NCBI GenBank assembly: GCA_029254025.1
Contig: JAQWYK010000002.1
Coordinates: forward strand, 62,001-126,000
DNA length: 64,000 bases
Direction of reading: 5' to 3'
Origin: Crocinitomicaceae bacterium
Lineage (GTDB): Bacteria > Bacteroidota > Bacteroidia > Flavobacteriales_D > Crocinitomicaceae
In this document: positions 1 to 64,000 of the stretch, one piece after another
Numbering within the stretch: position 1 is the stretch's first letter
Layout of the letters: each line of letters begins with the position of its first letter
Position numbers and translations under genes: made by a program
Notes under the pieces: model-generated
The model's input: only the letters and a program-made list of their open reading frames with translations
The model's database searches: none
Told to the model about the DNA's origin: nothing

Positions 1-2
1 CC

Positions 3-2135
3 TCAAAAAAGACGGACAACACAGGAAGTTTTAAATTCATGAATATTAAAGAAGAAACCTGTCAAATAACCGTTTCTTACCCTGGAATGCTGGATTTTTC
101 AGTACTGCTGGATTTTTCAAAGAATTCCAACCCACACCTCACGATTCAACTTCAACTGGACCCACAATTATTCGAAGAAGTAGTGATTAGCAGTAATTCA
201 TTTGGCCTCACTGATAAGACACCTTTCACGATTAGCACACTCGAATTAAAAAATGTATCCTACAAAGGTTCTCCTTCAGGGGTAATGGGAATCATACAAA
301 ACGAGCCTGGCGTAAATGCAGCAGAGATGGGACATGGCATTTCTAAACCATTTATACGAGGTTTAGGTTTTTCACGTGTGGTCACACTCTACCAAGGAAA
401 CAAGCTAGAAAATCATCAATGGGGAGCGGATCATGGTCTTGGACTCAATGACTTAGGAATTTCCTCCGTCGAAATCGTTAAAGGTCCCGCTTCCATACTT
501 TATGGTTCTGGAGCAATTGGTGGAGTAATACTTCTGAATGATGACGAGACCTACTTAGACTCCGCTAGAATGACAGGAAATGTTGGAACATCGCTAAACT
601 CGGTTTCAGGAGGAGTGCGTTTCTATGGCTCTTTAGGTAAAAAATTCAAAAATGGATTCTTTGTAGCCGCAGATGCCGCGACAGAACGTCATGCGGATTA
701 TTACGATGCTAATAAACGCCTAATAGGGAATTCACGATTTAACAATCAAACTATCCGCTTCCATACGGGAGTTAAAAAGGAGCGGTTTCACAATAAACTC
801 TCCTACACCTATAATAATCAATATCTAGGAATCATCGACGATAATGAACTCGTCGACAGCTTAAGTCTGGCTACTTTCCGAAACGATAGAGTTATGCAAT
901 TGCCCTTTCAACAAGTAACTGATCACCTTGTGACTTATCGTCAAAAAATAAAACACAACGATCGACTAATTTCCGAAGCAACTGTCTCCTATCATTACAA
1001 CGACCGTAGTGAAATCGAAGAAAACACCGATGAAATCGACCTGGGGCTAACTCAATCTCATACTTTCTATACAGGTAAGTTAACATATATAAATGATAAA
1101 TGGCGACATACGACTGGATTGCAAGGTTCCTTTGTGAATATGAAAAATAAACGCAATGCTAAAGAAATCTTGATTCCCAATGCCCTATCTTACGAAAATG
1201 GGGTGTATTATTTGGGCACATGGCGCAACAAACATCATACGTTTCAAGGAGGAATCCGCTACGATGTGCGCTTTACAGAAGCCAATGCCAATCAGGCAAA
1301 CATTGTGCAACAGGGATATGTCCTCCCCCAAGACGACGGTTCGGGAAAACTCGGTAGATTATTTACTGGATTCACTGGGTCATTTGGATACAGCTTTCAA
1401 TTCAAAGAAGGAGCCATATTAAAAAGTAATTTCTCTTCTGGATACCGAGCACCAGATATTGCCGAATTATTCGCCAATGGTAATCACCCCGGAACAAATC
1501 GTTTTGAGGTTGGAAATATTGAATTCAACCGCGAACAAAATGTACAACTGGATGCAAGTTTTGCGAAAAAAAACAAGGTATTCGAATATGAAATAAGCAT
1601 TTTTGGAAATCTGGTGAAGAACTACATCTTCTTTTCGGACTCTGGCGACACCACCAGTAATGGACTTAATATCTGGTCGTTCAACCAAACAGATGCGCTA
1701 CTTTATGGAGGTGAATTTTTTGCCGAGTATACTCCTCTTGAAAGAGACCAATTAGGCATCTCTCTTTCAGGTAATCTTATCCGAGGAATCGAGACAGCGC
1801 AAAGAAAAAACCTCACGTTCATTCCAGCTGATCGTATCGTCCTTCAGTTAAATTACAAACCAATTTCACAACAGCCACTTTTTCTGTTCTCAACTCTGCA
1901 ACAGGTGTTCCGTCAACAACGACCAGGATTCAACGAAACAAGTACCCCGGGATATCAATTATGGAGTGCAGGAGCAAAATATGAACTTCAAATTCAACGT
2001 CAAACACTGACATTCGCAATAACAGGCTTCAATTTACTCAATGCACTGTATGTTGACCACATCTCAATTCTGCGTGCTTTTTCCATCCCAAGTCCAGGAA
2101 GAAACTTGATGCTCAATCTGCAATGGCGCTTTTAG
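3..2135 (+). CDS. TonB-dependent outer membrane receptor, 5' end outside window
   Basis: This is an outer-membrane TonB-dependent receptor that would import a metal complex or other scarce ligand. The reading frame is open to the window edge and has no stop before the ATG at 39. The residues before that ATG (TDNTGSFKF) fit the end of a carboxypeptidase-like regulatory domain, so the true start lies upstream and the gene is partial here. A plug domain follows, with the typical IEIVKGPASILYG-like block (EIVKGPASILYG) and GAIGGVI, then a 22-strand type barrel ending in an aromatic residue (WRF). The plug closely resembles that of the receptor at 25781 (GISKPFIRGLG against GIAKPVIRGLG; ENHQWGADHG against ENQQWGEDHG), so the two are paralogues. 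Because the other copy sits beside a Fur/Zur regulator, a metal substrate is a reasonable guess, but the substrate is not proven. Confidence 0.9.
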   Translation, partial: SKKTDNTGSFKFMNIKEETCQITVSYPGMLDFSVLLDFSKNSNPHLTIQLQLDPQLFEEVVISSNSFGLTDKTPFTISTLELKNVSYKGSPSGVMGIIQNEPGVNAAEMGHGISKPFIRGLGFSRVVTLYQGNKLENHQWGADHGLGLNDLGISSVEIVKGPASILYGSGAIGGVILLNDDETYLDSARMTGNVGTSLNSVSGGVRFYGSLGKKFKNGFFVAADAATERHADYYDANKRLIGNSRFNNQTIRFHTGVKKERFHNKLSYTYNNQYLGIIDDNELVDSLSLATFRNDRVMQLPFQQVTDHLVTYRQKIKHNDRLISEATVSYHYNDRSEIEENTDEIDLGLTQSHTFYTGKLTYINDKWRHTTGLQGSFVNMKNKRNAKEILIPNALSYENGVYYLGTWRNKHHTFQGGIRYDVRFTEANANQANIVQQGYVLPQDDGSGKLGRLFTGFTGSFGYSFQFKEGAILKSNFSSGYRAPDIAELFANGNHPGTNRFEVGNIEFNREQNVQLDASFAKKNKVFEYEISIFGNLVKNYIFFSDSGDTTSNGLNIWSFNQTDALLYGGEFFAEYTPLERDQLGISLSGNLIRGIETAQRKNLTFIPADRIVLQLNYKPISQQPLFLFSTLQQVFRQQRPGFNETSTPGYQLWSAGAKYELQIQRQTLTFAITGFNLLNALYVDHISILRAFSIPSPGRNLMLNLQWRF

Positions 2136-2225
2136 GAAATCATTTAGTGGAAAGTTTCTGGTTTGATTAAGTCGAACGTCTCATATCTATGCGTCTAACA
2201 TCTTAAAATCTTCCCGTCTTTTTCC

Positions 2226-2233
2226 TATCTTTG
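2226..2233 (+). promoter_or_regulatory. -7 promoter element for the RidA gene
   Basis: TATCTTTG matches the Bacteroidota -7 consensus TAnnTTTG and lies 19 bp before the ATG at 2253. Transcription would begin about 7 bp downstream, giving a very short leader. No clear -33 TTTG is visible. Confidence 0.5.
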
Positions 2234-2252
2234 CAGGACTAACTAAGAAAGT

Positions 2253-2687
2253 ATGTCAGACAACACTAAATTTAGTACAAGTAAAGCCCCAAAACCAGTA
2301 GGGTTATATCCGCATGCACGTCGCGCTGGAAATTTGCTTTTTCTTTCTGGAGTGGGACCTAGAACAGCTGGATCGGATGATACAGACTCTGCTGTTCCTG
2401 GGTTAAAACTCGACAAAAATGGTAATTTTTTAGAATTTGATTTCGCTGCACAATGTCGCTCTGTTTTTGACAATGTTCGAATGATTTTGGAAGAATCTGG
2501 GTCCAGTTGGGACAAGTTAATTGATGTTCAAGTATTTCTTGTGAATATGAAACGTGATTTTCATACCTACAATAAAATTTACGCTGAATATTTCAAAGAC
2601 AATCAACCGTGTCGAACCACAGTAGAAATCAACTCTCTTCCAACGCCCATTGCTATTGAATTAAAATGTATCGCAACCATAGATTAA
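2253..2687 (+). CDS. RidA/YjgF-family enamine/imine deaminase
   Basis: This small cytosolic protein of 144 residues belongs to the RidA (YER057c/UK114) family, which hydrolyses reactive enamine/imine intermediates released by PLP enzymes. The C-terminal signature PCRTTVEINSLP carries the family's substrate-binding arginine (Arg121) and is followed by the usual IELKCIA strand. The N-terminal SGVGPR segment is also typical. Some members in Bacteroidota act as 2-aminomuconate deaminase in kynurenine breakdown; the 15-residue insertion after SGVGPR could fit that subgroup, but no kynurenine genes are nearby, so the generic name is safer. The gene has its own TATCTTTG promoter and is followed after 4 bp by the membrane protein gene at 2692, suggesting co-transcription. 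Confidence 0.85.
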   Translation: MSDNTKFSTSKAPKPVGLYPHARRAGNLLFLSGVGPRTAGSDDTDSAVPGLKLDKNGNFLEFDFAAQCRSVFDNVRMILEESGSSWDKLIDVQVFLVNMKRDFHTYNKIYAEYFKDNQPCRTTVEINSLPTPIAIELKCIATID

Positions 2688-2691
2688 AAAA

Positions 2692-3282
2692 ATGATAGGA
2701 TTAATAATTAGAATCGTACTTACAGCCACTGCATTGTGGTTTAATTTTTACTTGTTTTACACAGGTTATTGGGGATGGGGAATCACATTTATTCTGGTAT
2801 CCGCATTGCTTGTGTTGAGTTTTTTTCGCAATGAAAATGTTATCATTGCGCTGTATCAAATGCGCTTAGGAAATCAGGATAAAGCATGGAAAGCATTAAA
2901 TAGAATTAAAGACCCGCGCTTCCTACCCAAGCGTCAACATGCCTATGTGCTTTATTTGAACGGTATGTTGGGCTTACAAAACGATTTAGGATTTGCCAAA
3001 TCCGAACAACTGATACGTAAAGCACTACAAATTGGGTTGCGCACAAAACAGGATCAAGCGGTTGCAAAAATGCAATTGGCTGGGATTTGTATGCAAACAG
3101 GTCGAAAAACAGAAGCTGCCACGTTACTTTCCGAATCGAAAAAACTAGATGTCAACGGCATGCTCAAAGAGCAACTAGATATGATGAAAAAGCAAATTAC
3201 TATGGTAGCATCGAAGAACCAAATGCGTATGGCTCAAATGCACAGAGGCCGCAAAAAAGCACCACGATCAGGTAAAATGTAA
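2692..3282 (+). CDS. Membrane-anchored TPR-like protein of unknown function
   Basis: This 196-residue protein has two hydrophobic N-terminal segments (about residues 2-20 and 25-45) separated by a YWGWG turn. A helical cytosolic part follows, with repeat-like helices (AWKALNRI, QHAYVLYLNGML, QAVAKMQLAGICMQTGR) that resemble degenerate tetratricopeptide repeats. The tail is very basic (RGRKKAPRSGK). I do not recognise a named family. It sits 4 bp after the RidA gene and 6 bp before the methionine sulfoxide reductase gene, so the three probably form one operon. A shadow frame inside it at 3087 was discarded. Confidence 0.7.
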   Translation: MIGLIIRIVLTATALWFNFYLFYTGYWGWGITFILVSALLVLSFFRNENVIIALYQMRLGNQDKAWKALNRIKDPRFLPKRQHAYVLYLNGMLGLQNDLGFAKSEQLIRKALQIGLRTKQDQAVAKMQLAGICMQTGRKTEAATLLSESKKLDVNGMLKEQLDMMKKQITMVASKNQMRMAQMHRGRKKAPRSGKM

Positions 3283-3288
3283 TTAGTC

Positions 3289-3777
3289 ATGGCGGAAGAC
3301 CTTATCATACAGAATTCATCTAAGGAGGAAAACTATTCGACGCTCATTCCCCAACTAAAAGCCTTGTGTGAAGGAGAAGAAAACCTAACGGCTAACCTTG
3401 CAAATATTGCTGCAGGGTTAAAAGAAGCCTTTGGATTTTTCTGGGTAGGTTTTTACCTCAAGGACAGTGAGGATGAGTTAGTTTTAGGTCCATTTCAAGG
3501 TCCTGTTGCTTGTACCCGTATCCTTAAAGGAAAGGGTGTTTGTGGCGGCGCCTGGGAACGCAATGAGGTTTTACTCGTTTCGGACGTTGAGGAATTTCCA
3601 GGGCATATCGCATGCAGTTCTCTTTCTAAATCTGAATTAGTTGTTCCTATTCACAATAAAGGCGAAGTGATCGGTGTTTTAGATGTGGACAGCGATAAAT
3701 TAAACGACTTCGATGCGATTGATCAACAGCATTTAACAGCGCTTTGCGAATGGATAGGCTCTTTGGTAAAATCATAG
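3289..3777 (+). CDS. msrC: Free methionine-(R)-sulfoxide reductase (GAF domain)
   Basis: This is a single GAF-domain protein of 162 residues, as expected for fRMsr. It reduces free L-methionine-(R)-S-oxide, recycling oxidised methionine in the cytosol with thioredoxin. The three family cysteines are present as Cys75 (GPVACTRI), Cys85 (KGVCGGAW) and Cys109 (HIACSS). Their spacing of 10 and 24 residues equals that of the E. coli enzyme, where they form the catalytic and resolving set. The binding-pocket segments FFWVGFY and GVLDVDS are also typical. The gene overlaps the next lipoprotein gene by 28 bp, so translation of the two may be coupled. Function is assigned with good certainty from the cysteine pattern. 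Confidence 0.92.
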   Translation: MAEDLIIQNSSKEENYSTLIPQLKALCEGEENLTANLANIAAGLKEAFGFFWVGFYLKDSEDELVLGPFQGPVACTRILKGKGVCGGAWERNEVLLVSDVEEFPGHIACSSLSKSELVVPIHNKGEVIGVLDVDSDKLNDFDAIDQQHLTALCEWIGSLVKS

Positions 3778-5378
3778 TATTTCTTATTGTATTGCTAGCA
3801 TATTCATGCGGGCAAGTCGGATTCATTACCGGTGGTGAGGATGATGAATATGCTCCTAAGCCGATTTTAGAAGAAATCCAACCTCCAATGGCGAGCGTTA
3901 ACGTCGATCCCCAAGAAATTATTATTCCTTTTGACGAGTTCATCCAACTCAATAGCCCCCTAAAGAATATTTCTGTTGTGCCAGCGGACGTCACCTTAGA
4001 AGCAAGTGTGAAAGGAAAATCCCTTATCCTTAAACCGATAAAAGGCGAATGGGCAGAGAATACTACGTATGCTATTTACTTGAATAGAGCGGTAAAAGAT
4101 GTCAACGAAGGCAACGACTCATTAATGACGTATGTTTTTGCAACAGGCGCGTACATCGATTCATTGGAAACAGCAGTTAGAGTGGTTGATGCCTATACAA
4201 ACAAACCCGTTAAAGACATTACCGTTGGACTCTATGACCAAGCATTAGAGGACGATACTAGCGACATTCCTCCGCGTTATGTGGTCATGACGGATGGGAG
4301 CGGAGTTGCACAATTCCGCTATTTACAAAAAGGACCTTTTTTCGCCTATGCGTTTCGGGATAAAAACCAGAATACTTTACTCAACGAATCAGAGTCGCGT
4401 GGTCAACTTATGACAACCATCTATGCAGATACCCTGTCAGAGATTCTTCTGGAGATTCGCTTAATGGCTCCTAAGGCAAAAGACTTCCATGTTGAATCTA
4501 ACGAGTTTATCGCCCCTGCTACTTGGTGTTTAGGCTTTTCTCAATCACTACTTACGGATGCGGCCATTCGTTTCGTATCTCCTGAACCAGTGGGACTCGT
4601 TTGGAATGATAGAAAAGACTCTCTCACGGTATTCTACTCGATGAACAATCGCTCCGGAAAAGTAGAACTCATCGTTGACAAAACAGATGGTCAGGATACG
4701 ATTTCTAAAAAATACTTCTTTAAAAACCTGGAAAAGTTTAATTACTCGACAAACTTGAACAATGGGAAATTGCACATTACCGATACACTTTCTTTACGCA
4801 TCAATGAGGCCATTACCATTCTTCCTTCAGAAAAAATGGCTATTTACGGTAAGTTAAAAAGCGATTCAATTTTTCAGCCACTACCCGTTGACCTTACCCT
4901 ACAAAGACCTGATGAACTACGTCTGACCCACGACAAAAAGTATGACTCCATTCATGTAAGCATTCCGGCAGAAAGCATTGGTGGAGCCAACTTTATCAAT
5001 CCTCGAGACATTCACCTTCGTTACCAGGTTCAATCCGAGAACAAGGTGGGTACTTTGATCATTACTTTAGACTCCATTCCATCATTTGGAATCTTAGAAA
5101 TCACCAACGAAACAGGAATTACAGTAAAAACAATTACATTGAAAGCAGGGGTTAATAAATACGTTGTGAAATACCTCCAACCTAAAAATTATTTATTCAA
5201 AATCACCATAGATTCGGATGAAAACGGGGTTTGGTCGGTGGGCGACATTTTCACCCAACAAGAAGCAGAAAAAGTGATTTGGTTCGATAGTAAAACACAA
5301 GTGCGTGCAAATTGGGATGTAGAGGTAAAACTATCGCTGAAAGATATTGAACCACCTATCATCGGCATTGAGGACTAG
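3750..5378 (+). CDS. Ig-like (Big_5) domain lipoprotein
   Basis: This is a 542-residue exported lipoprotein. It begins with a basic-hydrophobic signal and a lipobox LAYSC with the acylated cysteine at residue 20. An N-terminal Big_5-type Ig domain (about residues 38-130, ending in TYVFATG) is followed by repeated beta-sandwich segments. This architecture is common in Bacteroidota surface or periplasmic lipoproteins of unknown role. An in-frame TTG at 3744 is possible, but the ATG at 3750 gives a proper signal peptide and was chosen. The start lies inside the msrC-like gene, a 28-bp overlap. The substrate or partner is unknown. Confidence 0.8.
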   Translation: MDRLFGKIIVFLIVLLAYSCGQVGFITGGEDDEYAPKPILEEIQPPMASVNVDPQEIIIPFDEFIQLNSPLKNISVVPADVTLEASVKGKSLILKPIKGEWAENTTYAIYLNRAVKDVNEGNDSLMTYVFATGAYIDSLETAVRVVDAYTNKPVKDITVGLYDQALEDDTSDIPPRYVVMTDGSGVAQFRYLQKGPFFAYAFRDKNQNTLLNESESRGQLMTTIYADTLSEILLEIRLMAPKAKDFHVESNEFIAPATWCLGFSQSLLTDAAIRFVSPEPVGLVWNDRKDSLTVFYSMNNRSGKVELIVDKTDGQDTISKKYFFKNLEKFNYSTNLNNGKLHITDTLSLRINEAITILPSEKMAIYGKLKSDSIFQPLPVDLTLQRPDELRLTHDKKYDSIHVSIPAESIGGANFINPRDIHLRYQVQSENKVGTLIITLDSIPSFGILEITNETGITVKTITLKAGVNKYVVKYLQPKNYLFKITIDSDENGVWSVGDIFTQQEAEKVIWFDSKTQVRANWDVEVKLSLKDIEPPIIGIED

Positions 5379-5504
5379 ATGCTGGCTAAACTTTATCAAA
5401 AAAGTTGAAATTGATTAGTACATTTTTCTGATTAAGAATAAGTTATTAACTTCAACATCGAAACTTAAACCAACATTCTGAAATATCTTGCCTTCATATT
5501 TGGA

Positions 5505-7421
5505 TTGATCCTTACACAGGGTGGAATTTTCGCCCAGCAAGTATACGTTCATTCATGGGAGAAAGAAGCAATTGATTCACAAGAAGATACGCTTAAGCTA
5601 TCTGCATTCGTTAACTTAATCAACCACTATATGGATAGTGATCGAGATAGTGCTAGTTACTACTTGAAAGCTGGATTGGCGTATGGGGACTCTATCTTAA
5701 AAAAATCAGGAGATTATTCCAATGAAAAAATAAAAACCCTGTCAAATTGGATGGGCAAGCTGCACCTTATTGGAGGTTATTATTACTATAAAAAATCAGA
5801 CCCTACTAACTCATTGATTGAATTTGAACGTGCCACCAACTACTTTCTCATAGCGGGAAACCAAAAAGAATTAGCAGAATCACTGAACAACCTAGCTGTT
5901 CAATTCAAAACCATAGGGGATCACACCAAGGCCATTGAATATAATTATGAAGCACTAGAGTTATTTACAGCGCTAAGAGACAGTATTGGGATATCAACCG
6001 TCTTGAATACCTTATCCATCATTCACAGGGAACAAGAAGACTTTAAACGGGCATTGCAATATGCAAACGACGCGTTGGAAATTAATCGACTAATAGGAAA
6101 TAAAGCGGGTGAATCGATGTGTTTAAATACACTAGCTGGATTGAGCAAAGTGACGGGAGACACTATACAGGCACTTATTTATTATGAAAAGTCACTCAGC
6201 ATGCGCAAGGAAATGAATGACCGGGCGGGACAAGCGGCTATTCTGAACAATATAGGCGTAATCTATAAAAATTGGAAAATATACGACGCTGCACTGAATC
6301 ATTTTACCAACTCACTGGAAATTAGTAATGAGATAGGTCATCTAACAGGACAAGGTTATGCAAAATCAAACCTGGCGGAGGTATATAAGGAGACTCAAAG
6401 CACTGGATTAGCACTTCAATACGGAAACGAAGCGTTAGTCATTGGTCAAAAAATAAATAGTGGAGATATCATTAAGCGCTCTGCAGCAGTCCTTTCTGAA
6501 ACCTATAAAAAAATGGGGCAATGGGAAGCAGCATTCGAGATGCAAGAATTACTGATGACAACTCAAGAAAAAATAATCAGCGAGGAATCTGTACGTATTG
6601 CACAACAAACAGCAATAAGGTATAATTATGAAAAAAAAATTGCCCTTAAAAAGAAAGAAGATGAGCGATCAGTTGCAATTCAAGAGGAACGGGGACTAAG
6701 AATTGTATTGGTATACTACTCATTAGCCGGATTCATTTTTTTATTAATGGTCATTATTTTGATTGTTACCCTGCGTCTAAAAACCGTTCGAGAGAAAAAT
6801 GCAATCATTGAGAAACAGAATGATGAGCGCAAGTTACTACTGCAAGAAGTCCATCATCGCGTTAAAAATAATTTCCAAATTGTTTCTAGTCTTTTACGCC
6901 TTCAGTCCTATACAATTGAGGAAGAACATGTGTCAAAAACATTTAACGAGGCTATAACACGAATAAACGCGATGGCAATTGTCCACGACATTATATACCG
7001 TCAAGAGGAATTTTCAAACATTAGTAATGAAGAATATCTGAACAAGCTGGTCGAAGGGTTAGAGCGAACAGTCTTAGAACGTAATATTCATTTTCAAGTG
7101 AAGGCTGGAAACCAGCCACTTGAAATTGAGACGCTTATTCACCTTGGTATAATTATTAATGAATTAGTGATTAATTCCATCAAATATGCTTTCCCAAAAA
7201 ACTTTGACAAGCCAGCAATTAGCATTGATTTATCAATGAAAGGAGACCGTTACAACCTTATTTATAAGGACAATGGCGTTGGATTAAATCCTGAACTGAA
7301 AAAAGATTCTTTTGGAATGGAATTAATTGAAACCATTATTGAACAACTCGATGGAGCAATTGAGGTTCGTAAAGAAACCAATTGGAATACAGTAATTCAA
7401 ATTATCTTTAGTGAGAATTAG
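5505..7421 (+). CDS. TPR-sensor HisKA_2-type histidine kinase
   Basis: A sensor kinase. A periplasmic TPR array (about residues 115-345, helices such as LAESLNNLAVQFKTIGDHTKAIEYNYEAL-type pairs) is followed by a membrane segment (about 400-422) and a coiled coil. The HisKA_2 dimerisation box EVHHRVKNNFQIVSSLLRLQ carries the phosphoacceptor histidine at 450 or 451. A GHKL ATPase domain ends the protein, with the N box (IIINELVINSIKYAF) and DNGVG. The first usual start codon is TTG at 5505, but the in-frame sequence is open back to 5469. It encodes ILKYLAFIFGLILTQGG, a complete signal peptide, so an ATT at 5475 or CTG at 5478 may be the real start. No response regulator is adjacent. The 3' end overlaps the convergent thioredoxin-fold gene by 4 bp. 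Confidence 0.85.
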   Translation: MILTQGGIFAQQVYVHSWEKEAIDSQEDTLKLSAFVNLINHYMDSDRDSASYYLKAGLAYGDSILKKSGDYSNEKIKTLSNWMGKLHLIGGYYYYKKSDPTNSLIEFERATNYFLIAGNQKELAESLNNLAVQFKTIGDHTKAIEYNYEALELFTALRDSIGISTVLNTLSIIHREQEDFKRALQYANDALEINRLIGNKAGESMCLNTLAGLSKVTGDTIQALIYYEKSLSMRKEMNDRAGQAAILNNIGVIYKNWKIYDAALNHFTNSLEISNEIGHLTGQGYAKSNLAEVYKETQSTGLALQYGNEALVIGQKINSGDIIKRSAAVLSETYKKMGQWEAAFEMQELLMTTQEKIISEESVRIAQQTAIRYNYEKKIALKKKEDERSVAIQEERGLRIVLVYYSLAGFIFLLMVIILIVTLRLKTVREKNAIIEKQNDERKLLLQEVHHRVKNNFQIVSSLLRLQSYTIEEEHVSKTFNEAITRINAMAIVHDIIYRQEEFSNISNEEYLNKLVEGLERTVLERNIHFQVKAGNQPLEIETLIHLGIIINELVINSIKYAFPKNFDKPAISIDLSMKGDRYNLIYKDNGVGLNPELKKDSFGMELIETIIEQLDGAIEVRKETNWNTVIQIIFSEN

Positions 7422-8068
7422 TCCTGCTCAGCGAGCCAATCCAGCGCACCAGTACCAAATCCAACTTGATTCCACCGATAAACACATACGCCTCTATTTT
7501 GGAAGAAAAAACTAGGATAACTCCCTTCCGTTAGTTCTCCTACTAACTTGCTGTTAAGTGCAGGCGAAATCCCTATCCCTGGGTTTAATCGCTGGATATA
7601 TTCACCAATAGCAATCGTGTCTCCCTCCAACATAACAACGGTAATTGGTAAATCCCCCAACTGCTCATGTAGAGCATTCAATGTGCTAATGCGCTCCAGG
7701 CAATAGGGGCAACCAGGTAAAGCAACCATGGTTAAACCTGTTTTTATATCGTCACTAGTTGCAACGAGTTCTTCTGGGTGATTTGCAAAATCACCTTCGT
7801 AAATCGGGTGGATGGCAAATGCAATTCCTGAAAAGACAACTACACTAGCTACCATTATAAATTTCTGAAGTACCCTGCTGCCGTTAAAAAATTGCGTCAA
7901 TATCGCCCCTAAAAGCACCACAAGAATGAACTCCAACACGTAGGGTATCATTTTTGAAAATGTCCACGACAACCCAAGATTTACAGATAACTCCTCGATC
8001 TGGACATGGTAAAAGACGAAAGCTCCCAGAATAATTAGGGCCCCGATGGAATTCGAAATCAATTTCAT
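7418..8068 (-). CDS. Membrane-anchored thioredoxin-fold protein (CPYC)
   Basis: This 216-residue protein has three hydrophobic segments in its first 88 residues (about 8-20, 40-60, 68-86). A thioredoxin/glutaredoxin-like domain facing the periplasm follows. The redox motif is CPYC (Cys120, Cys123) after the strand GLTMVALPG, and YPSFFFQ supplies the usual cis-proline strand. It probably acts in thiol-disulfide exchange in the envelope. Its start overlaps the stop of the upstream thioredoxin-like gene by 4 bp (ATGA), so the two are translationally coupled and may form a redox relay. The exact substrate is unknown. Confidence 0.75.
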   Translation of the reverse strand: MKLISNSIGALIILGAFVFYHVQIEELSVNLGLSWTFSKMIPYVLEFILVVLLGAILTQFFNGSRVLQKFIMVASVVVFSGIAFAIHPIYEGDFANHPEELVATSDDIKTGLTMVALPGCPYCLERISTLNALHEQLGDLPITVVMLEGDTIAIGEYIQRLNPGIGISPALNSKLVGELTEGSYPSFFFQNRGVCVYRWNQVGFGTGALDWLAEQD

Positions 8069-8604
8069 TTCTTAGATTTATACTCTTCAAAGTTCATAGA
8101 AGTATAGTGTTCGCCGCCGATGAACTCCAGTTCGGTTTGTAAGCCCTCAACTGTTTTGTAGCCAGGAGAAATTGTAATCCGATTCTGTGCTTCGTTCAGG
8201 TAAACTAAGGAGGGGTACCCCATCTTTCCATCGAGCAGGGATACCGCAAGGTCATGTGCACCTTTCCTTCCGTGTTCTGGGTTAAATGAAAAAGTAAAAT
8301 CCTTATATACAATGTCTTCTTTCTGCTCTGCATCCAATTTAATCGCATAAAAATCCTTATTCACCAAATCAATGATGGCTGGATGTGTAAAGGTTTCTTT
8401 ATCCATTTTTTTGCACCAACCACACCAATCAGTATACACATCAATCAGGAGTTTTTTTGGGTGCTTTTCATTTAGGGTAATTGCTTCTTCCCAGGAATAC
8501 CAATGGATTGTTGCAGGCTCATTCTCTTCCGCTGAAAAGGAAGAAATCAGAATCAACCCACCAGCTAACAATACTACACTTAACAGTTTTACAATCAATT
8601 TCAT
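8065..8604 (-). CDS. Exported thioredoxin-like protein (DUF255/Thioredoxin_7 type)
   Basis: This 179-residue protein starts with a signal peptide (about residues 1-25). The DVYTDWCGWCKKMDKETF block contains the CxxC redox pair at Cys61 and Cys64. YPSLVYLN supplies the cis-proline strand. The W-C-G-W-C-K-K pattern is typical of the thioredoxin-like families related to the DsbD C-terminal domain, so a periplasmic disulfide reductase or cytochrome-maturation helper is plausible. It overlaps the next gene by 4 bp and sits 17 bp after topB, so it may be read through from that operon. Confidence 0.8.
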   Translation of the reverse strand: MKLIVKLLSVVLLAGGLILISSFSAEENEPATIHWYSWEEAITLNEKHPKKLLIDVYTDWCGWCKKMDKETFTHPAIIDLVNKDFYAIKLDAEQKEDIVYKDFTFSFNPEHGRKGAHDLAVSLLDGKMGYPSLVYLNEAQNRITISPGYKTVEGLQTELEFIGGEHYTSMNFEEYKSKK

Positions 8605-8621
8605 CGTTTAGAAATTTATAA

Positions 8622-10448
8622 TTATCCCCTTTTCTTTTTTTCTTGGGGTTGTTCCTCTTCCATAATCGTTACCGATTTATTGTGGGAATTAAACAATACT
8701 TCATTGGTTAAGTTCACCACCATTTCTATCAGTTCTTGTTTAAATTGATCCGGCTCAAATTCGCCCTTTTCAATAAGTCGTAATTTTCGTTCCCAATCCC
8801 CGGTCAATTCTGGTGATTTCAACGTTTCATTCTCAATTACTTCAATCAAATCAATACCCGTTTGGGTCGCTAGAATATTTTTCTTCTTCCGCTCGATATA
8901 TTTCCGACGAAAAAGAGTTTCGATAATGTTAGCCCTTGTCGAAGGTCTTCCAATTCCACTATCTTTCAGTAGTTCGCGCATCTCGTCGTCGTCCACTTGC
9001 TTTCCAGCCGTTTCCATTGCTCTTAGCAGAGTAGCTTCTGTATAAAATTTGGGAGGAGAGGTTTGTTTTTTATCTACTCGAGGCACATGAGGTCCAGATT
9101 CACCTTGAACGAAAGTTGGCATTATTTTGTCGTCGTCCGATTTTGTCTTGTCCGAAGAGGATTCTGTTTCATATACCACGCGCCAACCTGGTTTTAATAT
9201 CTGCTTTCCGGTTGCTTTAAACTCGAGTTTCAACACCTCTCCTAATACGGTTGTATTACTTACGACACAATCAGGGTAGAAAACTGATATAAAGCGTTTA
9301 GCAACTACATCATATACCATTTGCTCGTCTGGATTTATCCCTGAAGGAATCACTCCAGTTGGAATGATTGCATGATGATCAGTTACCTTTTTGTTATCAA
9401 ACACCTGTTTGGTTTTTGGTATTTTCTTTTCCAATAAAGGTGCTGTCAACTTCGAATAGTACTGCATCTTGGATAAGATCCCAGACACCTTTGGATACAT
9501 GTCGTCCGGTAAATAAGTGGTATCTACCCTTGGGTAGGTAACTAATTTCTTTTCATACAAACTCTGAATGTGCTTCAATGTTTGATCTGCCGAAAACCCG
9601 AATTTCTTATTGGTCTCAACTTGCAGAGCTGTTAGGTCGAATAATTTGGGTGGACGTTCTTTGCCCTCTTTTTGTTCAAACGAGGTAATGTTAAACGGCG
9701 CCTCTGAAATCTTGCTCAACGCATAAAGCGCCTTTTCCTCCTTTTTTATTTTTCCGAGAACGCTATTGAATCCGGTATCTCGATAAACAGTTCGTAATTC
9801 CCAATAATCCTCTGGTTTGAAATTATCGATTTCCAATTGACGCTTCACAATCATAGCAAGCGTAGGGGTTTGAACGCGTCCAATCGAGAGTACTTGCTTC
9901 TGTTGACCAAATTTCTTAGTAAAGAGTCGCGTTGCATTAATTCCAAGTAGCCAATCTCCCACTGCTCGAGCATTTCCAGCTGCATATAAATTGTTGTAAT
10001 CCTTCGCATCCTTTAATTTACTGAACCCCTCTTTTATGGCCTCCTCTGTTAACGAGCTAATCCAAAGACGCTGGATTGGAACTTTACATTTTGCCAGGTG
10101 AAGCACCCAGCGTTGGATGACTTCTCCCTCTTGGCCAGCATCCCCGCAATTCACCACTAGTTCGCATGATTCGACTAAGCGCTTGATCACATGAAATTGC
10201 TTCTTGACCCCATCGTTATCCAATAATTTAATCCCAAATTTTGATGGAACCATTGGCAGATAGCGTAAATTCCAATACCTCCAATCCTCGATATAATCAC
10301 GTGGTTCTTTCAGCGTACAGAGATGTCCGAACGTCCAAGTAACCTGATAGTTGTTCCCTTCAAAATAACCATCTTTCCGTTGATTTGCTCCTAAAATAGC
10401 CGCAATATCTTTGGCAACACTTGGTTTTTCTGCAATACAAACTATCAT
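8622..10448 (-). CDS. topB: DNA topoisomerase III
   Basis: A type IA topoisomerase that relaxes and decatenates DNA by single-strand passage. The N-terminal Toprim domain starts IVCIAEKPSVAKDIA and contains the acidic CGDAGQEGE block. The catalytic tyrosine is Tyr305 in LVTYPRVDTTYL. SIGRVQTPTLAMI and GIGRPSTRANIIETL are further family signatures. At 608 residues it has the core enzyme but little C-terminal extension, and no zinc-finger tail is visible. It follows folA by 7 bp and thyA before that, so replication and thymidylate genes form a compact minus-strand operon. Confidence 0.95.
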   Translation of the reverse strand: MIVCIAEKPSVAKDIAAILGANQRKDGYFEGNNYQVTWTFGHLCTLKEPRDYIEDWRYWNLRYLPMVPSKFGIKLLDNDGVKKQFHVIKRLVESCELVVNCGDAGQEGEVIQRWVLHLAKCKVPIQRLWISSLTEEAIKEGFSKLKDAKDYNNLYAAGNARAVGDWLLGINATRLFTKKFGQQKQVLSIGRVQTPTLAMIVKRQLEIDNFKPEDYWELRTVYRDTGFNSVLGKIKKEEKALYALSKISEAPFNITSFEQKEGKERPPKLFDLTALQVETNKKFGFSADQTLKHIQSLYEKKLVTYPRVDTTYLPDDMYPKVSGILSKMQYYSKLTAPLLEKKIPKTKQVFDNKKVTDHHAIIPTGVIPSGINPDEQMVYDVVAKRFISVFYPDCVVSNTTVLGEVLKLEFKATGKQILKPGWRVVYETESSSDKTKSDDDKIMPTFVQGESGPHVPRVDKKQTSPPKFYTEATLLRAMETAGKQVDDDEMRELLKDSGIGRPSTRANIIETLFRRKYIERKKKNILATQTGIDLIEVIENETLKSPELTGDWERKLRLIEKGEFEPDQFKQELIEMVVNLTNEVLFNSHNKSVTIMEEEQPQEKKKRG

Positions 10449-10455
10449 CTTTATT

Positions 10456-10962
10456 TTATTTCCAATAACGTTTCACTGTGAACGCGTACGGATTTTTTTC
10501 ATCGTGCGAATGCTCCATAACCACATCGGATTTCCATTCAGAAAAATCAACCTTTGGAAAATACGTATCCGCATCAAATTCTTCATCAATGTGCGTGATA
10601 TACATCTCTTCGACACATCCGGCGTCTAATGCCAATTGATAGACCTGGGCTCCACCAATAATGAAACACGTTCTCCTTTCGGAAGATTGATTGTAAAAGG
10701 ACAACGCTGCTTTTAAGTCATTAAAAACAGTTGCACCTTCGGCACTATAATCCTCGGAACGCGTCAATACGACATTCTCCCTGCCTACCAACGGACGGTA
10801 CTTCCTTGGAATAGAATCCCAATTTCGACGCCCCATAATTACAATATGGTCTTCTGTCGTATCTTTAAAGAATTTCATATCCGCTGGCAAGTGCCAAATA
10901 AGGTCATTATTCTTCCCTATCTCCCCGTTTTTACCGGTAGCAACAATCAATGATACTTTCAT
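10456..10962 (-). CDS. folA: Dihydrofolate reductase
   Basis: This 168-residue enzyme reduces dihydrofolate to tetrahydrofolate with NADPH, recycling the dihydrofolate made by thymidylate synthase next door. Signatures are the start SLIVATGKNGEIGKNNDLIWHLP, whose acidic position is filled by Asp in ADMKFF, then IVIMGRRNWDSIP for NADPH binding, FIIGGAQVYQLA and the MYITHIDEEFDADTYFP tail. Length and motif order are those of a standard chromosomal DHFR. The gene lies 10 bp after thyA and 7 bp before topB. Confidence 0.95.
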   Translation of the reverse strand: MKVSLIVATGKNGEIGKNNDLIWHLPADMKFFKDTTEDHIVIMGRRNWDSIPRKYRPLVGRENVVLTRSEDYSAEGATVFNDLKAALSFYNQSSERRTCFIIGGAQVYQLALDAGCVEEMYITHIDEEFDADTYFPKVDFSEWKSDVVMEHSHDEKNPYAFTVKRYWK

Positions 10963-10972
10963 AAATAAAAAC

Positions 10973-11767
10973 TTAAACCGCTACAGCAGCTTTAATATGG
11001 GGGTGAGGATCGTAATTCAACAACTCAAAATCTTCAAATTTGAAGGAGAAAATATCTTTTACATCTGGATTGATTTTCATCGTTGGTAGCGGTCTAAAAT
11101 CGCGCGTCAACTGAAGTTTTGCTTGTTCAAAATGATTTGAGTACAAGTGAACATCACCAAACGTATGAATAAACTCTCCTGGCTCCAAATCACATACTTG
11201 TGCCATCATCATGGTAAACAATGCATAGCTGGCTATATTAAACGGAACACCTAAAAAAGTATCTGCAGATCGTTGATAGAGCTGACAACTTAACTTGCCA
11301 TCCGCAACAAAAAATTGAAACAGACAGTGGCAAGGTGGCAAAGCCATATCATCTACGCACGAGACATTCCAAGCACTTACGATTAACCTTCGTGAGGTCG
11401 GATTATTCTTAATTTGATCAACCAAATTTTTTATCTGGTCAATTGCCCCCCCATCTGGCGTAGGCCATGAGCGCCATTGATATCCATAAACAGGTCCTAA
11501 ATCACCATTTTCATCTGCCCACTCATCCCAGATTGAAACGTTATTGTCTTTTAAGTATTTGATATTCGTGTCACCGCTTATAAACCACAATAACTCGTGA
11601 ATAATCGAACGCAAATGTAATTTCTTAGTAGTGAGGCATGGGAAACCTTCCTTTAAATCGAATCTCATTTGATAACCAAATGTTGCTCTAGTTCCTGTTC
11701 CCGTTCGATCCATTCGGTCTGAACCACTATCTAAAACATGCTTCAATAGTTGATGGTATTGTTCCAT
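10973..11767 (-). CDS. thyA: Thymidylate synthase
   Basis: This 264-residue protein has the same length as E. coli ThyA. It methylates dUMP to dTMP using methylene-tetrahydrofolate. The catalytic cysteine is Cys146 in [13 protein letters not shown], and the phosphate-binding arginine lies in [10 protein letters not shown]. The dUMP-binding [10 protein letters not shown] and the C-terminal [10 protein letters not shown] are intact. The pairing with folA directly downstream is the usual arrangement, since ThyA consumes the reduced folate that DHFR regenerates. Confidence 0.96.
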
Positions 11768-11778
11768 GTAAAACGTCC

Positions 11779-12234
11779 TTAATTAAAATTTACTTCTGAT
11801 AACACAGTATAATCTGATGATACTTTTGGAATCAACACCCAATTCTCAATCGTTGAAACTCCATCACAAGTTGGACACTCTTTGATGTCAATTGAGTATC
11901 TAACAATGTTATTAAAGTCATCAAAGTCAACCACTCTGTTGTAGCCAGAACTGCAAGAAGCAGTTGTAGGCACTCCAACAATCGAGTACTTTGTGAAGTC
12001 AACAGGTTGAAAATCTAATTCATCTGGAAATCTAACCCTGGCCGGAACTGAGCTTCCATTGGCGTTGGTTAACGATTGATTATTCGTAACTAGAATAGGT
12101 GCCTCTAACTTTATTCCTAAAATTTGAATAACTGCTTCCTCAATAATTTCACCACCAAAACTATTCACTGGCTCACATTTTTTACATGAAATTGTAACAA
12201 ACATTATACTAAAAAAAAGGACTAATTTCTTCAT
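11779..12234 (-). CDS. Small lipoprotein of unknown function
   Basis: This 151-residue protein starts with a basic, hydrophobic signal and a lipobox ending TISC at about residue 17, directly followed by KKCEP. The rest is predicted beta-rich, with cysteine pairs (ASCSS, ECPTCDG) that could form a disulfide. I do not recognise a family. It sits 11 bp before thyA in the same direction and 25 bp after lptB, so it may be co-transcribed with the folate-thymidylate operon. Confidence 0.65.
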
Positions 12235-12259
12235 GAATTATACTGTTTAAAACTCAAAG

Positions 12260-12994
12260 TTAAGAAGAATTTCGTCTTAGTTGAAAATTCTTTCCTAAAT
12301 ATACCTTCCTAACTTGTTCGTCTGCAGCAAGATCTTCAGCACTACCTGCTTTTAATATGCTACCTTCAAATAATAAATATGCACGATCCGTAATAGAGAG
12401 TGTTTCTTGCACATTGTGGTCAGTTATTAAAATTCCTATATTTCGTTTTTTTAACTCGGCAACTATACTTTGAATATCTTCTACTGCAATAGGATCTACT
12501 CCCGCAAAAGGCTCATCCAACAAAACAAACTTTGGGTCAGTGGCTAATGCCCTCGCTATTTCGGTTCGCCGCTTCTCTCCGCCAGAGAGACTGCTTCCCA
12601 TATTCTTTCGAACGTGATTGAGACTAAATTCTTGTAACAATTTCTCGAGCTTTTCATGTCGCTCCTCCTTGTTAAGGTTGGTCATCTCCAAAATCGCCAT
12701 AATGTTGTCTTCAACGGATAATTTTCGAAACACTGAAACCTCTTGAGGAAGATAACCTATACCCATTTGTGAGCGCTTAAACATAGGTAATCGAGTGATC
12801 TCTTTATCCTCTAGATAAACTTTCCCTTCATCTGGCTTCACCAATCCTACAATCATGTAGAAGGAAGTCGTTTTACCCGCTCCATTTGGCCCTAGTAACC
12901 CAACGATCTCTCCTTGGTTGACCTCTATCGAAACGTTTTTAACCACTTGTCTTCCCTTATAGGACTTGTTGATGGCGTTCGTAAATAACTTCAT
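12260..12994 (-). CDS. lptB: LPS export ABC transporter ATP-binding protein
   Basis: This 244-residue ATPase powers extraction of lipopolysaccharide from the inner membrane together with LptFG. Walker A is GPNGAGKTT (about residues 35-43), the Q-loop region reads [12 protein letters not shown], the ABC signature is [15 protein letters not shown], and Walker B is [31 protein letters not shown] and the short VYLGKNF-like tail distinguish LptB from other ABC ATPases. LptF and LptG are not in this window, as is common in this phylum. It stands alone, 84 bp from the start side of the DUF5686 gene stop. Confidence 0.94.
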
Positions 12995-13077
12995 GGTGTA
13001 AATGTATCAAATTTAGCGACGTAATTTATGGAATGACGAATTTCAACAAACGTGGGCCTGCCATTTTTATTGTCGCT

Positions 13078-15534
13078 TTAAAAGCGAATCGTTAATTTTG
13101 CCCTAATCGCAAACGGATTCATACCTGGATCGAGGTGCGTCATGCGCCAAACACAATCTACCCGGAGCACTTTAAAAATGTTTTCTATACCGATGCCACT
13201 TTCAGCATAGGGAACATTACCAAACTCCCTAGTCATGACGGGCAGTAGCATAGTTTCTAGTTGTCGATCAGAGATTGTACCCCACACTGCCTTACCGGAA
13301 GCAACGAGTCGCCACTTTAACTTATTGACCAACGGAATTCGGTCAAAAATTAATCCATCAAAATGATGAGACGCACGAACACCCGCGTATTGATCGGAAA
13401 TGAACTCGAAAAACGACATGCTATTATGTGCCATACTTTGTAGCCAATAGGATTGCGACCCTTCATGCACACGCAAAAAAGGATAGGCTGCGGTTCCAAA
13501 AACTTTCCCTGCGTATAGTTGGTAATAAAATTTACCAAATATCCCGAGTTTAGGACTATGTCTTAAATCAAACTCCAATTTTTGATATTCATAGTCTGAT
13601 TTTGCAATTCCCTTAATACCCAATGTCGCCCTCAACGATATGATGGGATACTTCGACCCCAGAGAAATTCGATCAAATGCGCCCTTTAAAAACTCTTCGT
13701 TTTTAGCAAACCTTACTTGAACAAAGGTTTCGGCGGTTCGTATTTTATCTATTACATCAAAACCACCCAGCTCATTTGGCACACGATAATTCGCTTCACC
13801 CATTGATTCCAACTCCTTCCATTGAAACCCGGTAGAAACAATATAACTCTTACCAATATCCTTCTCAAAATCAAATCCGATCTTCTCCACATACGTCAGC
13901 TCCAACAACGGCTGGGTGCGAACAAGCGCTCCAATGGCCACATCTATATCAGCTGCACTTTCACCAAGTCCGATTTGTTTCATGTCGTATTCATAAAACC
14001 CACGAAACATCCCTCTCTTTTTAGGTGTTATGTTCCAACGCATGTACATTCCGTACTTAAATCGATCATCCAGGTAACCGTAACCAAGTTTACCCGTGAA
14101 TTCCACTTTTCTACTGAAATCATTGGAAGTACGGAACTCGAGTTGATTACGGAAGCCCTCAATTTGGTTAAAGCTCATAAGCGTTTGCCAACTCCCTATT
14201 TCAATCTTCCCCGCTTTATAAAACCCTGTTGTTGCCATGTAAGTAAACGTCTTAAAGGCATTAAACAAGGGGACTTTCGTGAGTGAGTCAATCATCACAT
14301 CAATGTTATGTTCTTGATTGGAAAGAGGCACATGCCTATTGGCAATCCAATACTCTTCGGACTTCCCTTCTGCATCGTCTAATACTACTACATTTTCATT
14401 CGTGCGATAAAAAGAGGGGTCGTGAGGTGTATTGATAACGAAATTCTTACGAGTGGTTAATTTCCTTCCAAAGAAGCCCAATACCTTCGATTTCTCGCGA
14501 ACTTTTAAGTCCACGATTAACTTATCCACTGTAAGCATCCATACTTCTTTTTCCACCTGGTCGAATTTCTGTTCCAAATAAAATCCATTAACGTAGTTGA
14601 TATTTGCGATATCAGCCACGCTGGCTGTCCACGTTTTAATAGCATAAGTCGTATCATGCACCCACATTTCTCCTTCGAAAGTTAAATCACCCGATCTTTT
14701 GGGAGTAAAGGTTAATTTATAACACCATTGGTTGTCCACAAATGCACTGTCCTCCAAATAAAACTTGTAAAAATTACGGGCAAAATCAGCTGCTGGACTA
14801 ATAAACGATTTGTCAAAAATTCCAATATAATTATCGTATACATTGATATCCTGGTACATTTCACCTAAAAACTGATTCACTTCAACATTCTGAATTCCAG
14901 ATATACGCGATGCTTTGACTACCTCCTTTTTCTTTTTTGGATTAGTGCGGTAATAGTAATCGGAAAGCGACTCGGTAAGCAATAGCGGTAAATAACTCGC
15001 CCCACTTTCTAACGTGTCCAAATAACCCATAACAAGATCAAATCGTTTGACAATTCCCCTTTCTCCAAACTTATCCCCAATATTATTTAAGTCAAGCTGC
15101 AGTTTGTTATAGGATTCGTATTGATATGCCCCGAGTTTTTCTTTATTGTTCACTGGCTTATTCCGCACTAAACGCTTGTGGAGTAATGTGGATGGGCGCT
15201 CTTCAGGTGCTTTAATCACCACCTCATCAACTGCCTGGGTGATTGGTTCTAAACGAAAGTTAATGATTTGGGCCTGGTCTTTAACAACTGAAACGGTCTG
15301 ATGAGAAAAACCAGAAGCGCGCACCACAAGACTATCTGTTACATAATAGGATTCTATCGAAAAGTTCCCATCAAGATCTGTTTCCGTTCCAATTTTCGAG
15401 TCTTGAAAGAAAACACTCGCAAAAGGAATGGGGTCTCCAGTGACAGCTTCAATCACTCTTCCACGAACAGAGGTTTGCTGGGCTAATAACCCACAAGACA
15501 AAAACACCAGCAGAAATGCGATAATCCCGTTCAT
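13078..15534 (-). CDS. DUF5686 outer-membrane protein with carboxypeptidase-like regulatory domain
   Basis: This 818-residue protein has a signal peptide ending LLAQQ, then a CarboxypepD_reg-like domain (about residues 22-110: VRGRVIEAVTGDPIPFASV, GTETDLDGNFSI). A long DUF5686 region follows, with a central domain and a C-terminal beta barrel ending in an aromatic-type strand (KLTIRF). Such proteins are abundant in Bacteroidota outer membranes and their function is not established. It stands between the helicase gene and lptB in the same direction, with its own intergenic spaces. Confidence 0.85.
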   Translation of the reverse strand: MNGIIAFLLVFLSCGLLAQQTSVRGRVIEAVTGDPIPFASVFFQDSKIGTETDLDGNFSIESYYVTDSLVVRASGFSHQTVSVVKDQAQIINFRLEPITQAVDEVVIKAPEERPSTLLHKRLVRNKPVNNKEKLGAYQYESYNKLQLDLNNIGDKFGERGIVKRFDLVMGYLDTLESGASYLPLLLTESLSDYYYRTNPKKKKEVVKASRISGIQNVEVNQFLGEMYQDINVYDNYIGIFDKSFISPAADFARNFYKFYLEDSAFVDNQWCYKLTFTPKRSGDLTFEGEMWVHDTTYAIKTWTASVADIANINYVNGFYLEQKFDQVEKEVWMLTVDKLIVDLKVREKSKVLGFFGRKLTTRKNFVINTPHDPSFYRTNENVVVLDDAEGKSEEYWIANRHVPLSNQEHNIDVMIDSLTKVPLFNAFKTFTYMATTGFYKAGKIEIGSWQTLMSFNQIEGFRNQLEFRTSNDFSRKVEFTGKLGYGYLDDRFKYGMYMRWNITPKKRGMFRGFYEYDMKQIGLGESAADIDVAIGALVRTQPLLELTYVEKIGFDFEKDIGKSYIVSTGFQWKELESMGEANYRVPNELGGFDVIDKIRTAETFVQVRFAKNEEFLKGAFDRISLGSKYPIISLRATLGIKGIAKSDYEYQKLEFDLRHSPKLGIFGKFYYQLYAGKVFGTAAYPFLRVHEGSQSYWLQSMAHNSMSFFEFISDQYAGVRASHHFDGLIFDRIPLVNKLKWRLVASGKAVWGTISDRQLETMLLPVMTREFGNVPYAESGIGIENIFKVLRVDCVWRMTHLDPGMNPFAIRAKLTIRF

Positions 15535-15609
15535 AACAAAGGATAAAGATAATGAATTATTGAATCCTTATGTTTTGGAATTATTAAATTATGCTCCTTG
15601 CTTCGACCC

Positions 15610-16815
15610 TCACCTTCTTTGCGGACGCGGCTTCCTTGGTGGTCGTTTTTGTTTTTCAGGTTTTACAGGATTTTCATCCATTAATGGATAAGAATGATTA
15701 TCTTCTACTGGAATTGTCATTCCAATGAGTTTCTGAATATCCTTGAGGTATTTCCGCTCTTCAGCATCACAAAACGAAATAGCAATTCCGTTTGCCCCAG
15801 CCCTTCCAGTTCGTCCAATTCGATGAACATAGGATTCTGGAATGTTGGGAAGTTCAAAATTGAATACATGGGTCAACTCATCAATATCAATCCCACGAGC
15901 TGCGATATCCGTAGCCACTAGCACTCGTGTCTTACTTTCTTTGAAGCTATTCAAGGCGTTTTGTCTCTGGTTTTGAGATTTGTTCCCATGAATGGCCAGC
16001 GCCGAAATCCCTTTACTCGTCAATGTTTTTGCCACACGGTCGGCACCATGTTTCGTTCGCGTAAAAACAAGTGAACGCTCAATGCATTTTTCTTCGATGA
16101 CTTCCTTCAGTAAAAATCGTTTATTTCCTTTATCCACAAAATACACCACTTGATTAATGGTTTCAGCAGTGCTTGAAACTGGGGTCACCTCAACCTTCAA
16201 AGGGTTGGTCAGGATTTTATTCGATAAATCGACAATTTCACGCGGCATTGTAGCTGAGAAAAAGAGTGATTGTCGCTTTTCTGGAAGCTTTGCAATGACC
16301 TTTTTAACATCATGAATAAAACCCATGTCCAACATTCGATCAGCTTCATCCAAAATGAAGAATTCAATCTGGCTTAAATTCACATATTTCTGATTCATTA
16401 GGTCCAATAATCTACCTGGAGTAGCCACCAAAATATCGACCCCTTGCTGCAAGGAATTCACTTGAGCATGTTGTTTTACACCACCAAAAATAACGCGGTG
16501 ACGTAATGGCAATTCTTTTCCGTAATTGGCAATACTTTCTCCAATTTGGATAGCCAACTCCCGCGTAGGAGTTAATATAAGTGTACGAATTGGACGCTTT
16601 CCTTTGGGTGGAGTAGCATTTTCCATCATCAATTGCAATACTGGTATTGAAAAAGCAGCTGTTTTTCCCGTACCCGTTTGAGCACAGCCGAGTAAATCGC
16701 GCCCTTTAAGGACGATCGGAATCGCTTGTGCTTGGATAGGTGTTGGATGAGTATATCCCTCGTCTCTAACCGCCGCTAAAATCGGTGGAATTAATTGCAA
16801 ATCTTCAAATGTCAT
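15610..16815 (-). CDS. rhlE: DEAD-box ATP-dependent RNA helicase (RhlE-like)
   Basis: This 401-residue helicase unwinds RNA secondary structure, for example in ribosome assembly or cold adaptation. Motifs in order are the Q motif ([13 protein letters not shown]), motif I (AQTGTGKT, about residues 45-52), PTRELA, motif II DEAD in [16 protein letters not shown], and motif [13 protein letters not shown] short basic proline-rich tail ([12 protein letters not shown]) is typical of the RhlE group in Bacteroidota. The transcript likely starts from the TATCTTTG element at 16860-16867, giving a leader of about 40 bases, often seen for cold-regulated helicases. Confidence 0.93.
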
Positions 16816-16859
16816 AAATGGTCAATAAATTGGAATTGGGTGGCGGTTGATTCAGGGCA

Positions 16860-16867
16860 CAAAGATA
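16860..16867 (-). promoter_or_regulatory. -7 promoter element for the DEAD-box helicase gene
   Basis: On the minus strand this reads TATCTTTG, an exact TAnnTTTG match, 45 bp upstream of the helicase ATG. No convincing -33 TTTG is seen. Confidence 0.5.
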
Positions 16868-16915
16868 GGATTATTATTGGAATTTAATAACTTGTTCAAT
16901 GGTCGCGCTACGCTT

Positions 16916-16976
16916 TTGTTCGAGGTTCGAAGTTATTGGCTCAACCTCGAACCCCAAACTTTGAACAAATTTTCAT
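16916..16976. repeat. Imperfect inverted repeat upstream of the pirin gene
   Basis: GTTCGAGG near 16919 pairs with CCTCGAAC near 16945, and TTTGTTC pairs with GAACAAA further out. The element lies in the 200-bp gap between the divergent helicase and pirin genes. Its wording (CCAAACTTTGAAC) resembles the dispersed intergenic repeats further along the window. Confidence 0.45.
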
Positions 16977-17015
16977 TATTCATATTTTATGTCTCAATAA
17001 ATAATTATATTTACC

Positions 17016-18164
17016 ATGGTAAATAAGTTAGTGATTATGTCGAAGGATGAAAAAAATAGAAGGAGCTTCTTGACCAAACTAGCCTTTGGTACGGCAGCAT
17101 TGGCTTCAGCGCCAATTGTTGGAGCATTCACCTCAAAAGAACAAAAAGAAACTATGGAAGAACATCCAATAAAAAAAATTAGAGCGCTAGGGTTTCAATG
17201 GGAAACGTTAGATCCCTTTTTATTTTGTGTGCACCACGAAGATGCGTACCCAAAAGGAAACGACGAGATGGGTCCGGCGGAAGGATTATCCGGACGGCCA
17301 TTAGGAAATGATTTCCACATCAAGGACGGTTACCGCATGTATCATGGAAAGTCTGTTCCTGGATTTCCGGGTCACCCACACCGTGGTTTTGAAACACTCA
17401 CGGTTGTTCGGAAAGGGCTTGTAGATCATGCTGACTCTTTCGGAGGTGCAGGTCGCTACGGAAATGGTGATTTACAATGGATGACCGCTGGGAAAGGATT
17501 GATGCATTCTGAGATGTTTCCGTTGTTAAAAAAAGACGCTGACAATCCTTTAGAACTGTTTCAAATTTGGTTGAATCTACCAAGGAAAAGTAAAATGGTA
17601 CCTCCAGATTACAAAATGTTTTGGAGCGAAAACATTCCCAACTTCGAACCCCACAACGGAGTGCATGTAGAAGTGCTTGCTGGAAAAGTATTCGGAAAGG
17701 AATCTCCGACTCCACCCGCCGCATCATGGGCATCAGATCCTTCGAACTATGTTGGGGTATTTAATTTCAAGTTAGATCCAAATACCATCTTTACTCTGCC
17801 CGCAGTTGCTGAAGGTATCAATCGGACCATTTATTTTTATGAGGGCAACGGACTAACCATTGAAGGGCAACAAATTCCAGCCTATCATGCTGTGGATGTG
17901 TTATCACACAGCAACTTAAACATTTCATCCCCTGAAGGGGCTTTGAAATTCTTAATTCTACAAGGGCGTCCAATCAGCGAACCAGTGGTGCAGCATGGGC
18001 CATTTGTAATGAACTCACGACAAGAGATTCAGGAAGCTTTTCAAGATTACCAACATGACCAATTTGGTGGATGGCCATGGAGCAGATACGACCAAGTCCA
18101 TGAACGTTCGAGAGGAAGATTTGCGCGCTATACGGATGGCTCAGAAGAGTCTCAGGAAAGTTAA
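17016..18164 (+). CDS. Pirin-family protein with twin-arginine-like leader
   Basis: A bicupin of the pirin family. The metal-binding motif HPHRGFETLT and the segment GDLQWMTAGKGLMHSE are characteristic, and a second cupin fills the C-terminal half. Members are iron-binding proteins, and some oxidise quercetin. Unusually, an N-terminal extension contains NRRSFLTKLAFGTAALA, which fits a Tat signal, and the total of 382 residues exceeds the usual 230-300. This suggests a folded metalloprotein exported across the inner membrane. The ATG at 17037 (MSKDEKNRRSF) is an equally good start and would leave the leader intact. The physiological substrate is unknown. Confidence 0.85.
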   Translation: MVNKLVIMSKDEKNRRSFLTKLAFGTAALASAPIVGAFTSKEQKETMEEHPIKKIRALGFQWETLDPFLFCVHHEDAYPKGNDEMGPAEGLSGRPLGNDFHIKDGYRMYHGKSVPGFPGHPHRGFETLTVVRKGLVDHADSFGGAGRYGNGDLQWMTAGKGLMHSEMFPLLKKDADNPLELFQIWLNLPRKSKMVPPDYKMFWSENIPNFEPHNGVHVEVLAGKVFGKESPTPPAASWASDPSNYVGVFNFKLDPNTIFTLPAVAEGINRTIYFYEGNGLTIEGQQIPAYHAVDVLSHSNLNISSPEGALKFLILQGRPISEPVVQHGPFVMNSRQEIQEAFQDYQHDQFGGWPWSRYDQVHERSRGRFARYTDGSEESQES

Positions 18165-18416
18165 ATATCTGACAAAAAGAATTAGGAGAAAAAAGTCATT
18201 CATCAATTATGAATAACAATGATTTGATATGTTAAAAACTTCTTAAAACATTAATACAAAATTAATTTACCCATCCTACTTATACACTATTTTTGATTCG
18301 AATATTAGGCAACAGACTACTATATGCTTTTGAAATGGTCACTGAATTGATTATCAAACAATGAATCTTGACGCTTACATTAAGAGCAAAGAATGTTTCT
18401 TTGTTAAATGAATTAA

Positions 18417-20372
18417 ATGATGTTGAACTGGAGCAAATTTTTCGTTTTTACTTCTATTTTTTTAATTGCTGGGGTTGGTTATGGACAGACCACTGTGATC
18501 GATTTTAACGATGCAGCAAATTGGGTTGCTGGGTCAGGAAGTATCACTTCATATCAATCAGACCATCAATATAATTCAAATAACTGGAATTTTACAGGAG
18601 GACCTGCTTTAAGAAATACAACTTCAGCAACAGATGGATTTCCTGGTGCGCTTGGTTCATATTCTTGGAGATTGCGAGATGCGTCAGGTATGGTGTGGAT
18701 TGCAACTTACAATAATACCGGAACAAACACAATTAGTGATTTTGGTTTTAAATTTAGGAGATGGGATAGTAGTCCCGCGCTAAACCACACTGTTTCGTAT
18801 TCAACCGACGGAGGTTTAAATTGGTCAACTGCAGGGATCTTATCTGCATCTTCATCAGATTGGCAAACTTTTTCGCATAATTTAGCATCACCAGCAACTG
18901 TAACATCCGGACAATTTAAAGTAAGAGTTGTGAGGTCTGGTGGTGAAAGGGTAATGATTGATGATTTTCAATGGTCCATTGCTCCTCCTGCAACCATAAC
19001 CGCAAGTTCCATTTCAGGTGATCCGTTCACCGTTGATTGCGCGGGGCCAACACCAGCGAGTGGAACATTTAGTTTTACAAGTTCTGGCTCCTTTAATGCG
19101 GGAAATGTTTTCTCTGCTGAATTATCTGATGGAACCGTACTCGGAACATTAACCTCTTCGGGTGCTAATCCATCAGGAGCTATTTCAATCACCGTTCCAG
19201 CAAACTTAGCAACTGGAATTTATGATGTAGTAGTCACATCTTCAGATCCGGTTTTAACAAGTAATAACCTTACATTTTCATTAATTCAAAACTGCGAGCC
19301 ACCTCACCTTAAAAGTTTGGTGTTAAATTCCTGCAATACTGTATGTGACGAGGGCAATAACGAAGTGATTTTCGGAAGTTCTGGTGACTACAGTGTTACC
19401 CTAAATTCTGCAAATTTAACTGTAACCTATGGTTCCTCAGTATCTCCTACAACTGATTACACAGATCCATTTGTTTCCAATAGTGCAAAAACTAATTCAT
19501 TAAATACTGATGCTGGATGTTCAGGTCTATTTCTTGATGGATTAAATGTCACAGTTGCCCCGAATTCTAAATTTATGATAATTAGTAACGATTTTTGTTC
19601 TGGAGATGGATTGGACCTCAGCTCATTATGTGGAAGTGGTCCTATTTATGTCCTGTATTCAACTGATCCATCTTGGAGTAGCAGTGGGAATTTTCCGAAC
19701 AGTACTTCTGCAGGAATAAGGTATTTACAATCTTCAATTTCGACCACTTCCGCCCTATTCATCATAGATTACTCTTTTGATTCAGGATTGAATTCAGGTG
19801 CTGATGGTGATTATGTAAAATGGAACTCGACAGGAGGTTTAGCCTCAGAAGTAGGCAATAATGGATGTACGCTAAGTGCTACATTGTTACCTATCGAATT
19901 AACTGAATTCAATGGTTTCCTCCGCTACAACTCTGTCATGCTAACTTGGACCACACTTTCTGAACTAAACAACGATTATTTCAGTTTGTATCATTCCATG
20001 AACGGAAAAGTTTTTGAAGAACTTGGTACAGTTCCTGGAAGTGGAACAACCTCATCATCATTAAATTATTCCTTCGAACACAGAAACCCGCGCCCAGGCA
20101 TTAACTATTACAAACTCAAATCGGTTGATTATAATGGAACGTTGCACGAAAAAGGAATCATTGCTGTGCAAGTAGAAATGAATCTCATTTTTTATAATAA
20201 GATTACACGGTCAATTCAGATGAATTACAAATCAGACTATGCAGTTTATGGTAGCGATGGTCGATTAATTACGCGTGTGGAGCAACAAAATGCGATTCCC
20301 TTTGAAGGTTTTGGTGTATTTCATGTGATTGATGAGCGTTCAGGTGAATCCTTTAAATTAGGAGTTTATTAA
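18417..20372 (+). CDS. Large secreted beta-rich protein
   Basis: This 651-residue exported protein has a signal peptide ending VGYGQ. The N-terminal 180 residues resemble a jelly-roll with aromatic, Ser/Thr-rich strands (SYSWRLRD, DFGFKFRRWD). A middle domain follows (SISGDPFTVDC, FSFTSSGSF), then a cysteine-containing region (NSCNTVCDEGNNEVIF) like choice-of-anchor or lamin-tail-type modules. The last 160 residues contain the fibronectin-like block common before type IX sorting signals (LPIELTEFNGF, LTWTTLSELNNDYFSLYHS, INYYKLKSVDYNG). The extreme C-terminus is a degenerate sorting domain without a clear KLVV-type ending. It is probably secreted or surface-attached. No enzyme motif was recognised. 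Confidence 0.75.
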   Translation: MMLNWSKFFVFTSIFLIAGVGYGQTTVIDFNDAANWVAGSGSITSYQSDHQYNSNNWNFTGGPALRNTTSATDGFPGALGSYSWRLRDASGMVWIATYNNTGTNTISDFGFKFRRWDSSPALNHTVSYSTDGGLNWSTAGILSASSSDWQTFSHNLASPATVTSGQFKVRVVRSGGERVMIDDFQWSIAPPATITASSISGDPFTVDCAGPTPASGTFSFTSSGSFNAGNVFSAELSDGTVLGTLTSSGANPSGAISITVPANLATGIYDVVVTSSDPVLTSNNLTFSLIQNCEPPHLKSLVLNSCNTVCDEGNNEVIFGSSGDYSVTLNSANLTVTYGSSVSPTTDYTDPFVSNSAKTNSLNTDAGCSGLFLDGLNVTVAPNSKFMIISNDFCSGDGLDLSSLCGSGPIYVLYSTDPSWSSSGNFPNSTSAGIRYLQSSISTTSALFIIDYSFDSGLNSGADGDYVKWNSTGGLASEVGNNGCTLSATLLPIELTEFNGFLRYNSVMLTWTTLSELNNDYFSLYHSMNGKVFEELGTVPGSGTTSSSLNYSFEHRNPRPGINYYKLKSVDYNGTLHEKGIIAVQVEMNLIFYNKITRSIQMNYKSDYAVYGSDGRLITRVEQQNAIPFEGFGVFHVIDERSGESFKLGVY

Positions 20373-20424
20373 AAGTTGTTCGATGTTCTATGTTTGGGTG
20401 CTCTATGTCCCATTCATTTTTTCT

Positions 20425-20432
20425 TAATTTTG
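20425..20432 (+). promoter_or_regulatory. -7 promoter element for purT
   Basis: TAATTTTG fits TAnnTTTG and lies 18 bp before the purT ATG, leaving a leader of about 12 bases. It follows a T-rich stretch. Confidence 0.45.
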
Positions 20433-20450
20433 TTGCATTAAAATCATGCG

Positions 20451-21614
20451 ATGAAAAAGATACTTTTACTCGGTTCAGGGGAATTAGGAAAAGAATTTAC
20501 CATTGCTGCAAAGCGTTATGGACATACCGTAATTGCGGCAGATAGCTATGCGAATGCTCCTGCTATGCAAGTGGCGGATCGTTTTGAAGTGATTTCTATG
20601 TTAGACGGAGATGCTTTAGAACGCATAGTAAACAAACATAATCCCGACATCATCGTTCCAGAAATTGAAGCCATTCGTACGGAGAAGCTGTATGAATTTG
20701 AAGGGCGTGGCGTGCAAGTAGTTCCCTCAGCTAAAGCAACGAATTACACTATGAATCGCAAGAAAATTCGCGATTTAGCAGCGAAAGATCTAGGCTTAAA
20801 AACTGCAAACTACCGTTATGCGACTACATTGGAAGAGTTTACTGAAGCGGTTGAATTGGTTGGTATGCCTTGTGTTGTAAAACCATTGATGTCTTCCTCT
20901 GGCAAAGGTCAATCGGTAATTAAAACAGCAGACGACATCACCACATCTTGGAAAATTGCTCACACCAAAGGTCGCGGAGATGCTGTAGAGGTAATTGTGG
21001 AAGCATTTATCGAGTTTGATTTTGAGATTACGCTGTTGACAGTCACACAAAAAGAAGGACCTACATTATTTTGTCCACCAATTGGGCATCGCCAAGAACG
21101 AGGGGATTACCAAGAAAGCTGGCAGCCTCAGCCGATGAACCCTGCGCAATTAAAAGAAGCACAAGAAATGGCCGACAAAGTAACTGCTGCACTCGGTGGA
21201 GACGGACTTTGGGGAGTAGAATTCTTCATCGGTAAAGACGCTGTTTATTTTTCAGAATTATCACCACGTCCGCACGATACTGGAATGGTAACTTTAGCAG
21301 GAACCCAAAACTTTACAGAATTCGAATTGCACGCACGGGCTGTATTAGGAATGCCTATCGTAGAAATCACCCAAGAACGCTATGGAGCTAATGCCGTAAT
21401 TCTTTCTGAAATAGAAGAAGAAAAAGCACCTGAATATAGTGGATTTGAAGCCGCAGGAAAATTCGACAAATCCGACGTGCGCATTTTCGGAAAACCGGTG
21501 TGTCGTATGTATCGTCGAATGGGAATTGCATTTACCTATGACGAAAATGGTAGTAACATGGAAACGCTTCGAAAGAAAGCAGCTGAAATTGCCCGATGTA
21601 TTGAGGTTAACTAA
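20451..21614 (+). CDS. purT: Formate-dependent phosphoribosylglycinamide formyltransferase
   Basis: This 387-residue ATP-grasp enzyme catalyses the folate-independent third step of purine synthesis, making formyl-GAR from GAR, formate and ATP. The N-terminal nucleotide-binding motif GSGELGKE, the IVPEIEAI segment, the ATP-grasp lid [10 protein letters not shown], and the metal-ligand block [25 protein letters not shown] are all PurT signatures. Length is standard (392 in E. coli). It has its own promoter and converges on the RemB-like pair, with only 2 bp between stops. Confidence 0.95.
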
Positions 21615-21616
21615 CG

Positions 21617-23203
21617 TTAATAGGATAAGGATCGCTCATTCCAAAGGGCTGTGCGCATTCCTCCAAAAACAAAGAATACCTGTTCATTTACCACTCCTGT
21701 GCGCCATTCCATAACTGGACGGGCGAATACCTCCAATTGAAGTTTAGGAAACACCATATATGCGGCTTGAAGTGTTAAGCGTGTTCGGTTCAACTTTCCA
21801 TTACCCCCAATAAAATATCCGTATTCATATGGCCGCTCCGTATACGAACGATATATATCTTCCCCATACATAAAGTCCGCGTTACTATCACCTCCACCCT
21901 GCTGGGCGACCATGAATTCAACATGCAGGCGGAGTTTTCTTTTTACAGTGAGCTCCACAAAGCTAAACGATTCCACAAAATTAGCCCCCACTGGATGTCC
22001 TAACGGAATACCTTGATTTCCCCAGTTGGTTCCTTGATTAACGTGAGAAAACGTAAACGGCCGTGCGAAATTGATTTCTGAAGAGTACGTCATAATTGTA
22101 TTCCGAGATAAGCGTCCTTTTCCTTTAAAACCGACTTGTCCAGCGTATTTATTTGACCACCAACGGGAGCGACTCATTAATTCGCCCAACACAAAGTCGT
22201 CTATCAGGAATTGACCGTAGGCCATAATAGGTCCGAAATTATAACTGAAATTCGTACCCAACAAAATCCGGTCTTGTGAACCAATACTATATTCTGTGGG
22301 GCGATAAAACAAGAATGGATTCAAATATTCCCACTCGTACCCGCGGTTCAGCAACGTATCGCGCGGTTGAAATACAACTGATTCAAACAACCCAATCTGA
22401 AATCGATTTGTCGCTTGGAAATTTAGGTATTGTGTAGAAGCGAACTTCGATTTCCACTGATTCCCTTCGCGTTCGCGCAAAAATTGGTACAGGTTGACAA
22501 ATTGAAACTTCCAAAGTGTCGAACGAATTTGAACAAACGGATAGGGCGCACTGAAATCACTCAACAACATCGAACGCTGACCTTCCCCAATGAAATTGTG
22601 GTCGATTCCCGCCTGGAAATTAAAAAACTTATTTGGCGTATAGCTCAAGCGGAAAAACGGTTGAATTTCATTTCTTCTATTTCCGTTTTCTGACCACAAA
22701 TAGGTATTGGGAAGAATACCGTTTCGATTATCCAAACCTAAAGAGCGCTGATAATAATTCGCCATGACCATCGCGCGGAGATAGAGTTTATCACTGAAAT
22801 GAGATGTCAAACCTACTCCAGTACCAACTCGCGCAGAGGAGCGATTTCCCAAAGAAGATACCTCCATCGCTCCCAATGCATTGATTATTGGAAAAAGAAA
22901 TGTGCGTGTAGTGTATGCTTCACGATCGGCAGATTTCGTGCGTGCCACATGAATAGGGAAACCCGGGTAAACAAATTGACTTCCAACAACAGGTTTAACA
23001 GAAGAATGAGAGACGTCCAATCCATGCCAAGAAGTCGCTAAATAGGGGTCGAAATTTATAAAGCCTAATTCAGCAGATGTTTGAATAATTTCGATGGGAT
23101 TACAAACCATTCCTACTTGCTTTAAAATGATAGCTAGACTGTCTTGCTGACCCCAAGTCGCAGCTCGCAACAAACAACATCCTATGACTAGTAATTTCCT
23201 CAT
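21617..23203 (-). CDS. RemB/Wzi-like outer membrane beta-barrel protein, downstream copy
   Basis: This 528-residue exported protein has an N-terminal signal (ending TWGQQ) followed by amphipathic strands typical of an outer-membrane barrel. Blocks such as FQAGIDHNFIGEGQRSMLLSD and FESVVFQPRD match positions in the preceding gene (LQFGNTPNFIGWGHRSLLLSD; FEATVYFRED). The two are therefore tandem paralogues. Relatives are annotated as gliding motility protein RemB or as Wzi-like capsule assembly barrels, which bind surface polysaccharide. Its start codon touches the stop codon of the upstream paralogue, so the pair is surely one transcript. Role in gliding or capsule attachment is inferred from family only. 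Confidence 0.75.
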   Translation of the reverse strand: MRKLLVIGCCLLRAATWGQQDSLAIILKQVGMVCNPIEIIQTSAELGFINFDPYLATSWHGLDVSHSSVKPVVGSQFVYPGFPIHVARTKSADREAYTTRTFLFPIINALGAMEVSSLGNRSSARVGTGVGLTSHFSDKLYLRAMVMANYYQRSLGLDNRNGILPNTYLWSENGNRRNEIQPFFRLSYTPNKFFNFQAGIDHNFIGEGQRSMLLSDFSAPYPFVQIRSTLWKFQFVNLYQFLREREGNQWKSKFASTQYLNFQATNRFQIGLFESVVFQPRDTLLNRGYEWEYLNPFLFYRPTEYSIGSQDRILLGTNFSYNFGPIMAYGQFLIDDFVLGELMSRSRWWSNKYAGQVGFKGKGRLSRNTIMTYSSEINFARPFTFSHVNQGTNWGNQGIPLGHPVGANFVESFSFVELTVKRKLRLHVEFMVAQQGGGDSNADFMYGEDIYRSYTERPYEYGYFIGGNGKLNRTRLTLQAAYMVFPKLQLEVFARPVMEWRTGVVNEQVFFVFGGMRTALWNERSLSY

Positions 23204-24793
23204 TTAAAAATCCATGTATTGATTAAACAAGCGTGTTTTGAGTCCGAAGAAGACTATTCCCACATTACGTTGGCCAGCCAATTCTCCTTCGCTTTGGCGA
23301 TAAATCACCTTGGTAAACGCACATAAGTTTGTCGTTGGATTAAAACGATAACCCAACTCTAACTCTGTTAGAAGCACATTTTGACGGTCGAACTGCACTT
23401 CTAATTCACGGGATTCAAACAAATTCGATTGCCCTTCCATCGGTTGATCAGCACGGTAAAAAACACCTTGGGTTTGTATGTAGAATGACTTCCACATATA
23501 GCTTGCACGTCCAATCACTTCATCGAAACCATTTCCCAATGCATGCGCTAACGGTAAATTGAAATGCGTGTATGCTATTTTTCGATTATTCGCTCCATAC
23601 ATTCGTTCTGTGGCTTTGTTGTATTCGATGTGCGCCGTTAAATTTTTCACCCCAAACAAATCGGCACTTCTCCAGCCAAACTGCACCCCATATTGAGGCG
23701 TTGAACTCATCTCATCTGTAGCGAGCTGACCAAATACCAAGTGCTTCTTTCCAATAACATACGCAAAATTCAACCCGATTAAACTCTTCGCATCTTGATT
23801 TTCCCAACCGAATGCAACCGTATTTACACCAATTACAGGGTTAAAATACAACGGGTGCATCCATTGAGATTGTATCGAATCCTCTCGGAAATAAACTGTT
23901 GCTTCAAAAAGTCCTAAGGTGAGTCGCTCCGTAGGTTTATAGGTCAGATAATGCGCAGAATAGTTCTTCTTTTCAAACGGCGCTTCTACCGCATTGGTTA
24001 ATGCTCGACGAAATAAATTCAAGTGCTTGGCTTTTAACACACTGTAAGTCCATTTCTTCCCAAGTGTTATATCAACTCTAAGTGTGGTCGCGTTAAATGA
24101 ATTATCGGACAGCAACAACGAACGGTGACCCCATCCAATAAAATTCGGGGTATTCCCAAATTGCAGTGCTAAATATTTTGAGGGTCGGTAACGCACATAA
24201 GACATTGAAGATGCATAGTCAAATCCATCATCACCAAACGGCTTCGTTCGTCCACCTCCTGGAATAGCAGCATGTTCTTTAATATAATTTCCACTAACAA
24301 TGCGCTGCTCACTTCGCTCGGAAAAATAAGTAGTTTGGTAGGACGCAAAGCGCGATTGATTCTCATAAAAAGCAGTGAAGAATGAAACTTTGTTCATGAC
24401 TTCACCGGTCACTCGAAATCCACGCGTGTTTTGAAAGAGATTATTTTGCTCGATTCCGCGTTCCCTTCCAACGGCACCATTTATTAACGGATCAAACGCA
24501 AAAAAATAGTCTTCCCCCTTTATTTGCGCAAAATGCTCGTGAAATAATTTTCTTCTGAACCAACCATATTGCGTCGTAGAATCTTCCCAAAGGTATTCTA
24601 CCTGTTGAATAGCTCCTTGCGTGGACGGAAACAAACCTGTTCCTGTGAAACCAATCTTTGAATCTCCGTGCATACTTAGCAAATAAGTATCTTTAAACAT
24701 GGAACCCATCGGCAACAATATTTCCTGCGCTTCACTCTGGAATACTGAGAATAGCGATAATAGAGCAAGAAAACGCAATGCCATTGGTTTCAT
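23204..24793 (-). CDS. RemB/Wzi-like outer membrane beta-barrel protein, upstream copy
   Basis: This 529-residue protein has a signal peptide ending SEAQ. The blocks YFFAFDPLINGAVGRERG, NTRGFRVTGEVMNKVSFF and FIGWGHRSLLLSD match the RemB-like family of Bacteroidota, relatives of the Wzi capsule-anchoring barrel. It precedes its paralogue with no spacing. A TATCTTAG element just upstream (about 24796-24806) may be its -7 promoter. The presence of a capsule-type polysaccharide locus in the same window makes a surface-polysaccharide role attractive, though gliding has been the reported phenotype for the family. Confidence 0.8.
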   Translation of the reverse strand: MKPMALRFLALLSLFSVFQSEAQEILLPMGSMFKDTYLLSMHGDSKIGFTGTGLFPSTQGAIQQVEYLWEDSTTQYGWFRRKLFHEHFAQIKGEDYFFAFDPLINGAVGRERGIEQNNLFQNTRGFRVTGEVMNKVSFFTAFYENQSRFASYQTTYFSERSEQRIVSGNYIKEHAAIPGGGRTKPFGDDGFDYASSMSYVRYRPSKYLALQFGNTPNFIGWGHRSLLLSDNSFNATTLRVDITLGKKWTYSVLKAKHLNLFRRALTNAVEAPFEKKNYSAHYLTYKPTERLTLGLFEATVYFREDSIQSQWMHPLYFNPVIGVNTVAFGWENQDAKSLIGLNFAYVIGKKHLVFGQLATDEMSSTPQYGVQFGWRSADLFGVKNLTAHIEYNKATERMYGANNRKIAYTHFNLPLAHALGNGFDEVIGRASYMWKSFYIQTQGVFYRADQPMEGQSNLFESRELEVQFDRQNVLLTELELGYRFNPTTNLCAFTKVIYRQSEGELAGQRNVGIVFFGLKTRLFNQYMDF

Positions 24794-24829
24794 TGGGCTA
24801 AGATAGGAAAGATTTTAGAGTTAAGAGTT

Positions 24830-25312
24830 CTAATTTTCTTGCGTAACTAACCGAAATGAATATTCCCCGAAATGATTAATTGTCATTTGATAATAACCTG
24901 CTGCTGTTCCTCCGATATTGGGTAGTACGAGTAGTGAATCATTTTCCCAAATCTCATGCGTGTAATCCACCCCGCCAAGAATATCATCGGGAAGAACAAC
25001 TGGATAATAGTAATTAAAATCAGGCCTAATAAGGGTGAACGCTTCACCTACTCCCTCGGAAATAATCATATCGATGGCAAAGAAACTATCCGGACTTACA
25101 ACAGCCTGAACAGAAATTTTATCATGCGAAATAATTGGAAAAATGCTTTGTGTTCATTTTTCAATAGTTAAGGTATCTAACTGCACTTCGTCAGTAGATG
25201 CAGTATTCGAATGCGATTCAGAACACGAAACAACACTTAACGCAATCAATAACAAATAATACTTATTAATCAACCTAGTGAAAGAAATAGGAAAAGAGTG
25301 TTGCATCATCAT
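24830..25312 (-). pseudogene. Lipoprotein gene interrupted by an in-frame TGA
   Basis: One continuous frame runs from ATG 25312 to the stop at 24830, broken only by a TGA at 25154-25156. The first part encodes a good lipoprotein signal (LLLIALSVVSCSES) and about 50 residues ending TLTIEK. After the TGA the same frame continues with TQSIFPIISHDKISVQAVV and on to the ORF that starts at ATG 25069 and ends FRLVTQEN. No frameshift is needed. It starts 9 bp after the stop of the Fur/Zur regulator gene and probably belongs to that transcript. It may be a point-mutated lipoprotein, two separately translated pieces, or a base error. The family is not recognised. Confidence 0.7.
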
Positions 25313-25321
25313 GTTATAACC

Positions 25322-25729
25322 CTACTTACACTTCTCACAAACCCCGTGTACCTGAATCTCTACCTCATCAATTTGATAACCTGGCAAATCAATATTTGGT
25401 AAGGAGGGTACGTCTACACAGAAAACCTCTTTACAAATTTTGCACTGAAAATGTATATGACTATGGTCGTGTACCCCTTCTTCATGATTACAATCCACGG
25501 CGCACAATGCCAATTTCTTAACATCACCTGGCATTACAATTTCGTGAATCAATCCTTTCTCAATGAAGGACTTAATCGTTCGGTAGAGCGTAATTCGATC
25601 AAAGTCGTTTAGTGCATCTTCAATATCAGATACTGCAATGGCTTTATCATTATCCATAAAGACTTGCAACACCTCTTTGCGAAAAGATGTCAATCGAAGA
25701 CGTTTATCCTTTAATAATTGTGTAATCAT
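25322..25729 (-). CDS. Fur-family metalloregulator, probably Zur-like
   Basis: This 135-residue Fur-family repressor has an N-terminal winged helix with the recognition region DFDRITLYRTIKSFIEKGLI. The C-terminal metal-binding part carries the structural zinc cysteines as two CxxC pairs, Cys96/Cys99 (FQCKICKEVFC) and Cys131/Cys134 (GVCEKCK). A histidine-rich loop lies between about 82 and 93. It is divergent from a TonB receptor gene, and the 51-bp gap holds repeated TTTGCAAYATTG motifs, so autoregulation and control of the receptor are likely. Zinc rather than iron is suggested by the subgroup and neighbours, but this is inference. Confidence 0.88.
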   Translation of the reverse strand: MITQLLKDKRLRLTSFRKEVLQVFMDNDKAIAVSDIEDALNDFDRITLYRTIKSFIEKGLIHEIVMPGDVKKLALCAVDCNHEEGVHDHSHIHFQCKICKEVFCVDVPSLPNIDLPGYQIDEVEIQVHGVCEKCK

Positions 25730-25730
25730 A

Positions 25731-25769
25731 TTTGCAATATTGTTGCATTTATATATATTTGCAACATTG
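25731..25769 (+). promoter_or_regulatory. Promoter plus candidate Fur/Zur operator between regulator and TonB receptor
   Basis: TTTG at 25731-25734 and TATATTTG at 25754-25761 form a Bacteroidota promoter with 19 bp spacing, transcribing the receptor. Overlaid on it is a direct repeat TTTGCAAYATTG at 25731-25742 and 25758-25769 (27-bp period). A palindrome TGCAA-N5-TTGCA also lies at 25733-25747. A repressor bound here would cover both promoter elements, and the regulator's own start at 25729 is only 2 bp away. Confidence 0.65.
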
Positions 25770-25780
25770 ATTCAAAAAGT

Positions 25781-28051
25781 ATGCAAACAAAAGTAGGAAT
25801 ATTTCTTTATACTTTCATTTTTTCGCTGGTCTCCCTCAGCCAATCATTTGAAGGTAAAGTCGTCGATAGCAAGACAAAAGAAGCGGTTCCCTACGCGCAT
25901 ATCAGCATTGAATCACTGCAATTGAATGCCACTTCGGATAGTTTGGGCACATTTCATTTTGACCAGCTACCTGCAGCCTTTGTTGAATTCAAAGTTACCG
26001 CTTTTGACTATCGACCAGTATTGCTGAAAATAAATATTCCAACCACCAATTCTGCTCTATTTGAATTAACGGCTCAACATATTTTATTAGATGAAGTAAT
26101 TGTAACCGCCAGTGAAGGAAAGCTCCGCAATGAAAACATCACATCGATCGAATATCGCTCCAAAAATAGCTTATTCGAGAGCGGCGCAACCACAATGGGG
26201 GAAGCCTTAAATCTTATGGCAGGTGTACAGCAAGCTACCATCGGAGTCGGAATTGCCAAACCCGTGATTCGTGGTTTAGGAGGGATGCGCGTAGTTTCTT
26301 ATTGGAGTGGATTGCGTATAGAAAATCAGCAGTGGGGAGAAGATCACGGGATGGGTGCTTCAGAAGTGGGTTTGCAAGGAATTGAAATCATTAAAGGTCC
26401 TGCTTCCATTTTATATGGTGCCGATGCGCTAGGTGGAGTTATTCATTATCTTGATGAAGATTATGCTCCTGCACGTACCTCAGAAGGATATTTCTCCACC
26501 CGTTTTGAATCGAACTCGATGGGTACGACCAGCCAATTTGGCTACAAAATCAATAAAGGGAAACTGAAATTCAATTTGTTTGCGAACTATATTAATCACG
26601 CCGACTTTCAACTTCCTTCGGGCCGCTATATTCAAAACTCCCGTTTCTGGGGTGCAAATGTAAAGATGTCACTTGGCTATAGAAAAGATAACTATGTATT
26701 TAATCTGCGCTATCACACAGCCTATAATCGTTTAGGTATTCCGGGACACACGCATGAAGAAGAGGCTACTACTGAAGATTTCTTGCGCGACTTGCGCAGT
26801 CGAAGAGCGACTTTGCCTGCGCAATTGATATTCAATAATTTCCTGTTGGCTGAGAACAAATGGTTCTTTAAACGCTCAGAACTCCTTTTTCAACTAGGCA
26901 ACACCAATAATTTCTTGCGCGAATTCGACGAAAAGGTGACCATAGCCAGAACGCGCTTAAGATTAAACAACAGCACCTATAACTTGCGCTACACCTATCA
27001 CATTCTTTCCAATATCGACCTTAAGTTTGGCGCACAAGGTATGGTTCAAACCAATCGGAATACCGGTACTTCTATGGCGTACTTGATTCCCGATGGTAAC
27101 TCCGTTGATAACGGTGCTTATGCCCTACTCAGCGCAACAAATAAAAAATGGCGCTTTCAAGCGGGGTTGCGTTATGACATACGACTCATCACATCGTTCC
27201 GCCCTGAGGTGGATAGTGCCCTTACGACAAATTTAGATGTTAACCCGATAGACCGACGCTATTCCAGTTGGAATACTTCTGCGGGCGCTGTGCATAATAC
27301 GAAGCACACCACCACACGATTCAACATCTCTAGCGGATTCCGGGCGCCACATTTAGCCGAGTTGTTAGCCAACGGTTTACACCACGGTTCTTCACGCTAC
27401 GAGATCGGTGACCGCAATTTGGTATCGGAGCAAGCCATTCAATTGGATGTTGCGTTGGAATTGCACTTTGAGCACTTAGAAATTATCATCAATCCCTATT
27501 TTAATCGCATACAGAACTTTATTTACTTGCAGAACAGGGACTCTATGATAGGCAGCTACAAGGTATTTGAATTTAGGCAGTTAGATTTAGCGTATTTGTA
27601 TGGAGGAGAAATGGGCGTTCATTATCACCCGCACCGCATTCATCGTCTGCATTTAGAATCGAATTTTAGTATTACCATCGGTCAAGATGACGAAGGGAAC
27701 GCCTTGAATTTAATGCCTCAACCCAATACGAATAATCGCATTCGTTTTGACATCGCGAACAAGCAGAAGTTTCAGGTGAAGAGCGTGCTGTTGGAACACC
27801 AGTTTTTCCTTCCTCAAAATAGAGTCGGCATGAATGAGTTGCCTTCTGAGGAATATCACCTTGTCCACTTAGCGTTGGATATGGGTTTGCGCGACAATGA
27901 GCAGTTCTCGTTTAAAGCAGGCTTACGCAACCTGACAAATAGTTCGTTTATCGCCCATTTATCGCCGTTTAGAAACTTAGGAATCCCTCGACCAGGGATC
28001 AACTTTTTCCTCAGTATAAAATACAGTTTTAGTAATCCACACAAACAATAA
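25781..28051 (+). CDS. TonB-dependent receptor, probable metal uptake
   Basis: This 756-residue outer-membrane receptor has a signal peptide (KVGIFLYTFIFSLVSLSQS), a CarboxypepD_reg domain (FEGKVVDSKTKEAVPYAHISI), a plug (VIRGLGGMRVVSYWSG, EIIKGPASILYGADALGGVIH) and a 22-strand barrel with a long His-bearing loop (GIPGHTHEEEATTEDF). The frame is open from an earlier GTG-like start, but the ATG at 25781 gives the signal peptide and follows the promoter, so it was chosen. Divergent pairing with a Fur/Zur regulator points to zinc or another divalent metal, as for ZnuD-like receptors. A Cys/His-rich lipoprotein gene follows after 5 bp and is likely co-expressed. It is paralogous to the receptor at the start of the window. 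Confidence 0.9.
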   Translation: MQTKVGIFLYTFIFSLVSLSQSFEGKVVDSKTKEAVPYAHISIESLQLNATSDSLGTFHFDQLPAAFVEFKVTAFDYRPVLLKINIPTTNSALFELTAQHILLDEVIVTASEGKLRNENITSIEYRSKNSLFESGATTMGEALNLMAGVQQATIGVGIAKPVIRGLGGMRVVSYWSGLRIENQQWGEDHGMGASEVGLQGIEIIKGPASILYGADALGGVIHYLDEDYAPARTSEGYFSTRFESNSMGTTSQFGYKINKGKLKFNLFANYINHADFQLPSGRYIQNSRFWGANVKMSLGYRKDNYVFNLRYHTAYNRLGIPGHTHEEEATTEDFLRDLRSRRATLPAQLIFNNFLLAENKWFFKRSELLFQLGNTNNFLREFDEKVTIARTRLRLNNSTYNLRYTYHILSNIDLKFGAQGMVQTNRNTGTSMAYLIPDGNSVDNGAYALLSATNKKWRFQAGLRYDIRLITSFRPEVDSALTTNLDVNPIDRRYSSWNTSAGAVHNTKHTTTRFNISSGFRAPHLAELLANGLHHGSSRYEIGDRNLVSEQAIQLDVALELHFEHLEIIINPYFNRIQNFIYLQNRDSMIGSYKVFEFRQLDLAYLYGGEMGVHYHPHRIHRLHLESNFSITIGQDDEGNALNLMPQPNTNNRIRFDIANKQKFQVKSVLLEHQFFLPQNRVGMNELPSEEYHLVHLALDMGLRDNEQFSFKAGLRNLTNSSFIAHLSPFRNLGIPRPGINFFLSIKYSFSNPHKQ

Positions 28052-28056
28052 ATAAT

Positions 28057-28266
28057 ATGAAAAAAGTAGTAAGACTTGCACTGCCAGTTGTTGCCTTTGC
28101 AGCATTCTCGTTAACTTCTTGTAAGAAATGTGAAGAGTGCCATTATGATGGCCCAAACGGAGAGGTTGAATTAGGTGAGTTCTGTGACGAGGAGTTAGAA
28201 GACATGGAGGCAAATGGCTACGTTGCGGATAGTGTGACGTATGAGGTTCATTGCCACGAGCATTAG
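28057..28266 (+). CDS. Small Cys/His-rich lipoprotein
   Basis: This 69-residue protein has a signal and lipobox SLTSC with the lipidated cysteine at residue 22. The mature part is short, acidic and rich in Cys and His (CKKCEECHYDG, EFCDEE, VHCHEH). The ATG is 5 bp after the receptor stop codon, so it is translated from the same mRNA. Short lipoproteins starting CKKCxxC are widespread in this group and are not all metal proteins. Still, the ligand-like tail and the metal-regulated neighbour make metal binding at the membrane plausible. Confidence 0.75.
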   Translation: MKKVVRLALPVVAFAAFSLTSCKKCEECHYDGPNGEVELGEFCDEELEDMEANGYVADSVTYEVHCHEH

Positions 28267-28270
28267 TATT

Positions 28271-28320
28271 GAATTTAGAGTTTAGAATTCTGAGTTCTGA
28301 GTTCTAAACTCTGAGTTTAA
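28271..28320. repeat. TTTAGA-type inverted repeat between convergent genes
   Basis: AGAGTTTAGAA at 28277-28287 pairs perfectly with TTCTAAACTCT at 28302-28312, with a 14-base loop made of similar words. It fills the gap between two convergent genes, where it could serve as a two-way terminator. It is one member of a dispersed family found also at about 45.8, 46.8 and 48.4 kb. Confidence 0.6.
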
Positions 28321-29273
28321 ATCAATACAAATTTAAGTACGTTAACGACAACGATTAAGTAGAAGAGCGCGGAGACGACCAGTGGCGCCCTGGAATCTAG
28401 GTATGCATATGGAAGAATCAAAGCAAGAACGATTGCCCCGGGAGCCAGGTAGTAGCTCGTGTTATAAACGTAGGTTGTTGCTACTGCGGTGATTAACGTA
28501 AAGAGAAACACAAAAATCACTACACTCAGTAAGCGCTTGTAACGAATCGTGCTTTTGGGTAACCGGCTGATTATGTTCTTATAGCTGATCCCTAGTAATA
28601 TAAGTACTACCACATAAGGAATCCATAATAAAAATCCATTGAACTGCAGGAAGTTGAGCTTAGCACCAAAAAACAGTAATCGTGTGTGAAATTCCGGGTT
28701 CGCGCAAAACAAATAGAGCATGGGGATCGAAATTCCAAATGCCGTGAGTGCGTATTCCCGCAGAATAAATGGACGAATCCTGGCGATGCTCATCCACAAG
28801 AACGGCAACATCATCATATAAATCGGGTTAAGGGTAACTGCCACACCTAAGAAAAACGCGCTAAAGAAACTGGCTGCACGTCCGTCTTCGTTCTGTTTCA
28901 AGCGAAATAATTGGGCTATCATTAAAATCAGGAAGGTATGTGCTAATGCTTCTCCGTTAAACAATACACTTAACGGGAATAAACAGGCAATAATCACATA
29001 AATCAATGAGGGTAAGTAGGTGTTTTTATCGTAGAACTCATTTCGATTGAAAATACTGTTCACCAGCATTCCGTTGAGGGACAAAAAAAATACCGCTAAA
29101 CATCCTAATAACCAATTGAACGTTCCTTGAGGCTGTATCAACCACAAATTGGTATGAAATTTCTCCGAAGCAATTAATGTCGGATAAAAATACTCTAACA
29201 CTAAATTTCCCATAGGAATAATGGGAAGAAGAAACAAAACAAACGTTTGATTACTGGAGAATAACTTAAACAT
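28317..29273 (-). CDS. Polytopic membrane protein, DUF6427-like
   Basis: This protein of about 318 residues has roughly ten hydrophobic segments and few charged loops. It resembles the DUF6427 family found in Bacteroidota, whose function is unknown; the layout (EALAHTFLILMIAQLFRLKQNE, LNPIYMMMLPFLW) recalls polytopic proteins such as glycosyltransferase-type membrane enzymes. The frame extends to a GTG at 29324, but the ATG at 29273 (MFKLFSSNQTFV) begins directly with a standard membrane-protein N-terminus and was chosen. It is the last minus-strand gene after wzc, 300 bp away, and is not obviously part of the polysaccharide machinery. Confidence 0.6.
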   Translation of the reverse strand: MFKLFSSNQTFVLFLLPIIPMGNLVLEYFYPTLIASEKFHTNLWLIQPQGTFNWLLGCLAVFFLSLNGMLVNSIFNRNEFYDKNTYLPSLIYVIIACLFPLSVLFNGEALAHTFLILMIAQLFRLKQNEDGRAASFFSAFFLGVAVTLNPIYMMMLPFLWMSIARIRPFILREYALTAFGISIPMLYLFCANPEFHTRLLFFGAKLNFLQFNGFLLWIPYVVVLILLGISYKNIISRLPKSTIRYKRLLSVVIFVFLFTLITAVATTYVYNTSYYLAPGAIVLALILPYAYLDSRAPLVVSALFYLIVVVNVLKFVLI

Positions 29274-29573
29274 AGATATAAAATTAGGATTAATTGTTAA
29301 AGTAAAAACGCCGTAGGTTTTCACATTTTTATTCTTTGATTATAAAATCAACGAAGGATGTTATAAACATATTAACGAGAGAATTGAATTGCTTAAATAA
29401 ATGATTACAATCTATCACTCTCTTTTTTTGGAATAACTATGAAATATACAATAAGATAGACATTCTCTAATAAGAGGTTCATTTCTACAATCCGGTTGAT
29501 TGAGAATTTGGATAATTCCACCCTAATAAATTCATTTTTTTCTGATTAAAAGCTTTTACGGTGAGGAAGAATC
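29274..29573. other. AT-rich gap between wzc and the membrane protein gene
   Basis: About 300 bases without a supportable gene. It is very AT-rich and contains no clear hairpin terminator after wzc. Probably the end of the polysaccharide operon and the promoter region of the downstream gene. Confidence 0.5.
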
Positions 29574-31964
29574 CTAATTTTTGAATAGGCGTTGCCAGAA
29601 GGATTTATCGGTGTGGCCATAACCATAACCATAACCATAAGTTCCGTATGTGCGGTTGGACATTTTGACGCCGTTCAATACCAGGGCAATGTTCTTCAAT
29701 CCCTTATCTTTTGCCAATTTCACCGGTATTTCTAATGCATTTTTATCCAAGTAATTGGCACGCACCACGTACAGCAATACATCAGCGTAATCTAAAATTG
29801 AGATGGTATCTACAACCAATCCTACTGGTGCTGTGTCAACCACAATATACTCATACTGTGTTTTTAAAAAGTCAAATACTCTACCCAAACGTTCACTTAG
29901 CAGTAACTCACTAGGGTTTGGGGGGATAGATCCCGATAAAATATAATCGAATTGCACCTCGCCTTTTCCTTTGCGAATGATGCTTTCTACAGACATTCCC
30001 TGGTTCACAATAAAATCGGTCACGCCATTTTCATTCCGCTCCAACAAATACTCGCTTATTTTTGGCGCACGTAAATCCAGACCGAGCAACACCACCTTCT
30101 TATCCGATAAAGCCAAGGAATTGGCTAGATTCAATGCAGTGAACGTTTTACCCTCTCCAGCAATGGTGGACGTAGAAAAAATCACTTTGCCCAACTGAGC
30201 GTCCTGCTGTCGGATCAAAAACGACATGTTCGTCCGCAACATGCGAAAGGCTTCACTTATCGCACTGCGATTTCCAGGGGTAGCGACCAGCGATTCTGAC
30301 GTATCTCCAGCCGGGATTTGACCGATAAAAGGCAACCCTGTGCGATCGACCTCTTCCTTCGTTTTAATCTTTGTATCTAACAACTCTTTCACGTAAATAA
30401 CTCCAATCGGCAAAATCAAGCCCAATAAGACCGCTCCTAAAAAAATGATTTTCTTTTTGGGAGCAATGGGCTCACGCGAGGTATAGGCGTGATCCAATAC
30501 CTTCACGCTGCCGAGCGTACTGGCCATGGCAATTTCGTTTTCCTCCCGTTTCTGTAATAAATACAAGTACAGTGTTTCTTTAATTTGCTGCTGACGCAAA
30601 ATCTCCCGATATTCCCGCTCATATTCGGGTACATTCGCCAATTTCCCTTTGTAAATGGCTTCTTGCTTTTTCAGCACTCCAAGTTGCAATTCCAAACTTT
30701 GCCCTAATTTATTCAAACTCTCTTTCAAACTTGCACGGATGGAAACAATCTGCCCATCAATGTTGGCCACCATGGGGTTCTTGGCACTAGAACTTTCCAA
30801 CAAACGGTTGCGTTCCAATACCAGCTTATTATGTTCTGCCGTCAGATTGGCGATACTCACATCTTCGAACCCTAAGTTGGCAGGCAGCAACTCGTCGTAT
30901 CCTTTTGCTTTTTGGATAAATTCGTTCATAAATTCCGCCAACGACAACTGAATATTGACTTCCGTAATTGATTTTTCGAGCTCACTTTCTTTCGTCAAGA
31001 ACATGGCGGCATCGGTCTCCACATCAATGAGACGATTTTTAAACTTAAAGGCTTCACTGGAATCTTCCACCGAAGACAATTCCTTTTCTATAAGTAACAT
31101 CCGCTCCTTAATGAAATCACTCGTGGATTCCGTAACTTCATTCTTATCCAGAATTGCGCGTTGCTCATGCTTAAGAATAATGGTATTAATAATATCATTG
31201 TTCAATTCGATTACCGGTCCTTTGTGTTTGATTTGAATCGCAGAGGCATCTTTGTTCACGGCCTCTATTGTTAAGTTTTCCTTCACAGCATCTACCGCAT
31301 TTTCCAGCGTACGCAGGGTAAGTTCATAGGTATTTCCCACTTCTACTCCTTCAGTGCTTTTTCCCCGATGAAAGAGGACATCCCCAACACTCGTTTTAAT
31401 GAGGTCATCAAATGCTAGGTTATCGTGCACTCTTTCTTCGGTGACTCCAGGAGTAGTGGAATATGTCTCTTGCACATACAGCAGATTATTACCCAGCACT
31501 TTTATATCGAAGCGAACAGAATGGGGCAACGTGTCCAACTCCTTTTTCGACAAATTGGTACTGAACGGTAACTCTTTATAGTAAAGCACATCTTTTTGAA
31601 TCGCACTTGTTTTTAATAAAATCGTTTCTTGCAATCCCAATTCGCGGACAACATCACGAATAATCGTTCGCGAGTTAAATACTTCAATCTCATTGTAAAC
31701 ATTCGAGTTCCCTCCACCGATGCCCAAATCACTAAAAATGTCCAAATCCATTCCTAGCCCGCCTTTTTTATCGTCCTTTACCAACACCGCTGCTTTGGAT
31801 TCATAAATGTTGACTTGGGATTTCACATAAAAATAGCCGCCTACCGCAAAAACAAACACAGATGCGACGATCCATGGCCAGTAACGGAGGTAATTGTACA
31901 ATAGCTCTTTGAGGTTGATTTCCTCGACGTTGCGTTGGGAAGTGTAAGGATTTTCGGTGGACAT
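29574..31964 (-). CDS. wzc: Wzc-type polysaccharide co-polymerase / tyrosine autokinase
   Basis: This 796-residue inner-membrane protein controls chain length and export of the polysaccharide by phosphorylating its own C-terminal tyrosines. It has a Wzz domain with transmembrane segments near residues 33-50 and 508-525, and a long periplasmic coiled coil between them. The cytoplasmic BY-kinase follows with Walker A (STIAGEGKTFTALNLA), Walker A' (VVLLGLDLRAP) and Walker B (YEYIVVDTAPVG). The tail holds a tyrosine cluster (TYGTYGYGYGYGH) encoded partly by a (CCATAA)4 tandem repeat. The frame starts at TTG 31970 but ATG 31964 is preferred. It follows wza by 9 bp. Confidence 0.93.
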   Translation of the reverse strand: MSTENPYTSQRNVEEINLKELLYNYLRYWPWIVASVFVFAVGGYFYVKSQVNIYESKAAVLVKDDKKGGLGMDLDIFSDLGIGGGNSNVYNEIEVFNSRTIIRDVVRELGLQETILLKTSAIQKDVLYYKELPFSTNLSKKELDTLPHSVRFDIKVLGNNLLYVQETYSTTPGVTEERVHDNLAFDDLIKTSVGDVLFHRGKSTEGVEVGNTYELTLRTLENAVDAVKENLTIEAVNKDASAIQIKHKGPVIELNNDIINTIILKHEQRAILDKNEVTESTSDFIKERMLLIEKELSSVEDSSEAFKFKNRLIDVETDAAMFLTKESELEKSITEVNIQLSLAEFMNEFIQKAKGYDELLPANLGFEDVSIANLTAEHNKLVLERNRLLESSSAKNPMVANIDGQIVSIRASLKESLNKLGQSLELQLGVLKKQEAIYKGKLANVPEYEREYREILRQQQIKETLYLYLLQKREENEIAMASTLGSVKVLDHAYTSREPIAPKKKIIFLGAVLLGLILPIGVIYVKELLDTKIKTKEEVDRTGLPFIGQIPAGDTSESLVATPGNRSAISEAFRMLRTNMSFLIRQQDAQLGKVIFSTSTIAGEGKTFTALNLANSLALSDKKVVLLGLDLRAPKISEYLLERNENGVTDFIVNQGMSVESIIRKGKGEVQFDYILSGSIPPNPSELLLSERLGRVFDFLKTQYEYIVVDTAPVGLVVDTISILDYADVLLYVVRANYLDKNALEIPVKLAKDKGLKNIALVLNGVKMSNRTYGTYGYGYGYGHTDKSFWQRLFKN
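29627..29650. repeat. (CCATAA)4 microsatellite inside wzc
   Basis: Four perfect 6-bp units encode the Tyr-Gly repeat of the Wzc tail. A unit gained or lost keeps the frame but changes the number of tyrosines available for phosphorylation. Confidence 0.85.
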
Positions 31965-31973
31965 AAGCAAAAA

Positions 31974-32750
31974 TTAACGCGTGAGCAGGACGATGGTGGT
32001 GATGACCAGTGACGTCAATGAAATAAATAAAGGCCCTGCAGAACGCCAGAGTGTACCTTGACTGCGCGAAGCACTGTTGGGCTCTACATAGACCACGTCG
32101 TTTTGCTCTAAATAATAAACAGGGGAAGACAATACGTCTTTGGTGGTTAAATCAACGCGGTATTCCGTTTTATTCCCATTGCGATCGCGGATAACTAACA
32201 CGTTGTTGCGTTCTCCAGTAATCCGCAAATCCCCTGCTAAACCGATGGCTTCTAGCAATGTTATGCGCTCATTCGGAATTTGGAACGTCCCAGGACGAGC
32301 AACTTCTCCCAATACGGTTACTTTGAAATTTTGAATCTGAATGTTTACCACCGGATGCTTAAGGTAATCGTTGTATTTCTCTTGCAATTCTTTAGTCAAC
32401 GCCATTCGGTCTTTCCCTTCGGCCTTCACTTTTCCAATAATGGGTAGGTCAACGTCGCCATTTTGATCGATTAAATAACCAGCTCGCACCGGAACACCTT
32501 GAGCGTATCCGCCAATCATTCCTTGTTGGCCTGAAAGTGGGGGGAAATTAAACGCTACCGCTGTCTCTGGGTCTTCTGCCGTAACAATCACCGACAAAAA
32601 ATCATCCGTTTTAAACACCGGAGTATAATTCGCTGGACCAGTAGCGACAGTATCCGCACCGGCTGTTTGAAAATAAACCATCTTTTTCCGGGTTGAGCAA
32701 GAGGTGATTAGAATTCCAAGGAGGAGAAGTAGGCAACTATATTTGAACAT
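31974..32750 (-). CDS. wza: Wza-type outer-membrane polysaccharide export lipoprotein
   Basis: This protein of 258 residues is an exported lipoprotein (lipobox LITSC, Cys18 from the ATG at 32750). It carries the Poly_export domain (DDFLSVIVTAEDPE, GYLIDQNGDVDLPIIGKVKAEG) and SLBB segments (KVTVLGEVARPGTFQIP, ITLLEAIGLAGDL). It forms the outer-membrane channel that works with Wzc. A C-terminal hydrophobic helix is present (LFISLTSLVITTIVLL). A GTG at 32762 is in frame, but the ATG gives a cleaner signal. It overlies a short gap to wzc and is preceded by an octanucleotide repeat array at 32791. Confidence 0.92.
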   Translation of the reverse strand: MFKYSCLLLLLGILITSCSTRKKMVYFQTAGADTVATGPANYTPVFKTDDFLSVIVTAEDPETAVAFNFPPLSGQQGMIGGYAQGVPVRAGYLIDQNGDVDLPIIGKVKAEGKDRMALTKELQEKYNDYLKHPVVNIQIQNFKVTVLGEVARPGTFQIPNERITLLEAIGLAGDLRITGERNNVLVIRDRNGNKTEYRVDLTTKDVLSSPVYYLEQNDVVYVEPNSASRSQGTLWRSAGPLFISLTSLVITTIVLLTR

Positions 32751-33234
32751 GCTTATTTTCACAATTTTGCGCGAATTTACAATAAAAATTCAATTCGACA
32801 ATTTGACAATTCGACAATTTGACGATGGGGACAATTAGTCAATGAGGTAATTTGAGGATGGAGATTAGAATTTAGAATGCAGAGTTTAGAGTTGGGTGAT
32901 GGGAGGCTCTGCCTTCGACTTCGCTAAGGCAGCGTGAAACTTTCAATTGTAGGACGGGCATGCGCTCACTTCGGCTTCACTCAGTGCATTGCAGTCAGCG
33001 TCTACTTTCAACTTGAAGACAAGCAATGTAGGAATCGGTCCCTCCTTCGGCGCGCCCGCGGTCAGCGGAGTGTGTTTTAATTGTGGGATTAAACCAGGCG
33101 ACCGAGTGCGCATGACGAAAAAGGGGAAGGAAAGGATGAAGGGGAATTGGCTACGCCGATGCAGAAACAGGCACGGCTGTGGGAGATGTTGTAATAATCT
33201 ACGACGATGTGCATTTTGCACCGGATTCAGACTA
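32751..33234. other. Non-coding gap upstream of wza with several repeat types
   Basis: This 484-bp stretch lies between wza and the initiating transferase gene. It contains an 8-bp tandem array (32791-32822), TTTAGA-type words (about 32863-32895), and a hairpin CTGCCTT/AAGGCAG around 32910-32935. A more GC-rich segment follows from about 32950 to 33230. The overlapping ORFs on both strands here look accidental. The wza promoter presumably lies in the AT-rich left part. Confidence 0.55.
32791..32822. repeat. Octanucleotide tandem repeat CAATTYGA x4
   Basis: CAATTCGA and CAATTTGA alternate for four units, then the pattern decays (CGATGGGGACAATT). It starts 41 bp upstream of the wza ATG, in the likely promoter area. 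Related words recur at about 51823-51860 at the other end of the locus. Confidence 0.8.
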
Positions 33235-34653
33235 TTAGTAGGCTTTTTCTTCACCGCGAATCATATTCCAAACGGTGAGCCATACAATTTTTATATCCAA
33301 GAGAAAACTCCAGTTTTCGATGTACCAAATGTCAAATTCGACGCGTTTTTTCATGTCTATCAACTCTTTCGTTTCTCCGCGATAACCGTTGACTTGCGCC
33401 CAACCTGTAATGCCTGGTTTGGCATAGTGGCGCACCAAATAATTATGGATCAATTCAGCGTATTGCTCGGTATGCTTGATCATGTGAGGACGTGGGCCGA
33501 CTACAGACATATTCCCCCATAGCACATTGAAGAATTGTGGTAATTCGTCTAAATTGGTTTTCCGCATAAAAGCGCCTAATCTGGTTATTCGTGGGTCATG
33601 CGCTGTTGCTTGTAACTCATCCGCCAATGAATTGACGCGCATAGTCCTGAATTTCAAGCAGGTAAACGCTTTGTTGTCTTCTCCAGTGCGCTTTTGCCTA
33701 AAAAAAACTGGGCCCGCTGAACTCGACTTAATTAAAATCATTAAAATGGGAAATAACCATGAAAAAACTCCTACGATTACCAGCAGAGAAAATAGTATAT
33801 CGAAGAGTTTCTTCACCAATCGATGTGCGGGTATTTCTAACGGCTCCTTGCGCAGCATAAGAACAGGCGTACTTTCATAAAAGTCGATAGTTACTTTTCT
33901 AGCTCTTGTATATTCATGGAAATCAGGCACAAACTTTACCCGTACCATATACTTCTCACAAAGTTTAATTAATTCAGTGATGCGGTCAGCATCATTAAAA
34001 TGCAGTGCAATGTACATTTCATGGACCTTGTTTTCACTCAAGTAGGCTTCAATTTCGTCTATTTTTCCTATGATATTTGCATTTTCGAGATATTTCGATT
34101 GGGGCGCATCATCGAAGAATCCAGCTACTCGAAAACCATAAGAAAGATCTGAACTCACGATTCGCGCAATTCGGGTACCACTTTTGTTGCAGCCAACAAT
34201 TATCACATTCCTAAAATTATAACCTTGAGCACGCACATACTTTATAAGCTTCAGAAAAACAATCCTGAAAAGGATTACTGAACCGTAAAATGACAGGAAG
34301 AAATAAAGCATCCGCAACCGCGAAATTTGATCGTAGTCCAGCACAATAATGCTCACCGCAATAATACCACTGTGGATCAATAAAATACGGAACGTTCTTC
34401 CAAGCAAATTTTCAATACGTTCTACACGCATAAGCTTGTAAGCGTTTTTGTAGAGCACCAAACCTACCCAAAGCGCATTGGCAAAAAGCCAAACGGTTTT
34501 TATTTCAGACTCATCCAGTTTCGCCAAATTACCGTAGCGCAGCCACAGCGACAAGGGATAAGCCACATTAAGCAATACCAAATCCCATAGAAGCAATATG
34601 GTCTTCATGTATCTTGAAAAACGGTTAGAGGCTAGGAAGCGGAGGAGAGGCAT
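33235..34653 (-). CDS. Undecaprenyl-phosphate sugar-1-phosphate transferase (WcaJ/PssY-like)
   Basis: This 472-residue polyprenyl glycosylphosphotransferase starts the repeat unit by moving a sugar phosphate from a UDP-sugar to undecaprenyl phosphate. N-terminal membrane segments surround a CoA-binding/Rossmann-like domain (NVIIVGCNKSGTRIARI). A re-entrant membrane helix follows, and then the catalytic domain with PVFFRQKRTGEDNKAFTCLKFRTM, LDELPQFFNVLWGNMSVVGPRP and GITGWAQVNGYRGET. These features define the family. Which sugar it loads cannot be told from the sequence. It ends directly before the repeat-rich gap upstream of wza. Confidence 0.93.
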   Translation of the reverse strand: MPLLRFLASNRFSRYMKTILLLWDLVLLNVAYPLSLWLRYGNLAKLDESEIKTVWLFANALWVGLVLYKNAYKLMRVERIENLLGRTFRILLIHSGIIAVSIIVLDYDQISRLRMLYFFLSFYGSVILFRIVFLKLIKYVRAQGYNFRNVIIVGCNKSGTRIARIVSSDLSYGFRVAGFFDDAPQSKYLENANIIGKIDEIEAYLSENKVHEMYIALHFNDADRITELIKLCEKYMVRVKFVPDFHEYTRARKVTIDFYESTPVLMLRKEPLEIPAHRLVKKLFDILFSLLVIVGVFSWLFPILMILIKSSSAGPVFFRQKRTGEDNKAFTCLKFRTMRVNSLADELQATAHDPRITRLGAFMRKTNLDELPQFFNVLWGNMSVVGPRPHMIKHTEQYAELIHNYLVRHYAKPGITGWAQVNGYRGETKELIDMKKRVEFDIWYIENWSFLLDIKIVWLTVWNMIRGEEKAY

Positions 34654-34666
34654 GATTAGGTTAAAA

Positions 34667-35758
34667 TTATACTTTTAGAATGTCCTTAAAATGAGTTTCG
34701 TACTGGTCTATTATTTTATTCCAATTATAGACGTCTTTTATCTTAGAGCTATTATTTTCAACAAAGTTAGAAAAACTCTTTTTTTGTATTTTCTGAAGGT
34801 AGCCAGCAACATCATCCGCTGAATTAAAAAAGACAGCATCGTTACCTAATATCGCTTTATTAAAAGTATTATCGTTTGCGCATATTAACGCAGAAGATCC
34901 CATTGCTTCTAAAAGAGATGGATTTGTCCCACCAACAGTGTGGCCATGAAAGTAAATATTGGAAAAAAACCTCAAATTGTTAAGTATATTCTGATCATAA
35001 ATACCACCGAGAAATTGAATTCGATCACACAATTTGAATTTTTCTTTTAAATATGCACCATATTTCGTGTCGTGCTTACCGATTACTAAAAATGGTCTTG
35101 ATAAACTTGCCATCGCGACACCATTCAAAATTACTTCAATACTGTTTTCAGGCTCTAATCGGGCAATGAGTAAATCATAGTTAAGTTCAGAAAGCTCATA
35201 TTCTGTTAGAACTTGGGGGTTAGGTTTTTCAAAAACGTCAGATCCATAAGGGATGTAAGTAGAGTTTTTATTGTATTTATCTTTCAGGTAATCCTGTATT
35301 CCAATTGAATCCGAAATTAAATGGTCCGAATGTTTCACTGCTAGTTTTTCAGCATACTGAAGAAATTTCTTAACTTTTTTAGAGTACTTGGTTCTCTTCC
35401 ATTCCAACCCGTCCATGTTGGTCGTAATGATGGCTTTTTTAGGGAAAAGCCTAGACCAAACTGAACTACTAGTATATCCTAATTGTAGGATGATGTCAAA
35501 ATTTCGTTTTCGAGCATCAAGAATGCAGTTGAGATCATAAATGAATTGACCTGCTGTACCGATTTTGTCTTCGGGGTCTTTGCAATGGATGATTTTTACG
35601 CCTTGATACTCTTTCTCTTGATAGGGGTGGGTATGAGAATTGTAGACTGTTACTTCATGACTTCTATCTACTAGGCCTACTGAAACATATTCTGCGAACT
35701 GTTCAAAACCACCATAATAATTGGGTATTCCTCGGGTACCGATGATTGCAATTTTCAT
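34667..35758 (-). CDS. DUF1972-type glycosyltransferase (rhamnosyltransferase-like)
   Basis: This 363-residue GT-B enzyme has the DUF1972 N-terminus KIAIIGTRGIPNYYGGFEQFAEY and a GT4-type C-terminal domain with the nucleotide-sugar site GHTVGGTNPSLLEAMGSSA. Characterised relatives transfer rhamnose during O-antigen or capsule assembly. The rml genes in this locus provide dTDP-rhamnose as a fitting donor. It works in the cytoplasm on lipid-linked precursor. The start overlaps the preceding polymerase stop by 1 bp. Confidence 0.88.
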   Translation of the reverse strand: MKIAIIGTRGIPNYYGGFEQFAEYVSVGLVDRSHEVTVYNSHTHPYQEKEYQGVKIIHCKDPEDKIGTAGQFIYDLNCILDARKRNFDIILQLGYTSSSVWSRLFPKKAIITTNMDGLEWKRTKYSKKVKKFLQYAEKLAVKHSDHLISDSIGIQDYLKDKYNKNSTYIPYGSDVFEKPNPQVLTEYELSELNYDLLIARLEPENSIEVILNGVAMASLSRPFLVIGKHDTKYGAYLKEKFKLCDRIQFLGGIYDQNILNNLRFFSNIYFHGHTVGGTNPSLLEAMGSSALICANDNTFNKAILGNDAVFFNSADDVAGYLQKIQKKSFSNFVENNSSKIKDVYNWNKIIDQYETHFKDILKV

Positions 35759-37002
35759 TAAATATTTTTTGAACCAGATAAAAATTGATGGAGCTTATAA
35801 ATTAAGAAATTAGGAATAATTATATACAGAATGACTGAAGTATATCCACTACTCACTATTCCTGCAATAGCTACATTAATTGTGATTATTAAAATGAACT
35901 TACCAATATCAACTGAAAAATCATTCTTCAAAAGAACTCTTTTAATATAAATACTTAAACGAAGTAAAATCCAAGAAGTTAAAAAAGGATAAAGTATTAG
36001 TCCAAAAGTCCCGAAATTAATATAACCTTCGCCTAAAAGAGAAATTGTAACACTTCCACCGTCAAAGCTAAAGCCCATAGTTTCTTTCACCCATGTTCCT
36101 AAATTCGGTGAGTATCCAGGAGCTAGAGTATATATATCAATCCAATAACCATAACCATAGAGGAAATCGTCAAAACGATTTAAAATAATATCGAAATTTT
36201 GAATGTTTACAAACGGTCTCCAGCCTATTGTTAAAATAAACTTGGTTAAGAAATCTGCGTCTGCATTCATCCTGTATGCGCCTATTCCGACCAATAATAA
36301 ATAGCCTAGAAGACCTAATAAAACCACCTTGAAAATTTTTACTTTAGTTTTACTACGTACAATATTGATTATAAAAGCAAAAATAAGAAGTAAAAAAGCT
36401 GGTCCTCGGTTGCCGAACATCATTAAAATAAAAAATGCTACTACTAAAATTAGTATTCGCTTTGAAGTAGCAATGTTCATTGATGCGAAAATATAGCTCG
36501 AACCATACGTTATTAAAGCCATAGAAAGAATAGTAATGAATCCATTACCTTTTCTGGCTTCAATTCGAAAATTTTCAGCATCATCTGCCAACAACGGAAC
36601 TTGACCTACTTTTAGAATAAAAATAAGGAATAGAACTATACCTAAAAAAAAGATTACCCATGCAGCTTGTTCACTTCTCTTTGTTGGAGTGCCAAAGTTT
36701 AATTTGCGCAGATCTATTTTACGCAAGTAATTCGGCGAAATAGATTTTTCAAATTTAAAAACAAAACTAAATATGTAAGCAGAGATTAAAATTACTATCA
36801 AAGACGCCGTAATCACATTTACAGTGTAATCATCAATTTTAACTCCCTTGTGAATAAAAAAATTTTCCTTCCAAGATAGTGCAATAAAAAAGAAAAAAAT
36901 ATAGTATAAAACGAAGATAACGAAAGGATTCAATACATCGAATAAACTAAATTTTTTGTGGACAATAAAAATTACAATAATTGAAGATATCAAATAAAAC
37001 AT
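35758..37002 (-). CDS. Wzy-like O-antigen/capsule polymerase
   Basis: This 414-residue protein has about ten to twelve transmembrane segments and a large central loop (residues about 240-320, YRMNADADFLTKF to FDGGSVTISLLGEGYINFG). This topology is typical of oligosaccharide polymerases, and EGYINFGTFGLILYP resembles the conserved segment of the EpsG/Wzy class. Sequence identity is always low in this family, so the call rests on topology plus context between wzx, glycosyltransferases and the export genes. It would join flipped repeat units in the periplasm. Confidence 0.75.
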   Translation of the reverse strand: MFYLISSIIVIFIVHKKFSLFDVLNPFVIFVLYYIFFFFIALSWKENFFIHKGVKIDDYTVNVITASLIVILISAYIFSFVFKFEKSISPNYLRKIDLRKLNFGTPTKRSEQAAWVIFFLGIVLFLIFILKVGQVPLLADDAENFRIEARKGNGFITILSMALITYGSSYIFASMNIATSKRILILVVAFFILMMFGNRGPAFLLLIFAFIINIVRSKTKVKIFKVVLLGLLGYLLLVGIGAYRMNADADFLTKFILTIGWRPFVNIQNFDIILNRFDDFLYGYGYWIDIYTLAPGYSPNLGTWVKETMGFSFDGGSVTISLLGEGYINFGTFGLILYPFLTSWILLRLSIYIKRVLLKNDFSVDIGKFILIITINVAIAGIVSSGYTSVILYIIIPNFLIYKLHQFLSGSKNI

Positions 37003-37005
37003 TTG

Positions 37006-37986
37006 CTAATTTTTTCGAACTATTTGACGAAATTCCTCAACACCTAAACCTTTGAACAATACAACCAATTCATTCGCTAGGTTATGCCAAGATAGAACTG
37101 AAACAGAAACAGAATCCCTAAACATTAACTTCAAGTTTATGAGAGCGCTTGAGGGATGTATTGCCACAATATAAGCTATATTTTTTTTAATAATCAATTT
37201 TTCAACCGGTATGTTTTTATCTAAAACAATCATATTGGGAATTTCTTTTAACAATTGCACCACTAAGTCTTTCTCTGATTCATAATGAGGCTTGAAAAAG
37301 TATTTTGCTTGTGCAATTTTGGGCGCCGACTCAAATAAGTTATCCATTAAAGACTTTTGATGCTTTAATGATGAAATCGTTTTAAGCGGACTACCAAGAA
37401 TTACAATGTCTTTACTTTGATTAGTGCTCAAATTGCCGTTTTCAAAATTGAACTGAATAGTTTCTAAAAATCCAGTGGTATATTTCAGTATAGGTGAATA
37501 TGCAGTTGAAATTTTTCTAAAACTAACCGGAAACAACTTGCTATGATGCTTATAAATATGTCCTGAAAGAATAGACATCACCCTTCGTTTCAATAAGGTT
37601 GCCGAAGATAAATGAACTTCAGGATCATAAAATAAGGCGATACCCTCATAATAACAGTTCATCGAACAATTACTATTTTTAATAACTCTCTTATATAGAT
37701 AGGAACTCAATAGGTTATTCAAATGTGGTACAAAAAAAGATGTTTTTGAAGATTTTTTTATGGAATAATTCAATTTTATTTTAAAGCTAACTAAATCTAT
37801 CAGAGATAATAAATTTCGGCGGATAAAAACCATTTTCAAATTAGATATTGCCAAATTTGAAACTTCTGGAATAGTAGACACTATGTAGTTTTTGTCATTA
37901 TAGAAAAACTCTTTTACTAGAGTTTGAACTACCATCATTTGAAAAGGTGTGTTTACTACAAAAAAGTTAGTGCGATTACCATTCAT
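37006..37986 (-). CDS. Putative sialyltransferase-like (GT52/polysialyltransferase-type) enzyme
   Basis: This 326-residue protein has no membrane segments. The start FFVVNTPFQMMVVQTLV is like the opening of bacterial GT52 and related sialyltransferases. Two later blocks, YFFKPHYES and IVAIHPSSALINLK, sit where that class has its HP and SS motifs that bind the CMP-sugar. Similarity is weak and no search could be run. The context supports it, because a CMP-nonulosonate cassette lies just upstream. It would add the nonulosonic acid residue to the repeat unit. Codon use is AT-rich like the neighbouring polymerase. Confidence 0.55.
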   Translation of the reverse strand: MNGNRTNFFVVNTPFQMMVVQTLVKEFFYNDKNYIVSTIPEVSNLAISNLKMVFIRRNLLSLIDLVSFKIKLNYSIKKSSKTSFFVPHLNNLLSSYLYKRVIKNSNCSMNCYYEGIALFYDPEVHLSSATLLKRRVMSILSGHIYKHHSKLFPVSFRKISTAYSPILKYTTGFLETIQFNFENGNLSTNQSKDIVILGSPLKTISSLKHQKSLMDNLFESAPKIAQAKYFFKPHYESEKDLVVQLLKEIPNMIVLDKNIPVEKLIIKKNIAYIVAIHPSSALINLKLMFRDSVSVSVLSWHNLANELVVLFKGLGVEEFRQIVRKN

Positions 37987-38092
37987 AAGTCAAGTTTAGG
38001 CTAAAAACACCCCTATCTGGTATTAATTAATATTGTCTATAAAGAAAAGTGTGTTTTCGAAAACAATTATAAGATGGTGTGCCTTTTTTCCT

Positions 38093-39535
38093 TCATATAT
38101 CCACCACCTCCGGATTACCCATCACCCGAACTACCCCTTTCTTTAACTCCATAATTGCAGAAAGATTCAGCACAATAAAGCTAATAGGTAGCAATGCATA
38201 AAAAACTGTAGGCACCTCAAAGAGGGCAAACGAAAAAGCGGCTAATAATGGACCACTTTGTTTTAGCGGCAAGGTATAGCACAAAAGAGCGAAAAAACCG
38301 TTATAGCTATTTAGTTCTTTGAATGACATTCTGTTTATAATCAACACATAAATTGTATAGGTTATTCCTGTTCCCAATATCGCAAATTGATAACTCACAT
38401 TACAGAAATACACAATAGATAGTGCTGCTAAAACATTAATTATAAGTGCAAAAAAGGCAATACCTGCTATTTTACGTTCTTTCTTTCGGGCCATAAGTAA
38501 AACTGGGGCACCAAAACAGTTGGTATAGATAAGTTTCGTTAAGAGTATAAGATAAAATGCAATTACTGAGTTTTGATATGCTGGAAAGAATACAATAAAA
38601 ATTGGAAATAGCGCAATTGCGAAATAACTCATTAACGAAACCAGCACTGTGTAATTACTTTGCATAAAATTAATCGAATTAATAGCGGTTTCGTCGTCTG
38701 AATTCGCTAAGCGATTAATCATTTTCGGAAAGATCAAAAACACAAAAGCACTAAGCGTTAATTCAATAATATTCGCTAAAGAAAATGCAAAGTTAAATAA
38801 CCCAAATTCTTCTACGGAATAAAAATAACCGATAATGCTTCGTGTCGTAAGTAGAATAAAATAAAAGGAGGCATTGTAAATAAAAAAATATAAACCTGAT
38901 TTTTGAATCTGTGTAAGTAGTTTTTTTGAAAAATTGAACTTGACCGATAAAGGACTGTTATACAAAAACAGAAGCAGCGCAGCTACATTTGCAAAAATCA
39001 TCCCCATTAATAAGTAGTAGATTAAATCCTCTTTAAATAAAATATATGCTCCTAGCATAGCGATTGGAACTACCGCTTGAAAAAAGGTGATTTCTTTTAA
39101 GCGATTATAGACTCTATACAGATTCATGAATACTCTATTAAAGTAACTGAGTACAATGATTATTACAACGTAAATCAAATAAGTGTCAAATTTATACTTA
39201 GTTCCTATACTAAATCCCATAAGTTGACTGCTGGCAAAAAAAACAATAACTAGCCCACAAACCAATGCTGTAAGGGTTAAAGCAGCGTTAAAATTAAACG
39301 TAACAAATTTTGTACTTTGTTTATGAATAGATACCAGCGCATTAAAAGAGCTAGGAATGCCGAAATCGATATGCGCAAAATACATAATAATTAACTGCGT
39401 AAAACTCCATATTCCAAAATCAAATGGAGATAGTAGCTTGGCAAGCATGAACGTATTGACAAACTGTAGTGCATAGATTGCGTAACGGCTAAATGTATAA
39501 CCTACTACTTTGTTTTTTAATAACTTACTAAGCAT
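38093..39535 (-). CDS. wzx: Wzx-type polysaccharide flippase
   Basis: This 480-residue protein has about twelve to fourteen hydrophobic segments and the N-terminal pattern of polysaccharide biosynthesis (MOP-superfamily) exporters (NKVVGYTFSRYAIYALQFVNTFMLAKLLSPFDFG). It would flip undecaprenyl-linked repeat units to the periplasm. It starts 14 bp after the decayed pseI remnant, so it followed the old synthase gene in the ancestral operon. It is separated from the sialyltransferase-like gene by about 106 bp. Confidence 0.87.
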   Translation of the reverse strand: MLSKLLKNKVVGYTFSRYAIYALQFVNTFMLAKLLSPFDFGIWSFTQLIIMYFAHIDFGIPSSFNALVSIHKQSTKFVTFNFNAALTLTALVCGLVIVFFASSQLMGFSIGTKYKFDTYLIYVVIIIVLSYFNRVFMNLYRVYNRLKEITFFQAVVPIAMLGAYILFKEDLIYYLLMGMIFANVAALLLFLYNSPLSVKFNFSKKLLTQIQKSGLYFFIYNASFYFILLTTRSIIGYFYSVEEFGLFNFAFSLANIIELTLSAFVFLIFPKMINRLANSDDETAINSINFMQSNYTVLVSLMSYFAIALFPIFIVFFPAYQNSVIAFYLILLTKLIYTNCFGAPVLLMARKKERKIAGIAFFALIINVLAALSIVYFCNVSYQFAILGTGITYTIYVLIINRMSFKELNSYNGFFALLCYTLPLKQSGPLLAAFSFALFEVPTVFYALLPISFIVLNLSAIMELKKGVVRVMGNPEVVDI

Positions 39536-39548
39536 GAATGCATGTCAC

Positions 39549-40160
39549 TTATTTGATAAATTCTAGCGAAAATCGACTTCCTTTGGTTAACTCGACATTT
39601 ACTTTTTTCCCAAAAACATCTTTCAAATACTTCGGATGCAAACCGAACCCAGTTCGAATTGACCTCACATTCTCCTCCGTAATTACTTGTCCGGTTTTCA
39701 TGTCCTTTATAACATAGATTGAAAGGCGAAAGTTCTTTCCAACTACTTATTTTCAATTAATTCACCTTCCCTAGGGCTTTTTGAGTTCTCTAACCGCACT
39801 TGCTATTTCTGACAACTCCTTTTCATCTATGGGAAAGGAGACATCTGGCCTACCAACGGAATGAGCCAAAACAACGTTTTTTTGAATGATTTAGCGCCAA
39901 AACATGTCGCTAACAAGAACAGTACTTTACATCGTGTGGTCTGATAGTTCTGTAATCAATTTATACCACTCAGCAAATCTTTGAACACAAACCTGTTTGC
40001 CTCTTAAATTGGTGCAGGATAAGTTTAAAGACATTTTAGAAAGGACATATCGTTATCACTATTCATTTTCCCCCTTTTCGATAAGTCTATCTCTTCAATT
40101 TGGACAATACCCGTTAAATTTATTATTGCCTTTACTTTTAAAGGTTAGTATAATATTTCT
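39549..40160 (-). pseudogene. pseI: Decayed pseudaminic acid synthase (pseI-type) remnant
   Basis: Reading the minus strand across frames recovers ordered blocks of a PseI-type synthase. They are KAIINLTGIVQIEEI (40132 downward), FLKC then TYPAPI with a TAA between, ELSDHTM, LAHSVGRPDVSFPIDEKEL, KALGKVN, then FRLSIYVIKDM and ENVRSIRTGFGLHPKYL, ending FIK and TAA at 39549-39551. These match the STG.A...EI, KCTSAYPAP, LSDHT, R-S-V-GGPD-x-x-F and SAF-domain blocks of known PseI. Several stops and at least three frame changes separate them, and the N-terminal third is missing. The remnant is not a copy of the intact synthase at 40701, whose SAF region differs. Confidence 0.82.
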
Positions 40161-40168
40161 TACAAATA

Positions 40169-40708
40169 TTATTTATTTGAAAACTCAATTTTAAGTAATG
40201 AAATTATTAATGAATTCCAATATTTACCATTTTCATAGCAATTTTCTCTTAAGACACCATCTACTTTAAAATTGAATACTTTTTTGAAAAAGGAAATTTT
40301 TGCTTCGTCAAATTCATATAATTCCATCCATATTTTATTTAAATTTAAATTATTGAAACCGTATTGAATTAGAAGAGAAACTGCTTCTTTAGAATTATTT
40401 TCTTCATTAATGTAAGTGTTGTTTTTTCCAATATAAAACGAAAAATCAGCTGATCTATTAATCCAATTAATATAAAGTAAACCACATGCACCTATTGGCT
40501 CATTAGTATTCAAATCAACAATTGTAAACATATAATTTATATGTTTCGTTTGTTGTAAACTATCAAACCATCTCTCTTGATCAATTATGGATAATTCTCT
40601 AACTTCTCTGAAATTTTTACGAAATTCCTCTATATTTCTCCAATCTCTGAAAAATTCTAAATCAGATTTTTCAACCGCTCTTAAACCTACATTATTACTT
40701 TTAATCAT
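40169..40708 (-). CDS. GNAT-family N-acetyltransferase in the nonulosonate cassette
   Basis: This 179-residue GNAT enzyme is related to RimJ/RimL and to PseH-type sugar N-acetyltransferases. Signs are GLRAVEKSDLEFFRDWRN at the start, GACGLLYINWINRSADFSFYIG in the acetyl-CoA-binding core, and FFKKVFNFKVDGVLRE at the end. It probably acetylates an amino sugar intermediate of the CMP-nonulosonate pathway. The gene overlaps the NeuB-like gene by 8 bp and is very AT-rich. Its stop codon borders the decayed pseI remnant, so it marks the edge of the replaced segment. Confidence 0.78.
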   Translation of the reverse strand: MIKSNNVGLRAVEKSDLEFFRDWRNIEEFRKNFREVRELSIIDQERWFDSLQQTKHINYMFTIVDLNTNEPIGACGLLYINWINRSADFSFYIGKNNTYINEENNSKEAVSLLIQYGFNNLNLNKIWMELYEFDEAKISFFKKVFNFKVDGVLRENCYENGKYWNSLIISLLKIEFSNK

Positions 40709-41777
40709 TTTCTATATCATTTAATGTTATTATGTTGCCACATTTTATTTCCTTATTAACTTTCCTGTTTATTATTTCATCAATTCTATATGGTTCTAAT
40801 GAACCAAACGGTTTTGGTCTTAATACTTCTATATCATCCTTTAGAATAACATGGCCAGGCATTATATCCTTATTAATTCTTAATGATCTTTGTTGAACTA
40901 TTTTAGAATCAATCTCATTTTCTTCAACTCTTTTTATACCATCACCCAAAGAATAGAACAATTCATTCCCATATTTTACCATATCGCTCCAAGACTTTGG
41001 ATTCATAGCAAATTTATGATCTGGCCCTTCATTTTCATTACTATCGGTAAAATGCTTTTCAATTAATCTTGCACCTTTTGCAATTGCTCCAAGTGTTGTG
41101 GCAAAACCAATTGTGTGATCTGATAATCCTAAAACAACATTAGGATACATTTTAGCATATAAATCCAAAACATTAAGATTTACAAATTTGTATTTATCTG
41201 AATTTAAGGTGTAGTTTGTATTACATTGCATTAAGCAAAGGGGCACATTTTTCGAAAGCAATAAATCCATAGCTCTCGTTACATCGCTTAAATCTGATGC
41301 TCCAGTTGCTAATAAAATCGGTTTGTTTTTAGAAGCAATATATTCAATAATTTCTAACCAAGTAATATCGCCTGAACCAATTTTATATAAATCAACAAAA
41401 GAATCGATTAAATTGATTGACTCAATATCATATGGGCTTGAAAAATAATCTAATCCAACTTCATTACATTTTTCCTTCAATAAGGGAGTCCAATCCGGAT
41501 TAATACTAGCATCTTCATATATTTCAAATACTGATTTTTTCCAGTTAGCTTGGTGAGACATCTTGGTGTTCAGATTTTCAAAACCATATTTACTCACGAT
41601 TTTCGAAGCTTTAAAATTTTGAAATTTAGCTGCATGACCACCACACTCCTTTACCAACTCTATTAATTTATAAGCGCGCTGTAAATCTCCGTCATGATTC
41701 GCTCCAATATCGGCGATATAATAAGGTTCATAATTTAAACCAACTTTTTTGTCTCCAATTAAAAATGAATTATGCAT
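40701..41777 (-). CDS. NeuB-family nonulosonic acid synthase
   Basis: This 358-residue enzyme condenses a hexosamine-like aldose with phosphoenolpyruvate to make a nine-carbon sialic-acid-type sugar. The NeuB barrel shows YIADIGANHDGDLQRAYKLI, AAKFQNFKASKIV, SSPYDIESINLI, KIGSGDITW, LATGASDLSDV, GLSDHTIGFA and ARLIEKHFTDSNENEGPDHKF. A C-terminal SAF domain (QRSLRINKDIMPGHVI, residues about 293-358) follows. Whether it makes neuraminic, legionaminic, pseudaminic or another acid cannot be told. It differs from the decayed PseI-type copy beside it. It overlaps the SDR gene by 8 bp. Its DNA is markedly AT-richer than rml and pgi, suggesting acquisition. Confidence 0.86.
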   Translation of the reverse strand: MHNSFLIGDKKVGLNYEPYYIADIGANHDGDLQRAYKLIELVKECGGHAAKFQNFKASKIVSKYGFENLNTKMSHQANWKKSVFEIYEDASINPDWTPLLKEKCNEVGLDYFSSPYDIESINLIDSFVDLYKIGSGDITWLEIIEYIASKNKPILLATGASDLSDVTRAMDLLLSKNVPLCLMQCNTNYTLNSDKYKFVNLNVLDLYAKMYPNVVLGLSDHTIGFATTLGAIAKGARLIEKHFTDSNENEGPDHKFAMNPKSWSDMVKYGNELFYSLGDGIKRVEENEIDSKIVQQRSLRINKDIMPGHVILKDDIEVLRPKPFGSLEPYRIDEIINRKVNKEIKCGNIITLNDIEND

Positions 41778-42657
41778 TTGTTCTTTTTTTAAAATCTTTA
41801 AATAAATTTTCTATTGTTTGCTGGATACTTGGAAAAACAATCCCATTATTACTTGCTTTAGCATTATTTAATGTTGTGTTTTTAGGTCTTTTAATCCCAA
41901 AATTTAGTGCATCAATTGAAATGGACTGTATTAATTTAATATCGAAATTAAATTCTTTTGCAATTTCTATCAAAAAATGATATTTCGAAATTGAAGATGA
42001 TGAACTAAAATTATATATTCCTTTTGGAATATTTAACGAAAGTAATTCATTGACCTTGTCAGCTAGGTCTTTAGTATATAATGGATTAAAAAAAACATCA
42101 TTAAAGCCTTTAATGTTTGCTGAATTTCTCAATTCATTAAAACCCCATTCAAAAAAAGAATTTCCTAAGCCAGGGCTAAAACCTATTATATTAGTTCTAA
42201 TTATGTAAGGATTTTTAGCAAAAGTAAGTACAATTTCCTCGCCTTTAGCTTTTGTTTTTGAGTAATTGTTTAAAGGATTGACAGTGTCCGTTTCTATATA
42301 ATTAGATTTGGTTCCGTCAAATACTGAATCCGTGGATATATAAATAAATTTGTCCGTTGTAGGATGAGAAGATAAAACTTTAGTTGAATTTACATGTAAA
42401 CTATATGCATTCTCATAATTCGCCTCGCAATCGTTAATGTTAACATTTGCCGCACAATGTATTATAATTTCAGGATTTATTAGATCCAATACTTGTTTTA
42501 AAGAATCTTCTTCAGTAATGTCAATTAAATAGTGATTTTTGGAAGTTTTTATTGAAGATCTACCAACTGTATAAACTAGGTAATCAAAAGATAATAATTT
42601 TAAAAATTCTTTACCTAACATACCAGATGCACCTGTTATTAAAAGTTTTTTTTTCAT
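41770..42657 (-). CDS. RmlD-like SDR sugar-nucleotide reductase
   Basis: This 295-residue extended short-chain dehydrogenase has the NAD(P) motif GASGMLGKEF, IIIHCAANVNINDCE, and the catalytic serine/tyrosine region YISTDSVFDG and YSKTKAKGEE (YxxxK). It resembles RmlD-type 4-ketoreductases. In the cassette it lies between the cytidylyltransferase and the synthase, where classical pseudaminic or legionaminic clusters have an aminotransferase or hydrolase. It may reduce a keto intermediate made by the PseB-like dehydratase, giving an unusual sugar. Start overlaps the pseF-like stop by 1 bp. AT-rich. Confidence 0.78.
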   Translation of the reverse strand: MKKKLLITGASGMLGKEFLKLLSFDYLVYTVGRSSIKTSKNHYLIDITEEDSLKQVLDLINPEIIIHCAANVNINDCEANYENAYSLHVNSTKVLSSHPTTDKFIYISTDSVFDGTKSNYIETDTVNPLNNYSKTKAKGEEIVLTFAKNPYIIRTNIIGFSPGLGNSFFEWGFNELRNSANIKGFNDVFFNPLYTKDLADKVNELLSLNIPKGIYNFSSSSSISKYHFLIEIAKEFNFDIKLIQSISIDALNFGIKRPKNTTLNNAKASNNGIVFPSIQQTIENLFKDFKKRTNA

Positions 42658-43346
42658 TAATCGGAATTTAACATTTTATACTTAATTTCGGCTAATTTCC
42701 AATCAATTTCATTATCAATGTCTTGGGCTTGCATCTCATCAATTTCTATACAACTTGTATTATTAGTCCAAAGTGAATTCGTTGATTTAATTATTTTAGT
42801 TTTAAACCAATAAAATTGTCCAGAATCAAAAAATGCAGGTTCTAAATCTTGTGAACGAGTATGAATAAATTCAGGAGACATCATAGATATTAGATCTTCT
42901 TGAAGTCTTAATGCTCTTTGTATGGGAGTTGAATATCTCACGACCGGAAAAACAGAATCAAAATCGTTATTTACAAGTTTATTGTAAATTTTTGAAAAGG
43001 TTTCTTTTTGTATTAAAGGTGTGCAAGGATATATGCAGCAACCAATATCAAAAAAAATATTATCCTTTTCATATCTTTCTATGACTTCTTTTAAAACATC
43101 AAAAGTAGTAGCGTAATCAGTACTATTTAACTCACTTCTATAGAAAGGCACCATTGCGCCATATTTTCGAGCAATTTCTGCAATCTCTTCATCATCTGTA
43201 GACACCATAACTTCATCAAAATATCCACTATTTATGGCTAAATCGATAGCATATGAAAGTATTGGTTTATCTAAGAAATGCTTTATATTTTTCCTGGGTA
43301 TTCTTTTACTTCCTCCCCGAGCTGGTATAATTGCAATTTTTTTCAT
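42657..43346 (-). CDS. pseF: CMP-nonulosonate (pseudaminic-type) cytidylyltransferase
   Basis: This 229-residue nucleotidyltransferase activates the nine-carbon sugar as CMP-sugar. The N-terminal signature IPARGGSKRIPRKNIKHF is standard. VMVSTDDEEIAEIARKYGA and CCIYPCTPLIQKETF match PseF (pseudaminic acid cytidylyltransferase) rather than NeuA. DIDNEIDWKLAE closes the protein as in the family. It overlaps pseB by 4 bp. The assignment as PseF is by motif similarity. Since a PseI-type gene has decayed next to it, the enzyme may now act on the product of the NeuB-like synthase. Confidence 0.83.
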   Translation of the reverse strand: MKKIAIIPARGGSKRIPRKNIKHFLDKPILSYAIDLAINSGYFDEVMVSTDDEEIAEIARKYGAMVPFYRSELNSTDYATTFDVLKEVIERYEKDNIFFDIGCCIYPCTPLIQKETFSKIYNKLVNNDFDSVFPVVRYSTPIQRALRLQEDLISMMSPEFIHTRSQDLEPAFFDSGQFYWFKTKIIKSTNSLWTNNTSCIEIDEMQAQDIDNEIDWKLAEIKYKMLNSD

Positions 43347-44356
43347 ATTTCAAAAGAAGAATCTACATGTTCCCTAATAAGTTTCCTCAAACTTTCAACG
43401 GTTTCCCACTCCGTATTATCTCCTGAATTGTAGGAAAATCCTTGAGGGACCAATGCGGCATTAAAATGGTTAATATATTCATCTAATCTCCATATGGGCG
43501 TTTGTGGAATAATCACATAATATTTACCTAAATCATAGGTAAAAAAAGAATCTGATGATGTAATCATTTCCTCATGGATTTTTTCTCCTGGTCTGATGCC
43601 AATCACGCGATGCTCACATTCTGGTCCAACTGCTTCCGCTATATCCGTAATTTTATAAGACGGAATTTTGGGGATAAATATTTCGCCGCCCCACGACGTA
43701 TCGAGCGCATGTAATACCATGTCTACACCACCTTGAAGTGAAATATTGAAGCGTGTCATTTCTTTTACTGTAATAGGAAGCACTCCTTCTTTCTTTTTAT
43801 TAATAAAGAAAGGAATAACTGACCCATTCGATCCCATCACATTTCCGTAACGTACTACAGAAAATTTAATGTCATGTTTTCCACGAATGTTATTCGCTGC
43901 TACAAACAGTTTATCTGACGTCAATTTAGTAGCACCGTACAAGTTGATTGGAGCACACGCTTTGTCGGTCGAAAGCGCTACCACATGCTTAACACCCGCT
44001 TGAATTGCCGCTTGAATCACATTTTCAGCACCATTAACATTCGTTTTGACACATTCATCTGGATTATATTCGGCAATATGCACATGCTTCATAGCAGCAG
44101 CATGAATGACATAATCGATTCCCTCAAATGCGCGCACTAAACGTTCTTTATCTCTAACATCTCCAATGAAGAAACGGATTTGTGGGTATTCGTGAACAGG
44201 ATAGTCCTGTGCCATGTGAAACTGCTTTTGCTCATCTCTTGAAAAAATGACTAATCGTTTGATGTTCGGCCATTTTTCTAAAATATTGTCAGTTAACGCT
44301 TTTCCTAAGGAGCCTGTACCTCCAGTAATTAGTATTGATTTGTTATTCAAGTCCAT
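43343..44356 (-). CDS. pseB: UDP-GlcNAc 4,6-dehydratase, inverting (PseB-like)
   Basis: This 337-residue SDR enzyme performs the first step of pseudaminic acid synthesis, turning UDP-GlcNAc into a UDP-4-keto-6-deoxy-L-sugar. The NAD(P) motif is GGTGSLGKAL; the block HAAAMKHVHIAEYNPDECVKTNV and ALSTDKACAPINLYGATKL are typical of PseB/FlaA1, and the Rossmann core follows the same order. VVRYGNVMGSNGSVIPFF is another family mark. It overlaps rmlD by 14 bp and pseF by 4 bp. Codon use is less AT-rich than the SDR, synthase and GNAT genes downstream, so it may belong to the older part of the cassette. Confidence 0.9.
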   Translation of the reverse strand: MDLNNKSILITGGTGSLGKALTDNILEKWPNIKRLVIFSRDEQKQFHMAQDYPVHEYPQIRFFIGDVRDKERLVRAFEGIDYVIHAAAMKHVHIAEYNPDECVKTNVNGAENVIQAAIQAGVKHVVALSTDKACAPINLYGATKLTSDKLFVAANNIRGKHDIKFSVVRYGNVMGSNGSVIPFFINKKKEGVLPITVKEMTRFNISLQGGVDMVLHALDTSWGGEIFIPKIPSYKITDIAEAVGPECEHRVIGIRPGEKIHEEMITSSDSFFTYDLGKYYVIIPQTPIWRLDEYINHFNAALVPQGFSYNSGDNTEWETVESLRKLIREHVDSSFEI

Positions 44357-45209
44357 CTTTTTCCTTTAAATTAATGACTAATGATTCCTTCCAGTTGACC
44401 AAATTACCCAATATTTTTTGTGGATGAGGGTTCAAGGCAGTTCTTTTTGGTCTTCTTGCTAAAGTTTTAAATTTCTTAGATTCAATCGCAATTACATTGC
44501 AATTTATTTTTGTTATTACCATTATTTCCTTTGCAAACTCATACCAACTGATGACCCCTTCATTTGAATAGTGATAGATTTCCGTTCCGTCCTTCCAATT
44601 TTCAACGTTCTTCATCAAGGAGATACAGGCATTCGCTAAATCGGTTGCATAGGTTGGTGAGCCGTACTGATCGGCAACGACATTAATCTCGTCTTTTTCT
44701 TTACTTAACCTCAGCATAGTTTTAACGAAGTTGGAACCATATTTCGAATACACCCATGAGGTTCGGATAATACATCCGTTTGGATTGATCGCTTGCATGG
44801 CCAATTCTCCGGCTAATTTAGTTTTTCCGTACACGTTAATCGGATTTGTGGGATCAGCCACTTCATAGGGTGAGCCTTTTTCACCATCAAAAACATAATC
44901 GGTAGAAATATGAATTAAACCTATGTTCCGGTTTTTACACATCATTGCCAGATTTTTTACGCCAATATGGTTTACCAAATCTGCTTGTTCCGGTTCTTCT
45001 TCAGCACGGTCAACAGCAGTATATGCCGCACAATTGACAATGATATTAGGTTTGTCTGTACTTAAAACTCCTTCTACTTGCTTAAAATCAGTAATATCAA
45101 GTTCTTTTGAATCTTTGAAAATGAATTCAATATCCGCAACACTTGTCGCAAGCTCTTGAAAAGTAGATCCCAATTGACCATTTTTTCCTGTGATTAAAAC
45201 TTTGAGCAC
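44343..45209 (-). CDS. rfbD: dTDP-4-dehydrorhamnose reductase
   Basis: This 288-residue SDR enzyme makes dTDP-L-rhamnose in the last step of the pathway with NADPH. The nucleotide motif is GKNGQLGS, and the family marks NIIVNCAAYTAVDRAEEEPEQA, GLIHISTDYVFDG, and the YGKTKLAGE active-site segment are present. It begins with GTG at 45209, whose first base overlaps the rmlC stop codon. It stands in order after rmlB, rmlA and rmlC. It overlaps pseB by 14 bp. Confidence 0.93.
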   Translation of the reverse strand: MLKVLITGKNGQLGSTFQELATSVADIEFIFKDSKELDITDFKQVEGVLSTDKPNIIVNCAAYTAVDRAEEEPEQADLVNHIGVKNLAMMCKNRNIGLIHISTDYVFDGEKGSPYEVADPTNPINVYGKTKLAGELAMQAINPNGCIIRTSWVYSKYGSNFVKTMLRLSKEKDEINVVADQYGSPTYATDLANACISLMKNVENWKDGTEIYHYSNEGVISWYEFAKEIMVITKINCNVIAIESKKFKTLARRPKRTALNPHPQKILGNLVNWKESLVINLKEKDGLE

Positions 45210-45758
45210 TAGAAAGGAGAATTTAAAGTTTTGAACGCGGGTAACAAGTGATCTTTACCTGATAAGTGTACCTCATCACCCTTGATTTTCCAATCAATTT
45301 TTAGGTCAGCATCATTCCAAATAATCCCATCCTCATTTTTTGGGGCGTATGGATTATGAACTTTGTAAGAAAAAATAGCAGTATCACTTAACACCACAAA
45401 CCCATGTGCGAATCCTTTGGGAACGAGAAATTGTTTTTTATTTTCTGCGGATAAAATAATTGTTTCATGTTGCCCGTAGGTAGGCGAGTCTTTTCTTAAA
45501 TCTACTGCCACGTCTAATACTTCACCTTGAATTACGCGTACCAGTTTGGTTTGAGCGAAAGGAGGTGTTTGGAAATGTAGGCCGCGTAATACTCCGCGTT
45601 GCGATTGTGACTCATTATCTTGAATAAATTCAATGTGCGGGAAGTTTTGGTTGAACCACTCTTTTTTTATTGGACTCCATAAAGTAGCCGCGGTCATCGC
45701 CGTAGACGGCTGGCTCAAGGATGAGGAGGCCTTTTATTGTTGTTGGGGTAATTTTCAT
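45209..45758 (-). CDS. rfbC: dTDP-4-dehydrorhamnose 3,5-epimerase, frameshifted at an A7 run
   Basis: RmlC epimerises dTDP-4-keto-6-deoxyglucose at C3 and C5. The intact part encodes the catalytic cupin (RGVLRGLHFQTPPFAQ with the His base, AVDLRKDSPTYGQ, PKGFAHGFVVLSD). The normal start, MKITPTTIKGLLILEP then DDRGYFMESN, lies in another frame from ATG 45758. The two join at seven A (45662-45668 as T on the plus strand), where six A would restore AAT AAA AAA GAG TGG. The ORF that remains open starts TTG and replaces the first 32 residues with unrelated ones. It may be a base error, a true mutation or a phase-variable site. Confidence 0.88.
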
Positions 45759-45772
45759 TGGTAAGTGTTGGG

Positions 45773-45855
45773 TTTAGAATTTAGAGCGTAGAATTGTCCG
45801 CCAACTCCAAACTTTCACCCTGAGCTTGTCGAAGGGCTGAGTTCTAAATTCTAAA
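45773..45855. repeat. TTTAGA-type inverted repeat between rmlC and rmlA
   Basis: TTTAGAATTTAG at 45773-45784 pairs perfectly with CTAAATTCTAAA at 45844-45855. The right arm doubles as the last codons and stop of rmlA (FRI then TAG). The loop holds TGAGCTTGTCGAAGGG (about 45820-45835), a word pair of a kind that recurs widely in bacterial intergenic regions. Confidence 0.75.
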
Positions 45856-46746
45856 TTCAGAGATAGCCGTGTCGCGCTTGATTCGCTTTAGTAAGTACTG
45901 TCCGTATTGGGTTTTAAGTAAGAGTTGTGCTAATTTTTCTACTTGTTCTTTTGTAATAAAACCTTGTTCGTAAGCGATTTCTTCGATGCAGGCTACTTTT
46001 AATCCTTGTCGTTTTTCGATGGTTTGGATAAAACTTCCGGCCTCGAGTAAGGAGTCGTGAGTTCCCGTATCCAACCAAGCGTAGCCTCTGCCCATGATTT
46101 CTAACATCAACTGATTACGGTGAAGGTATTCTTCGTTAACGGAGGTGATTTCTAGTTCTCCTCTGTGAGAAGGTTGTACATTTTTAGCAATTTCAACCAC
46201 GTCATTTGTGTAAAAATAGAGTCCAACTACCGCGTAGTTCGATTTGGGTTCGGTTGGTTTCTCTTCAATCGAAATCACTTTTCCCTTGGCGTCAAACTCT
46301 GCTACTCCATATCTTTCAGGGTCGCTTACATAATATCCGAAGACTGTCGATTTGCGCTCATTTTCAAGGTTCTCTTTAGCAGACCTCAATAATTTTGTAA
46401 ATCCATGTCCATAAAAAATATTATCACCAAGTACCAAAGCAACATCATCATTTCCGATAAATTCTTCTCCAATTATAAATGCTTGCGCTAATCCATCTGG
46501 AGAAGGTTGTTCTTTGTATGCTAATGTTAATCCTAATTCGCTCCCATCACCAAGCAATTTTTCAAAATTTGGTAAATCTTCAGGAGTGGAGATAATGAGT
46601 ATTTCACGAATTCCAGCCAGCATCAATGCAGACAACGGATAATAAATCATCGGTTTGTCGTAAATTGCTAACAACTGTTTGGATACTCCTTTTGTGATGG
46701 GGTAAAGTCGTGTTCCGGATCCTCCGGCGAGTATGATTCCTTTCAT
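45844..46746 (-). CDS. rfbA: Glucose-1-phosphate thymidylyltransferase
   Basis: This 300-residue enzyme forms dTDP-glucose from dTTP and glucose-1-phosphate, the first step to dTDP-rhamnose. The N-terminal signature [23 protein letters not shown] is canonical, and [16 protein letters not shown] and [12 protein letters not shown] follow in the usual positions. [14 protein letters not shown] marks the sugar-binding region. The C-terminal codons are built from a TTTAGA-type repeat arm. pgi three genes upstream may supply hexose phosphate. Confidence 0.95.
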
Positions 46747-46760
46747 GATTGAGTTTTGAG

Positions 46761-46809
46761 TTTAGAACTTAGAGTTTAGAATTCTGAACTCTAAATTCTA
46801 AGTTCTAAA
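46761..46809. repeat. Long near-perfect inverted repeat between rmlA and rmlB
   Basis: Arms at 46761-46784 and 46786-46809 are 24 bases each, match at all but two positions, and are separated by one base. They are composed of TTTAGA, CTTAGA and GTTTAGA words. The right arm includes the last codons and stop of rmlB. As RNA it would be a very stable hairpin inside an operon. Confidence 0.85.
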
Positions 46810-47859
46810 TTTATAGGTTGATGCGTAATAATTTTGATATTCACCTGAGGTTACATTCCTGAGCCAGTCTGCGTTGTTGAGGTACCAATCGATGGTAATG
46901 CTTAGCCCTTCTTCAAAGGTTACCGACGGTTTCCATCCTAGTTCTTTGTTGATTTTCGAAGCATCTATCGCATAGCGGAGATCGTGCCCTGGTCGGTCTT
47001 TTACGCAGGTGATTAACTTTTCTGCTGTTCCTTTTTCTCTACCTAATTTCTCATCCATCTGAGCGCATAGAACATTCACTAAATCGATGTTTTTCCACTC
47101 ATTGAAACCGCCAATATTGTAAGTTTCATGATTTTTCCCTTTGTGAAATACTAAATCTATAGCAATAGCGTGGTCCACTACATACAACCAGTCACGTGTG
47201 TAATTACCATCCCCGTATACAGGCAATGGGGTGTCTGTTAAAATATTATTTATAAAAAGTGGTATTAATTTCTCAGGAAATTGATGTTGTCCATAGTTAT
47301 TGGAACAGTTTGTAATCACATAGGGCAAGCCGTATGTTTCACCATACGCCCTTACAAAATGATCAGAACTTGCTTTACTCGCAGAATATGGAGAGTTGGG
47401 GTCATAAGAAGTATTTTCTGTAAAGAGTCCAGATTCACCCAATGTTCCGTATACCTCATCCGTACTAATATGGTAAAAACGTTTATCTTTCCAGTTGTCT
47501 TTCCATAGGGATTTAAATTCGTTGAGTAAAACCATCGTCCCCAATATATTCGTTTTAGCAAAAGCAAGCGGATCTGTTATTGATCGGTCCACATGCGATT
47601 CAGCGGCCAAATGTATAACGGCATCAAATTGATGTTTTTGAAATATTGAATGGATGTAATCTTCATCCGTTATGTTCCCATGTAGAAAGCTATAATTGGA
47701 TGCGGTTTCAATGTCTTTTAAATTCTCCAAATTCCCTGCATAAGTCAAGGCATCTAAATTAAAGATGTGGTAACTTGGGTAATTGTTTACAAATCTTCTT
47801 ACAACGTGCGAGCCTATGAATCCTGCTCCTCCCGTGATTAAAATCTTTTTTCTCTCCAT
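46798..47859 (-). CDS. rfbB: dTDP-glucose 4,6-dehydratase
   Basis: This 353-residue extended SDR enzyme converts dTDP-glucose to dTDP-4-keto-6-deoxyglucose with tightly bound NAD. The motif GGAGFIGSHVVRRF, the HLAAESHVDRSI block, the catalytic ISTDEVYGTLG and YSASKASSDHFVRAYGETYGLP, and SNNYGQHQFPEKLIPL are all classic RmlB. Length is standard. It lies 9 bp before a nucleotidyltransferase gene stop and 51 bp before rmlA. Confidence 0.96.
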   Translation of the reverse strand: MERKKILITGGAGFIGSHVVRRFVNNYPSYHIFNLDALTYAGNLENLKDIETASNYSFLHGNITDEDYIHSIFQKHQFDAVIHLAAESHVDRSITDPLAFAKTNILGTMVLLNEFKSLWKDNWKDKRFYHISTDEVYGTLGESGLFTENTSYDPNSPYSASKASSDHFVRAYGETYGLPYVITNCSNNYGQHQFPEKLIPLFINNILTDTPLPVYGDGNYTRDWLYVVDHAIAIDLVFHKGKNHETYNIGGFNEWKNIDLVNVLCAQMDEKLGREKGTAEKLITCVKDRPGHDLRYAIDASKINKELGWKPSVTFEEGLSITIDWYLNNADWLRNVTSGEYQNYYASTYKFRT

Positions 47860-47868
47860 ACAATTAAA

Positions 47869-48357
47869 TTACCCCACCTTATTCATCTCCTTATCCGCTA
47901 CCACTTTTCTTAAGCCCGAGCTCGAAAACCGGTGATTTCTTTTATTGAAGTAGAATTCGATCCCATTTTCTTCACAAAACGTTCTTCCGGTGAAGTTTTT
48001 GTCTTTGTATTCGTCACCAATAATGCGCACATCTAATTTAAACGCGCGTAAAATATCTTCTAGGTCCTGTTCCGTAGCATACGGTACAATTTCATCCACG
48101 TATTTACATCCCTTTAACTGGATATAACGTTCTACAACCGTTTGAGAAGGCATGTTTTTCTCCGGCCGATCGATTGTCGGATCAGTTTGTAAGGCCGCAA
48201 TTAAATAATCGCATTGTGATTTAGCTTCTTCCAGCATTTTTATGTGCCCTGCATGTAAGAGGTCAAACGCGCTGAAGGTGATGCCTACGCGTTGCGATTT
48301 GCGTTGTGATATAGTTGTTTGCGCTTTTGGCGCTGATTTTTTCGATGTTGTTTTCAT
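47869..48357 (-). CDS. Adenylyl/glycerol-3-phosphate cytidylyltransferase-family nucleotidyltransferase
   Basis: This 162-residue protein has the nucleotidyltransferase signature GITFSAFDLLHAGHIKMLEEAK, with the HxGH motif (HAGH), and a C-terminal RFSSSGLRK. It belongs to the TagD/RfaE-C group that links CMP or ADP to a sugar or glycerol phosphate. The basic, Ser/Lys-rich first 20 residues precede the domain. Its donor substrate is unknown. It may modify the polysaccharide with a phospho-group. It lies between rmlB and pgi. Confidence 0.75.
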   Translation of the reverse strand: MKTTSKKSAPKAQTTISQRKSQRVGITFSAFDLLHAGHIKMLEEAKSQCDYLIAALQTDPTIDRPEKNMPSQTVVERYIQLKGCKYVDEIVPYATEQDLEDILRAFKLDVRIIGDEYKDKNFTGRTFCEENGIEFYFNKRNHRFSSSGLRKVVADKEMNKVG

Positions 48358-48365
48358 GTTGAGTT

Positions 48366-48412
48366 TTGAGTTTAGAATTTAGAGTTTTGAATTCGCCCGG
48401 ACTCTAAATTTC
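48366..48412. repeat. TTTAGA-type inverted repeat between nucleotidyltransferase gene and pgi
   Basis: AATTTAGAG at 48376-48384 pairs with CTCTAAATT at 48402-48410, with further repeat words (GAGTTTTGAGTTTAGA) at the left side. It is the weakest member of the family in this window. Confidence 0.65.
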
Positions 48413-48415
48413 CCA

Positions 48416-49945
48416 TTAGTTCGTCATTAATTTTTCTTTCGCTAGTTTCTTTCCCAGTTCCACGCCCCATTGATCAAAACTGAAGATGTTCCAGATGACT
48501 CCTTCTGCAAATACGCGGTGTTCATAAAGTCCCAGTAAGATCCCAATCGATGTTGGCGTTAGTTGCTTCAACTGTATCAAGGTGGAAGGTTTGTCTCCTG
48601 CATAAAACCGTTGAGGATGACTATGGTCTTGTCCTTCTAGCAGCGCTTGCAGTTGTGCGTAACAATTCTGATTGAGAATTGTGTGATGTACCGGGCTTGA
48701 GTGTGCTCGCTCGCTTATCGCTATAAATTGCGTTGGAATCAACAGCGTTCCTTGATGCAGCAATTGAAAGAACGAATGTTGGCTGTTGGTACCTTCTCCT
48801 CCAAAAATAATCGGAGCAGTAGCATACGCCACGTGTTCATTGTTGCGGTCTACTGATTTACCATTACTCTCCATAAAGGATTGTTGGAGGTAGTCCACTA
48901 ATTTTTTAAGACGGGAACTGTAGGGCAAAATCGCTTGTGTTTGACACTGCCAAAAATTGATATACCAAACGGTCAATAATGCATCTATAACAGGGATATT
49001 TGTGTCGAATTTTTCTTCAAAAAAGTGCGTATCGGCAACATGAGCTCCATCGAGTAGCGCCCGGTAGTTTTCAAAACCAATTGCGAGCGGTATACTTATT
49101 CCGGCAGCACTCCACAAGCTAAACCTTCCTGAAACCCACTCCCAGAAAAAATAGGTTTGAGCTGCATGAATCCCAAATTCTTCGACTGCGGGAAGTCCAT
49201 TTTCTGTGGTTACTGCAATAAAATGTTTTGCCAAGACTTCTTCTTCAAGATATCCTTGTTCGTGAAACCACTGTTTTGCACTCTGTGCATTGGTAATGGT
49301 CTCTGTCGTAGTAAATGTTTTGGAGACAACAACAAACAACGTCTTACTTGGACATACTTTATGCAGCACATCAGCCAAGCAGTCTCCATCGATGTTATTG
49401 ACATAATATGTTTGAATTCCTTTGTTGTAGTCGCGCAGCGCTTCATTCACGAAGGCCGGTCCGAGATCACTTCCTCCGATGCCGATATTCACAATCGTAT
49501 CAATCTGTGCTCCGCCGATTCCCTTCACGTTCTTAGCGTGGAGCGCATTACAGTACTCTTCGATCCGGCTCAACTGGATATCAATCGCTTTTCGAATATC
49601 CTCGCCCTCTAACTCAATATTATAACCACTTTTTGCGCGCAACGCGGTATGTAAAACAGCTCTATTTTCTGTTTCATTAATTTTCTCACCTGCTTTCAAT
49701 GCGCTCATCGCGGCATTCAATCCGCATTCCTCAGCGAGCGCTAATAATTCTTGAAAAATCTTCTCATTCAGGTAATTCTTCGAAAAATCAAACGTACAAT
49801 CCTGTAATTCTAATTGAGCAAGCCTTTGATTCCAATTTGTTGCTTCCAGTGTTGCTTTCAATGGAAACGTTTGGCCATAACTTTCCCTGATCTCTTTGAG
49901 ATTATTCCAGGATTTCGTTGTTATTGGATTAACTTTTGGAAACAT
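48416..49945 (-). CDS. pgi: Glucose-6-phosphate isomerase
   Basis: This 509-residue enzyme interconverts glucose-6-phosphate and fructose-6-phosphate. Signatures are NIGIGGSDLGPAF (sugar-phosphate binding), VVSKTFTTTET, VSGRFSLWSAAGIS, and the C-terminal FDQWGVELGKKLA. Length is somewhat short of E. coli (549) but complete. Its place in the surface-polysaccharide operon, next to the UpxY-type gene, would link central hexose phosphate to sugar-nucleotide supply. It may also be the organism's only copy. Confidence 0.95.
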   Translation of the reverse strand: MFPKVNPITTKSWNNLKEIRESYGQTFPLKATLEATNWNQRLAQLELQDCTFDFSKNYLNEKIFQELLALAEECGLNAAMSALKAGEKINETENRAVLHTALRAKSGYNIELEGEDIRKAIDIQLSRIEEYCNALHAKNVKGIGGAQIDTIVNIGIGGSDLGPAFVNEALRDYNKGIQTYYVNNIDGDCLADVLHKVCPSKTLFVVVSKTFTTTETITNAQSAKQWFHEQGYLEEEVLAKHFIAVTTENGLPAVEEFGIHAAQTYFFWEWVSGRFSLWSAAGISIPLAIGFENYRALLDGAHVADTHFFEEKFDTNIPVIDALLTVWYINFWQCQTQAILPYSSRLKKLVDYLQQSFMESNGKSVDRNNEHVAYATAPIIFGGEGTNSQHSFFQLLHQGTLLIPTQFIAISERAHSSPVHHTILNQNCYAQLQALLEGQDHSHPQRFYAGDKPSTLIQLKQLTPTSIGILLGLYEHRVFAEGVIWNIFSFDQWGVELGKKLAKEKLMTN

Positions 49946-50026
49946 ATTCTGAGTGTTTACCCCACGGCTTCGCCCTTGTTAGTCGCAAATAAAAGCGCTA
50001 ACTCATTGTTTTATAATTATTTATGA

Positions 50027-50068
50027 AGACCAATAAAACTAAGCTAACTGCTTTAATTTTATTGGTCT
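50027..50068 (-). terminator. 12-bp perfect hairpin straddling the upxY stop codon
   Basis: AGACCAATAAAA at 50027-50038 pairs perfectly with TTTTATTGGTCT at 50057-50068; the 18-base loop includes the upxY stop (50039-50041). The downstream flank is AT-rich but has no pure T tract, so it may be a terminator, an attenuator or an antiterminator recruitment site between upxY and pgi. Confidence 0.6.
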
Positions 50069-50575
50069 CACATGCGACTTGGGTATGTTCACTGTAAACT
50101 CTACATTGAGCGATTTCAGTTGCACCACCAAGCGGTGTTTGCCGTTGATCGAAAGAAGGTTACCAACGACACCCGTAAAATTCCCACGTATTACCTCCAC
50201 GGGGTCTCCGTGGCGAAAGTTGCAAGTTTCATGTGCTTCAATCATTTCACCATTCCATTCTTTTACGAGAATTTGGAGATTCTCCACTTCTTGCTGGGTA
50301 ACCAATGCAGGTTTTCCAAATTCCTTCAGAATTCCCGTAACATGTGGGAAATCATAGAGGGAATAGGTATCCGTTAAGATGTTTTGAACAAAGACAACAC
50401 CAGGAATCAATGGCACTTCGACCTTTTTTTTCCGGTCGCTCCACTGACGCATCACACAATACGAAGGCAGGAATGCTGAAATTCCTGCAGTCGTTAGTTG
50501 TTGATATATCTTTTTTTCGGTCCTTGGTTTCGTCTTTAAAACTAGCCAAGAAACATTCGATGTTTCTCTCTCCAT
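50039..50575 (-). CDS. UpxY-type NusG-family transcription antiterminator
   Basis: This 178-residue NusG paralogue has the NGN domain (WLVLKTKPRTEKKIYQQL, LIPGVVFVQNI) and a C-terminal KOW segment (FRHGDPVEVIRGNFTGVVGNLL, and HRLVVQLKSLNVEFTVNIP). Its relatives (UpxY of Bacteroides) bind RNA polymerase near the leader of their own capsule operon and prevent early termination. It is the second gene of this locus and the first after the long 5' gap. The hairpin at its stop codon and the repeat hairpins downstream are candidate pause or termination points that it could override. Confidence 0.88.
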   Translation of the reverse strand: MERETSNVSWLVLKTKPRTEKKIYQQLTTAGISAFLPSYCVMRQWSDRKKKVEVPLIPGVVFVQNILTDTYSLYDFPHVTGILKEFGKPALVTQQEVENLQILVKEWNGEMIEAHETCNFRHGDPVEVIRGNFTGVVGNLLSINGKHRLVVQLKSLNVEFTVNIPKSHVRPIKLKQLA

Positions 50576-50642
50576 AGCTACTAATAGCTCAATTCTCGCA
50601 ACAAGCCGATAAATATTTATTTTTCATCGACAAACTAGCTTG

Positions 50643-50650
50643 CAAATATA
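50643..50650 (-). promoter_or_regulatory. -7 promoter element upstream of the UpxY-type gene
   Basis: Minus strand TATATTTG, an exact TAnnTTTG match, lies 68 bp before the upxY ATG. TTTTCG is found about 18 bp further up. The 5' leader of about 60 bases contains CGATAAATATTTATT and a partner ATCG, a weak stem that may matter for antitermination. Confidence 0.5.
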
Positions 50651-50815
50651 TAGCTATTCCCTCGAAAATCTATGATGTTCGTTAGTTTTTTGGAGGAGTT
50701 GAGGTTAAGGTTTTGTTAAGGGGAATAATTAGTCAATAAGGACGGTGATCATTATATAGAGAGAGAATTTGATTGTCTCATTGCAACATTGTTTCATTGT
50801 ATCATTAAAACTTTG

Positions 50816-51799
50816 TCACATTTCCTTCATGATATACTCAATCGTTTCCATGAGTCCTTTATCTAGATTGTGGGTTGGAATATATCCGAGTAGCTTTCTT
50901 GCTTTTTCAATACTCGCTAGAGAGTGAGGAATATCGCCTTGACGTTCTGGTCCATGAAGGACTTCAATGTCCGCGATTTCAGGTTGAAATTCCGAAAGGT
51001 ATTTCTTTAGCAGCGTTGTAAGCTGAAGAAGCGTTGCACGCTCACCCACCGCAGTATTGAAAACTTGACCAACGGCTTGGAGGTTAGTCGTGGTGCCAGC
51101 TAAGTGATTCATCTGGATAACGTTATCAATGTAGGTGAAATCCCGAGAATTATCTCCTGTACCATTGATTGTTGGCGATTGTCCGTTGCGTAAAAGGTAT
51201 ACAAATTTAGGTATAACTGCTGCATATGCCCCATCCGGCGATTGACGGCGGCCATATACGTTAAAGTATCTCAAACCGATGCATTCCAGCCCGTAATTTA
51301 ATCCGAATACATGGGCATATAATTCATTTACATATTTTGTTACCGCGTAAGGTGACAAAGGCATCCCGATATTTTCTTCAACCTTCGGTAATTCTTGAGA
51401 GTCACCATAGGTAGAAGAACTTGCGGCATAAATAAACCGTTTCACTCCTGCATTTCGAGCAGCGAGTAACATGTTCAAAAAGCCCGTGATATTGACATCA
51501 TTTGTGGTCTGGGGATCATTCAATGAACGCGGAACAGACCCCAAGGCAGCCTGATGAAGGACTAATTCCGAGCCTGCTACTGCCCTGGTGCAATCTTGAA
51601 AATTTCGAATATCCCCTTCAATCAACGTGAAATTCGGGTGATCTTTGAAGCTTGAAAGATTTTCATGCCTCCCTGTAACGAAGTTATCCAAACAAATAAC
51701 ATGGTTATTACAGTTCAATAAATCTTCACAAAGGTTGGAGCCAATAAAACCAGCACCACCGGTCACCAATACGTTCGAGTTTTCTATGCGATTAGACAT
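50816..51799 (-). CDS. UDP-N-acetylglucosamine 4-epimerase (WbpP/Gne-like)
   Basis: This 327-residue extended SDR enzyme likely interconverts UDP-GlcNAc and UDP-GalNAc (or similar). Signatures are GGAGFIGSNLCEDLL, VLHQAALGSVPRSLNDPQTT, AASSSTYGDSQELPKVEE, and YAVTKYVNELYAHVF (YxxxK), which match WbpP/VipB-type enzymes that carry a characteristic SVPRSL block. It would provide UDP-GalNAc-type donors to the initiating transferase. It is separated from upxY by 240 bp and faces the same direction. Confidence 0.88.
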   Translation of the reverse strand: MSNRIENSNVLVTGGAGFIGSNLCEDLLNCNNHVICLDNFVTGRHENLSSFKDHPNFTLIEGDIRNFQDCTRAVAGSELVLHQAALGSVPRSLNDPQTTNDVNITGFLNMLLAARNAGVKRFIYAASSSTYGDSQELPKVEENIGMPLSPYAVTKYVNELYAHVFGLNYGLECIGLRYFNVYGRRQSPDGAYAAVIPKFVYLLRNGQSPTINGTGDNSRDFTYIDNVIQMNHLAGTTTNLQAVGQVFNTAVGERATLLQLTTLLKKYLSEFQPEIADIEVLHGPERQGDIPHSLASIEKARKLLGYIPTHNLDKGLMETIEYIMKEM

Positions 51800-51822
51800 G
51801 GAGCGAAGATAGGAAAATTAAT

Positions 51823-51860
51823 TCGTCAATTTGACAATTCAGACAATTATTCAATGGGGA
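51823..51860. repeat. CAATTTGACAATT-type repeat words upstream of the epimerase gene
   Basis: GTCAATTTGACAATTCAGAC and ATGGGGACAATT recur here, like the octanucleotide region upstream of wza (there followed by GATGGGGACAATT). The two sites lie near opposite ends of the polysaccharide locus. Confidence 0.5.
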
Positions 51861-52018
51861 CAATTTCGAGATATACCTGCGTTTTGAGTCCTAATCAACA
51901 ACTAATCTGCGTGTTCCTCTGCGCCTCTTCGGTAAAAAGATAGTCAATCGTCTGGAAAGAAATTGTTCATTTATTCGGGAACACACTCATTGCCCTCATT
52001 GACCAAGTGATAATTTAT

Positions 52019-53188
52019 CTATCCTCTCGGATTCGAAAAAGTATTCACATCAAACCCTGTGATTTCTTTGTCGCACAGGATTACCATTCGCTCAATGATG
52101 TTTCTCAGCTCACGTATATTACCGGTCCAATTGGTGTTCTTTAATGCTTCGAGCGCATCATTTGTAAATTTTTTTCTAGGAATTCCGTGTTCTGCGCAGA
52201 CCATTGTTAAGAAATGATCAGCAAGCAATGGAATATCTGATTTTCGATCGTTGAGTGAGGGAACATGCAACAAAATAACGCTTAATCGGTGGAAAAGGTC
52301 TTCACGGAAGTTGCCCTCTTCAATTTCTTTACGCAGGTTTTTATTAGTTGCCGCTATGACGCGAGGTGATACTGAGATATTTTTTTCTCCACCCACACGT
52401 TGAATCGTATTTTCTTGTAATGCACGAAGGACTTTCGCTTGTGCAGAAGCACTCATATCACCAATCTCATCGAGGAACAACGTTCCTCCAGAGGCTAATT
52501 CGAATTTTCCCTTCTTTTGTTTAACCGCCGAAGTAAACGCACCCTTCTCGTGACCAAACAATTCGCTTTCAATTAATTCCGAAGGAATTGCAGGACAGTT
52601 TACTTCAATAAATGGTTCATCTTTTCTTCCACTGTTATCGTGTAAGGAACGAGCGACTAACTCCTTTCCCGTACCGTTTTCCCCTGTAATCAAAACGCGT
52701 GCATCACTGGGAGCGACTTTAGCAATCATCTCCTTAATTTTCAAAATTTCTGGCGTTTCACCAATGATGGACGAACCCTTGAAGCGCTGAACTGTCTTCT
52801 TTAAGATTTTCGTTTCTTCCACTAATGTCTGCTTATCTTTCGCATTTCGAATGGTGACTAAAATTCGATTTAAATCCAGCGGTTTTTCGATGAAATCGAA
52901 TGCACCTCTTTTAATCGCCTCTACCGCAGTTTCAATATTTCCGTGGCCAGAAATCATTATGATAGGACTTTCGACTTTTTCTTTTTGGAGTTCTGTTAAC
53001 ACATCCATCCCATCCATTTTGGGCATTTTAATGTCACAGAAAATAATATCATATGCTTGCGCCTTGGCCTTCTCGAGTCCAACGAGCCCATCTTCTGCTT
53101 CATCTACTTCAAAATTTTCAAATTCAAGTATTTCGCCCAATGCTCTACGAATGCTTTTCTCGTCATCTATGATTAAAATTTTTGCCAT
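52019..53188 (-). CDS. NtrC-type response regulator without DNA-binding domain
   Basis: This 389-residue protein has an N-terminal receiver domain with phosphoacceptor Asp52 (FCDIKMPKMDG) and a sigma-54-type AAA+ domain (Walker A GENGTGKELVA; Walker B GTLFLDEIGD; the R-finger region NFREDLFHRLSVI). The sigma-54 contact loop reads GAFTSA where GAFTGA is standard; this variant occurs in the family. The protein ends after NIRELRNIIERMVILC, so the C-terminal Fis-like helix-turn-helix is absent. It could activate transcription from solution or act on another protein. No kinase is adjacent. Confidence 0.88.
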   Translation of the reverse strand: MAKILIIDDEKSIRRALGEILEFENFEVDEAEDGLVGLEKAKAQAYDIIFCDIKMPKMDGMDVLTELQKEKVESPIIMISGHGNIETAVEAIKRGAFDFIEKPLDLNRILVTIRNAKDKQTLVEETKILKKTVQRFKGSSIIGETPEILKIKEMIAKVAPSDARVLITGENGTGKELVARSLHDNSGRKDEPFIEVNCPAIPSELIESELFGHEKGAFTSAVKQKKGKFELASGGTLFLDEIGDMSASAQAKVLRALQENTIQRVGGEKNISVSPRVIAATNKNLRKEIEEGNFREDLFHRLSVILLHVPSLNDRKSDIPLLADHFLTMVCAEHGIPRKKFTNDALEALKNTNWTGNIRELRNIIERMVILCDKEITGFDVNTFSNPRG

Positions 53189-53204
53189 ATCCTAAACCTG
53201 TGGT

Positions 53205-53709
53205 GAAGGTCAAAAATAGCATTTTTTTGAAGAATTTAGGGTACAGTATATCATACCTTTTTTACAGGCGGATTTCTTGAATCAAAATCAATGGATTCTT
53301 CATATTCTCGATGTTACCAATAAAAACGAAGTTGTAAACGCACTTGAAACGAACCAAATTGAATTGGCCTTGGTATCTATCCTACCGCAGCACCTGGGAT
53401 TAGAGCATGAAGACTTCATGGAAAACAAGCTTTATTTCGTTGGTAAGAAACGTTCTACTACGTCAAAAAAACAATCGCAAACTAAAGTATTTAATGAGCA
53501 TCCCATCACTTATCGCGAACAGGGTTCTGGTACACGTATAACTACGGAAGCGTTTTTACGTGCACAAGAAATTCCTGCCTATACCAAGCTCGAATTGTCC
53601 TCGAATGAAGCCAATAAACAGGTATTACTGCGGGACTCGGTTACTCTGTAAGCCTCAAATTGGCATTCAAAAAGAACTTGTGCAACGGCTCGAAACGGCT
53701 AATTTTTAA
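53205..53709 (+). pseudogene. Decayed LysR-family regulator
   Basis: A continuous 124-residue ORF at 53277-53651 is only part of a LysR substrate-binding domain. In frame before its TTG, the sequence continues as YIIPFLQADFLNQNQ, and inside are LDVTNKNEVVNALE, QIELALVSILP and YREQGSGTRITTEAFL. After the stop at 53649, a shifted frame continues GIQKELV, the usual next block. The helix-turn-helix part and the C-terminus are missing. The remnant is therefore a dead gene between the NtrC-type gene and the polyprenyl synthase gene, not a functional small protein. Confidence 0.78.
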
Positions 53710-53770
53710 TGCTTCGAACAAATTCACTTCTGAAAGGTTGAATACCTGCGGCAAAATGTGTTTTAAAAGG

Positions 53771-53778
53771 TATATTTG
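53771..53778 (+). promoter_or_regulatory. -7 promoter element giving a leaderless polyprenyl synthase mRNA
   Basis: TATATTTG, then CACTCG, then ATG at 53785. The expected start of transcription, about 7 bp after the element, would coincide with the start codon. Confidence 0.5.
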
Positions 53779-53784
53779 CACTCG

Positions 53785-54756
53785 ATGATGACAGTAAAGG
53801 AAATCAAAGCACCCATCGCACATGAACTCGATGAATTCGAGTTACGTTTTCGTGAAAACATGCGTTCAAAAGTACCTTTACTCGATAAAATCACCCATTA
53901 TATTGTCAAACGAAAAGGAAAGCAAATGCGTCCCATGTTTGTATTTCTTTCCGCAAAAATGCTGGGTGTGGTCAATGATGACACCTATACTTCTGCGTCT
54001 TTAGTGGAATTGCTGCATACTGCTACCTTGGTCCATGACGACGTCGTGGATGACGCCAATGAGCGACGCGGATTTTTCTCGATCAACGCACTATGGAAGA
54101 ATAAAATTGCAGTGCTAGTGGGGGATTATTTGTTGTCTAAAGTATTACTACTAAGTATTGAGCACAAGAAATTTCGTTCGCTAGAAATTGTTGCACGTGC
54201 GGTACGTGAAATGAGTGAAGGTGAACTTCTTCAAATTGAAAAAGCCCGTAAGCTCGATATTACAGAAGACGTATATTTTGAAGTTATTCGCCAAAAAACA
54301 GCCTCACTTATTTCTACCTGTTGTGAAGCAGGGGCAATTTCGGTAGAACGCGAAGATGAAGCAGAGCGCATGCGAAAATTTGGCGATTTGGTAGGACTTG
54401 CATTTCAAATCAAAGATGACATTTTTGACTACGGAAGTCCAGGGAAGATTGGGAAACCAACAGGGATAGATATTCGTGAACAAAAAATGACCTTGCCTTT
54501 AATTTATACCTTAAACACAGCAAGCAAAGAAACTCGTAGAGAACTCATCAATATTGTCAAACGACACAACGAAAATTCTAAGAAAATTAATCGTGCAATA
54601 GAGCTCGTTATCAGTAATGGTGGAATCGAATATGCCTATGGTAGAATGATGGAGTTGAAAACTGAAGCTCTCGAATTATTAACCGATATTCCAGAATCTC
54701 CTGCAAAAACTGCCTTAATTGGGTTGGTGGAATACACCGTGAACAGAGAGAAATAA
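53785..54756 (+). CDS. Polyprenyl diphosphate synthase (octaprenyl type)
   Basis: This 323-residue trans-prenyl synthase makes the isoprenoid side chain of menaquinone by adding isopentenyl units. The two aspartate-rich motifs are DDVVDD (about residues 85-90, LVHDDVVDDANERRG) and DDIFD (QIKDDIFDYG), and the KGKQMRP region binds substrate. An earlier in-frame TTG at 53776 is part of the -7 promoter element, so ATG 53785 was chosen. Chain length cannot be read from sequence alone. Its 3' end is duplicated at 57645-57702. Confidence 0.93.
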   Translation: MMTVKEIKAPIAHELDEFELRFRENMRSKVPLLDKITHYIVKRKGKQMRPMFVFLSAKMLGVVNDDTYTSASLVELLHTATLVHDDVVDDANERRGFFSINALWKNKIAVLVGDYLLSKVLLLSIEHKKFRSLEIVARAVREMSEGELLQIEKARKLDITEDVYFEVIRQKTASLISTCCEAGAISVEREDEAERMRKFGDLVGLAFQIKDDIFDYGSPGKIGKPTGIDIREQKMTLPLIYTLNTASKETRRELINIVKRHNENSKKINRAIELVISNGGIEYAYGRMMELKTEALELLTDIPESPAKTALIGLVEYTVNREK

Positions 54757-55056
54757 TATTTTTATGAAGTTCGAACTTCCTTTCTCTTAAATAGTATGGG
54801 TAAATAGAGGGATGAATTCAGCGTGATAATTTGCACCCATAAATATCTCAACCCAATTCATACGTTAAATTGCACAAATATTGCAATTTACCACAAAACT
54901 GGGCTTCTTAGTTACACCGCTTTTATGGAGCCGCTGAAATCACCCACACTAAGAAGTTCAGATCTTCTACATTAAACAATCGAAATCAAGAGCCTTTTAA
55001 TGAACCTTAATTTTTCAGATTAACAAAAAGAAGTGTAGTTATAATCTTCTTTTAAT
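54757..55056. other. Non-coding gap after the polyprenyl synthase gene, with a 9-bp hairpin
   Basis: About 300 bases without a gene. CTTCTTAGT (54904-54912) and ACTAAGAAG (54948-54956) form a 9-bp stem with a 35-base loop. TTGCA-N7-TGCAA is seen near 54876-54892. The hairpin might be an RNA structure; no T tract follows. Confidence 0.45.
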
Positions 55057-55467
55057 CTATTGCACGATATTAAATTGTAAAATAGATAGAAAATAATGGT
55101 CTGTATAAGGACTAAAGGTACTCGAGCCAGTATAGTTATACGTCACTTGAATCACGTCTCCCGATGTCAACCAAATAGGATAATTTATCCCTTGGAACGT
55201 ATCTTGAGTAATTGGGAATGGACGAATTAATATTTAATGTAAAGGTACGCGAAGTGCTGGAAGAGGGTTGGACATGGGAGAAGAGAGCACTTTCAAGCTT
55301 CCAGGTTTTTCCGGAAGGAACTGTAAAAGCTGTGCCAGAGACAAAAGTGGGGCCATAAGCATCAGTTAACGACTCTGTTATGGAAGAGTGCTGTCATACT
55401 GCAAATTACCCTGTGCAGAAAGCTGAATTGATACCATGCAAAGTGCAATTAAAATTAGTTTTTTCAT
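55057..55467 (-). pseudogene. Frameshifted paralogue of the small exported protein at 55764
   Basis: From ATG 55467 the minus strand reads MKKLILIALCMVSI then SAQGNLQYDSTLP before a stop. Shifted frames continue with SLTDAYGPTFVSGTAFTVPS, then DTFQGINYPIWLTSGDVIQ and TYNYTGSSTFSPYTDHYFL, ending NIVQ and TAG at 55057-55059. The order and style match the intact 131-residue protein at 55764 (start SAQGNLQ; TITVPNGK; LPLWLGEG). At least two frameshifts are present. The gene starts as an ATGA overlap with the upstream gene, so it was once the last cistron of this small operon. Confidence 0.75.
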
Positions 55468-55763
55468 TTCTTCTTGAAGTAAAATTGATATTGAACCATG
55501 TCTTTTTTCGAGAGTAATTCTAGTTCGGCGGTATAGTAAGGCGCACGAATAGTATCTCCTGCATGGTAGGTTTCATTAAAATTAGTGTTGGCCACCTGTA
55601 TGCTGCAGGCATCACCGCCATTTACAAATACTCTATCCAGCTGCCAGTTTTCATTGTACGGTACAATCATATAACTTCCGGCATAAGTGCTCTTGTAAAA
55701 AGTAGAATCTTGCCCGAAAGCAGAATAGGATAGGAGAGTTATGCACAGCAAAGCCAGTTTCAT
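55464..55763 (-). CDS. Small exported protein of unknown function
   Basis: This 99-residue protein has a signal peptide (MKLALLCITLLSYSAFGQ). The rest is predicted beta-rich (STYAGSYMIVPYNENWQLDRVFVNGGDACSIQ-style strands) and ends KKK. I do not recognise a family. It starts directly after the stop of the next gene upstream and its stop overlaps the start of the decayed paralogue. Confidence 0.6.
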   Translation of the reverse strand: MKLALLCITLLSYSAFGQDSTFYKSTYAGSYMIVPYNENWQLDRVFVNGGDACSIQVANTNFNETYHAGDTIRAPYYTAELELLSKKDMVQYQFYFKKK

Positions 55764-56159
55764 TTATGGTACTACGTTAAATTCGATTGCCGAAACACCA
55801 ACTTTATTTGATGTCGTATTTCCGGTTTGAGTAACGACAATATTGTGAGTTCCTTCACCAAGCCATAATGGTAAACACGTATTTTGTTGGGAATATGAAT
55901 AATATACGTTAATACCTGCTATTGTTACTGCAGCATAACTAGAATAAATTGGATATTCCGAAGAACCAAAGACTCGAAGTAAGGAAACCCCCTCTATTTT
56001 TAAGACCTTTCCATTAGGTACAGTTATTGTTCCAATGACATTATCGGGAGATCCCGTAAAGGTGTACTCAGAATTTATAACCTGATTAAACTGCAAGTTC
56101 CCTTGTGCGCTTATTGATAATGAAATCAGAATCACCGCTATACTCAATAATTTTTTCAT
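55764..56159 (-). CDS. Small exported beta-rich protein
   Basis: This 131-residue protein has a signal peptide ending ISAQ. The mature part is beta-rich (GTITVPNGKVLKIEGVSLLRV, NTCLPLWLGEGTHNIVVTQTGN) and resembles short secreted proteins beside collagen-like proteins in Bacteroidota. A frameshifted relative lies at 55057-55467. No enzymatic motif is visible. It lies 10 bp after the collagen-like gene and directly before the next small gene, so all are one operon. Confidence 0.65.
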   Translation of the reverse strand: MKKLLSIAVILISLSISAQGNLQFNQVINSEYTFTGSPDNVIGTITVPNGKVLKIEGVSLLRVFGSSEYPIYSSYAAVTIAGINVYYSYSQQNTCLPLWLGEGTHNIVVTQTGNTTSNKVGVSAIEFNVVP

Positions 56160-56169
56160 TTAGTTCGTT

Positions 56170-56991
56170 TTAAAATCCATTTACGGTATAAATTAGTGTA
56201 TTTGCATCGCTGCCAGAACCACTTGAGGAAACCCCATCTTGAGCAATGACGTTCCAAGAGCCATTCCAAATATATGAGATTCCAACGGTGCTATTGTAGT
56301 ATGCATCGTTTATGCTTGGTGATGCAGGTGCTGTTGCTAATGTACCGAGCCAATTGAGAGAAACACCATTTGTTCCGTTTGTTCCGTTTGTCCCAGCAGG
56401 GCCTGTGGCTCCCTGAGGACCTATCGCCCCGGTAGCTCCCGTTGGTCCTTGTGGCCCCGTCAATGAGTTGATGAAATCAGCTTCTGTTCCTGTATTCCCT
56501 AGTGTAATCCAAGTGTCGTATGCACTCTCTCCATTTGTTCCATTTGTTCCGTTTGTCCCAGCAGGGCCTGTGGCTCCTTGAGGACCTGGAGTCCCAGAAT
56601 TTTCTGCATAAAGTGCATAAGGCACACTCATTAGCTGTTGTGTTCCCAGAATTGAATAACTGGTTCCTCCCGTTTCATCCGCAGATATTTCAGCAAAATA
56701 AGGCCCAGCTGACCAATCAATAGTGGCAAAGTCTCCTGAGATTATAGTTCCTTGCCCAATTACTACATTAACCAATCCAAATTGGCTGGTAGTTGGAGTG
56801 AAACTCTCTTCATAAACAGCCGATCCAGAGGGAGAACTTTGAAGGATGGCCACTTTTAAACCAACTGCTTGGTTAGTCAAAACGGCACCTACATTATCAC
56901 GGATTACCGCTTGATAGTTAACTCCTTGTGGAGCTTGAGCAAAAGTTGCCGCAGAAATGGCACTAAACAAAAGTGTAATTAATTGTTTCAA
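56170..56991 (-). CDS. Exported collagen-like repeat protein
   Basis: This 273-residue protein has a signal peptide (ending ATFAQ), a beta-rich N-terminal module (GVNYQAVIRDNVGAVLTNQAVGLKVAIL to GTQQLMSVPYALYAENS), found often in this group, and then Gly-X-Y runs (GPQGATGPAGTNGTNGTNG) that appear twice around a 27-residue spacer. A 57-bp DNA repeat underlies the two runs (56366-56422, 56531-56587). The C-terminus resembles phage-tail-type tips (ATAPASPSINDAYYNS, YIWNGSWNVIAQDG). The start codon is TTG. It is probably a surface fibre or adhesin. Confidence 0.8.
   Translation of the reverse strand: MKQLITLLFSAISAATFAQAPQGVNYQAVIRDNVGAVLTNQAVGLKVAILQSSPSGSAVYEESFTPTTSQFGLVNVVIGQGTIISGDFATIDWSAGPYFAEISADETGGTSYSILGTQQLMSVPYALYAENSGTPGPQGATGPAGTNGTNGTNGESAYDTWITLGNTGTEADFINSLTGPQGPTGATGAIGPQGATGPAGTNGTNGTNGVSLNWLGTLATAPASPSINDAYYNSTVGISYIWNGSWNVIAQDGVSSSGSGSDANTLIYTVNGF
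56366..56587. repeat. 57-bp direct repeat inside the collagen-like gene
   Basis: Copy 1 (56366-56422) and copy 2 (56531-56587) differ at two positions and encode the collagen-like GxY runs. Their high identity allows slippage or recombination, which would delete or duplicate the 165-bp unit between them without changing the frame. Confidence 0.85.
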
Positions 56992-56992
56992 A

Positions 56993-57463
56993 TTAGTGTA
57001 TTGTAATAAATGCAGTTGTAATAGACACTTGATTTTCTAATGTATACTCAAAAAAGTATTTTCCCTTAACAAGGTTTGAAACATCCAACGTAAGCATTGC
57101 TTGGTAATGCGAACCTTCTAAAACGATTCTTCCAGTTATATCAAATACTTTATAAGAAAAAGGTTCTTCTACAGAAGAAACAAAAGTGATCTGTTGGGCG
57201 GCAGGGTTCGGATATAATCCAACTTCAATAGAATTTGATCCAACCAAAGAAATAGTCGACTGATTCGTCTGTTGAAATCCAAGCGTATGAATTTCAGAAT
57301 CCGTTAGGGAAGCGGTAAATGTTTCACCAATAGTAAAACTTACCTGCATATTGGCATTGGAAATCTGTGTTCCTGCTGAGCCAATAACGTCTCTTGAGAT
57401 GTCGATTTGTGCACCCGCCGAAAAGGATAGCACCAACCCTGAAATGAGTAGTAGTTTCTTCAT
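56993..57463 (-). CDS. Protein with type IX secretion sorting domain
   Basis: This 156-residue protein has a signal peptide (ending SAGAQ), a short central part (QVSFTIGETFTASLTDSEIHTLGFQQ) typical of this group, and a C-terminal type A sorting domain (VGLYPNPAAQQITF, YKVFDITGRIVLEG, DVSNLVKGKYFFEY). The domain directs it through the type IX system to the cell surface. It is first in the operon with the collagen-like protein, so the two may be partners on the surface. Confidence 0.82.
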   Translation of the reverse strand: MKKLLLISGLVLSFSAGAQIDISRDVIGSAGTQISNANMQVSFTIGETFTASLTDSEIHTLGFQQTNQSTISLVGSNSIEVGLYPNPAAQQITFVSSVEEPFSYKVFDITGRIVLEGSHYQAMLTLDVSNLVKGKYFFEYTLENQVSITTAFITIH

Positions 57464-57794
57464 AGTTTTATATGACCCTCAATTATAATTATTAATATTA
57501 ACAAAACCTTGGATATTTAAAAAAATAGTACTCTTTGTTCCAAATCATCAAAAAAATTGCAGCGTATTGAGGCAAACGATACTATCAATGAGCAGAAGGG
57601 GTTTTGGTGAGGTGTAAATGGAATGAACAGCAAATTTATTTAATCCTGAAAAAACACATTGATGGCTTGGTGGAATACAACGTGAATAGAAAGAAATAAT
57701 AATCTTTTCTTTTAAAAGTTAAACGAATCTTTTCGGATTCTAAGATTCTCCATAAATACGTTTAGAGAATTACATTCTTTTACAAAGCGTAGTA
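57464..57794. other. Gap with a truncated copy of the polyprenyl synthase 3' end
   Basis: A 331-bp gap with no intact gene. 57645-57702 matches 54700-54760, the end of the polyprenyl synthase gene, at most positions (TTGGTGGAATACAMCGTGAA, AGAAATAATA) with a 2-nt deletion. The rest shows nothing recognisable, only AT-rich sequence. Confidence 0.7.
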
Positions 57795-59834
57795 TTAACT
57801 TATTCCCATATAATATTTGTACAAGGCTTCCTGGGCGTCAATAATTTCATCTCCAGATTGTGGCTTAACATGCCTATTACGAAGATCATTATCAACCATG
57901 CGTGCTTTTACATTATCCTTCCATTGAAGCTCAAATACATTTCTTATATTAGCTTTTATGTCATCCTGCAAAATAGGAGTAGTAACTTCAATTCGCTTTT
58001 CGAGGTTACGGGTCATCCAATCAGCAGAAGAGATATAAAATTGTTCTGCTCCGTTATTATGAAAAATAATTACCCGCGTATGCTCTAAGTATCGCCCGAC
58101 AATACTAATAATTTCGATGTTTTCGCTCTGTCCTGGAATCCCTGGCACCAAACAGCACACTCCTCTTATAATTGCTCGAATATTAACCCCTGCATTACTC
58201 GCCTCATACAGTTTCGCAATCAACTTGTTGTCCACCAAATTATTGATCTTAATGTCAATACTGGCCGGCAAACCTTTTTTGGCATTTTTAATTTCATTGT
58301 TAATTAAGGTGCTAAATTTTCTTCGGGTATTAAATGGAGAAACCAATAGATTACGGTAAGTACCCCGTTCTATGTTGTTTTCCATCAAATTGAACACCTT
58401 TTTAATCTCCCGTGTTATTTCAGGCTTAGCCGTGAACAAGCTATAATCCGTGTAGACCTTTGCCGTACCACCATGAAAGTTCCCCGTGCCGATGTGTGCA
58501 ATGACGTGCTCCTTCTTACCTGAAAAGCGTGTAACTTGGATAAGTTTCGAATGTACTTTCAACCCAGGAACACCGTAAATAATTTTAGCTCCATGCTCAC
58601 GTAACACATTGGACCAATACATGTTATTTTCCTCGTCGAAACGCGCTTGAAGCTCGACCACTACTGTTACATCTTTCCCATTCTTTACGGCGTTAATGAG
58701 CGCATTAATTACTTGGGATCTTGATGCCACGCGATAAATATTAATTTTTATCGCACGTACTTTTGGGTCGATGGCTGCTTCGCGGAGAAAATCGACAAGG
58801 TGATCAAATTTTTGATAGGGATAATGCAGTAGATAATCCTTTTCTAGAATTGATTTCAAAATTGATTTAGAATTCGAAAAACCGGGATGTTGAACAGGAC
58901 TTTGTTTCGGAAAGATAAATTCCTTTCTACCGAAGTCCGGAAACTTCATTAAATCTTTAAAATTGTGGTACCGACCACTTGGAGCAGTATGATCGATTTC
59001 AGAAATCCCAATGGCTTCTTTGAGGTATTTGAGCAGATCTTTTGGCATTTGTTCATCATAGATAAAGCGAACAGGTTCACCTTTCTTGCGTTGTTTAATG
59101 CTGTGTTCCATTTTATCATACATCGAAATGGAGATGTCATCATCGAGGTTGAGTTCAGCGTCTCGCGTAAACTTAAACGTAAATGCTGAAATACTTTCAA
59201 ATTCAAAAATACTGAAGATTTGGTATAAGAAGAGCCGAATAATATCATCTAAAAGCATGACATAATCTTTGTCGTCATCTTTAAAGGTTAGGAACCGGGG
59301 ATGAGCGGAAGGAACTTGGATCAAGGCATACCTAGCCTTTCCTTTCTTTTCATTCACAATGGTTGTTGCGAGGTAAATTTCTTTATCCTGTAACCGCGGA
59401 AACTTATGTTTCTTGTCGAGCATAATCGGAACGATATCCCGCTTTAACTCTTCGTGATAATATTCCGTCAGTTGTTCTTTGATTTTATCGGGAATAGTTT
59501 CTTCATTAATATGAAAAATACCATGACTTTCCATTTCCTTCAAGAGGCGTTGGTAGGATAAATCATAGATTTTACGTTGTTTCTTGACGGTATCTTGGAT
59601 GGCGTTGAGGAGGTCTTTGGCAGAGCCCTCAAATCCGTCTAATTTTTGTTCTTTGAGTGGAACTAAGCGGTTGATATTGGCGACGCGAACCCGGAAAAAT
59701 TCGTCCATATTGTTCGAATAGATTCCTAAAAAACGAAGCCTTTCAATCAACGGTGTAGCGCGATCCAAGCTTTCTTGAAGCACGCGTTCATTGAACGATA
59801 ACCAACTTAACTCTCTATTCACTAATTTCTCCAT
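57795..59834 (-). CDS. ppk1: Polyphosphate kinase 1
   Basis: This 679-residue enzyme polymerises the gamma phosphate of ATP into polyphosphate. The N-terminal NRELSWLSFNERVLQE, the YRVASRSQVINALINAVKNGKDV region, KVHSKLIQ with a conserved His, and NFHGGTAKVYTDYSLFTA carry the PLD-like phosphotransfer sites. TTG 59837 precedes ATG 59834, which was chosen. It ends 192 bp before a lipoprotein gene. Together with the Na/phosphate cotransporter further on, it suggests phosphate storage. Confidence 0.95.
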   Translation of the reverse strand: MEKLVNRELSWLSFNERVLQESLDRATPLIERLRFLGIYSNNMDEFFRVRVANINRLVPLKEQKLDGFEGSAKDLLNAIQDTVKKQRKIYDLSYQRLLKEMESHGIFHINEETIPDKIKEQLTEYYHEELKRDIVPIMLDKKHKFPRLQDKEIYLATTIVNEKKGKARYALIQVPSAHPRFLTFKDDDKDYVMLLDDIIRLFLYQIFSIFEFESISAFTFKFTRDAELNLDDDISISMYDKMEHSIKQRKKGEPVRFIYDEQMPKDLLKYLKEAIGISEIDHTAPSGRYHNFKDLMKFPDFGRKEFIFPKQSPVQHPGFSNSKSILKSILEKDYLLHYPYQKFDHLVDFLREAAIDPKVRAIKINIYRVASRSQVINALINAVKNGKDVTVVVELQARFDEENNMYWSNVLREHGAKIIYGVPGLKVHSKLIQVTRFSGKKEHVIAHIGTGNFHGGTAKVYTDYSLFTAKPEITREIKKVFNLMENNIERGTYRNLLVSPFNTRRKFSTLINNEIKNAKKGLPASIDIKINNLVDNKLIAKLYEASNAGVNIRAIIRGVCCLVPGIPGQSENIEIISIVGRYLEHTRVIIFHNNGAEQFYISSADWMTRNLEKRIEVTTPILQDDIKANIRNVFELQWKDNVKARMVDNDLRNRHVKPQSGDEIIDAQEALYKYYMGIS

Positions 59835-59871
59835 CAATTCTCAAAGATAAAAAGCATTCTAATTCTTAGCG

Positions 59872-59903
59872 CAAAAAATAAGGGAAGCTTATCAACTTCC
59901 CTT
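59872..59903 (-). terminator. Intrinsic terminator
   Basis: On the minus strand, AAGGGAAG (59903-59896), an 8-base loop, CTTCCCTT (59887-59880), then ATTTTTTG. A perfect 8-bp stem followed by a T run is a good rho-independent terminator. It ends the transcript from the promoter at 59954 and may also serve the lipoprotein gene at 60026. Confidence 0.8.
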
Positions 59904-59961
59904 AAACCTCAAATCCATGTTGTTTACCATGAAAAAACTTACTTGCTATGGCACAAATTTA
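59880..59961 (-). ncRNA. Candidate small RNA of about 75 nt upstream of ppk1
   Basis: A promoter (TTG, 17 bp, TAAATTTG at 59954-59961) and the terminator at 59872-59903 define a transcript of about 70-75 nucleotides. No gene accounts for it. It contains a possible 12-codon ORF (MVNNMDLRFKGS) whose last codons lie in the hairpin. It may be a regulatory RNA or a leader. Confidence 0.5.
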
Positions 59962-60025
59962 AGAACTGATTATTAAACCAATATTACCTAGAAATTATGT
60001 TAGTAATAAATCCTTCATTTTGTGT

Positions 60026-60559
60026 TTAGGAAACTTTCATTCCGCGCACTACCCTGTCTTTTCGTTGGTTTTTCTTCCATTGCTTCAGCTTCACCATCAA
60101 GTAAGCAGCGTCACTTCCTGAAACAGCAAAATATACGCCTCCTCCATAATCGAGTTCGCCTCTTCCGGCCTTCCAATCTGCCACAAGATAAAAACGGCCA
60201 GAAGACATGTTAGGGCGCTCCGCAAACACTAATGTTCTTCCTTGACCAACTTCAAAACGAATAAACACTGCTCCGTTTTCTCCAATCTTATCAAATACGC
60301 AAGGAGTACTTGTAGGAATTACAATACGCTCCGACAATGAACTCGAGCTTACTACCAAGTCTCCCGATTCACCAGTGGTTGCAGTAGTTTCTGATTTTTC
60401 ACTACGTTCCAAAATGATTGTTTTGGAGGTGTAAAACTGAACTTTCTTCAACTTGTCCTCTGTTAAATCAAATTCATCTTTAATCTTTTTGGTATATGGG
60501 ACTTTAGTTGCACAACTTGCCAACACGACTACCGATAAAAGCATTATTACATATTTCAT
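60026..60559 (-). CDS. Lipoprotein of unknown function
   Basis: This 177-residue protein has a lipobox ending LASC with the acylated cysteine at about residue 16. The mature part begins ATKVPYTKKIKDEFDLTEDKLKKVQFYTSK and contains a beta-rich region (TLVFAERPNMSSGRFYLVADW) and basic tail. The family is not recognised, although similar proteins are common in Bacteroidota. It lies 43 bp after the LuxE-like gene in the same direction. Confidence 0.68.
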   Translation of the reverse strand: MKYVIMLLSVVVLASCATKVPYTKKIKDEFDLTEDKLKKVQFYTSKTIILERSEKSETTATTGESGDLVVSSSSLSERIVIPTSTPCVFDKIGENGAVFIRFEVGQGRTLVFAERPNMSSGRFYLVADWKAGRGELDYGGGVYFAVSGSDAAYLMVKLKQWKKNQRKDRVVRGMKVS

Positions 60560-60602
60560 ATCTATTCATTTTAATTTTTCGAACAAAGATTGTTCCTTTT
60601 TT

Positions 60603-61592
60603 CTAATTAACCAACAAATTACAGCCTCTTATGTCACTGTTATCAAATCTGCCCAAAATTTTGAATTGATTTCCATGTTCTACTCCCAAATCATCAGTCG
60701 CAATAAATGCGCATGAATAGAGGTTTGCTAGATCAATAATGTTCACCCCACCTGTTTTTCCAGGAGGAACATAACTCCGAGGATCATTAATTTCGCGTAT
60801 CTTAATACGCAACCAACTGGGTGTTGAAAATAATAACTCATCATTACAATAGGCTTGAGATAACATTTCAGTCATTCCATATTCCGAGCGCATTTTTGGG
60901 CCATTTAGCCCCCTGTGTAGCTCCGCATGCAATTCTTCCTTTAATAGTTCTTTTCTCCGCCCTTTCATTCCTCCCGTTTCAATGACAGTTACACCGGATA
61001 AGTCTGGGCCCAGCGCTGCCAGATCCATAAGTGCATATGATACTCCAAACAGCACGATTTTTTTTCCTTCATTTTTTAACTGTTGAATGCGCTGAGGGAG
61101 AAAGTTGAGTTCCTCCAGGTAAAATCCTGAGGCGGGATCCTGCGACGCGACAATCAGCTCATTTACCATATATACCAATGAAGAGTCTCCCTGCGCCACA
61201 TAATTTGGTAATAACGCCACGATTACCTGATTTGTTGGTTCACCAATGAGCTGTCGATACGCTAACTGAAAAGAACGTTCATAGACTTCCTTGAAAGCTA
61301 CATGATGTTCACTGCGTGCTTGACCTGTTGTACCCGAACTCTTGAAGACCACTTCTGTTGATAGCCCGTCAACAATTACTTTAGTTGACTTAAAAAAAGA
61401 AATGGGAAGAAATGGTATATCCTCTAGGCGATTAACTTCCTTTATGCCTTGAAGTTCGCAAAAGGTTTTATACAACGTGTTATGGGCTATTTGATAGGCA
61501 AATACATTTAACGCCACCTGCTCGAAATCATCCGGAGTTTCCGAAAGCTGGAAAATTTGATCCTCCAATGCGCTATATCTGTGGATTTCCAT
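60603..61592 (-). CDS. LuxE-like acyl-protein synthetase
   Basis: This 329-residue protein belongs to the acyl-protein synthetase (LuxE) family of ANL enzymes, which activate a carboxylate as acyl-AMP. The motif SSGTTGQARSEHHV holds the AMP-binding loop (SSGTTG at residues 85-90), and KMRSEYGMTEMLSQAY the core. FIATDDLGVE precedes the C-terminal region. No luxCD genes or polysaccharide genes are near, so the substrate is unknown. In Bacteroidota, stand-alone LuxE homologues are sometimes near cell-surface genes. ATG 61592 is preferred, since TTG 61601 lies in the TATCTTTG promoter. Confidence 0.8.
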   Translation of the reverse strand: MEIHRYSALEDQIFQLSETPDDFEQVALNVFAYQIAHNTLYKTFCELQGIKEVNRLEDIPFLPISFFKSTKVIVDGLSTEVVFKSSGTTGQARSEHHVAFKEVYERSFQLAYRQLIGEPTNQVIVALLPNYVAQGDSSLVYMVNELIVASQDPASGFYLEELNFLPQRIQQLKNEGKKIVLFGVSYALMDLAALGPDLSGVTVIETGGMKGRRKELLKEELHAELHRGLNGPKMRSEYGMTEMLSQAYCNDELLFSTPSWLRIKIREINDPRSYVPPGKTGGVNIIDLANLYSCAFIATDDLGVEHGNQFKILGRFDNSDIRGCNLLVN

Positions 61593-61598
61593 AGGGTA

Positions 61599-61606
61599 CA
61601 AAGATA
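61599..61606 (-). promoter_or_regulatory. -7 promoter element giving a leaderless LuxE-like mRNA
   Basis: TATCTTTG on the minus strand is followed by TACCCT and then ATG at 61592. This 6-bp spacing equals that at 53771, so the mRNA probably starts at the first codon. Confidence 0.5.
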
Positions 61607-61660
61607 AAGAATGAACGAATGCATTGGGAGTATCCGTCCATGTAACCCTGAAAAAATAAT

Positions 61661-63538
61661 TTATTGTTGGCTGGCATTGAGTTCCCCTGCCACATTATCC
61701 CCTACAACAGCTTCAGTCACGTTCATAATGTGATCTCCTACTTTCTCCAGGGAGTAAAATAAATCGCTATAAAAAATACCACTTTTTACATTGTATTCTT
61801 GACGCTCAATATTTTCAAAGTGCTCAGTTCTGAGAAAGTCACGGAAACTATTCACTTCGTTTTCTTTATTCAAGGCCGAACTGAAGGAAACCGTTTTGTA
61901 ATCAGCTTTCAAATTGCTAATCATAATAGTGAATGCCTCATCGACTAGGCCGATCATATGAATCAAGTTTTTACGTTGTTCTGGACTAAACCAAATTTTC
62001 TCCCCTTCTTTCCTGTTTAAAGTTAAGGACATATGGTAGAAGATATCTCCAATACGTTCGAGGTCATTGATTATCGCAAGCATACCCCTTACTCTGCGAC
62101 TCGTATCCTCACTCAACTCATTTTCTGCCGCTTTTGCCAGGTAATTAGATATTTCGACCTCTACGCGATCAGTAATCTCCTCGTATTTGGCGATTTTATC
62201 GTAATAATATTTCTTTTTCTTCTTGTCAGATTCAACCAACAACTTACTAAAGAATCCAAGCATTTTACTGGTGATTGTACCAAATTTAGCCACCTCCTTC
62301 TTCGCTTCAATAATAGAGAGTTCTGGTGTGGCCAATACACCCGCTTTGATGTAATCCAAGTGAAAAACATCATCGTCGCCTTGTTTTTTAGGTACGAGTC
62401 TCACTACCCAAGCTACAATTTGATCTAAAAACCATACCGTAACAAATACGTTGATTACGTTAAATGCTGTATGAAAAAGAGCCAATCCAACTGCTCGTGA
62501 AATACCACTCGTACGGGGATCTTCTAAACCAAAGACATTTGTCACGACACCATCGATTCCAACAATAAACCAACGGAATAGAAAAACCATCCATATAGCT
62601 CCAATAATATTAAAAAGGAGATGGGCCATTGCAGCGCGCTTAGCATGCACATTGCCGGGAATAGCGGCAATATTTGAAGTAATGGTGGTACCAATATTCC
62701 CTCCCAACACCATTCCTAATCCCAATTCATAAGGAATGATAGCTCGCTCACACAACAAAATAGTAATCAATAGTGCCGCAGTACTCGATTGAACAACGAT
62801 CGTAATAACTGCACCGATAATTAAAGCTAAGACAACTGACCATACACCAACACCCGACACTTCTTGGAGAAAATCGAAATGACTACTATTAGTGATTTCA
62901 TCTGGAATACCAGCCTTTAACAACTCTAACGCCATGAAAAGCAAGGCCAATCCAGCGAATGTCTCTCCCCATGATTTAACACGGCCTTTATTACTAAATA
63001 AAAATGCAATCGCAATTAAAAAAAGAATGAGTGAATAGTCACCTATCGGCGCTACAAATCCAAAAATAGCAATCAACCAACCCGTAATAGTAGTACCGAT
63101 GTTTGCGCCCATAATAATTCCTACACTCTGCTTTAAGCTCAAAATACCATTATTCACAAAACTAACTACCAATACCGTGGTTGCCGAGGATGATTGCACC
63201 ATGGATGTTGTTAATAATCCAGTAAAAATTCCATTCCATTTATTCGAAGTTATGTTGGTCAGTATTTGACGCAATTGACTAGATGCCGCTTTTTGAATTC
63301 CTTCACTCATGGTTTTCATACCATGAATAAAAAGACCAAGCGCCCCGAAAAGAATGAGCAAGTGAACCACCAGACCGGATGATACAGACCAGCTCGATTC
63401 AAAATCAAACTCAAAAATACCCAATTCCTTGGGCAGATGACCCAGCACCCCTTTTGATTCAACTGAGTGATCCAACCAGTAAATTGCGCTGGTAAGAATG
63501 ACGGCTAACAACAGAAATGTAATTCTACTTAACTTCAC
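61661..63538 (-). CDS. Na/phosphate cotransporter with PhoU-like domain
   Basis: This 625-residue transporter of the PNaS/NptA type brings phosphate across the inner membrane using Na+. Two inverted repeat units carry the signatures QSSSATTVLVVSFVN with GANIGTTITGW and QSSTAALLITILL with GGNIGTTITSN. The C-terminal 200 residues are a PhoU-like helical domain (ERIGDIFYHMSLTL, LEKVGDHIMNVTEAVV). The start codon is GTG (63538). Proximity to ppk1 fits phosphate uptake with storage, but the two are not one operon. Confidence 0.9.
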   Translation of the reverse strand: MKLSRITFLLLAVILTSAIYWLDHSVESKGVLGHLPKELGIFEFDFESSWSVSSGLVVHLLILFGALGLFIHGMKTMSEGIQKAASSQLRQILTNITSNKWNGIFTGLLTTSMVQSSSATTVLVVSFVNNGILSLKQSVGIIMGANIGTTITGWLIAIFGFVAPIGDYSLILFLIAIAFLFSNKGRVKSWGETFAGLALLFMALELLKAGIPDEITNSSHFDFLQEVSGVGVWSVVLALIIGAVITIVVQSSTAALLITILLCERAIIPYELGLGMVLGGNIGTTITSNIAAIPGNVHAKRAAMAHLLFNIIGAIWMVFLFRWFIVGIDGVVTNVFGLEDPRTSGISRAVGLALFHTAFNVINVFVTVWFLDQIVAWVVRLVPKKQGDDDVFHLDYIKAGVLATPELSIIEAKKEVAKFGTITSKMLGFFSKLLVESDKKKKKYYYDKIAKYEEITDRVEVEISNYLAKAAENELSEDTSRRVRGMLAIINDLERIGDIFYHMSLTLNRKEGEKIWFSPEQRKNLIHMIGLVDEAFTIMISNLKADYKTVSFSSALNKENEVNSFRDFLRTEHFENIERQEYNVKSGIFYSDLFYSLEKVGDHIMNVTEAVVGDNVAGELNASQQ

Positions 63539-64000
63539 TACTCCGGATTATTGGAAATCATTTATGTTTAACAAACGGCGAAGTTAAACGTTGTTGGGAA
63601 CATATCTACTCAGAATTAAACTTTTAATGTTTTGGTAACATTCTAGTATAAATCGCTGAAAACCCGTTTAACCAGAATTTCGTTATTGATAATAGCCGAC
63701 ACATAAGGTAAGTAAATGTGTGCTAAATGAATTAGAGCCCAGACGGGCGTACGGAACTCTAATTACACTAATCAACCTAACCTACTACTAATGGCACAAA
63801 GATACTGCTGTTTTTCCAATCTTGAAACTTATCTGAATTGAATTTCGGTCGTAGAAATTCATTAAAAATAATATAATCAAGGTGTTCATCAAAAAAGGCT
63901 GCCAACCATCATCGATTTATCTATATATTTCATCGATTTAAATGTTGAATTAATCTTTTGTTAAAACTGAATTCTGAGAGCTGGATAGTTAAATTGTTTT
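63539..64000. other. Gap at the right end with a hairpin and promoter
   Basis: This 462-bp region holds no supportable gene. It contains a candidate small RNA (63725-63804); the rest is AT-rich, with no tRNA or clear ORF on either strand. A gene may begin to the right of the window. Confidence 0.5.
63725..63804 (-). ncRNA. Candidate small RNA or 5' leader upstream of the cotransporter gene
   Basis: TATCTTTG (minus strand, 63797-63804) is followed by GTGCCATTAG. A hairpin with arms AATTAGAG (63730-63737) and CTCTAATT (63757-63764) and a GC-rich loop lies 30-70 bp downstream. The transcript could end there, or run on as a 250-base leader of the cotransporter gene. The promoter is followed by the same GTGCCATNAG word as the RNA candidate at 59880. 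Confidence 0.4.

Follow-up and report, generated by a model that had tools for sequence, protein, structure and literature searches.

We found that the gap of about 600 bases between the GNAT gene and wzx in the window (the whole stretch of 64,000 nucleotides analysed here) corresponds to the last ~59% of pseI, through the natural PseI 3' end. Judged by its sequence, this remnant is a dead pseI-type gene rather than a duplicate of the neighbouring neuB. Most probably (we put it at roughly 0.8), a different nonulosonate cassette took the place of the central part of an older pse operon, and one break fell inside pseI. The genes run on the minus strand in the order rmlB-rmlA-rmlC-rmlD-pseB-pseF-SDR-neuB-GNAT-[remnant]-wzx-polysialyltransferase-like-wzy-glycosyltransferase, and the features concerned are listed in Table 1.

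Table 1. The pseI remnant and its neighbours (positions in the window).
Feature	Position	Strand	Remarks
Wzx flippase	38093..39535	-	directly after the remnant
pseI pseudogene	39549..40156	-	PseI model positions ~135-327; ~8 stops, at least 3 frame changes; lacks the 5' 41%
C-terminal SAF (antifreeze-like) part of the remnant	39552..39746	-	65 codons open; Pfam PF08666, E=4.7e-6
TIM-barrel part of the remnant	39747..40156	-	strongly decayed; SDHT motif kept, EKHF lost (reads QKNV)
Junction, GNAT stop codon to first PseI-like codon	40157..40168	.	12 bases; inferred break point
GNAT acetyltransferase	40169..40708	-	PseH-like, below cut-off; GC3 0.17
Intact NeuB-family synthase	40701..41777	-	TIGR03569 253.6 bits, cut-off 399.65; GC3 0.21
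SDR reductase (RmlD-like), new cassette	41770..42657	-	GC3 0.17
PseF-type CMP-sugar cytidylyltransferase	42657..43346	-	over PseF cut-off; GC3 0.19
PseB 4,6-dehydratase	43343..44356	-	over cut-off; GC3 0.32; clusters with same-family pseB from intact pse operons

A sequence-only reading had picked out blocks of a pseudaminic acid synthase in the minus-strand frames of the gap, separated by stops and frame changes, and had judged them closer to PseI than the neighbouring synthase is. All of the listed blocks are present in the three-frame translation, interrupted by about 8 in-frame stops and no fewer than 3 changes of frame, and the kinship was borne out by profile score, alignment and tree. 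The whole genome was scanned with the curated PseI model (TIGR03586), which matched three places: the window's intact neuB (E=2.3e-66), the gap, and one weak match elsewhere. The match in the gap (39573-39986, E=1.1e-25, 90.6 bits, model 185-326) contains six stops, namely 2 TGA, 1 TAG and 3 TAA. Read through with X at the stops, the blocks scored 116.8 bits with PseI (model 135-326 of 327) vs 62.3 bits with NeuB, a lead of 54 bits, and Pfam recognized a NeuB domain (model positions 115-239) followed by a SAF domain. The missing part amounts to 134 of the 327 model positions, or ~41% of the protein, plus the start; the loss at the GNAT boundary is thus real but larger than the N-terminal third first supposed. 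On its other side the remnant ends where PseI naturally ends, ~20 bases short of wzx. As a 59% fragment with 90.6 or 116.8 bits it lies below the PseI family cut-off (340 bits, full length); it is a leftover of the PseI family, not a member gene. Moreover, an order-wide survey found a PseI match in 74 of 399 genomes, and a match broken by stops in this genome only.

The frameshift-aware alignment with the nearest intact PseI (G040, L055) extends from window position 40156 to 39555 over 201 codons, of which 103 (51%) are identical, with 8 stops, 3 frame changes and a score of 426. Chance matches are ruled out by the controls, the highest score being 54 in 60 dinucleotide shuffles (mean 31.8, sd 4.6), 47 in 26 other stretches of the window and 34 on the opposite strand. 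At the DNA level, the remnant is 65% identical to G040 pseI across 455 bases. In a tree built on shared columns it falls within the PseI clade (support 100/98) and, inside that clade, in a subclade of same-family PseIs (100/99). Its end branch is 1.15 vs a median of 0.30, which is expected for a dead gene. Sequencing error can be set aside, as 8 stops, 3 frame changes, the 41% loss and the long branch are too much for it. The adjacent neuB belongs to the same superfamily and shows weak local similarity to the remnant, but the idea that the gap holds a decayed partial duplicate of it is refuted by identity (22% vs 49% to G040 PseI in the tree set), by alignment score (92 vs 426) and by the tree, and we regard its chance as practically nil.

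The two parts of the remnant differ in decay. The metal-ligand motifs of NeuB-type synthases are the SDHT and EKH histidines. With 8 stops, 3 frame changes and EKHF replaced, the remnant cannot be an enzyme. In the barrel, its identity to the intact genes is 0.40 vs 0.65 for the intact genes among themselves, with the differences mostly at codon positions 1 and 2; the extra change of ~0.15-0.2 per site means that the death of pseI was not recent. In the last 65 codons, by contrast, there is no stop or frame change and little sign of decay, the identity to intact genes being 0.44 vs 0.47 among themselves. None of 300 runs of simulated neutral decay matched to the barrel kept the end so well, under a model that ignores differences between lineages, and by codon positions the contrast between barrel and end is only ~1.5 to 2 standard deviations in a rough estimate. 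The undecayed SAF end would reflect either renewal by a later exchange that included wzx, or chance, or retention of a small SAF peptide. That the SAF domain is still made as a protein of ~50-65 residues, salvaged with a role of its own and kept by selection, seems to us very doubtful: standalone SAF genes were not found among the relatives, and no Bacteroidota-type promoter was found within the remnant by consensus. A 53-residue SAF match in G038 was rejected as a standalone gene because it is cut off by the end of a contig of 4148 bases.

We then compared the locus with those of relatives. Intact pse operons of the same family usually have pseB first and pseI last, and a flippase-family gene lies directly 3' of pseI in five of the nine relatives tested, one of these five being just under the cut-off. 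An intact pseI before wzx, which had been anticipated in related strains, does occur in a relative within the family: the G149 locus is intact and reads pseB (85% identical to the window's), further genes including pseF, then pseI, then wzx. The G149 locus thus supplies the intact homologue, the matching place and the related cluster by which a surface-polysaccharide remnant is recognized. With wzx as tracer, the G149 gene was the only match at E<=1e-40 (29%) among the other 239 genomes of the family. In the pseB tree, in which the labels pse and neuB are partly confounded with taxonomy, the window's pseB is sister to those of G040 and G149 (100/98) in an eight-member clade otherwise made of pse-operon genes only; G040 also holds the nearest PseI. 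Sliding identity along pseB, in search of a crossover, gave just a faint drop at the 3' end. No close strain turned up in which the locus is undisturbed, and the closest PseI is only ~50% identical; within the genus the sole other genome (84% complete) has neither PseI nor a close pseB.

These comparisons also bear on whether pseI was ever the resident synthase, since the fragment might be a 3' end that hitch-hiked with wzx out of a different strain with pse genes. With a flippase directly after pseI in five of the nine relatives, the end of pseI could easily travel along when wzx is transferred, and the undecayed 65 C-terminal codons beside wzx are what a second, later exchange breaking near 39750 could leave. 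However, the pseB at the far side is also of the pse-operon kind and of the same family, so that the simplest account takes both ends from one old operon; we hold the hitch-hiking to be distinctly unlikely.

The replaced middle is marked by base composition. GC3 is 0.17-0.21 in pseF, SDR, neuB and GNAT, and 0.31-0.36 in pseB, rmlA-D, the remnant and wzx, so that the composition breaks at the pseB/pseF border and at the GNAT/remnant border. Relatives of the neuB block occur across many phyla, and the exact order pseB-pseF-SDR-neuB-GNAT is also found in Winogradskyella, Flavicella and other Flavobacteriaceae, whose cassettes carry their own pseB (68-77% identical to the window's), which indicates that PseB normally belongs to that pathway. 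In the window, the old pseB apparently stayed or was exchanged where it stood. Flavicella has wzx after the same five-gene cassette with a gap of only 118 bases, which leaves no room for such a remnant. Some points speak against the replacement, among them the confounded labels of the pseB tree and the failure to find a close undisturbed strain, both given above. The window's pseF is nearest a pse-operon pseF in the tree (99/95) and only weakly joined to the cassette pseFs, so it may be an old gene and not part of the insert, although its GC3 says otherwise. A foreign origin is also possible for the genes past wzx.

A complete pse pathway (PseB, C, F, G, H, I) is absent from this genome: PseB and PseF are over their cut-offs, a PseH-like protein is below, PseI is dead, and the genome search gave no PseG and no PseC above its cut-off. 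The incoming cassette had been called sialic-acid-type, and this description is not supported. The block is not a sialic acid cassette when tested for a NeuB over the cut-off together with a NeuC-type epimerase, as its synthase stays below the NeuB cut-off (253.6 of 399.65 bits), its PseF is over the PseF cut-off, and no NeuC-type hydrolysing epimerase (PF02350) is found in the genome. The cassette at 40169-44356 (pseB-pseF-SDR-neuB-GNAT) has no aminotransferase or hydrolysing epimerase inside the block; most of the cassette-bearing genomes have a PF02350 gene elsewhere, and the window's genome has neither PF02350 nor PseG. Downstream, the gene at 37006-37986 matches the alpha-2,8-polysialyltransferase family (PF07388, E=9e-11), and its product is likely to transfer the nonulosonic acid now in use; L088 has a similar gene near the same cassette.

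We infer a replacement by recombination, its order of events and a change of surface sugar, and the replacement is supported by the GC3 breaks, the kinship of pseB, the intact order in G149, the absence of PseG and the lack of a PseC over its cut-off. An older pseudaminic acid operon, pseB ... pseI-wzx, would be the source of the surviving 3' part of pseI. One recombination, reaching from near the pseB/pseF border to mid-pseI, would have brought in the low-GC nonulosonate cassette pseF-SDR-neuB-GNAT and swapped the sugar pathway; pseB would have remained in use on one flank, with a beheaded pseI on the opposite flank. Having lost its start and the N-terminal 41% of the protein, pseI would have been useless and then have decayed, gathering stops and frame changes and losing the EKH metal-site motif. 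It is also conceivable, though unlikely, that pseI was first disabled by a point mutation and the cassette came later, or that the pse genes were replaced in several steps: a single sequence keeps no record of which came first, and pseI did not die recently. Nothing specific speaks against these variants; the position of the break, directly at the GNAT stop codon, argues for a single beheading event. Of the sequence-only claim that the pse gene died when the cassette arrived, the replacement of the middle of the pse operon is upheld by base composition and the pseB tree, while the arrival as cause or timing of the death is not. Similarly, its fossil of surface-antigen switching stands as a dead pseI in a mosaic cluster and falls short as a dating inside the lineage, the same-genus genome being without the relevant genes.

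The replacement reading gives a well-marked break point, with both ends of the old pse operon flanking a foreign-looking cassette, and makes a route of nonulosonic acid exchange in a Bacteroidota lineage readable from sequence. The present cluster would be a hybrid in which the old pseB probably feeds the new pathway.

Compared with PseI (TIGR03586; NeuB domain PF03102 plus SAF domain PF08666), the remnant shares the sequence family and the domain order, and in G149 PseI is the last biosynthetic gene before wzx, the same place as the remnant; unlike in PseI, its start and first 41% are gone, as is the EKH motif, and it carries ~8 stops and 3 frame changes. Nonulosonate (nab) clusters vary in Vibrionaceae and Moritella, with a NeuA pseudogene reported (PMC7371886). 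Like the present locus, they are described there as swappable Neu/Leg/Pse gene sets; the portions consulted contain no two-pathway mosaic with a PseI remnant (PMC7371886). The literature searched, a partial selection, gave no earlier description of a PseI remnant next to a neuB cassette. Remnants of wzy are known from the O-antigen clusters of Salmonella groups B1 and D1 (PMC3715488), and like them the pseI remnant is a dead piece of a gene for surface polysaccharide in which an earlier state of the cluster is preserved. In Salmonella, the polymerase was replaced by one at a distant locus and the serotype structures are known (PMC3715488), whereas here the piece comes from a sugar synthase in Bacteroidota and is seen in the genes only. 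The pseI remnant is thus a clear but ordinary fossil, a fresh example of a known process.
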